Source: a virus. From it: DNA of 31,611 nucleotides. Shown here piece by piece: positions 1-31,611 of this stretch. Position 1 is the stretch's first letter, and each line of letters starts with the position of its first letter. The stretch lies in IMG/VR virus record IMGVR_UViG_3300025853_000383, positions 1 through 31,611 of that record, one strand, 5' to 3'. The position numbers and the translations under genes were made by a program. Under the pieces are notes generated by a model that ran no database searches, had not been told where the DNA came from, and saw only the letters and a list, made by a program, of their open reading frames with translations.

Positions 1-1
1 T

Positions 2-355
2 ATTTACCTGACCATAAATGGGGTTGGCGACAACCAAACATTAATGGGTCTTTGGACAGTTCCCGCAGGATATACAGCCTTTCTTACAAAGATGTCCTTG
101 TCCACAGGCACATCAACTCAGACACCTTCTATTCTGAATGCTAGTCTTGTTGCTAGACCCTATGGGGAAGTGTTTCAAATAAAAGAAAGATTTACTCTTA
201 CAGATGGCGCACACGAGCAATTTTATACTTTTCCATTAAGGTTCGCAGAAAAAACAGACTTAGAAATGAGGGCGTTTTCTTCCTCTGGATCTGTTAGCTT
301 TAATGTTTCGGCGTCAATGGAATTTGTTTACATTCAAAGTACGGGGCCACTCTAA
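2..355 (+). CDS. Virion structural protein, 5' end outside window
   Basis: The reading frame is open from the left edge, so the gene is truncated at its N-terminus; 117 residues are visible. An in-frame ATG at 44 exists but the protein sequence upstream of it (INGVGDNQTLMGLWTVPAG) reads as continuous coding sequence, so I do not take 44 as the start. The visible part is beta-rich, with alternating Thr, Ser and hydrophobic residues and no membrane segment. The pattern with a VPAGYTAFLTK core resembles small virion-surface or decoration proteins of marine phages, but I recognise no named domain. It ends in TAATG, overlapping the next gene by one base. Its neighbours are structural genes. The function is inferred from pattern and position only. 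Confidence 0.7.
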   Translation: MYLTINGVGDNQTLMGLWTVPAGYTAFLTKMSLSTGTSTQTPSILNASLVARPYGEVFQIKERFTLTDGAHEQFYTFPLRFAEKTDLEMRAFSSSGSVSFNVSASMEFVYIQSTGPL

Positions 356-600
356 TGCCTAAGATCGATAAGTCCAAGATGGCCTGCAACAAACCCAAGC
401 GCCAAGTTTCGGGCGGCAAGAAGTCCGTTGTAAAAGCCTGTGCCAATGGCAAGGAGAAGATCGTTCGTTTTGGCGATGCCAATATGACGATCAAGAAATC
501 CAACCCAGAACGCCGGAAGTCATTCCGTGCGCGTCATGGTTGTGACAAGGGCAAGTTGGATAAACTATCGGCCAAGTATTGGTCGTGCAAGATGTGGTGA
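355..600 (+). CDS. Small basic phage protein with KSFRARH-C-KLSAKYWSCK motif
   Basis: This 81-residue protein is very rich in Lys and Arg. Its C-terminal half carries the motif KSFRARHGCDKGKLDKLSAK followed by YWSCKMW, a signature I have seen repeatedly in small proteins of marine phage genomes, where the function is unknown. Four Cys residues (in MACNK, VKACANG, RHGCDKG and YWSCKMW) could form disulfides or bind a metal, but there is no standard CxxC pair. The start at 355 overlaps the stop of the preceding gene (TAATG); an internal ATG at 379 (MACNKPKR) is a possible alternative. It is the first of three tiny basic proteins lying just upstream of the head-tail connector genes. DNA binding or a virion role is plausible but only inferred. 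Confidence 0.8.
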   Translation: MPKIDKSKMACNKPKRQVSGGKKSVVKACANGKEKIVRFGDANMTIKKSNPERRKSFRARHGCDKGKLDKLSAKYWSCKMW

Positions 601-604
601 CGGA

Positions 605-844
605 ATGGATACTGTTGAGAAAGATGTACATGACATCGACAAACGCCTCGTAAGGATTGAGGCCGTACTGGATCGTCTTGAAAACAATCATCTTTCTCAT
701 ATGGAGAAGGACATGCTGAGACTGGCCAACGCTATCGAGAAGTTGGACAATCGAGTGTATCATGGCACGATGGCCTTCTACGGGCAGATCGCGATTACGC
801 TTCTCGCGATCACGGCCTTCTTCGCAACCAAAGCTTTGTGGTGA
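605..844 (+). CDS. Coiled-coil plus C-terminal membrane-anchor protein (XhlA/holin-like)
   Basis: The 79-residue product begins MDTVEKDVHDIDKRLVRIEA. Residues 1-52 form a heptad-rich coiled coil, and a single hydrophobic segment (YGQIAITLLAITAFFATKAL) ends the protein. That layout matches small phage lysis-associated proteins of the XhlA (haemolysin) type, and a holin or holin-accessory role is the best inference. I chose the start at 605 because it gives this compact architecture and lies four bases after the preceding stop; the frame extends upstream only through sequence already used by the gene at 355. No recognisable endolysin lies next to it, which weakens the lysis assignment. A small membrane protein with another role is the main alternative. 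Confidence 0.7.
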   Translation: MDTVEKDVHDIDKRLVRIEAVLDRLENNHLSHMEKDMLRLANAIEKLDNRVYHGTMAFYGQIAITLLAITAFFATKALW

Positions 845-897
845 AGACAATGGCAATGATGCGTGGTAATATGGCTAAGCAAATAACGGAGGTTCCG

Positions 898-1035
898 ATG
901 GCTGGTTGCAAATCCAAAGGCATGAAGATGGGCGGCAAAGTTAAAGCTGGCTACAAAAAGGGCGGCAAGGTTAAGACGACGGATCAGTCGATGTGTAGCC
1001 CCCGCAAACAAATGGCTATGGGGAAGATGAAGTAA
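898..1035 (+). CDS. Tiny Lys/Gly/Met-rich basic protein
   Basis: This encodes 45 residues starting MAGCKSKGMKMGGKVKAGYK. GGK-type repeats (MGGKVK, KGGKVK) and about a quarter lysine make it strongly basic and probably disordered. A good Shine-Dalgarno (GGAGG at 888-892) sits five bases before the ATG at 898, which decides the start over upstream in-frame starts at 838 and later. The stop overlaps the next start by one base (TAATG). Short KKGGKV-type peptides are common next to the MAKKPGLYANIHAKRKR peptide in marine phage contigs. The function is unknown; nucleic-acid binding is a guess from charge alone. Confidence 0.7.
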   Translation: MAGCKSKGMKMGGKVKAGYKKGGKVKTTDQSMCSPRKQMAMGKMK

Positions 1036-1187
1036 TGGCCAAGAAGCCAGGACTTTACGCCAACATTCACGCCAAACGTAAGCGCATCGCCGCTGGTTCT
1101 GGTGAGAAAATGAGAAAGCCCGGTTCGAAAGGGGCGCCTACTGCTAAGGCGTTCAAGCAATCGGCCAAGACGGCTAAAAAGAAATGA
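1035..1187 (+). CDS. Tiny basic conserved phage protein (MAKKPGLYANIHAKRKR family)
   Basis: This 50-residue gene begins MAKKPGLYANIHAKRKR and continues GSGEKMRKPGSKGAPTAKAF. That sequence pattern is familiar to me from many uncultured marine phage genomes, where it is annotated as hypothetical. It is extremely basic with almost no acidic residues. The start overlaps the previous stop (TAATG at 1033-1037) and the stop overlaps the next start (ATGA at 1184-1187), so it is translationally coupled at both ends. Strong wording conservation in so short a protein suggests a specific partner, perhaps DNA, RNA or a virion component. No function is known to me. Confidence 0.8.
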   Translation: MAKKPGLYANIHAKRKRIAAGSGEKMRKPGSKGAPTAKAFKQSAKTAKKK

Positions 1188-1849
1188 CAACATCTGGTTC
1201 ACGAGACTTTAACCTCGACGTCGCGGAAGCGATTGAAGAGGCCTACGAGCGCATCGGTCAAGAGATGCGGACGGGCTACGACGCCAAGACGGCTCGTCGC
1301 TCGATGAACCTGATGTTTGCCGAATGGGCTAACCGTGGCTTGAACCTGTGGACCGTGGCCCAAGGTACGACGACCGTGACGCAAGGCACCGCGCAGTATA
1401 CTTTGGCAGAGGATGTCGTAGATATCCTGGACATGGTTCTGCGCCGCAGCGGGACTGACTACGAGATGGATCGGATCAGCCGATCGGATTATTTGAACTT
1501 TCCGAACAAGACCGACCAGGGTCGTCCCTCTCAGTTTTACTTTGATCGTCAGATTGCTCCTGTCATTAACCTGTGGCAGACGCCAGAAAACTCCACTGAC
1601 CAGCTGGTGTATTACTACGTACGCCGTATCGAGGATGTGGATACTCTGACGAACACCACTGGCATTCCCTTCCGTTTTTATCCCTGCATGGTTGCGGGCT
1701 TGGCGTATTACCTTGCGGTTAAGCGTGCGCCTGAACGTGTGCAGATGATGAAATCCATTTACGAGGAAGAGTTCCAACGCGCGGCGAATGAGGACGAGGC
1801 CAAGGTGCCGCTGACTCTGACGCCGAGCATTCGTTATCTGAGGGTCTGA
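1184..1849 (+). CDS. Head-tail connector / tail accessory protein (P22 gp4-like)
   Basis: The 221-residue protein opens with a helical segment (FNLDVAEAIEEAYERIGQEM) followed by ARRSMNLMFAEWANRGLNLW, then a beta-rich middle (about residues 60-150) and a helical end. This arrangement is typical of P22 gp4-like tail accessory or adaptor proteins, which dock under the portal and lengthen the head-tail channel. It is followed by a second adaptor-like gene at 2148, so one is probably the direct portal adaptor and the other a second connector ring. The start codon overlaps the upstream stop (ATGA) and the stop overlaps the next start (TGATG). The assignment rests on sequence pattern and location, not an alignment. 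Confidence 0.65.
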   Translation: MTTSGSRDFNLDVAEAIEEAYERIGQEMRTGYDAKTARRSMNLMFAEWANRGLNLWTVAQGTTTVTQGTAQYTLAEDVVDILDMVLRRSGTDYEMDRISRSDYLNFPNKTDQGRPSQFYFDRQIAPVINLWQTPENSTDQLVYYYVRRIEDVDTLTNTTGIPFRFYPCMVAGLAYYLAVKRAPERVQMMKSIYEEEFQRAANEDEAKVPLTLTPSIRYLRV

Positions 1850-2151
1850 TGGCATTCGCATCTGGCAAGAACGCATACGGCATTTCTGACCGGTCGGGTT
1901 TCCGTTACCGTCTTCGGGATATGAAGAAGGAGTGGACTGGCGCGCTTGTCGGTAGGGACGAGTATGAACCAAAACATCCTCAGTTATTTCCTCCTCGCCC
2001 AGGCCCTGACCCACAGGCTCTACGGGATCCTCGCCCGGACCAACCAGAGGCTCTACAGGTATATGTTGGTGTTCCGACAGTGGAGAATCCTCGCCTTGAG
2101 CGTCCTCGTATGTTAGGTAAGGTGGGACAAGTTACGGTGGTGACGACATGA
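1849..2151 (+). CDS. Small conserved virion-associated protein (AFASGKNAYGISDRSGFRYR family)
   Basis: This is a 100-residue protein. Its N-terminus, MAFASGKNAYGISDRSGFRY, is a very conserved start that I associate with proteins encoded beside connector genes in marine phages. The middle (residues 40-75) is Pro/Arg-rich and probably disordered. The last eleven residues are GKVGQVTVVTT, almost the same as the end of the protein encoded at 14150-14446 and as the repeat unit in the protein at 3554-4549. It lies between two adaptor-like genes with overlaps at both ends (TGATG before, ATGA after). A minor virion or assembly role is likely. No enzymatic motif is visible. Confidence 0.7.
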   Translation: MAFASGKNAYGISDRSGFRYRLRDMKKEWTGALVGRDEYEPKHPQLFPPRPGPDPQALRDPRPDQPEALQVYVGVPTVENPRLERPRMLGKVGQVTVVTT

Positions 2152-2798
2152 CACTTACATATGGCGAGTTGAAACAAGCTGTTAAGGATTACACGGAAAA
2201 CGAAGAGACCACCTTCGTTAACAACATTCCGTTGTTTATTCGGCAGGCTGAAGAGCGAATCCTAAAGCAGGTTCAACTAAGCTTGTTCCGTAAAAACGCA
2301 ACAGCGTTTTCGGACGATGGGAATCCGTACCTAGCTGTTCCGTCTGACTTCTTGGCGCCTGACTCGTTAAGCTATCGAGGCGACGACGGAGACCGTCACT
2401 TCCTTGAGTTTAAGGATGTATCATTCGTCCAGCAGTACAATCCGGACACCACCACAAAGGGTGCCCCCTTGTATTACTCGCAGTTCGACGTGGACTATTT
2501 TTTGCTTGGTCCAACACCGGATGCGATCTATACGATGGAGCTTCACTACCTCTACCGTCCGCAAAGCATTACAGAACTATCGGACTCTGGTACGACCTGG
2601 CTTAGCACAAACGCTGAAATGGCTTTGCTTTACGGGAGCTTGATTGAAGCGTACATCTTTATGAAGGGCGAAACTGATGTCATGCAGATGTATGCTCAAC
2701 GCCTTCAGGAGTCTATCGTTGGGATCAAAGCTCTTGGCGAAGCTAAGGAAACAACTGACCAGTATCGTACTGGCTTAGTCATAAGGCCCAAAAGCTAA
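2148..2798 (+). CDS. Phage adaptor protein (SU10 adaptor-like)
   Basis: The 216-residue protein starts MTLTYGELKQAVKDYTENEE, with the helical repeat FIRQAEERILKQVQL, a beta domain with LAVPSDFLAPDSLSY, and a C-terminal helical region (AEMALLYGSLIEAYIFMKGE). This is the layout of the SU10-type head-to-tail adaptor family found in short-tailed phages, where twelve copies sit beneath the portal. It starts within the ATGA overlap with the preceding gene, and its stop overlaps the next ATG (TAATG). With the gp4-like gene upstream and the gp10-like hub at 12246, it supports a short-tail morphology. Recognition is by family pattern. Confidence 0.7.
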   Translation: MTLTYGELKQAVKDYTENEETTFVNNIPLFIRQAEERILKQVQLSLFRKNATAFSDDGNPYLAVPSDFLAPDSLSYRGDDGDRHFLEFKDVSFVQQYNPDTTTKGAPLYYSQFDVDYFLLGPTPDAIYTMELHYLYRPQSITELSDSGTTWLSTNAEMALLYGSLIEAYIFMKGETDVMQMYAQRLQESIVGIKALGEAKETTDQYRTGLVIRPKS

Positions 2799-3094
2799 TG
2801 TTTGAGTTTAAGCTGGATGTTCCCAAAGATCAGCCGATTGTGAGTGTGAGGACCACGGAGAACCGTGGCTTTACTCCAGACGAGTTGGCGGATCAGTGCG
2901 CGCAGAAAATTATTTCGGTCTCCGACAAAGCCCATCCGGGGATTAGAGACCAAGCTCGTGCTTTCCAAAAGCACATCGAAAAGCTGGTTGCATACTATTT
3001 GCGACAAGCTATTCGCAGCGACCGCACAACAGTGTATAATGCTCTGAATGATGCGGGTCACCCCGAACTGGCTGAACTCATAAGGAGACTGTAA
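2798..3094 (+). CDS. Small conserved helical phage protein
   Basis: This 98-residue protein has a short beta start (FKLDVPKDQPIVSVRTTENR) and then a mostly helical body containing CAQKIISVSDKAHPGIRDQA. The sequence has the look of a conserved small protein carried in the connector region of marine phages, with no known function. It begins inside the stop of the adaptor gene (TAATG), so translational coupling is likely; no strong Shine-Dalgarno is present. A single base separates its stop from the next gene. A minor structural or assembly factor is the simplest inference from location. Confidence 0.7.
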   Translation: MFEFKLDVPKDQPIVSVRTTENRGFTPDELADQCAQKIISVSDKAHPGIRDQARAFQKHIEKLVAYYLRQAIRSDRTTVYNALNDAGHPELAELIRRL

Positions 3095-3095
3095 G

Positions 3096-3533
3096 ATGGC
3101 GTTCACTGGCAACTTTATGTGCACGAGCTTCAAATCGGAGCTGATGACGGGCACACACAACTTCACCAATACCACTGGTGACACATTCAAGCTGGCGTTG
3201 TATGACAACAACGCTTCGTTCACTGCTGCAACTACGGCATACACCGCCTCAAACGAGGTTGGTGACTCCGGTTCGTATTCTGCAGGTGGTGGAGCATTGA
3301 CCAATGTTACACCCACCACGTCGGGCACTACGGCGTTTACCGATTTTGACGACATCACGTTCACTTCGGCAACGATCACTGCTCGTGGCGCGTTGATCTA
3401 CAACGACACGGCAGCAGGCGACCCGTCTGTAGTTGTTCTAGACTTTGGCGCAGACAAAACCTCGACCGCTGGTGACTTCCAGATTGTTTTCCCGACTGCG
3501 GATGCTTCTAACGCTATTATCCGCATCGCCTAA
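3096..3533 (+). CDS. Virion structural protein, beta-rich
   Basis: The product has 145 residues, begins MAFTGNFMCTSFKSELMTGT, and is almost entirely beta-prone, with motifs such as FKLALYDNNASF and ALIYNDTAAGDPSVVVLDFG. The LALYDNxAS and TARGALIYND elements are frequent in small virion proteins of marine phages; the exact position in the virion is unknown to me. There is a good ribosome binding site (AGGAGA) before the ATG. It opens the long fibre/decoration block. A surface, tail-shaft or decoration protein is equally possible. Confidence 0.65.
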   Translation: MAFTGNFMCTSFKSELMTGTHNFTNTTGDTFKLALYDNNASFTAATTAYTASNEVGDSGSYSAGGGALTNVTPTTSGTTAFTDFDDITFTSATITARGALIYNDTAAGDPSVVVLDFGADKTSTAGDFQIVFPTADASNAIIRIA

Positions 3534-3553
3534 TCTAGGCGGGGTGACCAGTC

Positions 3554-4549
3554 ATGGCGAGCATCACCGGCTGGAGCCGAGGCACATGGTCTGAGGGCCC
3601 GTGGAGTCAGCCCGCACCTGTAGTGGTGACCGGGCTGTCTGCCACTGGGAGCGTGGGAACTGTTTCTGTTTCCGCTGATGCAATAGCCTCAGTCACTGGT
3701 CTCGGCGCCACTGGTGCTGTTGATTCGACAACGGTTCAAATCAACGTCTCGCCTACGATTACTGGCAGTGCAGCCTCTGGGGTTGTCGGAACTGTTACGA
3801 CGTCAGGTACTGCTGATGTTCCGACCACAGGTGTGGAGGCCACAGGCAGTGTTGGTTCTGTTACCGCAACGGCAAGCGCAGAAGTATCTGTTACCGGACT
3901 AGCCTCCACGACGGCTGTTGGTGATGTTACATTCAGGGCCTTGGTTGCAGCTGTTGTTACAGGTGTTGAGTCTACGTCGGCCGTCGGTGACGTCACGATC
4001 GGAGAAGGTTCTGGCGTTAACGTAAACACTACTGGTGTTGGCGGCACCTCTGCTGTTGGGACTGCGGTTGCCACCGGTTCTACGTCTCCAGCGGCGACGG
4101 GCCTTGAAGCCACTGGCGGAGTTGGCACTATAACCGCTACTGGTATTGCTGTTGTCTCTCCGACAGGCGTATCAGCCACAGGTATATCTAACTCAATCCG
4201 CCAGGACGCATTGGTTTTCTTTGAGGGCTGGAGCCGCAGCACTTGGGGCTCTGGTGCATGGAGTCAGCCTGTAACGCTTCCGCTGGAAGGAACCGGGCAA
4301 GTTGGCTCCGTTACCACTCAGGTAAATCAGAGAATACCTGTCACTGGTTTTGAGCTGACAAGTAGTACTGGTTCTGTTACTGTCACCACAGGTACAGGGA
4401 TCGACGTGAACGTCACGGGCGTCTCTGCAGACGGGCTAATTGCTCCGTGGGGTGTTCTTGTTTGGGGGCGCATTGTTCCAAATCCAAGCACGAGTTGGAC
4501 AGCCATTGTGCCAAGCACCACAACAAGCTATACTGAAATCCAACCGTGA
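3554..4549 (+). CDS. 22-residue-repeat virion protein with two GWSRxTW modules
   Basis: This 331-residue protein is built of repeats. Residues 6-20 form a Trp-rich module (GWSRGTWSEGPWSQP) that recurs at 225-239. Residues 25-202 are eight tandem units, seven of 22 residues and one of 24, with consensus (V/T)TGxxATGxVGxVTxxxxxxV; a partial ninth follows, and about three more degenerate units lie after the second Trp module. The C-terminus (NPSTSWTAIVPSTTTSYTEI) resembles the end of virion proteins in marine phages. There are no Cys residues and few charges, as expected of a stacked beta fibre or stalk. It probably forms a tail spike stalk or capsid fibre. A ribosome site (GGGGTGA) precedes the ATG. 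Confidence 0.7.
   Translation: MASITGWSRGTWSEGPWSQPAPVVVTGLSATGSVGTVSVSADAIASVTGLGATGAVDSTTVQINVSPTITGSAASGVVGTVTTSGTADVPTTGVEATGSVGSVTATASAEVSVTGLASTTAVGDVTFRALVAAVVTGVESTSAVGDVTIGEGSGVNVNTTGVGGTSAVGTAVATGSTSPAATGLEATGGVGTITATGIAVVSPTGVSATGISNSIRQDALVFFEGWSRSTWGSGAWSQPVTLPLEGTGQVGSVTTQVNQRIPVTGFELTSSTGSVTVTTGTGIDVNVTGVSADGLIAPWGVLVWGRIVPNPSTSWTAIVPSTTTSYTEIQP
3626..4159 (+). repeat. Tandem array of eight ~22-codon repeats inside a virion gene
   Basis: Eight consecutive coding units, at residues 25-46, 47-68, 69-90, 91-112, 113-134, 135-158, 159-180 and 181-202 of the gene at 3554, each begin (V/I/T/A)TG and contain a GxVGxVT or AVGDVT core. The DNA is diverged between copies, so the array is old and maintained at protein level rather than a recent slippage product. 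Confidence 0.75.
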
Positions 4550-4569
4550 CGGGGGTCTAGAGGTAATTC

Positions 4570-5193
4570 ATGGCTAGTACATACACAGTCAACACGGGCA
4601 TCGAGCTTATCGCCAACGGTGAGCAGTCCGGTACGTGGGGCGATACCACGAACACAAACCTTGAAATCATTGACCGCCTCACCAACGGTGTAGGTGCGAT
4701 CACACTTTCTGGTACAACCCATACTCTGACGACGACAGACGGTACGTTGTCGGATGGTCATTATAAAGTTCTGGTTTTTGGTGGTTCTCCTTCCGGGACG
4801 AACACGGTCACCGTTAGCCCAAACGACCAGGACAAAGTCTACTACATTGTAAACAACTCGGGCGAGAGCGTTATTATCTCCCAGGGGTCAGGCACCACTG
4901 TAACTGTTGCTGACGGTGCGAAAGACATTGTTTACTGTGACGGCGGCGGCGCTGGTGCAAACGTAGTTAGTTTAGCGACGGACCTCACTGGTGTTCTTAC
5001 CACAAGCGACATTGGAACCACTGTTCTTGCTTATGATTCCAACTTGCAGACATTCGTCACAGCATTTACCCTTCCGGGATCGGATGGGTCTAGCGGTCAG
5101 GCACTGACCACCAATGGGTCCGGGACACTTTCGTTTGCGGACGCTGGTATCTCAACTGGCAAGGCAATTGCCATGGCAATCGTGTTTGGCTAA
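4570..5193 (+). CDS. Tail fibre-like protein with ISTGKAIAMAIVFG C-terminus
   Basis: The 207-residue protein begins MASTYTVNTGIELIANGEQS and continues GTWGDTTNTNLEIIDRLTNG, a start I associate with phage tail fibre or collar proteins in aquatic phages. The body is Gly/Thr/Ser-rich beta sequence, with a stretch (about residues 60-120) resembling the generic fibre shaft domain found in many marine phages. It ends ISTGKAIAMAIVFG, a hydrophobic tip also common in this group and possibly a trimerisation or attachment peptide. It lies between two other virion genes in the same direction. A short fibre or fibre adaptor role is inferred. Confidence 0.7.
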   Translation: MASTYTVNTGIELIANGEQSGTWGDTTNTNLEIIDRLTNGVGAITLSGTTHTLTTTDGTLSDGHYKVLVFGGSPSGTNTVTVSPNDQDKVYYIVNNSGESVIISQGSGTTVTVADGAKDIVYCDGGGAGANVVSLATDLTGVLTTSDIGTTVLAYDSNLQTFVTAFTLPGSDGSSGQALTTNGSGTLSFADAGISTGKAIAMAIVFG

Positions 5194-5205
5194 GGAGAAA
5201 AATAG

Positions 5206-5580
5206 ATGGCCGCACCAAATATTGTAAACGTAACAACAATCACGGGTAAATCCGCGACAGTTGCACTTTCCACCACCTCGCAGACCACTTTGGTCAGCAA
5301 CGCTGCGGCAAGCGGCAAGGTGTTCAAGATCAACATGATCCAAGTTGCAAACGTCGACGGCACAAATGCCGCTGACGTTACCGTAGACGTTCACAGTGCA
5401 GCAGCAGGTGGCGGCACAGCGTACTCGCTAGTCAGCACCATTTCTGTTCCTGCGGACGCGTCGCTTGTTGTCGTGGACAAGAGCACTGCTTTGTATCTTG
5501 AAGAGGACAAGTCGATCACTGCAACAGCAGGGACTGGCGGCGACCTAGAAGTAATTGTTTCCTATGAGGAAATCTCATAA
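5206..5580 (+). CDS. Small beta-rich virion protein (AAPNIVNVTTITGK family)
   Basis: This 124-residue protein starts MAAPNIVNVTTITGKSATVA and is beta-rich throughout, ending in VIVSYEEIS. The pattern of an Ala/Ser/Thr-rich N-terminus, a KVFKINMIQVANVDGTNAAD core and a ...LYLEEDKSITATAGTGGDLE region is one I recognise from many marine myo- and podophages as a virion-surface protein of unknown exact place. It has a strong AAGGAGA ribosome site before the ATG. It is broadly similar in style and size to the truncated protein at the left edge. A decoration or fibre-base role is likely. Confidence 0.7.
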   Translation: MAAPNIVNVTTITGKSATVALSTTSQTTLVSNAAASGKVFKINMIQVANVDGTNAADVTVDVHSAAAGGGTAYSLVSTISVPADASLVVVDKSTALYLEEDKSITATAGTGGDLEVIVSYEEIS

Positions 5581-5592
5581 GGAGAGCCTACT

Positions 5593-6765
5593 ATGGCGAA
5601 TCGTAAAGGCGGGTTCATCAACCAAGATGGCCTGAATGCTCCTGATGAACCGACTGGTGTAAGCGCATCGGCAGGTGACGAGGAAGCTACCGTAAGCTTC
5701 ACCGCGCCGTCTGATGTGGGTGGCTCTGCTGTCACGGGCTACGTTGCCACGTCCAATGACGGTATCGGCGCTACGGGATCGTCTTCGCCAATTACGGTCA
5801 CTGGCTTGACCAACGACACCGCCTACACTTTCCGTGTCTGGGCACTTAATGCGTTTGGGTGGTCTGCGCCGAGTGATGCGAGCGGGAGTGTTACGCCATC
5901 TATTCCAGACACAGGTGTTTTCTTTGGCGCAGGAGATCCAAACAGTAGTGTCATACAATATATCTCCATTTCATCAACAGGAAATGCGACTGACTGGGGC
6001 GACTTGTCCATAGCCCAAAAGCAACTGGGTGCGTTTGGCAACTCTATCAGAGCTTTAGCTTTTGGTGGAACAGGAACTACTTTCGGAAGCAATTTCATTG
6101 AATACATAACCTTTGCCACTACTGGTAACGCACAAGACTTTGGTGATTTACTTATAGCAAGTGGTGATTCTAGGAATATAGGAATGGCAGGAACCGCCAA
6201 TGATACTAGAGGCCTTTTTATGGGCGGGCAAAACAACAATCAAATATCTTATGTCACTATTGCTTCAACAGGTAACGCTGTTGACTTCGGTGATTTTGCC
6301 ACAACAAGTCGCTCAAATGGTGGAGCGGGATCAAACGGAACGAGAGCGGTTTTTGGTGGTGATGCCGCTGGTATTGAGTATGTCACTATAGCATCCACTG
6401 GAAACGCAACTAGCTTTGGCAACCTATCTGAAACTAGAAATCAAATGGAAGCTGGCTGTAGCACTACTAGAATTGTTTGGATGGGTGGCAGTGTTAGTCC
6501 ATACACGACGATTGATTATGTGACAACAGCAACCACAGGAAATGCAACTGACTTTGGCGATCTTTATACAGGGGCTTTTGAAAACGGTGCGTGTTCGAAT
6601 AAAACAAGGGCAGTTTGCGCTCATGGGTTTAACGGCTCTAGTTTTACCAACGTGATGAGTTACGTCACTATGGCAAGCACAGGAAATTCTACAGATTTTG
6701 GTGATTTACTAGCTGTAGGCTCACAAAGAGCTGGTGCTTCTGATTGCCACGGAGGACTTGCATAA
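5593..6765 (+). CDS. Fibre protein: FN3 domain plus six propeller-like repeats
   Basis: This 390-residue protein has an N-terminal fibronectin type III domain (about residues 16-103, with TYFR-like DTAYTFRVWALNAFGWSAPS) followed by six repeats of about 47 residues. Each repeat carries a Y(V/I)TIASTGNATDFGDL strand pair and an R(A/G)xFxGG turn. The repeat form resembles Kelch-type blades, so a six-bladed propeller is a reasonable inference. It ends with CHGGLA, like its neighbour at 6765. AAGGAGAG precedes the start codon. Composition drops from GC-rich in the FN3 part to AT-rich in the repeats. A receptor-binding or adhesion fibre is likely, the FN3 domain perhaps anchoring to a carbohydrate surface. 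Confidence 0.75.
   Translation: MANRKGGFINQDGLNAPDEPTGVSASAGDEEATVSFTAPSDVGGSAVTGYVATSNDGIGATGSSSPITVTGLTNDTAYTFRVWALNAFGWSAPSDASGSVTPSIPDTGVFFGAGDPNSSVIQYISISSTGNATDWGDLSIAQKQLGAFGNSIRALAFGGTGTTFGSNFIEYITFATTGNAQDFGDLLIASGDSRNIGMAGTANDTRGLFMGGQNNNQISYVTIASTGNAVDFGDFATTSRSNGGAGSNGTRAVFGGDAAGIEYVTIASTGNATSFGNLSETRNQMEAGCSTTRIVWMGGSVSPYTTIDYVTTATTGNATDFGDLYTGAFENGACSNKTRAVCAHGFNGSSFTNVMSYVTMASTGNSTDFGDLLAVGSQRAGASDCHGGLA
5959..6708 (+). repeat. Six ~47-residue propeller-like coding repeats (first fibre)
   Basis: Six copies of the signature YVTIASTGNATDFGDL occur at about 140-base intervals in the gene at 5593. Variants are ISISSTGNATDWGDL, ITFATTGNAQDFGDL, VTIASTGNAVDFGDF, VTIASTGNATSFGNL, VTTATTGNATDFGDL and VTMASTGNSTDFGDL. 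Confidence 0.8.
6250..6293 (+). repeat. Near-identical DNA segment shared with 7464-7507
   Basis: 44 bases match with a single difference (T at 6258, G at 7472), including a 35-base perfect run, between the paralogous fibre genes. It covers the YVTIASTGNAVDFGD signature of one repeat in each gene. Confidence 0.85.
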
Positions 6766-7709
6766 TGCCCAATTATCAAGGTGTGTGGTCCCTGTCCGAG
6801 GTGTATCAGGCTGTTGGTCAAAACAACTGGACTAACCCGCCGCCAGCGCGGGGTTTGTTTGCCGGTGGAACTACTGGCACTGTTATAGCAACCATTGACT
6901 ACATTACTATCGCCACTGCGGGTAACTCCGCAACTTTTGGCTCGTTGATTACCGCACGAGATAGACTGGTAGGCGCCGCGTCAAAGACGCGAGGTCTTTT
7001 TGCTGGCGGCGAGGTTTCCGGTAGCGCGGTCAATACTATTCAATATGTCACCATCAACACCACTGGTAATGCTTCAGATTTTGGTGACCTTCTGTTTTCT
7101 AGTGGCGCGGTCTTTATGGCGTCTGGAGGATCGGACACTAGGGCGTTGTTTAGCGGTGGTCAAACTGTTGACACGATCCAGTATGTTACTATTGCGACAA
7201 CTGGCAACGCCACGGATTTTGGGGACATGACTGTTTCCAGATACTCTCACGCCGGATGCTCTAGCCCGACAAGAACACTTAATGCTGGCGGGCAGCCGCA
7301 AACGGATATCATTGATTATGTGACAACAGCTTCGGCAGGAAACGCCACGGATTTTGGTGACTTGTCCCAAACATTTTATGCGCTTTCAGCAGCGTCTAGT
7401 CAGACGCGAGCGTTGTTTGGTGGCGGCAACAGCACGGCGACATCATACACAGACACGATTGAATATGTCACGATTGCTTCAACAGGTAACGCTGTTGACT
7501 TCGGTGACCTTACAGTTGCAAGACAATATCTTAGCGCGGTTTCTGGAGACAGCTATGCTGTGTTTGGTGGGGGCTATGACGCGGGTGTAACATACAATGT
7601 GCTTGACTTTGTTACCATAGCATCAGCCGGAAACGCATTAGACTTTGGTGATTTGTCTTCGCCTAAAAACTTTATGGGCTCTTGCTCTAACGGTCACGGA
7701 GGGCTCTAA
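6765..7709 (+). CDS. Paralogous fibre protein with six propeller-like repeats
   Basis: The 314-residue protein starts MPNYQGVWSLSEVYQAVGQN at 6765, inside the stop of the preceding gene, with GGAGG at 6751-6755 as ribosome site; this fixes the start over an upstream ATG at 6744. After a short WSL-type linker (residues 1-30) it consists of six repeats with the same TIATTGNATDFGDL signature and RALFxGG turns as the gene at 5593, and it ends CSNGHGGL. The two proteins are therefore paralogues with different N-terminal anchors: FN3 in one, WSLSE peptide in the other. A fibre or receptor-recognition role is inferred. A stretch of DNA is nearly identical between the two genes. Confidence 0.75.
   Translation: MPNYQGVWSLSEVYQAVGQNNWTNPPPARGLFAGGTTGTVIATIDYITIATAGNSATFGSLITARDRLVGAASKTRGLFAGGEVSGSAVNTIQYVTINTTGNASDFGDLLFSSGAVFMASGGSDTRALFSGGQTVDTIQYVTIATTGNATDFGDMTVSRYSHAGCSSPTRTLNAGGQPQTDIIDYVTTASAGNATDFGDLSQTFYALSAASSQTRALFGGGNSTATSYTDTIEYVTIASTGNAVDFGDLTVARQYLSAVSGDSYAVFGGGYDAGVTYNVLDFVTIASAGNALDFGDLSSPKNFMGSCSNGHGGL
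6900..7655 (+). repeat. Six ~47-residue propeller-like coding repeats (second fibre)
   Basis: Six signature copies (ITIATAGNSATFGSL, VTINTTGNASDFGDL, VTIATTGNATDFGDM, VTTASAGNATDFGDL, VTIASTGNAVDFGDL, VTIASAGNALDFGDL) are spaced about 142 bases apart, the same number and period as in the preceding gene. Confidence 0.8.
7464..7507 (+). repeat. Near-identical DNA segment shared with 6250-6293
   Basis: This is the partner copy of the segment at 6250-6293. Other repeats in the two genes code for the same residues with many silent differences, so this match is unusually close. Confidence 0.85.
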
Positions 7710-7711
7710 CC

Positions 7712-9763
7712 ATGTCCGACAAACGCTTCCCCGCGAACATCATCTCCTCGACTGCGGTCGAGCCCACTGGCTCGTTTGAGGACTCCTCGGCCAGCGGTAC
7801 GTGGTCCTTGCAGGAAGCGTTTACCTACGTGAAGGCCGGACTGTGGCCTACTGCCGGGAACCAAAAGCCGCTGATCGAAGACGTGTTCAGCACATACCTC
7901 TACACTGGCACTGGCTCGGCACTGACGATCACCAACGGGATTGACCTCGCTGGTGAGGGTGGAATGACATGGGATAAAGTTAGAGCTGCTGGTTATGACC
8001 ATTTTTTACATGATACAGAAAGAACTGGTCAATACAGCATACGCTCTAACACAACTGCCGCACAGATTTCTAATGTTGGTGGTAGTCCAGTTGTCTTTAA
8101 TTCAGACGGATACACTTTGCCCTCAGGTTTATCTCCTACGGGGCAAAACATTGTCTCATGGACCTTCCGCAAGGCACCTCGGTTCTTCGATGTGGTGACG
8201 TTTACGGGGGATGGGACTGGTAATAAATCAGTGCCGCACAACTTAGGTGTGGTTCCGGGATTTTACACGGCTAAAACAACAGCCATTGCTGACAACTGGT
8301 TTTCGTATCACCGATCTCTTGGGGCAACAAAATATGTAAACATAAACAGCACTGGTGCAGCCCAAACAAACAGTAATATCTGGGGTGACACAGAGCCGAC
8401 AGACACTCATTTTACTATTGGCACTGGCTTAAATGTTAGTGGCAGGACTTATGTTATCTACCTCTTCGCCCACGATCCCCTCGGCCCGTCTGGTGATGGC
8501 TCTGATGGGTTGATTGCGTGTGGGAGTTATACGGGGAATGGTTCTACTACTGGCCCTGAGATTGATCTTGGATGGGAGCCTCAGTGGGTGCTGGTTAAAG
8601 GGTATGACCTTGGGCAAGATTGGACGCTGATAGATACTATGCGTGGTATGACTGATTCCAGCTCAGCACGTCTAAACCCAAACAATTCTCAGGCTGAAGC
8701 ATCTGGTTCTCTATTTGCAATGCAGCCAAATCCAACTGGATTTACTTTAAAGACAAGTGGATTTGCTCTAAATGGAAATGGCTACAACTACATCTACATC
8801 GCCATCCGCCGTGGCCCGATGCGTGCGCCTACGAGTGGGACGGAGGTGTTTGCGCCTGTTGCTTACACGGGTGATGCTGTTGACAACAGAGTGATAACCA
8901 CGGGTTTTCCTGTGGACTACCTTTTTGCAACAAGCAGGGCGCTTTCAAGCAATGACGGAAACGTGTTTGACCGTATGCGGGGGGCAAAGCAAAGATTAGT
9001 TACTCAATCAACCGCCGCTGAGTCAACTATGTCTGACAACTATTACGTTGACGGCCTTGATAGCAACACGGGCTTTATACTAGGTGGTTCTGGCGGGCTA
9101 AACAGTAACGGTAATACTTTTATATCCCATGCCTTCCGCCGTGCGCCCGGCTTCTTCGATGTGGTGGCGTATGGTTCCGACAACACAACAAGCCAAACCA
9201 TCTCTCACAACCTTACCGTCACACCTGAGATGTTTATAGTAAAAGTAAGAGACACTACAGCTGCGTGGGGTGTTTATCATAAGGATGTTGGAAACACAGC
9301 TATATTGAGGCTAAACAGCATTGGCGGGCCTCTTACTAGTGTAGACTATTTTAACAATACTAGCCCAACGGAAACAGATTTTACGGTTGGGACATATTTT
9401 AATGGTCAAGTTGGTCATCCAACAAAATACATCGCCTACCTCTTCGCCACCCTCCCCGGCGTGAGCAAGGTCGGCAGCTACACAGGCAACGGCACCAGCC
9501 AAACGATTGACTGCGGCTTTACAACTGGCGCAAGGTTCATCCTCATCAAGCGCACCGACAGCACGGGCGACTGGTATGTTTGGGATAGCGCCCGTGGTAT
9601 TGTTGCTGGTAACGATCCGCATCTGTCGCTGAATACGGATGCGGCTGAGGTCACTGGCGATGATAGCGTGGACGCGGAAAGCACAGGCTTTATCGTAAAC
9701 CAAGATGCTGCTACAAATGTAAATGTAAGCAGTGCCGAGTATATTTTCTTGGCGATTGCATAG
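7712..9763 (+). CDS. Large tail fibre protein with repeated DUF7483-like modules
   Basis: The 683-residue protein begins with a short anchor containing GTWSLQEAF, similar to the WSL linker of the preceding fibre. It then carries repeated modules marked by FRKAPRFFDVVTFTGDGT and AFRRAPGFFDVVAYG, HNLGVVP or HNLTVTP, WxxYHRSLG or WGVYHKDVG, and YLFAHDP, YIAIRRGP or YLFATLP ends. This pattern matches what is annotated as DUF7483 in phage tail fibres. There are at least two full FFDVV modules and two or three shorter SYTGNGT-type modules. GC-rich framework segments alternate with AT-rich variable segments along the gene. GGAGGG precedes the ATG. It is the best candidate for the main receptor-binding fibre and is followed by its likely assembly chaperone. 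Confidence 0.75.
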   Translation: MSDKRFPANIISSTAVEPTGSFEDSSASGTWSLQEAFTYVKAGLWPTAGNQKPLIEDVFSTYLYTGTGSALTITNGIDLAGEGGMTWDKVRAAGYDHFLHDTERTGQYSIRSNTTAAQISNVGGSPVVFNSDGYTLPSGLSPTGQNIVSWTFRKAPRFFDVVTFTGDGTGNKSVPHNLGVVPGFYTAKTTAIADNWFSYHRSLGATKYVNINSTGAAQTNSNIWGDTEPTDTHFTIGTGLNVSGRTYVIYLFAHDPLGPSGDGSDGLIACGSYTGNGSTTGPEIDLGWEPQWVLVKGYDLGQDWTLIDTMRGMTDSSSARLNPNNSQAEASGSLFAMQPNPTGFTLKTSGFALNGNGYNYIYIAIRRGPMRAPTSGTEVFAPVAYTGDAVDNRVITTGFPVDYLFATSRALSSNDGNVFDRMRGAKQRLVTQSTAAESTMSDNYYVDGLDSNTGFILGGSGGLNSNGNTFISHAFRRAPGFFDVVAYGSDNTTSQTISHNLTVTPEMFIVKVRDTTAAWGVYHKDVGNTAILRLNSIGGPLTSVDYFNNTSPTETDFTVGTYFNGQVGHPTKYIAYLFATLPGVSKVGSYTGNGTSQTIDCGFTTGARFILIKRTDSTGDWYVWDSARGIVAGNDPHLSLNTDAAEVTGDDSVDAESTGFIVNQDAATNVNVSSAEYIFLAIA

Positions 9764-9774
9764 AGGAGAATGAC

Positions 9775-10296
9775 ATGGGCTTGATTCGCATTCGAGAAAC
9801 CGGGGAAGTGGTCACTGAGATCTCTTTTCGGAAGATGCACAAAAAGACGCGCCCGGTGTTGGGAAATCCCATCACTGAAGAGCGCCTTAATGAACTCGGT
9901 GCTGATCCCGTGTTTGAGGGCCCGCAGGCGACGACAACGCCTCCCTATGAGTTCAGCTACAAATCTGGCGTTACGCAGGATGCTGATGGAAAATGGTTTA
10001 CAGTTTATTCTGTTGGGCCAGTGTTTTCAGAATACACAGATGAAAACAACGTAGTGCAAACTGTTGCTGCTCAAACAGAAGCTTATCGCGCCCGTGTTGA
10101 TGCTAGCGCGGCTGCAAGTGTTCGCAACCAACGCAATCAGCTGCTTGCAGAGACTGACTGGATCGTGATCATGCATACGGAAAAAGGGACGAACATCCCC
10201 GCCATGGTAGAACTCTACCGTCAAGCTTTGCGTGACATCACCAATCATGCCAATTTCCCACATCTTTCAGAAGAAGACTGGCCGTCAAAACCATAA
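9775..10296 (+). CDS. Tail fibre assembly chaperone-like protein
   Basis: In this 173-residue protein the C-terminal third has the classic pattern RNQRNQLLAETDWIVIMHTE, then VELYRQALRDITNHANFP and a terminal WPSKP. That is typical of the phage tail assembly chaperone family (Phage_tail_APC / DUF4376-type), which helps fold or attach tail fibres and usually lies directly downstream of the fibre gene, as here. The N-terminal part (residues 1-110) is variable. GAGGAGA precedes the ATG. It is the last gene of the fibre block before a 41-base gap containing a hairpin. Confidence 0.75.
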   Translation: MGLIRIRETGEVVTEISFRKMHKKTRPVLGNPITEERLNELGADPVFEGPQATTTPPYEFSYKSGVTQDADGKWFTVYSVGPVFSEYTDENNVVQTVAAQTEAYRARVDASAAASVRNQRNQLLAETDWIVIMHTEKGTNIPAMVELYRQALRDITNHANFPHLSEEDWPSKP

Positions 10297-10303
10297 AACT
10301 ATA

Positions 10304-10333
10304 TACTCCCGAACACACGCTTATATGGGAGTA
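10304..10333 (+). promoter_or_regulatory. Hairpin enclosing the ribosome binding site of the next gene
   Basis: TACTCCC (10304-10310) and GGGAGTA (10327-10333) form a perfect 7-bp stem with a 16-base loop. The right arm contains the GGGAG Shine-Dalgarno for the ATG at 10338, so the folded RNA would hide the ribosome site. No T-run follows, so it is not a standard intrinsic terminator. A translational control or RNA-processing role is inferred. Confidence 0.5.
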
Positions 10334-10337
10334 AGCT

Positions 10338-11186
10338 ATGACTGATCAAAACGAAAGCAACGCGCTCGTCGTTGCTGAACTTTCTATTCATCTGCCAAGC
10401 GCCAAGCCTGAGTATAAGTCGATGCTGCAAAACATCGATGAGAAGGCTCCGGCTGTGGCGCAGGCGACCTCCAACTTCCACAAGTCGCACTCGCAGTTCA
10501 TGGGCGTCACGCTTGATGTGACGGCTATCACGCCCGTGCGCTCAATCAAGCACACGCTGGCCGAGATTGACCGAACCAGGTCCGCGCTGCAAGAAGCCTA
10601 CATCGGTATGCGGAAGAAAGAGAACAAGCTGAAGAAGCTGGAGCGCAAGCTTGACGAAGAGGATGACGATCTGGAGCGCGAGCTTCTGGAAATCAAAATC
10701 GTCGAGGCTAAGGCGCATCTCATCAGCACGCAGAACCATGTCCAAGGTGCGATCCGCAAGTTGAACTTCTTCACAAACCAATACGACAACCTGATGAAGA
10801 AGCTCGGCAAAGAAGAGTTGACTGAGGAAGACTACGAGATTGAAGAGGTCAAGTATCACATTATGACCTGCATGAAGCAGGCGTTGACTGCGGCCCGCTC
10901 TCGCGGCGGCAGTATCGACGAAGGCAATATGATCTACATTTTTGATCTTGGCCTGCCCGCTGCTGAAGCGCAGATGGAGGTGTATGCTTACCTCTCGTGG
11001 GAAAACGAAATGATGGCGCAGGGCAAGGCCCCGCAGCACTCCGACACTGTGGCGTGGCTGGAGAAGTGCGCGGACAAGTGGGCGCACTGCCCCGCCGAAT
11101 TTGCGAACAGCCGTGGCTTCCAAATCCTCGACAAGACATCTCTGACGAATGTGGCTCTGGAAGATCACAGCAAGGAGGACGAGTAA
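10338..11186 (+). CDS. Coiled-coil phage protein of unknown function
   Basis: This 282-residue acidic protein has a long charged coiled coil in the middle (about residues 75-160, including KKENKLKKLERKLDEEDDDL). The C-terminal half has CMKQALTAARSRGGSIDEGN and a Trp/Cys-rich segment (AWLEKCADKWAHCPAEFANS). No catalytic motif or membrane segment is visible. It starts just after the hairpin at 10304-10333 and overlaps the glycosyltransferase start by one base (TAATG). Its place between the fibre block and a glycosyltransferase suggests a virion or assembly role, but I do not recognise it as a named family. Confidence 0.7.
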   Translation: MTDQNESNALVVAELSIHLPSAKPEYKSMLQNIDEKAPAVAQATSNFHKSHSQFMGVTLDVTAITPVRSIKHTLAEIDRTRSALQEAYIGMRKKENKLKKLERKLDEEDDDLERELLEIKIVEAKAHLISTQNHVQGAIRKLNFFTNQYDNLMKKLGKEELTEEDYEIEEVKYHIMTCMKQALTAARSRGGSIDEGNMIYIFDLGLPAAEAQMEVYAYLSWENEMMAQGKAPQHSDTVAWLEKCADKWAHCPAEFANSRGFQILDKTSLTNVALEDHSKEDE

Positions 11187-11923
11187 TGGACGGTTTCCAC
11201 CTTGTGGTCGGCACACCCTGCTATGGTGGCATGATGACGACTGAGTATTGTCAGTCGCTACTTGGCCTTAAAGAAGCACTTACGGAACACGGTCACAAAC
11301 TGACCACTATCTTTCTGGGCAACGAGTCGTTGATCCAGAGGGGGCGGAATACGATAGCTCATCATTTCTTGCAGACGGACGCCTCCCATCTTCTGTTCTG
11401 TGATGCTGACATTCGGTTCCGCCCCAACGACGTTGCTAAAATGATCAAGGCTGACAAGGGTATCATCATCGGACCTGTACCGATGAAGGGGTTTAATTGG
11501 GAACGCATCCGCAGGGGTGCACTTCGCATGCATAAAGACCTTAGCCGATTGTCGGGTGTCTTTGCTCTCAATGAACTTGAGGGGCACACTATGATGGCTT
11601 CGGACGAACCTTTCCAAATCAAGCATGGCGGCACAGGATTTATGCTGATCCGGCGCGATGTTTTTGATACACTGGAACCAGAAGTTGGCTACTATACCAA
11701 TGGGGGTTCCACCATCCGCCCTGGCGAAAGAATTTATGACTTCTTCCAAGTTGGCAACGTCGAGCATGAGTTGCTTTCCGAAGACTACTTTTTCTGTCAT
11801 AAGTATCGTGAGCTTGGGGGCAGCGTCTGGGCCGCTCCGTGGTGTGAGCTAGGACATTTTGGGTCGTATTGTTTCAGCGGCCAATACTCTGAAGGAGACG
11901 CAAATGGCGTATCAATGCATTAA
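11186..11923 (+). CDS. GT-A type glycosyltransferase
   Basis: The 245-residue protein starts at 11186, with AAGGAGG (11172-11178) seven bases upstream; a longer frame from 10997 lies inside the preceding gene and is rejected. The N-terminus HLVVGTPCYGGMMTTEYCQS is followed by SLIQRGRNTIAHHFLQTDAS and LLFCDADIRF. The DAD triplet (Asp73-Ala-Asp75) is the expected metal/nucleotide-sugar binding DxD motif of GT-A glycosyltransferases, and similar proteins are known in phages. A second acidic motif (HELLSEDYFFCHK) may hold the catalytic base, as in GT2-like enzymes. It probably decorates a virion protein or host surface structure. It overlaps the next gene by 20 bases. Confidence 0.75.
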   Translation: MDGFHLVVGTPCYGGMMTTEYCQSLLGLKEALTEHGHKLTTIFLGNESLIQRGRNTIAHHFLQTDASHLLFCDADIRFRPNDVAKMIKADKGIIIGPVPMKGFNWERIRRGALRMHKDLSRLSGVFALNELEGHTMMASDEPFQIKHGGTGFMLIRRDVFDTLEPEVGYYTNGGSTIRPGERIYDFFQVGNVEHELLSEDYFFCHKYRELGGSVWAAPWCELGHFGSYCFSGQYSEGDANGVSMH

Positions 11924-12239
11924 ATATCGCCTGACTGCAGAGGGAACTATCCCTGACTTTCTTTACTTGGGCGAAGATGGCGTAGGCGGTGTGTATGTTG
12001 TGACCGACCCCAACACGCCTTCCCCTCGTGACAACATTATGATTGGGATCGCAAAAGACGAGGCCAGCGGCGACTTTGAGATTGTTGACAGCAAGGAGTG
12101 GTTACAAACCTACCTTGCAAACGTCGGCGCGGAATGGACACAGACCGACCCGAACAACCCAATGGAAACAGTCCCATTCGATCCGGTAGCAGCTGCGACC
12201 TGGGTCTGGGATCGTCTCGATGCCTTGAACGCGGCGTGA
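11904..12239 (+). CDS. Small conserved phage protein (MAYQCIKYRLTAEG family)
   Basis: The 111-residue protein begins MAYQCIKYRLTAEGTIPDFL. AAGGAG (11892-11897) six bases upstream selects the ATG at 11904 over an earlier in-frame ATG at 11859 that lies deep inside the glycosyltransferase gene. The sequence is acidic, mixed alpha/beta, and ends AATWVWDRLDALNAA. The wording is familiar from marine phage genomes as a conserved hypothetical between the tail genes. It overlaps the glycosyltransferase gene by 20 bases in another frame. No function can be assigned; the context suggests a minor tail or assembly protein. Confidence 0.7.
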   Translation: MAYQCIKYRLTAEGTIPDFLYLGEDGVGGVYVVTDPNTPSPRDNIMIGIAKDEASGDFEIVDSKEWLQTYLANVGAEWTQTDPNNPMETVPFDPVAAATWVWDRLDALNAA

Positions 12240-12245
12240 TGAAAC

Positions 12246-14150
12246 ATGCCGCTTCAAAAGTTCCAGTTCCGTCCAGGGATCAATCGTGAAGTAACCAACT
12301 ACACCAACGAGGGCGGTTGGCACGATTGTGATAAGGTACGATTTACCAAAGGGTTTCCTGAGAAGATTGGGGGCTGGACTCGGAAGGGTATCCTATCTTT
12401 CTTGGGGTATGCTCGTTCGTTGCACCCCTGGCGGGATCTTCTTGGCACTCGTTTGATCGGTGTTGGAACAGACTTGAAGTTCTATGCGGAAGAGGGTGGT
12501 GGCTATAATGACATCACCCCAATTCGAGAAACAACGGCAGCTGGCGATGTTACGTTTGCTGCCGTTGATGGGTCTTCGATTATTACGGTAAGCGACACGG
12601 GCCACGGCGCAACCGCCAACGACTTCGTTACATTTAGCGGGGCTGTAAGCTTGGGCGGGGACATCACCGCAGATGTGTTGAACCAAGAGTATCAGATCCT
12701 TTCGGTCGTAGACACCGACACGTACACAATCCAGGCCCGAACAGCGAACACCTCTATTACCAGCATCACAGTTGATGGTCAGCTGGTATACACTCCGGTT
12801 GCTGCCAATGCTTCGGATAGTGGCAACGGTGGTTCAAATACTGTCGGATCGTACCAGATCAACACTGGTCTAGACACCGCTCTGTACGGGAACGGGTGGG
12901 GTGCCGGTTATTGGAGCCGCGGGACATGGGGTTCTGCCACAAACATCAACACAGCTACAGGAAACCTTCGCACATGGTCTCAAGATAACTTTGGCGAGGA
13001 TTTGATCTTCAATCCACGGAATGGTGGGATTTACTACTGGGATCGTAGCGCATCATACACAACGTTTCAGCGCGCAGTTCCTCTGACGGACCTGTCCGGT
13101 GCATTAGGCGCCCCAACTCTTGCTCGTGCTGTTCTTGTTTCTAACCGGGACCGCCATGTGATTGCTTTTGGCTGTGATCCTGTTGATAACATCGGCACGC
13201 AAGATCCTCTGCTCATTCGTTTCTCGGACCAAGAAAACGCAGCAGACTGGACGCCCACTGTTACCAACACGGCGGGCGATCTTCGTATTAGTGCGGGATC
13301 TGAAATCATTACGGTATTTGAAACCCGACAACAGGTTCTGGTTTTCACCGACACGTCGCTTCATGCGATGCAGTATTTAGGCCCGCCGTTTACCTTCGGG
13401 ATCAACCTGATCTCGGAAAACACCAGCATCCAAGGTCCGATGGCCGGTGTCGCCGTAGACGACATGGTGTTCTGGATGGGTCAGTCTGAGTTCTACATGT
13501 ACAACGGTTCGGTGCAGCGCATACCATGCAGCGTGCGTAGCTACGTGTTTGACGATTTCAACTTCGGGCAAGGCGACAAGGTCTTTGCGGGTTTGAACTC
13601 GGCTCATTCTGAGGTGTGGTGGTTCTACCCCTCGTCTAGTTCTGCTCTTGTGGATAGGTATGTTGTTTACAACTACCAAGAAAATGTCTGGTATTACGGC
13701 ACACTTGCTCGTTCTTCTTGGGTCGATCGCGGGGCATTTGAAAACCCGATCGCAGCTGGCTTGGACGGCTACTTGTATGAGCATGAGGTTGGTTTTGATG
13801 ATGGCAGCACATCGCCCGCATCGGCAATCGACTCGTACATCCAGTCTAGTCCCTTGGACATCGGTGACGGTGAACAGTTCAGTTTCATTCGTCGGGTATT
13901 CCCAGATGTGGCTTTCGAAAACTCGACTGCGGAAAACCCCTCTGTTGATATCACAATGAATGTTCGCAACATCTCTGGCGGATCGTATCTTCGTTCTTCC
14001 ACGGGAGTGTTCTACGACAACGACAGGCAGCAGCTCGATTTCAGGCTGCGTGGGCGACAGTTTAGTTTCAAGGTTTCCAACGCAGACACTGGAGTAACAT
14101 GGAGACTTGGGTCACCTAGGGTTGATATACGGCCCGACGGGAGGCGTTAA
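12246..14150 (+). CDS. P22 gp10-like tail hub / stabilisation protein
   Basis: This 634-residue protein starts MPLQKFQFRPGINREVTNYT, followed by NEGGWHDCDKVRFTKGFPEK and IGGW, a characteristic N-terminus of phage tail-nozzle/hub proteins of the P22 gp10 type. An inserted domain at about residues 90-200 is Thr/Ser/Asp-rich; the rest is consistent with a beta-propeller-type fold, including QENAADWTPTVTNTAGDLRI and SENTSIQGPMAGVAVDDMVF. In P22, gp10 closes the tail tube below gp4 and carries the tailspikes, so here it likely attaches the fibres encoded at 5593-9763. The stop overlaps the next ATG (TAATG). Confidence 0.75.
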   Translation: MPLQKFQFRPGINREVTNYTNEGGWHDCDKVRFTKGFPEKIGGWTRKGILSFLGYARSLHPWRDLLGTRLIGVGTDLKFYAEEGGGYNDITPIRETTAAGDVTFAAVDGSSIITVSDTGHGATANDFVTFSGAVSLGGDITADVLNQEYQILSVVDTDTYTIQARTANTSITSITVDGQLVYTPVAANASDSGNGGSNTVGSYQINTGLDTALYGNGWGAGYWSRGTWGSATNINTATGNLRTWSQDNFGEDLIFNPRNGGIYYWDRSASYTTFQRAVPLTDLSGALGAPTLARAVLVSNRDRHVIAFGCDPVDNIGTQDPLLIRFSDQENAADWTPTVTNTAGDLRISAGSEIITVFETRQQVLVFTDTSLHAMQYLGPPFTFGINLISENTSIQGPMAGVAVDDMVFWMGQSEFYMYNGSVQRIPCSVRSYVFDDFNFGQGDKVFAGLNSAHSEVWWFYPSSSSALVDRYVVYNYQENVWYYGTLARSSWVDRGAFENPIAAGLDGYLYEHEVGFDDGSTSPASAIDSYIQSSPLDIGDGEQFSFIRRVFPDVAFENSTAENPSVDITMNVRNISGGSYLRSSTGVFYDNDRQQLDFRLRGRQFSFKVSNADTGVTWRLGSPRVDIRPDGRR

Positions 14151-14446
14151 TGTCACGAAATCTAACGCTTCCATTTCTTCCGGTCCCTCCGCAGGAGTAT
14201 CAGCAAGGGTATTTTGCCGAGGTTATTCGAGCAATTTCTGTTTACATGCAGAACGAGCGGAACCCTGGTGAGGGGCGTAATACGTTTACGGTGTTTACGA
14301 ACCTACAAACTGACGACTATAACGTAGAACCAGGAACCGTGTTTAATCACGGCGGGTACTTGAAGGTGTCTGAGTTGAACACGCCACACGTACGTGGGTC
14401 CTCGGCCCTTGGATCTGTTGGGTCGGTCACTGTGACGACAACATAA
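14150..14446 (+). CDS. Small virion-associated protein ending in GSVGSVTVTTT
   Basis: The 98-residue product begins MSRNLTLPFLPVPPQEYQQG and has a helical segment (YFAEVIRAISVYMQNERNPG), then beta sequence. Its last eleven residues, GSVGSVTVTTT, parallel the GKVGQVTVVTT end of the protein at 1849-2151. A GGGAGG ribosome site lies just upstream within the hub gene. It directly follows the gp10-like hub, so it may be a hub-associated plug or a fibre adaptor. No known domain is recognised; the role is inferred from position. Confidence 0.65.
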   Translation: MSRNLTLPFLPVPPQEYQQGYFAEVIRAISVYMQNERNPGEGRNTFTVFTNLQTDDYNVEPGTVFNHGGYLKVSELNTPHVRGSSALGSVGSVTVTTT

Positions 14447-14456
14447 GGATATACAA

Positions 14457-14663
14457 ATGGCTGAGATCATTGGCTGGAAACCATCAACAAGTTCTGATAA
14501 AGTGCACTGTGAGAACTGCGGCAATGCCGTGGACACGCCAGAAGAAATTCTGAGCTACCCGTCTGGAAGCTGCCCTGATTGTGGGGAGAACTGGACAGGC
14601 TCAGAGCGGCGCAGCACATCAATTATTGTCACAGCACCGGAAGCGGTGCGCGGAGAAGCCTAA
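14457..14663 (+). CDS. Small zinc-ribbon protein
   Basis: The 68-residue protein contains two CxxC knuckles (CENCGNAVDTPEEI and CPDCGENWTGSE) separated by about 20 residues, the layout of a single zinc ribbon; the four Cys would bind one zinc ion. The rest is short beta sequence, ending VRGEA. It starts after AAGGAT and its stop overlaps the next ATG (TAATG). Zinc ribbons of this size often mediate protein-protein or nucleic-acid contacts. Within a virion gene run it may be a small structural or assembly protein; which is unknown. Confidence 0.7.
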   Translation: MAEIIGWKPSTSSDKVHCENCGNAVDTPEEILSYPSGSCPDCGENWTGSERRSTSIIVTAPEAVRGEA

Positions 14664-15664
14664 TGGTAGTACCTTTGCTCGCACCCCTGATCGGAAGCAT
14701 GGCAGCTAGTTTGCTGCCAGCAGCATCGACAGCAGCACTTGGCGGCGCCGTCGCTAGTGGTCTTGGTCTTGCTGGAACTGCAGCGGGTGGGGCAATTGCC
14801 GCAGCTGCACCTTCGGCCATTGGGGCGGGCATCGGCACGCTCATGGCAGGTGGCACTGCAGCAGAAGCATTAGCCATGGGTCTTACTGCTGGAGCTGGTG
14901 CCGCAGGTGCCGGAGCTGGCGCAGCCGCCGCAGGGATGGCTGCTGCTCCCGCAGCCGCAGGTCTTGGCGCAGCCGCTGCTCCCGCAGCCGCCGCTGCAGC
15001 GCCCGCCGCAACTGCTGGGATGGGCGCCGCTATTCCTGCTGCAGCAAAAGCATCTATGGCCGCAGGAACACAAGCCGCACTAGCTGGCGCAGCTCCTGCC
15101 GGGATGGGCGCCGCGATGCCCGCCGCTGCGAAGTCAGCAATGACAGCTGGCACGCAAACTGCGATGGCTGGCCCTGCTGCCGCCGCTCCAAGCATGGCAC
15201 CAAACACCATAGCTCAAGCCGCTCGGCAAGCATCTGCTGGCGCCGCCCCCAACCTTGCAACCCCTGGCGGCACTCCGGCACCGAACTATATGCAGCGCAT
15301 GCAGCAGGTTTCCAAGATGATGGGGAACATACAGAAGATCCAAGGTTTGATGGGCGGTGGCCCTGGCGCTGCCCCTCCGGCAGCTCCTGCCGCGCATCGA
15401 CCCCAGCGTCAGCGCAGTGCGCAAAGCAGCGAGATTCTTTCATCTGCCCCAGATCAGATGAGATCTGTGGGCATGGATGCAATGGACTCCATGATTCCTT
15501 CTGTTGGCGGGTCATCTATGATGCCTGCTTCGGTTGGGATCGGAACCATTCCAGTCATGGGACAACCTATGGACTCCCGTATGATGACGGCGGGTCTGGG
15601 TCCTAATCAACAAGGTGCTGTGAATGATTATCTTCGCAGCCAAGGCATGGTGGGATTTGTGTAA
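14663..15664 (+). CDS. Ala/Gly-rich hydrophobic internal virion protein
   Basis: This 333-residue protein starts at 14663, overlapping the preceding stop; an earlier ATG at 14579 lies inside the zinc-ribbon gene and is less likely. Residues 1-200 are dominated by Ala and Gly with many GxxxG/AxxxA spacings, suited to membrane insertion or tight helix packing. Two 28-residue repeats (GMGAA-PAAAK...GTQ) lie at residues 119-174. The C-terminal part has MQRMQQVSKMMGNIQKIQGL and Met/Ser-rich sequence. The context, followed by four other internal-type proteins, suggests an ejection protein that helps form the channel through the host envelope. It is low in complexity, so homology claims are weak. 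Confidence 0.65.
   Translation: MVVPLLAPLIGSMAASLLPAASTAALGGAVASGLGLAGTAAGGAIAAAAPSAIGAGIGTLMAGGTAAEALAMGLTAGAGAAGAGAGAAAAGMAAAPAAAGLGAAAAPAAAAAAPAATAGMGAAIPAAAKASMAAGTQAALAGAAPAGMGAAMPAAAKSAMTAGTQTAMAGPAAAAPSMAPNTIAQAARQASAGAAPNLATPGGTPAPNYMQRMQQVSKMMGNIQKIQGLMGGGPGAAPPAAPAAHRPQRQRSAQSSEILSSAPDQMRSVGMDAMDSMIPSVGGSSMMPASVGIGTIPVMGQPMDSRMMTAGLGPNQQGAVNDYLRSQGMVGFV
15017..15184 (+). repeat. Two tandem 28-codon repeats
   Basis: Units 15017-15100 and 15101-15184 are in frame and encode GMGAAIPAAAKASMAAGTQ... and GMGAAMPAAAKSAMTAGTQ..., each 28 residues, with clear DNA-level similarity (both begin GGGATGGGCGCCGC). Confidence 0.8.
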
Positions 15665-16197
15665 TGTGTGGCGCACCTAAAGAACAAGTAATTACACAGA
15701 AGACCGAGCTACAGCCCGGTCTTCTACGGCATTATTATGGTGGCACAATAGAAAACCCACGAGGTGGGTTTGCAAGTGGTGGCCCTGTTGGTGGGATTAC
15801 TTCCATAAATCCGCCACAAGCTCCTATGATGGGTGGCGGTCTCGCAAACCTTCTGTCAGACCCGATGATGGCAGCGGCTCTGTCTTCGACTGTTCGTTCT
15901 CCTGAGATCCGGTACGGTCAACTGGGTGCAAACCCAATGGCCAGTCAAACGATCGATCGGGCTATCCAAGGGTATGCGCAGGGTGGCTACATCCAAGGTC
16001 CGGGGACCGGGCGCAGCGATTCAATTCCCGCCAAAATTTACCAAGACGGTATCCCGGTCCAAGAAGCTCGGCTCTCGGACGGTGAGTTTGTTATGACTGA
16101 AAACGCTGTGCGCGGCGCTGGTAACGGTGACCCTAAAGCAGGGGCTGCTCGGATGTATGAGATGATGCGCAAGTTCGAGCGCGGGGGCATGGCATAA
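15664..16197 (+). CDS. Virion protein with LSDGEFVMTENAVRGAG motif
   Basis: This 177-residue Gly/Pro/Met-rich protein contains IQGPGTGRSDSIPAKIYQDG followed at residues 135-151 by ARLSDGEFVMTENAVRG and then GNGDPKAGAARMYEMMRKFE. The G-x-GTGxSDSIPA...LSDGEFV(M/I) block is a strongly recurring motif in internal or minor virion proteins of phages from marine environments. Its role is not known to me; the tight conservation suggests a folding or binding element. The N-terminus (MCGAPKEQV) lies in a TAATG overlap with the preceding gene. It is one of five consecutive proteins inferred to be packaged inside the capsid. Confidence 0.7.
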   Translation: MCGAPKEQVITQKTELQPGLLRHYYGGTIENPRGGFASGGPVGGITSINPPQAPMMGGGLANLLSDPMMAAALSSTVRSPEIRYGQLGANPMASQTIDRAIQGYAQGGYIQGPGTGRSDSIPAKIYQDGIPVQEARLSDGEFVMTENAVRGAGNGDPKAGAARMYEMMRKFERGGMA

Positions 16198-16198
16198 C

Positions 16199-17476
16199 AT
16201 GGCAAATACTTTTGTAAACCCAGGATTTACTGAAACCGGGATTATCGGCGGCAGGACGTATCTGACCCCCGGAGCAAAAGACGACATCACGGGTCTGGCG
16301 GACCTTGCTCGTGGGTTGATTACCCAACCTGTGAACACTCCGCAACAACAGCTGGCTGGGTTTACGGCTGATCAACTTGCTGCGTTTCAGATGGCTCGCG
16401 AAGGCATCGGTGCGTACGAGCCCTATTTGCAGTCAGCTGCAGAACTAACGGACTATGCGACTTCTGGTTTGAAGGATGTCCTTGGGCAAACAAATATTCT
16501 TGCTGGTCAGATTCCTGGTCAAATAACCCCTGGTCAAGAGGCTCTCGCCAGAGCGGCTGGTAAGGTTGACGTCGCATCAGAGCGTGCCCGTGCTTCGACA
16601 GCCGAAGCTCAGCGTGCATTGCAAGAAGCGTCGGCCTTTGGTTTGGATACAGCTCGCGCTGGTATCGCGGGCCTCGCACCTGGTGCTGCCCTTGAGTACA
16701 TGAGCCCCTACGAGGAAGCAGCGGTTCAGCAGGCGCTTCAGGATATTGCTCGTCAGGGCCAGTTGCAGCAACAAGAGCTCGGTGCTCGCGCTGTAGAGGC
16801 TGGTGCATTTGGCGGTTCCCGGCAAGCTGTTGCCGAACAAGAACTGAACCGCAACATCCTCGAACAGCAAGCTCGCACTGCGGCACAAATGCGTGCCGCC
16901 GGTTACGAATCGGCTGCGAACCGTGCAATTCAAGCGGCACAAACAACAGGTCAGCTTGGCCAGTATGGTTCTGGTGCAGCAGCGCAGGCTGCAGAAGCAG
17001 GCGGTCGCCTTGGCTTGAGCGCAGAACAGCTGGCGCAACAAGGTGCGCAGGCTGCAGGGGATCTTGGTCTTCAGTCCTCGAACCTTGGTCTTGCTGGCAT
17101 TCAGGCTGGTCTTGGTGCGCAACAACAGGCTGCAGGTATCAACCAGGGTATCGCACAACTTGGCGGTCAGTATCTTGGTATGGGTCAAGCAAAGCAGCAG
17201 ATGCAGCTACAGGACATCAACACCATGTTGGGTATCGGTCAGACGCAGCAGCGTCAAGACCAAGCGGCTATGGACGTGGCTTACCAGAACCAATTCCAGG
17301 AAGCGATGCAGCCGTATCAGCAGCTGGCTTACTACTCGGATATTCTTGGCGGCACACCGTCCGGTCAGATGTCTACGACTACGATGCCTGGGCCAAGCAC
17401 AGGTTCTCAAATGCTAGGCTTGGCGATGGCTGTTCCAGCTATCTACCAAGGCTTCCAAAGTATGTCCGGCGGTTAA
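16199..17476 (+). CDS. Ala/Gln-rich internal virion (ejection) protein
   Basis: This 425-residue protein is rich in Ala, Gln and Gly and mostly helical. The central block contains YMSPYEEAAVQQALQDIARQ and then GAFGGSRQ at residues 202-209 followed by AVAEQELNRNILEQQARTAA, a conserved core in marine phage internal proteins. Residues about 230-350 are imperfect repeats of the QxxGQLGxxGxxAA type. It has no enzymatic motif. A channel or scaffold component of the ejection apparatus is inferred from composition and from its place between other internal-type genes. The start is one base after the previous stop. Confidence 0.7.
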   Translation: MANTFVNPGFTETGIIGGRTYLTPGAKDDITGLADLARGLITQPVNTPQQQLAGFTADQLAAFQMAREGIGAYEPYLQSAAELTDYATSGLKDVLGQTNILAGQIPGQITPGQEALARAAGKVDVASERARASTAEAQRALQEASAFGLDTARAGIAGLAPGAALEYMSPYEEAAVQQALQDIARQGQLQQQELGARAVEAGAFGGSRQAVAEQELNRNILEQQARTAAQMRAAGYESAANRAIQAAQTTGQLGQYGSGAAAQAAEAGGRLGLSAEQLAQQGAQAAGDLGLQSSNLGLAGIQAGLGAQQQAAGINQGIAQLGGQYLGMGQAKQQMQLQDINTMLGIGQTQQRQDQAAMDVAYQNQFQEAMQPYQQLAYYSDILGGTPSGQMSTTTMPGPSTGSQMLGLAMAVPAIYQGFQSMSGG

Positions 17477-17486
17477 GGAGTTTCAG

Positions 17487-18722
17487 ATGGATCCGTTGTC
17501 TCGCAAACTTTTCCAATCTCGTGATGCACGGGAGAAGCTCCGTCAACAGGGCGGTATTATGGCTTCGTCCCCGGAGCTGGCGCAGACCGTTGCAAAGTTT
17601 GCAAATGGTGGTCCGACGGAGTTGCAAATCCCTCGGGTACGCAGCGCGATCCAAGAGGGTGGGATTTCCTACCCCAGCTGGCGGATGATGTCCCGCTCTC
17701 AGCGTGAAGAACTTGGCTATCCCATGAGCGAGATCGGTGGGCAGCTGGCCTTCGATCGCTTTGGTGTCGGTCTTGGGCTCGTGGACCCCGCATCTCGGTT
17801 CTCGCCTTCTGGTCTGAATGTTTCGGAAGTGCGCCCTGATACGACGGGTACTGGTGAAAACATGCCGCGCGGCCGGAATGCGCCTCGTCGTCCTATGACG
17901 GCAGAAGAAGCGTATGCCGCCTCTAATGAATTTGCTGGAATGGGTCCGGATGTTGTTCCCCCCGGCACAGCGGATGTTGCCGTTCCTGATGTTGCCGTTC
18001 CTGATGAAGAAGCTGAACGCATTGCGGCGGATACTCGCAGGGTTTTGCAGGAACCTGGCCCAGCCCCTGAAAAAGCTCTTCCTGAAGAAGAGCCCGTCGT
18101 GACTCCTCCAAAAACAGACGACGATGAGGACACAGACACCCGTGACTTGTTCGATATGACATACGACAAAATGATGTCTCGTCTAGAACGAGTTATGGGC
18201 ACAGAGACTGACGAGGACAAAAAGAAGCAAGCCATGGCAAACCTTGCCATGATTGGTCTTGCGATTGCCGCTGGTCAAAGTCCAGACGCTCTAACCAACA
18301 TCGCCCAGGGTGCGCTTGTAGGCATGCAGGGTATTCAAGCCGCCAAAGCTGACGAGAAAAAATCTCAGCGCGAACTACGCAAATCTGCATTTGACGCCAC
18401 CAATGACTACATCAAAGCACTTATGAGCGGCGGTAAGGATAGGTTTCAAAAAGCGGAGGATTACAGTGATGCGATTAGAATGACGGCCTCCGACTTTATG
18501 GCTCGTGATAAGTTTCTTACAGCAGATGAAGCTTATAGAATGGCCGAAGATTACGTGAGTAGACTTCCTGCTTATGCGGACGTGGCTAAAGATAAAATAT
18601 ACACACGTCCCGGCGTGACTACGACAGCTTCTGATGTTCCTGCTGTCGGGGACATTGTTGATGGGCATAAATTTCTTGGTGGTGATCCTGGCGATCAAAA
18701 AAACTGGGAAAAGGTTGAGTAA
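17487..18722 (+). CDS. Internal virion protein with acidic disordered middle
   Basis: The protein has 411 residues. The N-terminal part carries REKLRQQGGIMASSPELAQT and VAKFANGG, a motif typical of internal virion proteins in marine phages. Residues about 130-220 are Pro/Glu/Asp-rich and disordered and include a short tandem repeat (VAVPDVAVPD). The C-terminal part has a hydrophobic helix (AMANLAMIGLAIAAGQSPDA), then a coiled coil and the ending HKFLGGDPGDQKNWEKVE. The hydrophobic helix could insert in a membrane during ejection. AAGGAG precedes the ATG. The role is inferred from context. Confidence 0.65.
   Translation: MDPLSRKLFQSRDAREKLRQQGGIMASSPELAQTVAKFANGGPTELQIPRVRSAIQEGGISYPSWRMMSRSQREELGYPMSEIGGQLAFDRFGVGLGLVDPASRFSPSGLNVSEVRPDTTGTGENMPRGRNAPRRPMTAEEAYAASNEFAGMGPDVVPPGTADVAVPDVAVPDEEAERIAADTRRVLQEPGPAPEKALPEEEPVVTPPKTDDDEDTDTRDLFDMTYDKMMSRLERVMGTETDEDKKKQAMANLAMIGLAIAAGQSPDALTNIAQGALVGMQGIQAAKADEKKSQRELRKSAFDATNDYIKALMSGGKDRFQKAEDYSDAIRMTASDFMARDKFLTADEAYRMAEDYVSRLPAYADVAKDKIYTRPGVTTTASDVPAVGDIVDGHKFLGGDPGDQKNWEKVE
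17973..18002 (+). repeat. Perfect 15-base tandem duplication, two copies
   Basis: GATGTTGCCGTTCCT occurs at 17973-17987 and again at 17988-18002, adding one DVAVP unit in frame within the disordered region of the internal virion protein gene. This looks like recent replication slippage. Confidence 0.85.
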
Positions 18723-18724
18723 CA

Positions 18725-21700
18725 ATGGCGGGTCCGTGGGAGAAGTACCAGGCCTCAGACGAACAACCCGTAGCTCAGCAGGGACCGTGGACCAGGTTTC
18801 AAACGCCGATCGAGAAACCTGTCGTTCTGACGGAGAAACCTTACGACCCGGAAGAGTACGAGGGTGTTGCTCAAGAGTTCTTTGAGGGTGTCGCATCCGG
18901 CACGACTAAGCTTGCTCAAGGCGTAGCCGAAACACTGGCCTTGGCACCTGACTATCTGTTGGACACAAACTATGGACCAGAAATCACAAAGCTTTTCGAG
19001 GAAGCTCGTGCGGCTGCAGGGATTGATCCCAGGGGTTTAGCTGGTGGCCTCGCAGAAGTTGGTGTTCAGTTTGTCCTTCCTGCTAGTCTTGCGGCCAAAG
19101 CTGTAGGAGCCATATCTAAATCTGGCAAAGTCGGTACTTTCTTGAAGAAATTTGGTGCAGGTGTTGCAGCTGATTACGTGGTGTCTACTAACGACACTAC
19201 AACCCTTGGAGATTTCTTCGAAGGTGGACCAACACAACGAGAGGGTGATATTGGTCTCCAGGGTGATGAGGAAGCTGCTCGTCGTGCTCTCGATAAATTA
19301 AAAGTAGCCGTCGAAGGTGGGGCAGCTACGATCGCTGGTCCCATCATTGCCAGAGGTTTAGCTAAAGGTGCAGGATCTGCAGCCCTTGCCATTGACCAGG
19401 TGCCAGGCCTACGGCGCGTTGGTCCTGTTGCCGTTGCTCGTGGTGCGAATGAAATTCTTACGGAGATGGGAAAACGTTCAGCAGCTCTTGAGCAATCCAT
19501 CCGTATGGGGGAAAACGTTAGCCCTTTCAAACGTGCGGTTGGAGAAAGCCTTGCTGCACTACGTTACCGTGGCATGCTTCCTGAAGAAGCGGCGGAAGCC
19601 CGCTCTTTGATTACCGGCCTTACAGAGGCTGAGGTCAACAAAGCCATGGCCACAGCCGAAAGCTTGGACGGAAAGATTGACGATGTTCTTTCAAAGGTAA
19701 ACAAGTCTACTGCCACGGATACACCCTTTACAAAGGTAGATGTGCTAAACAGCATAGACAAATTCTTGACTACATCTAGCCGCGTCTTGAAGAACAAAGC
19801 TTTACAAAACATCCCAAAGCCATTGCGTCGCGACTTGGTCAGCATGCGCCAGCAAATTGATCAGATGTCCAAGGCTATATTGAACAGCGACTACATCCGC
19901 CAGTTTGGTGGTGTTGTTCCGACCGGATCTAAGCAGACGATCGAAGAAACTCTGCGCTCGAACCTCGGTTCTTACATGCGTCGCAGGTATCGCGTCTTTG
20001 AAGATGCAAACTACAAGCCTAGTAACGAGATCATGGAGACAGCTATTCTTGGTTTCCAAAAAGACCAAGAGGCTACAGAGAAATTGTTCTCTGAAATGCT
20101 GGCTCGTGGGACGTTTACACCAGAGCAACTTGGCCGGAATGTGGATGATCTAGGTCGAATTGCAGGTCCCATTTCTCGAGACCAGGCAAAGCTGGCGGCA
20201 GATGAGTTCTTGCGCCGTTACAAGATGCGAGCTCTTCCGAAAGGTCTGAGCCGAGTGGCTGAGTATCGTCTTCCCACTGATCTTTTTATCTCTCGTACAA
20301 ACCTGCGGGACTACCAACGAGCTCTTTTGGGGGAGGTGAAGAACCCCCTTGAAAACTATGTTGCGACTGTCGCAGACATGGCTGAGTTCAAAGCTGTAGA
20401 TAACTACTTCAGTGCCCTACGCAACATGGCTGACCAAAACCCAACCGGCATGGGCCGTTTGTTTAGGGATACTAGCTCGCTTTCCCCAGAGCAGAAAAAT
20501 GTTCTGAGAGAAGAAGGGTTCCGTATCCTTGGTGAAGGTGACGATCCATTGAAGTCTGGTTGGGGTTCCCTGTCTGGGTACGCAGTTCCAGATCGCGTTT
20601 ATAAGGACTTGTCCCGCAGCGTTGTGGGTGATGTTGGAGCTGTGGGTAACGCTGCTCGCTCCTTGTACTCAAGCTTTCTTCGCTTAAAAGGTGCTACTCA
20701 GTACGGGAAGACAGTTCTGTCCCCTGTCACCCAGGTTAGAAACGTGTCAACAGCTTCTTTGTTTGCAGCAATGCAGGGCAATGTAGGTCGTGGGGCAAAT
20801 CTCTGGGAATCACTGCGGTTGGTTTACGACAACTTGCCAGAGGGTCAGTTCACAGAGGATTTCTTAGAGCTTCAACGTCTTGGTATTGTTGGGACACAGG
20901 CTCAGCTGCGCGAGCTTCAAAACCTTATTTCAAAGGGTTTTGGTTACACACAAGAAGCGTCTATCCAAGGTCTTCCTACAACACGTCGGTTTGGTTCTTC
21001 TCTAACTGACAACCCGATTGGGAAGTTTGTGTCAAAGGCTGGTAAGAAAGCTGAAGCTTTGTATCAAGCTGGCGATGACGTCTGGAAAATTTTCAATTTT
21101 CAGTTTGAAAAAAGTAAATTGGCAAACGCTTTCAAGAGAATGTCTGACGATGAGCTCAGCAACTATTTGATGCGCAAAACTGGGAGTGTTCCGGAAGACA
21201 TTCAAGCTTTCCGCACGTCCGGCATGTCTGATTTTATACGCAACGAAGCTGCTCGAGTAGTTCGGAACACAGTACCAAACTACAACCTGGCTCCGGAATC
21301 TATCAAATTTCTTCGCAAGCTACCGGTTGGTAATTTCACTGCGTTCCCTTACGAAGTTATTCGTACAGGAATTAACACTGTGGCTAGGGGTATAGATGAG
21401 TTGGCTGACCCTAGCCGAGCTATTCAAGAGATCGGAATGCGTCGCCTCGTTGGCGTGATGGGTACGGTAGGTACATTAGGACCTGCTCTATCTAAGCTTG
21501 GATATGAAACCTCTGGTGTGTCCGAGGAAGAAATGAAGGCTTACCAGCGTTCTTTGGCACCGCCATGGGAAAAAAATGCTCGCCTCATTCCTGTTGGTCG
21601 ACACGAGGATGGCACACCTCAATACATCAACTACAGTTATTCAAACCCGTATGATCTTCTAGAGCGCATCGTCACGTCTGCCATCAATAAAACCGAGGAA

Positions 21701-22813
21701 GGAAAACTTCTAGGTAAAGATGGTGGTCAGATTGCTTTCGAAGCATTCTCGGAAGCATTCTCTGAGCTTGTAACTCCGTTCACAGAAGAAGCAATCATCA
21801 CTGCAGCATTGCGTGACGTGCTAGATCCGAATGCTAAAACACCTATTCTTCGCCAGGCTGGGCAGTTGGTTGGTGGCCGTGGGGGTCAGACCATAGAAGG
21901 CGCTTTGATTTACAATCCTCAAGAAGATGCAGGAACAAAAGCTGCAAAAAGTTTTGCACATGTACTGGATGCGTTGCTGCCTAGCGTTATTCCAGTAGAT
22001 GTTCGTGGCGGTGAGTTTGAACCCAGCCGTTTTGCTAGGGCTGCTGTAAACAGCCTGGGTCTAAACGAAGAGACTGGTATCTCCCGTATTGATCGCAACA
22101 AGATAGAGCGCGACCTAAGCAAGGAACTTGCTCGCGCTTTCAGCGGCATTACGGAATCAGAAAGCCAAGCGTCTATTGGTTTGAGGTACAAAGGCTACGA
22201 GTTCTCTCAGGCCCGCCGAGAAGCTTCTAACATTGTTAACCGTGTTGCACGTCGTCCTAACGTGACACGGGAGCAACTTTTAGATGCTTATGAGCAGGCT
22301 AACGAGGCACGTTTCCGTGTGCTCAATCAATTTCACCAGCTGACTCAAGACCTTAAACGGTTTGGTCTTACGAACAAAGACATCGCAAAGATTTTGAGCA
22401 GAGCAAAAATCGGTGGGTATGAAGCTATCCTGAAGGGGCGTTACGAACCGTTAGAGATCAGCGACGCAGTCCTGGAAACCATGCAAGAGAACGGGACTCT
22501 GGATCAATACCCAAGACAAGAGATCCGGGACATCATTAAACAGCAGCGCAACCGTAGGTTCGGTGCGGCTATGGAACAAGAGCCGCAGCAGGTTAGACCA
22601 ACCTCGGCATCTGCTCCGTGGGAAAGATTCCAATCCACACAACAAAGGGCGGCACCAGCCGCCCCCGTAATCGGTTCAATGCCAGCGCCCGCGACCCCAC
22701 AGTCGTCGCCTGCACCGGCAAGAAATGCACCTCCAAATCCTGCACTGTTAGGTTCTGATCCGATCTCTCAAGCAAAGAATGCTGAAATCGCACGAAGTCT
22801 CTCCGGTCAGTGA
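18725..22813 (+). CDS. Large internal virion / ejection protein
   Basis: At 1362 residues this is the largest protein in the window. It is mostly helical, with hydrophobic Gly/Ala stretches at about 95-160 and 195-225 that could contact membrane. A PW-acidic/polar-basic-aromatic motif occurs at residues 4-8 (PWEKY), 21-25 (PWTRF) and 1298-1302 (PWERF). I see no polymerase, protease or lytic transglycosylase motif that I could defend. Size and position at the end of the structural run match the large ejection proteins of short-tailed phages, which form a trans-envelope conduit. The final ~80 residues are Pro/Ala/Gln-rich and disordered. It overlaps the convergent - strand gene by 7 bases. Confidence 0.7.
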   Translation: MAGPWEKYQASDEQPVAQQGPWTRFQTPIEKPVVLTEKPYDPEEYEGVAQEFFEGVASGTTKLAQGVAETLALAPDYLLDTNYGPEITKLFEEARAAAGIDPRGLAGGLAEVGVQFVLPASLAAKAVGAISKSGKVGTFLKKFGAGVAADYVVSTNDTTTLGDFFEGGPTQREGDIGLQGDEEAARRALDKLKVAVEGGAATIAGPIIARGLAKGAGSAALAIDQVPGLRRVGPVAVARGANEILTEMGKRSAALEQSIRMGENVSPFKRAVGESLAALRYRGMLPEEAAEARSLITGLTEAEVNKAMATAESLDGKIDDVLSKVNKSTATDTPFTKVDVLNSIDKFLTTSSRVLKNKALQNIPKPLRRDLVSMRQQIDQMSKAILNSDYIRQFGGVVPTGSKQTIEETLRSNLGSYMRRRYRVFEDANYKPSNEIMETAILGFQKDQEATEKLFSEMLARGTFTPEQLGRNVDDLGRIAGPISRDQAKLAADEFLRRYKMRALPKGLSRVAEYRLPTDLFISRTNLRDYQRALLGEVKNPLENYVATVADMAEFKAVDNYFSALRNMADQNPTGMGRLFRDTSSLSPEQKNVLREEGFRILGEGDDPLKSGWGSLSGYAVPDRVYKDLSRSVVGDVGAVGNAARSLYSSFLRLKGATQYGKTVLSPVTQVRNVSTASLFAAMQGNVGRGANLWESLRLVYDNLPEGQFTEDFLELQRLGIVGTQAQLRELQNLISKGFGYTQEASIQGLPTTRRFGSSLTDNPIGKFVSKAGKKAEALYQAGDDVWKIFNFQFEKSKLANAFKRMSDDELSNYLMRKTGSVPEDIQAFRTSGMSDFIRNEAARVVRNTVPNYNLAPESIKFLRKLPVGNFTAFPYEVIRTGINTVARGIDELADPSRAIQEIGMRRLVGVMGTVGTLGPALSKLGYETSGVSEEEMKAYQRSLAPPWEKNARLIPVGRHEDGTPQYINYSYSNPYDLLERIVTSAINKTEEGKLLGKDGGQIAFEAFSEAFSELVTPFTEEAIITAALRDVLDPNAKTPILRQAGQLVGGRGGQTIEGALIYNPQEDAGTKAAKSFAHVLDALLPSVIPVDVRGGEFEPSRFARAAVNSLGLNEETGISRIDRNKIERDLSKELARAFSGITESESQASIGLRYKGYEFSQARREASNIVNRVARRPNVTREQLLDAYEQANEARFRVLNQFHQLTQDLKRFGLTNKDIAKILSRAKIGGYEAILKGRYEPLEISDAVLETMQENGTLDQYPRQEIRDIIKQQRNRRFGAAMEQEPQQVRPTSASAPWERFQSTQQRAAPAAPVIGSMPAPATPQSSPAPARNAPPNPALLGSDPISQAKNAEIARSLSGQ
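22807..22813. other. Convergent gene overlap
   Basis: The stop of the + strand large virion gene (TGA 22811-22813) and the stop of the - strand small gene (TCA 22807-22809) overlap tail to tail. I see no hairpin with a T-run on either strand here. Confidence 0.85.
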
Positions 22814-23007
22814 GTGATTTCATAGTGTACGTCGATACCCACCCCTCCTAGTATGACGACGAGGTCCTCGGCTGCAGCATGAACCTCTTCGAACATCTCT
22901 TCGTCCGCAGAGATCAGAGCTACATGGATTAGGTTAAGCAGAGCTTGGATCTGTTCAGGATGCATGTCCTTGAACCCAAGAGTCTTGAGATCTTTTTCAG
23001 GTGTCAT
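22807..23007 (-). CDS. Small acidic protein at the end of the replication operon
   Basis: The 66-residue protein starts MTPEKDLKTLGFKDMHPEQI and is helical and acidic, with no known domain. AAGGAG (23020-23015 on the - strand) seven bases upstream supports the ATG at 23007 rather than an in-frame start at 23025. Its ribosome site and start codon lie in a 19-base sequence repeated at the start of the HNH gene upstream. It overlaps the 3' end of the large + strand virion gene by 7 bases, tail to tail. The function is unknown. Confidence 0.6.
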   Translation of the reverse strand: MTPEKDLKTLGFKDMHPEQIQALLNLIHVALISADEEMFEEVHAAAEDLVVILGGVGIDVHYEITH

Positions 23008-23018
23008 TCGACCTCTCC
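23000..23018. repeat. 19-bp direct repeat, copy A
   Basis: GGTGTCATTCGACCTCTCC (plus strand) is identical to 23501-23519. On the minus strand it includes a GGAGAGG ribosome site and the ATGACACC start of the 66-residue gene. Confidence 0.85.
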
Positions 23019-23021
23019 TTC

Positions 23022-23507
23022 TCACAGCATCTGCTTAATCGTACCATGGTTCTGAGAAAACGAATAACGAGAGTTCGCTTTCATCCGAGCATTATTTGCT
23101 TGCTTTTCGGTGGTGAACAAACCCAGATGTACCTGCTTACGGTCCACCGTCACATAAGCACGCCACTTGTTTTTGCACCTACTCACTCCTACAAACCCAG
23201 AGGTATTGTTCTTGTATGTGGTTTTGTTGCGTGCGTTTTCAGTCTTGGATGCAGTTCGCAAGTTACATATTCGGTTGTCCGTTTTATTTTGGTTAACGTG
23301 ATCTATGTCCCCATCAGGCCATGTACCATACTCTAGCGCCCACATCACACGATGCGCCAAATAGTTTTTGCCAAAAACTTTCCCGTATAAGTAGCCTTGC
23401 GTTTGAACCGACACAAAGGCGGCTCTGTTATTGTACTTGTTTCTCCAGTGGATTTTTCCAGAAGCAGGATCCCAAGTGAACAGCTCTCGTAGTTGTTCCG
23501 GTGTCAT
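23022..23507 (-). CDS. HNH endonuclease with AP2 DNA-binding domain (homing type)
   Basis: In this 161-residue protein the HNH core spans about residues 50-95 (LAHRVMWALEYGTWPDGDID, then HVNQNKTDNRICNLRTAS), with His70 and the Asn residues in the expected places. An AP2-type DNA-binding domain follows (residues 102-140: TSGFVGVSRCKNKWRAYVTV). This architecture is known in free-standing phage homing endonucleases, which cut and spread into unoccupied alleles. Its start overlaps the polA stop (ATGA), and a 19-bp direct repeat brackets the gene. By hand count of four 60-base lines it is about 45% GC. It is likely a selfish insertion in the replication operon. Confidence 0.85.
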   Translation of the reverse strand: MTPEQLRELFTWDPASGKIHWRNKYNNRAAFVSVQTQGYLYGKVFGKNYLAHRVMWALEYGTWPDGDIDHVNQNKTDNRICNLRTASKTENARNKTTYKNNTSGFVGVSRCKNKWRAYVTVDRKQVHLGLFTTEKQANNARMKANSRYSFSQNHGTIKQML

Positions 23508-23519
23508 TCGACCTCTCCC
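23501..23519. repeat. 19-bp direct repeat, copy B
   Basis: This is the second identical copy, 501 bases from the first. It covers the end of polA (GEVE and stop) and the start codon of the HNH gene on the minus strand. Confidence 0.85.
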
Positions 23520-25438
23520 CAGTTGTTAGGCAACCCACGAAGGGCTGGGATATCGTCATCAACTTTAGAAGGTATTTTAAGAGGAAGTCCAGTCTCCATG
23601 ATTTCTTTGATCTGAGCCGCTTGGGATTCGTTCTCCACAGAAAAACAAAGTTCATCATGCACCGTCAGCAAAGGAATGAGGCCCGCGTTAAAACAGTCAG
23701 CCATAGCTTTTTTCGTTTGATCTGCGGCAGATCCTTGGATCAGCTTGTTTAAGGCCTTGTAAGTAAAGGCTCTTTTCAGATTGTTACCTACCGTGCCGTA
23801 CTCTTTCTTCGCCTGTTCGAGGGGCAAAGGTTTGTTGTATCCAAAGGTTTTGGGTTCCCAAAGATGGAAACGGCACAGGCGTCCGAGGATCGTGCGTATC
23901 TGCCCGTTCTTCTCCGCTTGATTGCTTGCAACCGTAGCTAGTTGCTTAACGAACGGAACCTTAGTTTGGTGCTCTTCGATGATGCCCTTCGCCTCTTCGT
24001 CCGATACGCCCAGCTGCGCCGCAAGCTTGCCTACACCCATGCCGTACATGATGCCCAGGTTCACAACCTTGGCTTGCTTACGTGTGATGCCAGCGATGTC
24101 TGCAACCATCTGGTGCAGGTCCACGTCGCCCTTGTGGTATTCCTCGACGATCGTATCAACCACTGGGCTGCGCATGTGATCCGGCATCGACGCAGCAAAG
24201 TGAACGAGCAGCCGTGGCTCCTGTGACGAGTAGTCAAACGAGCCCCACATCTGCCCTTCCTCTGGGATGAACAGGCCACGGATCAGCTTCTTGATGTCAG
24301 GGTCACGCGCCGGGATCTGCTGCAGGTTGGGGTTCGAGGATGAGAAGCGCCCTGTCACCGTGCCACCATCGTCGCTGCGTAGCTGGTGAAATTCCGTGTG
24401 GATCCGCCCGTTATGCGCGTGACGCAGGATGCTGTCGATGAACGTGCTGTCGGCTTTGTCAAACTCACGCAGCCTCACGATCGCCTGGCACACTGGGTGC
24501 GGGTGAGCGTTTAGATACTGCTTGGTGAAAGACGGTGCACCAACCTCGGTCTTTGGATACTGTAGATTCAAAGCATCAAAGACCTGCTGCACAGACGCAG
24601 CCGCCCAAGGTTCGAGGGCCACGCCTGTCTTATTTTTGATGTAGGCTTTCAGCTCTTGGACCTTGGACCTTAGACCTTGGCGGGCAATATCAGCCTTATC
24701 CAGATCCACACGCACGCCACGCATCCGCATCTCCACCATCATCGGGATGAGCGATGTTTCAAGATTGAAAATGTGCGTCAGGTCTTGCTCAGAGATTTCT
24801 ATCTTCAGACGGTCCCACAGTTTCATCGTCATAAACGCATCCTGCTCAGCGTACGCTCCAACGTACGACGCAGGCAGGCGCCACATGTCAGCCTTGGGAT
24901 CGATGCCCCAGTCCTTGGCCGCAGCGCGCAGCATCTTCTCGTCCTTGCGCATATCGATGTAGTCTTTGCCTAGGTTGTTTAGGCTGTAGGACCAGCGGTT
25001 CTCATCGATGATTGCGCCAGTAATCATAGTGTCAATGATTCGACCTTGAACGTTAACCCCTTCTGCGCGCAGCCAGCCCAGATCGTAGGTGGCGTTGTGC
25101 ATCAGCTTGTCGATTTCCGGTGTGGCCATCTGCTTGCTGAGCCACTTCATCGTCATCTTCGGGTCGAGGTTGTGTCCGTTCTCGTGGCGGATCGGAAAGT
25201 ACCAAGCCTGGTCCCCGGCAGCGATGGCGATACCCACGATGAAACCGTCGTTACGCGCCCAGCCTGGGCCAAGCTTTGTAAGGTTTGGGTCGCAGGTCTC
25301 GAGGTCGATGGCGATCTGCGGATAGCAGGTCAGGTCCGGGTAGCTAGATGGGATATTCCAATCAGGCTCTAGCTTCTCACCGAGATCCATTCGCTCGAAG
25401 AATGCGATCGTGCTTTTGTCTTTGCGGTCTCGCGCCAT
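23504..25438 (-). CDS. polA: Family A DNA polymerase with 3'-5' exonuclease, Leu762 type
   Basis: The protein has 644 residues. Exonuclease motifs are IAIDLET (Asp45, Glu47), HNATYDLGWL (Asn115, Asp119) and YAEQD (Tyr196, Asp200). Polymerase motif A is SFDYSSQEPR (Asp402), motif B is RKQAKVVNLGIMYG (Arg453, Lys457, Leu461, Tyr465) and motif C is VHDE (His594-Asp595-Glu596). There is no 5' nuclease domain, as usual for phage replicative PolA. The residue equivalent to E. coli Phe762 is Leu. It replicates the phage genome with the primase and helicases encoded upstream in the same operon. The last third of the gene is lower in GC than the centre. Its stop overlaps the HNH start. Confidence 0.95.
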   Translation of the reverse strand: MARDRKDKSTIAFFERMDLGEKLEPDWNIPSSYPDLTCYPQIAIDLETCDPNLTKLGPGWARNDGFIVGIAIAAGDQAWYFPIRHENGHNLDPKMTMKWLSKQMATPEIDKLMHNATYDLGWLRAEGVNVQGRIIDTMITGAIIDENRWSYSLNNLGKDYIDMRKDEKMLRAAAKDWGIDPKADMWRLPASYVGAYAEQDAFMTMKLWDRLKIEISEQDLTHIFNLETSLIPMMVEMRMRGVRVDLDKADIARQGLRSKVQELKAYIKNKTGVALEPWAAASVQQVFDALNLQYPKTEVGAPSFTKQYLNAHPHPVCQAIVRLREFDKADSTFIDSILRHAHNGRIHTEFHQLRSDDGGTVTGRFSSSNPNLQQIPARDPDIKKLIRGLFIPEEGQMWGSFDYSSQEPRLLVHFAASMPDHMRSPVVDTIVEEYHKGDVDLHQMVADIAGITRKQAKVVNLGIMYGMGVGKLAAQLGVSDEEAKGIIEEHQTKVPFVKQLATVASNQAEKNGQIRTILGRLCRFHLWEPKTFGYNKPLPLEQAKKEYGTVGNNLKRAFTYKALNKLIQGSAADQTKKAMADCFNAGLIPLLTVHDELCFSVENESQAAQIKEIMETGLPLKIPSKVDDDIPALRGLPNNWGEVE

Positions 25439-25441
25439 GCC

Positions 25442-25714
25442 TTAGCCTTTCTCGAAGCTGCCACCCAAAGCGGAGTAGCCACATTTGTCGATCCACGAAT
25501 CTTCATGGTCGATAGTCTCCATGAGGCGGCAGGTCTTCACCCAGTCCATCATCAATGCGACATGCTTGGCTGTCAGCTCACCCTTACAGTTGTCCACGAT
25601 GACGTTCCAACCAGCAGCAATGCGATCGAAATTGTGGAAAGCATCACCGTAATCCTGGGCCCTCTGGCCTGAGATAAGTTCTTTTGCGGTATCTAGAATT
25701 TCGTCGCGTGTCAT
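25442..25714 (-). CDS. DUF6378-like small phage protein
   Basis: The 90-residue protein begins MTRDEILDTAKELISGQRAQ and has DYGDAFHNFDRIAAGW, AKHVALMMDWVKTCRL and a DSWIDKCGYSALGG ending. This pattern matches the small phage family annotated DUF6378, common in replication regions and of unknown biochemical role. The conserved DYGD and DSW(I/V)D motifs suggest a metal- or nucleotide-binding site, and a MazG-like fold has crossed my mind, but that is inference. It overlaps the helicase stop by four bases (ATGA) and ends three bases before polA, so it is cotranscribed with both. Confidence 0.75.
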   Translation of the reverse strand: MTRDEILDTAKELISGQRAQDYGDAFHNFDRIAAGWNVIVDNCKGELTAKHVALMMDWVKTCRLMETIDHEDSWIDKCGYSALGGSFEKG

Positions 25715-27252
25715 ATCGTGTACCTGTATTTTTCAAAGCTTTCAATTAGGTGAAGGTTATCCTTGGTGCGTGTCACCGCAACGTAGAATATCCTGTGCTC
25801 GTCGTCTGGGAATCTTGAGTTTTCAGCTGCACGGGTGCTTCCCAGATACACCACGCAGTTCTCATCCTCCCCGCCCTTCATGGCGTGGATAGTGGAGATC
25901 TTGATACGGGGCGGCTTGGTGATATCCTCACCGCTGTTCTCGATGTTGAGAAGGTACGCCCGCATATCGTTGCCAAGGCCTAGGATCTCAAACGCATCAC
26001 GGTTGTCGGTCGTGTCGCTCTCGCCCTTCTGCTTAAACCCAAACTCCCGGATCAGATCCTTCAGGGTCAGCGTGCTGGTTGGGTCCGCCGCATCCAGAAG
26101 CTTTGTCGCGCCTCGCTTAACCACAGCCTTGTCTCCCTGCTTTGGCACAACCTCGTACAGCTGCCGAACACGATCGACACTGACGCCTTCGCCGCTGCTG
26201 AGCTTACGCCAAGTCTTGATAGCCCGAGCTTGCTCTTCGCTCACAGGTGTGTGCCCCTTCAGCGAGTAGTAGTACCCAGCCTCACGCACATACTTGGCGA
26301 TCTTGTCTGCGTAGTAGTTGGTGCGTGCCATGATGGTCCACGAACCTTGGCGCATGTCGATGCTGTCAAAGTCATAGTGCCAGCGAACCGAACCCTCCTT
26401 GTCCATCGGAGCGTACTCTTTCGGTACTCGTCCCTTGATCCTTTTGACGATACGGTTGGCCACCTCGAACACCTTGCGAGGAAGACGATACGATTGAGTC
26501 AGCACTATCTGCTTTGGAGACATGGAGATAAACTGTTGGATGTTTACCCCTGTCCATCGGTGTATAGCTTGGTCGTCATCCCCCGCGATCAGTACGTCCT
26601 CGGCATACTGCGCCATCTTCTGCACCATCATCCACTGCAGCGGCGTGAGATCCTGTGCCTCGTCGATGATCAATAGCTTCAGCCGAGGCGGCTCACCGAT
26701 CTTGATGAACATCTCGATCATGTCCACGTAGTCGTACTTACCAAGCTTGGCCTTGTACTCTGTGATCGTTTCGAAGATCTGCTTGGCTTTGAACAGGCTC
26801 ACGTCGAAGGTCTCGTGCTCTTTCCACTCCTCCTCCAAGTCCACCATGCGGTAACGCGCGCGGTCGATGATCCGGATGTACTGGCTCCCACGCTTCATGT
26901 CCTGGGGCACCAGCAGTCCATCCTCTGGTATGGCGCTCAGCTTGAACTCCTCGCCCAGCATCCTGCCCAGCGCAGTGTAATCCGCAGAGGACAGCAGGTC
27001 CTCGTTGCGCAGATGCAGGCCAGCGAAACCTGTCGAGTGCAAAGTGCGGAAGTTGCGTAGCTGCTTAGCGTCAAGGTTGAACCGAGTCATCGCCCGTTCG
27101 CGTGCCTCGTGTATAGCCTTGCGGGAGAAAGACACGAACGCAATCTGCGTTGGGTCTACGCCTGCAGCTAGATACTTCTCCATCTCACGCATCAAGAACT
27201 CTGTCTTGCCGCACCCAGGAGGGCCTAGAACTTGTGTACTATTCGGGATCAT
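25711..27252 (-). CDS. UvrD/Rep-like superfamily 1A DNA helicase
   Basis: In this 513-residue protein the Walker A motif is GPPGCGKT (residues 10-17), Walker B is IIDEAQD (195-201), motif III is AGDDDQAIHRW (223-233), motif IV includes TQSYRLP (252-258), motif V is ISTIHAMKGGE (452-462) and motif VI is YVAVTRTKD (490-498). These are the complete SF1A set, so an active 3'-5' ATP-dependent helicase is expected. It is shorter than cellular UvrD (about 720), with reduced accessory subdomains, as in many phage versions. It overlaps the AlpA-like gene at its start by 14 bases. It likely unwinds DNA for PolA during replication or recombination. Confidence 0.92.
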   Translation of the reverse strand: MIPNSTQVLGPPGCGKTEFLMREMEKYLAAGVDPTQIAFVSFSRKAIHEARERAMTRFNLDAKQLRNFRTLHSTGFAGLHLRNEDLLSSADYTALGRMLGEEFKLSAIPEDGLLVPQDMKRGSQYIRIIDRARYRMVDLEEEWKEHETFDVSLFKAKQIFETITEYKAKLGKYDYVDMIEMFIKIGEPPRLKLLIIDEAQDLTPLQWMMVQKMAQYAEDVLIAGDDDQAIHRWTGVNIQQFISMSPKQIVLTQSYRLPRKVFEVANRIVKRIKGRVPKEYAPMDKEGSVRWHYDFDSIDMRQGSWTIMARTNYYADKIAKYVREAGYYYSLKGHTPVSEEQARAIKTWRKLSSGEGVSVDRVRQLYEVVPKQGDKAVVKRGATKLLDAADPTSTLTLKDLIREFGFKQKGESDTTDNRDAFEILGLGNDMRAYLLNIENSGEDITKPPRIKISTIHAMKGGEDENCVVYLGSTRAAENSRFPDDEHRIFYVAVTRTKDNLHLIESFEKYRYTI

Positions 27253-27436
27253 CTCTTCTCTCCTCCAACCATGATTCGATCTGAGCCGGTGTCCATCGCA
27301 ACATGGACCTCGGACCTCCGAGCCTTATCGGGCGTGGCATCGAGTCTTCTTTCACCCACTTGTAAATAGCTGCGGTCGTAACATCGAGGTGCTCTGCCAG
27401 CTCCCTGACTGTGATCAGCTTCTTAGAATGGAACAT
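27239..27436 (-). CDS. AlpA/excisionase-like HTH DNA-binding protein
   Basis: The 65-residue protein carries a winged-helix-type HTH: LITVRELAEHLDVTTAAIYK (residues 7-26) followed by WVKEDSMPRPIRLGG and MLRWTPAQIESWLEER. This is the AlpA/Xis-like (MerR-superfamily) pattern. GAGGAG (27452-27447 on the - strand) ten bases upstream supports the start at 27436; a longer frame to 27550 would lie inside the primase gene. It overlaps the primase by 14 bases and the helicase start by 14 bases. It could be a transcription regulator of the operon or an excisionase, but no integrase is visible. Confidence 0.8.
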   Translation of the reverse strand: MFHSKKLITVRELAEHLDVTTAAIYKWVKEDSMPRPIRLGGPRSMLRWTPAQIESWLEERRDDPE

Positions 27437-28958
27437 CTGAATTGATCTCCTCAACATGCAGGTCGATGTCGTCTTCCTCGAACTCGGGAACCCACCACAC
27501 TCGTAGTGTCCCCCACGACCCGTCAGATTTCTTGTAACGCTGGCGACCACTGAACTCGCCCATGCCGTTCAGTCGCTTGATCTCCTCTTGGATCTTCGCC
27601 CGGTTGTCGGCCCACGGGTGCTGTCGGTTCTTCAAGAACGTGACTAGGCCATCGATCTTGAACTTCACCCGGCCATCATCATGGTAAGGCTTGCCTGTCT
27701 CCATCTCCGCAGGCTCGTACGCCTGTGCGCTGCCATTGCAGTAGGACTTCAGCAGATCCTCGAAGCGGCCTTCCAGCGTCAGCTCCTTGGACACCTCAAT
27801 GAAGGTCGCCTGCTTCAGCATGCGGTTCAGCAGAGACGTCCAGTCCTGCTGCTTCATGGTGGCGGGCACAAAGTTTATCTGTTGTAGACACGCCTTCTGC
27901 CATAACGATTGGTTGTGTAACTCATCCGCTGTCAGCTCCACCCGCTTTCCGTTCACGTCCATGAAGTAGTAACGCGGCTGCGATAGGATCACAGTCAGGC
28001 CACCAACCTGGGCCTTGCTCTCGCTGTCACCACCGACGCCATGCTTCTTGGTGCGGCACAGCTCCTTATCACAGACCGAACAGAACGGCTCGATGTTGCA
28101 GGTGTAGAAGTAGTCCTTCCTCTGCAGCTGCTTGATGATCCCCAATACCTCCTTGGCCTCGAGGTTCGGGACCATGAACTTGCGGTTGTAGTCCTCGACT
28201 ACTTTCTCCCACGTATCGGGATACTTTAGCTTGGCATACACGCCCATCTGCAGAAGCGTGTTGTTGCGCATGTCTCCGACGTAGCCCGTGGCTACAAGAA
28301 TCCGCAGGCAGGGAGGGCCGTCAAGGAAGTGCTCCTTGGATCCAGACAGATCCAAAGCATCGAGGTCGGTCCTCGAAACTCGGCCCTTCTCCACCGCGTC
28401 TAGGAACTCTTCTAGCTCCATCGCCTCAGCCAGCTTGTTGAAGCAGTAGCGTGTTGTCGTTTCCGCGTCGAAGTACGGCATGTTGATAAAGTTGCCGAGG
28501 TCCCCCCGCTCGACCAGGATCGAATCCTGTTTCGGAAAGATCTCACAACCAGAGAACCCAAGAGCGATCGACATTTCTGTCAGATACTCACGGATCAAGG
28601 ACGCTGGATACCAGTCGTCCAGGAATAGGTAGAGGTGTGCCCCGCCGGACTTTGTGCGGCAGTGGAACAGAGGCAGCTTGAGCTGCTGGATCTTTTTCTG
28701 AAGACCTGCATGGTCAAGGTCGTAGACGTCAACGTCCAACGCACCAAACTTACACATGTTCTCTGAGTTGATAGGTATCGCGCCGATGCCTTGCTTACCG
28801 TCGATGTGATCCTGGACCTGCTGGATCGTCATCTTCCCGCGACGAACAAAGCTGTTTGCCTCTGCTTTGCCCTTGCGCCCAATCCTACCAACCGTAGTCT
28901 CGCCATACGCTGCGTCTGATCCGACATACGCAGCCAGCAATCTTTCGGCTAGTGTCAT
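27423..28958 (-). CDS. Archaeo-eukaryotic-type DNA primase with SSB-like C-terminal tip
   Basis: In this 511-residue protein the AEP catalytic core is visible: FGALDVDVYD (Asp75, Asp77), then CRTKSGGAHLYLFL with SGGAH at 104-108, CEIFPKQ (138-144) and GNFINMPYF (155-163). Residues about 210-301 match a primase C-terminal (PriCT-type) helical domain ending in a Cys cluster (Cys287, 293, 296, 301) that probably binds zinc. The rest (310-511) has no recognisable helicase motor. It ends NSDVPF, like the C-terminal tip of bacterial SSB. It makes primers for PolA and partners with separate helicases. Its start overlaps the upstream HNH gene (ATGA). Confidence 0.85.
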   Translation of the reverse strand: MTLAERLLAAYVGSDAAYGETTVGRIGRKGKAEANSFVRRGKMTIQQVQDHIDGKQGIGAIPINSENMCKFGALDVDVYDLDHAGLQKKIQQLKLPLFHCRTKSGGAHLYLFLDDWYPASLIREYLTEMSIALGFSGCEIFPKQDSILVERGDLGNFINMPYFDAETTTRYCFNKLAEAMELEEFLDAVEKGRVSRTDLDALDLSGSKEHFLDGPPCLRILVATGYVGDMRNNTLLQMGVYAKLKYPDTWEKVVEDYNRKFMVPNLEAKEVLGIIKQLQRKDYFYTCNIEPFCSVCDKELCRTKKHGVGGDSESKAQVGGLTVILSQPRYYFMDVNGKRVELTADELHNQSLWQKACLQQINFVPATMKQQDWTSLLNRMLKQATFIEVSKELTLEGRFEDLLKSYCNGSAQAYEPAEMETGKPYHDDGRVKFKIDGLVTFLKNRQHPWADNRAKIQEEIKRLNGMGEFSGRQRYKKSDGSWGTLRVWWVPEFEEDDIDLHVEEINSDVPF

Positions 28959-29386
28959 ACCCTTCCCTTTTTTCTACCTTTAACAACGGGGCTTTTCTCT
29001 CCCGTTCGGTTTCTGCAGTATTCGATAAACCCAGGCATGTTCAGGTTCTCCTTTTGGGTTCCCCACCTGAGGTTGTCCGCCCTGTTGTTCAAAGCGTTTT
29101 CGTCAAGGTGAATTACTATTGCCCCTTCAAAAGGAGGTGGTCCATGAAAAGCTTCGCAGATCAACCTGTGTACTTTCTTTTGGCCGAACTGTCTTGACCT
29201 CAGACCATAGTATTCGTGACGTGCCGTCTTGGAGGCTTTCGTTTTTACCCCCAAAACAGGTTTTGTTTTATACGTCCGAACAGCACCATTCGGCATACGA
29301 CTGGTAGTTTCTGGCAACCTTACATACCCTAAGCTACTAGCCATTAGCCCCGGACACGATGGCACGGGTTTCCACACTTCTTCCAT
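28955..29386 (-). CDS. HNH endonuclease with NUMOD4 domain (homing type)
   Basis: The 143-residue protein has an N-terminal NUMOD4-type element, EEVWKPVPSCPGLMASSLGY, followed by a basic region and an HNH core: KKVHRLICEAFHGPPPFEG, then IHLDENALNNRADNLRWGTQ (His73, His93 and Asn residues in the usual positions). This is a standard free-standing phage homing endonuclease. By hand count of three 60-base lines it is about 46% GC, against 50-58% in the neighbouring primase. It is coupled to the primase by an ATGA overlap, so its insertion did not break the operon. AAGGA precedes its ATG. Confidence 0.88.
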   Translation of the reverse strand: MEEVWKPVPSCPGLMASSLGYVRLPETTSRMPNGAVRTYKTKPVLGVKTKASKTARHEYYGLRSRQFGQKKVHRLICEAFHGPPPFEGAIVIHLDENALNNRADNLRWGTQKENLNMPGFIEYCRNRTGEKSPVVKGRKKGRV

Positions 29387-29408
29387 GACGTGAATCCTTT
29401 ATTAGAGT

Positions 29409-29445
29409 GGTGTCTAGCCTATCTTTAGACTAGACACCGTGTCAA
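29409..29445 (-). promoter_or_regulatory. Candidate promoter with 9-bp inverted-repeat operator
   Basis: On the - strand a consensus -35 box TTGACA (29445-29440) lies directly after the SSB-like gene. A perfect inverted repeat, GGTGTCTAG and CTAGACACC (arms 29409-29417 and 29430-29438, 12-base centre), overlaps the spacer and the -10 position. The -10 is weak (TAGGCT at 18 bases or ATAGGC at 17). No T-run follows, so a terminator is less likely. It would drive the HNH-primase-helicase-polA part of the operon and could be a repressor site. Confidence 0.5.
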
Positions 29446-29447
29446 CC

Positions 29448-30245
29448 CTAAAAAGGTATATCATCCCCATCCATTTTGGAAGAAGACGGAGCAGAAACAT
29501 CCTCCTCCGGCGCAGCCTTAACCTCACCCGCCGCGATCGAGTCGCGGAAGGCTTTCGCTTCGAGCAGCAGGTCGCGGTTATCTACCAGACCGATGCGCTC
29601 AACTTGCCAGTTGCCCCACGAACCTTGGTCATTGGACTCCTCGACGGAGTACAGGCGCCACATGGTGGCGAACACAGGCGGGGTAACCATCGCACCTGTC
29701 TTGGGGTGCTTGACCTTCTGCATGGCGATCTGCGTCTTCCAACGGCGCGACACCTTGAGCTGCGTGGACTTCATGTCCACAACAACAGGCTGGTACGAAC
29801 CGTCTTCCTCGACGATCAGGCAGAAATGTTGGTCAGACTTGACCAGCTCGTTGCCGTTGGGCAGCAGCTCCTTGGCACCCGAACGGGTGGTCTGCTGCAG
29901 CAGCGGGCTGTTCGCAGGGATCTCACCCTTGAACCCGCCGCCCATGTCACGCGGCACAAACTCCAGATACTTGGTGGTCTGGAAGCAAGGGATCACAGAG
30001 ATACCCTTCTCGCCATCCCAGTACTGGTTGGTCACGTTGTTGAATGCATCGCCAGCGGAGGCGCCCTCGATGAACTCAGCTTTCTTCTTGTTCAGCTGCG
30101 GGCTCAGTGCCTGAAGCAGACGAACAAATGGGATTTGCATCTCGCTGCTGTCGAAGGCCGCGCCCTCTCCAGCAAACTCTAGGATGTCATCCATTACCTC
30201 AGTGGAAACTGCGGTCTCTTGTTTGGTTGCAACTGCGGTGCTCAT
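29448..30245 (-). CDS. Single-stranded DNA-binding-like protein with DDIPF tail
   Basis: This 265-residue protein starts MSTAVATKQETAVSTEVMDD; AGGAAG five bases upstream of the ATG supports this start over a GTG two codons earlier. The middle is a beta-rich domain with QIPFVRLLQALSPQLNKKKA, GISVIPCFQTTKYLEFVPRD and a Trp-rich segment (MWRLYSVEESNDQGSWGNW). The tail after residue 235 is acidic/Ser-rich and ends MDGDDIPF, the same tip that bacterial SSB uses to bind its partners. I do not recognise a classical OB-fold by eye. It lies at the head of the replication operon, two bases after the gene at 30248. An SSB role is inferred. Confidence 0.7.
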   Translation of the reverse strand: MSTAVATKQETAVSTEVMDDILEFAGEGAAFDSSEMQIPFVRLLQALSPQLNKKKAEFIEGASAGDAFNNVTNQYWDGEKGISVIPCFQTTKYLEFVPRDMGGGFKGEIPANSPLLQQTTRSGAKELLPNGNELVKSDQHFCLIVEEDGSYQPVVVDMKSTQLKVSRRWKTQIAMQKVKHPKTGAMVTPPVFATMWRLYSVEESNDQGSWGNWQVERIGLVDNRDLLLEAKAFRDSIAAGEVKAAPEEDVSAPSSSKMDGDDIPF

Positions 30246-30247
30246 GT

Positions 30248-30805
30248 TCACTTCCTTTTGATCTCTGCAGCGTTTGCGATGAAGGCCCCGAACATATCGA
30301 GGTCGATGGGTTTGCCGTTCTCCACGCGCTCTTTAACAAAAGCACGCAGCGTTGACGGGTGAACGTAGGTCTTCTGGCCAGGGTCGTAACCCTCTGCTTC
30401 CAGACGACCGATCAGGTCACCAGCCATGTTGTCTTGGCCCTTGCCAAACGACACAGTCACATCGTTCTTGATGATGTCGTCTAGGCCCTCGGACCTTAGC
30501 CAAGCGAATGCGTCTTCCTTACGGTCGTTAGGAATAGAAGCATGCACCATCATTTTACGTGTCACTGTGACGCCATCGACATCGAGGCGCTCGACACCCA
30601 TCTCATCCATCAGTGCTGGGATGTTCTCAACGGAGAGCTTGTGCTTCTCCTGCTTGAGAGCTTTGACATGGTTCTCAGCATCCTCGATCTCTTTCTCGAC
30701 CGAGCGTAGCTTACGTACCAAATCGCTTAGGGTTTTCCCGGTGGAAGTATTCACATCTCCAAGAGCACCGGCCTCGTCAAAGATGTCGTCAAAGATATCA
30801 GTCAT
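30248..30805 (-). CDS. Coiled-coil early protein of unknown function
   Basis: In this 185-residue protein the N-terminal acidic segment (MTDIFDDIFDEAG) is followed by a coiled coil (about residues 28-62, with LRSVEKEIEDAENHVKALKQ) and a globular end with LDDIIKNDVTVSFGKGQDNM and YVHPSTLRAFVKERVENGKP. The motif G-x-DDIIKN-V and the TLRAFVKE end recur in phage proteins of unknown role found beside SSB-like genes. I chose ATG 30805, preceded by GAGGAA, over a TTG at 30838. It is the first gene of the - strand operon. A helicase-loading or DNA-binding partner role is possible but not shown. Confidence 0.7.
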   Translation of the reverse strand: MTDIFDDIFDEAGALGDVNTSTGKTLSDLVRKLRSVEKEIEDAENHVKALKQEKHKLSVENIPALMDEMGVERLDVDGVTVTRKMMVHASIPNDRKEDAFAWLRSEGLDDIIKNDVTVSFGKGQDNMAGDLIGRLEAEGYDPGQKTYVHPSTLRAFVKERVENGKPIDLDMFGAFIANAAEIKRK

Positions 30806-30883
30806 AAGTTTTTCCTCTTCAGGGTTGCTTGTGGTCAACTTGTTTGCTAACCATGAGCAAGACTATATGAAGGAGCTCAATAC
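30806..30883. promoter_or_regulatory. Divergent control region between replication operon and SNF2 gene
   Basis: These 78 bases separate two diverging genes, so at least one promoter in each direction is expected. On the + strand, TTGCTT (30825-30830) and TAACCA (30848-30853) have a 17-base spacer, a weak sigma70-like pair; AAGGAG (30870-30875) is the ribosome site of the + gene. On the - strand GAGGAA serves the 30805 start, but no convincing -10 is seen. A TTGACC (- strand) also lies here. Confidence 0.4.
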
Positions 30884-31611
30884 ATGTCAATAGACTTTTA
30901 TAAAACTAAACCGTACCAACACCAGGTCGAGGCGTTAAGCCATGGAATGCATGCACATTCTTATGGTTATCTCATGGAGATGGGGACCGGAAAGTCTAAG
31001 GTTCTGATCGACAACATCGCAGCCCTGGCATTGAAAGGCGATCTAAACTTCGCACTGATCATTGCACCCAAAGGCGTGTACCGCAACTGGGTGGCCAAAG
31101 AAATCCCGGAGCATCTGTCCGATAACGTACGCCACCGTGTGATCCGTTGGGTGTCGAGTGCTAACAAGAAACAAAAGGAAGAGATGCAGTCGGTGGCCAA
31201 AGCCTTCGATGGCCTGACCATCTTCGTTATGAATGTCGAATCCTTTTCCACACTCAAGGGTCGCACCGCCGGGGAATGGATGGCCAAGAACTTCGGACGC
31301 AACGGTCTCATCGCCATCGACGAATCAACCACCATCAAGAATCCAAAGGCCAAGCGCACCAAGGCGCTGATGAAGATCGCATCAGGGTTTGCCTACCGCA
31401 GGATCTTGACCGGGTCTCCTATCACCAAGTCACCCATGGATGCATACGCTCAGTTCGAGTTCCTCGGACCTCGGCTCTTAGGCTACGATTCGTACTACGC
31501 ATTTCAGGGCAGGTACGCAGTGACGCAGCAGCGTAAGATGGGGGCGCACTCGTTCCAGCAGGTGGTCGGCTACCGTAACCTCGACGAGCTGACATACCGC
31601 ATCGACCAGCA
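30884..31611 (+). CDS. SNF2-type helicase/ATPase, 3' end outside window
   Basis: 242 residues are visible before the right edge. The protein starts MSIDFYKTKPYQHQVEALSH, an SF2 Q-motif-like beginning. Walker A is MEMGTGKS (31-38), motif Ia is IIAPKGVYRNW (59-69), the Walker B/DExx box is IAIDEST (143-149) followed by IKNPKAKRTK, and motif III is LTGSPI (175-180). The DEST-x-IKNPxAKR pattern is typical of phage SNF2-like proteins. AAGGAG eight bases upstream supports the start. Such proteins translocate on double-stranded DNA and may assist replication or recombination. It is transcribed away from the replication operon. The C-terminal RecA domain is missing only because the window ends. Confidence 0.88.
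   Translation, partial: MSIDFYKTKPYQHQVEALSHGMHAHSYGYLMEMGTGKSKVLIDNIAALALKGDLNFALIIAPKGVYRNWVAKEIPEHLSDNVRHRVIRWVSSANKKQKEEMQSVAKAFDGLTIFVMNVESFSTLKGRTAGEWMAKNFGRNGLIAIDESTTIKNPKAKRTKALMKIASGFAYRRILTGSPITKSPMDAYAQFEFLGPRLLGYDSYYAFQGRYAVTQQRKMGAHSFQQVVGYRNLDELTYRIDQ

Follow-up and report, generated by a model that had tools for sequence, protein, structure and literature searches.

The C-terminal tips of an AEP-type primase and of an SSB-like protein from the same viral gene block tend to change type together across phages, as judged from comparison of their sequences. We consider it probable that the two tips are matched docking peptides for one phage-encoded site. The window, i.e. the whole stretch of DNA that was analysed, comes from a virus and is 31,611 bases long as a contig; its SSB-like gene lies two genes upstream of the primase gene. 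The features concerned are:

27423-28958, minus strand: AEP prim-pol type primase, 511 amino acids (open reading frame, Pfam AEP-TOTE, phrog_21866, CAPP prim-pol 7nqf)
27426-27482, minus strand: flexible acidic tail of the primase, ~19-20 residues, model residues about 493-511 (AlphaFold2 model)
27426-27443, minus strand: C-terminal tip NSDVPF of the primase (open reading frame; PF invariant in relatives)
27239-27439, minus strand: small HTH protein, its ATG overlapping the primase tip codons (open reading frame)
29448-30251, minus strand: SSB-like protein of the Pam3 gp34 family (phrog_2402), 267 amino acids (PF23977, model, OB-fold matches)
29451-29468, minus strand: C-terminal tip GDDIPF of the SSB-like protein (translation of the open reading frame)

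The initial annotation had described a primase ending in NSDVPF and an SSB-like protein ending in GDDIPF, and both endings were found in the translated reading frames. Positions 27423-27443 of the minus strand are the final seven codons of the 511-residue frame, N-S-D-V-P-F-stop. On both proteins an acidic tail leads to a DIPF-type extreme C-terminus (GDDIPF on the SSB-like protein, SDVPF on the primase and [DEN][IV]PF on its relatives), which is by sequence of the bacterial SSB-Ct type. In IMG/VR, 80 close relatives with 52-100 % identity were compared, and all complete primases among them end in [DEN][IV]PF. Loss of the terminal PF in close homologues had been named beforehand as the observation that would speak against the tip; when identical DNA was removed and the 51 distinct C-termini were compared, PF was kept in every one. 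Positions such as -5, -6 and -9 were variable in the same set. The tip proline was encoded by CCC, CCA, CCG and CCT in 24, 20, 4 and 3 cases, and the phenylalanine by TTC and TTT in 49 and 2 cases, respectively. In the window the codons of the primase tip and the beginning of the next gene share DNA (gATGttccattcTAA), the ATG of the HTH gene lying within those codons, and such an overlapping ATG was found in just 5 of the 51 relatives, by which the overlap was ruled out as the cause of tip conservation. Since PF is invariant while four proline codons are used and the start-codon overlap is mostly absent, selection acts on the protein, and on this codon evidence the primase tip is maintained for the protein's sake. 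The glutamate at position -8 (window 27447-27449) was also invariant in 51/51, and the motif may therefore extend beyond the last two to four residues.

That the tip is carried by an AEP primase, as had been proposed from the sequence alone, was borne out by several comparisons. Pfam AEP-TOTE matched at 3.8e-14 (53.3 bits, cut-off 27) and the PHROG primase profile phrog_21866 at 7e-89, and the CAPP prim-pol 7nqf was found both by sequence profile (E 2e-14) and with the structure model (Foldseek E 2e-11; fold alignment Z 20.6 over 190 residues). D75, D77, K103, S104, G106 and H108 were invariant among 99 sequences, and the acidic DxD and SxxxH-type catalytic residues are present. The score against the NCBIfam CAPP equivalog NF040561 was below its cut-off (36.8 bits compared to 200). 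By fold and catalytic residues the protein belongs to the TOTE/CAPP branch of the AEP prim-pol superfamily, and primer synthesis is its predicted activity. It shares the catalytic AEP domain with the CAPP/TOTE primases and differs from them in having a C-terminal part of its own, which ends in a winged-helix-like region (residues 388-495, Z 5-7 to such folds when the model was aligned) and the tip. The AlphaFold2 model has a mean pLDDT of 91; its last strand stops at residue 491 and pLDDT drops to 53 in the final block, i.e. the tip is modelled as flexible.

The label SSB-like is likewise supported by the structure model. PF23977 matched residues 15-245 of 267 (2.8e-65, 220.9 bits) and phrog_2402 the protein at 1e-62, while a search for a solved structure with sequence similarity found none. 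With the model (pLDDT 89.6) Foldseek gave nothing with E below 0.001. The top VIA-align matches were OB-fold ssDNA-binding proteins, namely the BRCA2 OB fold (Z 6.9) and the gp32 cores of RB69 (6.7) and T4 (6.6), the latter two aligning over 153-156 residues; many SSBs followed at Z 3-4, and no Z reached 8. The dominance of OB-fold ssDNA-binding proteins in the alignment supports, without proving, the label, and ssDNA binding is predicted.

For the pairing of the tips, 540 loci were taken from a larger set of matched relatives obtained in seven IMG/VR scans and one bacterial-genome scan, the proteins being located by profiles; the larger set comprised over 500 relatives in addition to those used. 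In the 433 complete primase/SSB pairs the last two residues were identical in 221 and the last one in 277. Among the other open reading frames of the same loci only 38 of 18,635 (0.2 %) had the same final two residues as the SSB-like protein of their locus, and these included no recurrent real family. As PF is invariant among the close relatives and the primases match so much more often than other reading frames, the primase tip is not due to chance. The primases were also grouped at 60 % identity into 57 clusters and the pairs shuffled 10,000 times. The last two residues agreed in 20 clusters compared to 7.1 after shuffling (maximum 14 in the 10,000), and the last residue in 31 compared to 18.9. 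Only the positions -1 (z 4.5) and -2 (z 4.9) contributed to the excess, which was absent at -3 to -8. When PolA, UvrD, the SNF2 helicase, gp33 and the gp32-like protein were compared with the SSB tip in the same way, matching was absent or weak (z at most 2.1). The matching is incomplete: 26 of the 57 clusters have a different last residue, in some cases merely F compared to Y.

Because shuffling ignores ancestry, tip type was also simulated 5000 times on a phylogeny built from the tail-less primase. For the joint tip type kappa was 0.39, the 99th percentile of the null being 0.21, and none of the 5000 simulations reached the observed value (p < 0.001). When only the last residue was considered, kappa reached significance (p 0.001 and 0.014), and the mutual information of the last residue, with the SSB simulated, was borderline (p = 0.057). 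A stricter parsimony count, of tip changes falling on one and the same branch, gave no significant support for joint switching. Taken together, this is good but not final evidence that the tips of the two proteins co-evolve.

Tip types altered in both proteins were DIPF/DIPF, DIV/NIV, TEL/PDL, SII/DII, QPY/APY, MPY/EPY, PFA/PFV and GEF/SEF, the last with its two genes separated by 6 kb. The pair DIV/NIV belongs to the HTVC027P group, the pelagiphage HTVC027P itself having QDIV on the SSB and ENIV on the primase. Among distant relatives, from cultured as well as assembled phages, the SSB and primase ends were NSGEF and IKSEF in Acinetobacter phage SH-Ab 15497, EHSEF and PKAEF in Kokobel2, ENIPF and KGSPF in DSL-LC04, and DIPFA and PPPFV in MW202510. 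In six loci of the Acinetobacter type the primase and SSB genes lie 5-6 kb apart and the tips still match or nearly so; adjacency or gene conversion is thus not the reason for the matching.

There are also lineages that are exceptions to the pairing. In the HTVC023P group of pelagiphages the SSB-like protein keeps VPF and the primase ends in HTGKFRT, and the Nanhaivirus phages Pan1 and R26L retain VPF on the SSB-like protein and have a primase without the tip. In the 023Pt group the SSB ends in TPY and the primase in F after an internal [TVI]PY. Some lineages can therefore do without the primase tip. The primases of the HTVC023P group (loci L396-L465) have a conserved end of their own, EMDD[ED][FY]HTGKFRT. 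Those of 023Pt (L178-L257) mostly end in [TVI]PYQ[IEQ][ED][NHD]F, i.e. a stretch of the SSB-like TPY type is internal, followed by five more residues, of which the final F is retained. Pan1 encodes its own beta clamp and a gamma/tau homologue beside PolA (L567, 2148-3131 and 6518-7447), and it is possible that these have replaced the coupling role of the tip.

The arrangement resembles that of phage T7, in which an SSB and a priming enzyme, both unrelated to those described here, end in flexible acidic tails with the same last residues. T7 gp2.5 ends in EDGDF and gp4 in NDTDF, so that the two share the terminal DF, and the P-SSP7 counterparts end in DDDF and STDF. The gp4 tails bind patches on the gp5 polymerase, and removal of the tail cuts coupled synthesis (PMC8835902, PMC8472574), while the gp2.5 tail is implicated in binding the polymerase and the primase-helicase (PMC5686142). 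The phage of the window also has a family A polymerase. Its priming enzyme, however, is an AEP prim-pol and neither a gp4 homologue nor a helicase fusion, its SSB is of the Pam3 gp34 family and its tip of the bacterial DIPF type. The pair of the window type has a documented co-variation over many lineages, and its docking is predicted. Another phage SSB whose tip recruits a phage partner is that of HK620 (tip NDYPPF), the last six residues of which bring Sak4 onto SSB-coated DNA (PMC5928155); there the tip is reported on the SSB alone and the partner is a recombinase.

By analogy, both proteins of the window would present their last residues on a flexible acidic tail, and both tails would visit one pocket on a component of the phage replisome. 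SSB-coated DNA and the primase would be brought to this pocket in turn or in competition, like the gp2.5 and gp4 tails on the T7 polymerase, and a change in the pocket would lead to a change in both tips. What the sequences show is that the tips are conserved, match each other, co-vary and diverge from those of bacterial SSBs; that they bind directly, and to one common pocket on some carrier protein, is what we infer. A more general form of this idea is a private docking code, in which SSB and AEP prim-pol share a C-terminal address tag that departs from the bacterial SSB tag in one lineage after another, in step with a phage-encoded reader; we regard this as possible, though somewhat short of probable. 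If true, it would mean that phage replication proteins recognise each other and not those of the host.

The initial annotation had left it undecided whether the partner shared by the two tips was encoded by the phage or by the host. The notion of a shared partner gained from the conservation of PF and from the co-variation of the tips across distant phages, while the host option is now generally disfavoured. Both phage tips could be imitations of the tip on bacterial SSBs, fitting the pockets of host proteins that it binds (DnaG, PriA, RecO or the chi subunit, for instance), and the bacterial tip is known to bind more than 14 proteins including DnaG (PMC5872125). The likeness to the bacterial tip (DDDIPF) is close: a flexible acidic linker leads to DIPF or DVPF as the very last residues, and [DEN][IV]PF of the window's clade is the bacterial type. 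The phage tip differs in being carried by a primase as well, and in relatives it drifts together with the phage SSB to DIV, PDL, PY or EF. Bacterial SSB loci were collected by a Pfam search (an E. coli SSB core served as query only for the choice of frame). In assemblies that also hold such phage contigs, which is co-occurrence and not proof of infection, 19 of 24 bacterial SSB hits end in [ILV]PF, the remaining five having no such tail or ending in DLAF; in Pelagibacterales assemblies 5/5 end in EIPF or DIPF. In the phage pairs from assemblies with bacterial SSBs, by contrast, primase and SSB-like protein alike have PY, II or IV; QPY/APY and APY/TPY are examples from Pelagibacterales assemblies. 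As the bacterial SSBs mostly keep [ILV]PF while the phage pairs depart from it, a shared phage-encoded socket is likelier than mimicry of the host. The two phage tips have jointly abandoned the host consensus in many lineages (DIV/NIV, QPY/APY, SII/DII, TEL/PDL) for ends that the bacterial SSBs of such assemblies do not have, and a host pocket would not push both away from the host's own tip. We thus consider host mimicry unlikely as a general explanation, although binding to host proteins could still occur in the window's own clade, since the tip there is of the host type.

An equally unlikely explanation is autoinhibition, in which the tip covers the DNA groove of the primase or of the SSB-like protein until DNA or the tip of the other protein displaces it. 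In its favour, the model of the SSB-like protein shows a slight rise in pLDDT at its extreme end (from 51 to 62). Self-docking of the SSB tip alone would nevertheless not account for the parallel changes of the primase tip, except if that tip, too, were to dock on the SSB groove, and the low pLDDT of the primase tip speaks against its covering a groove.

The tips might alternatively be alike because a few old lineages inherited similar ends and drifted, with no functional link. The clusters are indeed related, and a parsimony count of tip changes on the same branch was not significant (3 shared compared to 1.8 expected, p 0.27), ancestral states being ambiguous on the tree. On the other hand, PF is invariant despite free synonymous change, the signal is limited to the last two positions and to the primase/SSB pair, the tree simulation supports the association, and the tips match also when the genes are not adjacent. 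Ancestry and drift alone are therefore considered improbable. A sequence artefact, by which the start of the overlapping next gene fixed the primase tip, as the ATG in the window might suggest, or gene conversion homogenised both ends, is largely refuted, as the ATG is rare in relatives, the two window tips differ in their codons (ccattctaa compared to cctttttag), and the distant gene pairs match, the last two points ruling out conversion between neighbouring gene ends.

If, as we prefer, both tips dock on one phage-encoded site, the protein that carries the pocket may be sought among the neighbouring genes, of which the candidates are marked as such:

23504-25438, minus strand: family A DNA polymerase, no tip, candidate socket carrier by T7 precedent (Pfam search)
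25711-27252, minus strand: UvrD-type SF1 helicase, no tip, candidate socket carrier (Pfam search)
30884-31609, plus strand: SNF2-type SF2 helicase of the conserved block, incomplete at the window end, candidate socket carrier (Pfam SNF2 9.6e-14)
30248-30838, minus strand: gp33-like protein (DUF7307), encoded upstream within the block and lacking such a tip (PF23984 3.4e-30)
28955-29386 and 23022-23507, minus strand: two HNH_3 endonuclease genes (domain match)

By our judgement, which is not a measurement, the family A polymerase is the leading candidate, though a tentative one; the SNF2 or UvrD helicase is rather less probable, the DNA groove of the SSB-like protein itself slightly less so again, and other carriers rank below these. 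Columns tracking tip type were few in every candidate partner and no protein stood out. Whether or not a phage has an AEP primase, the SSB-like protein is accompanied by a conserved core of SNF2 helicase and gp33, usually together with the gp32-like protein. No convincing solved structure resembling the gp33-like protein in sequence was found.

We know of no description of the way in which phage primases of the AEP type couple to the other replisome proteins. A tip that is common to phage SSB and primase and that changes in both points to a single reader pocket. Paired tails on an SSB and a priming enzyme are already known from T7; no earlier report of such a tip on an AEP prim-pol paired with a gp34-type SSB, or of co-variation of the tips, was found in the openly accessible literature, of which coverage was partial. 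The present pair suggests that paired tails of the T7 kind have evolved on more than one occasion, each time on unrelated proteins. Matching of C-terminal residues also offers a cheap route to partners in unannotated phage replication modules.

Tips of this type were also seen on other proteins. In phage Pam3, gp34 ends in EDDPPF and the adjoining gp35 (L566, 16046-16438), a protein of 130 residues and of unknown family, ends in LDDIPF. This is a further paired tip, on an unrelated protein, and in the Pam3 stretch searched no AEP primase turned up. In Vibrio phage K247 (L568, 11146-11625 and 9917-10711) the gp34-type protein ends in DIPAEM and a second annotated SSB in DDDIPF. Of the two HNH_3 genes in the window, the one at 28955-29386 separates the SSB-like gene from the primase gene; among 72 contigs compared, it does so only here and in three with identical primases. 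Because of this confinement it is a recent insertion, and it probably encodes a homing endonuclease.
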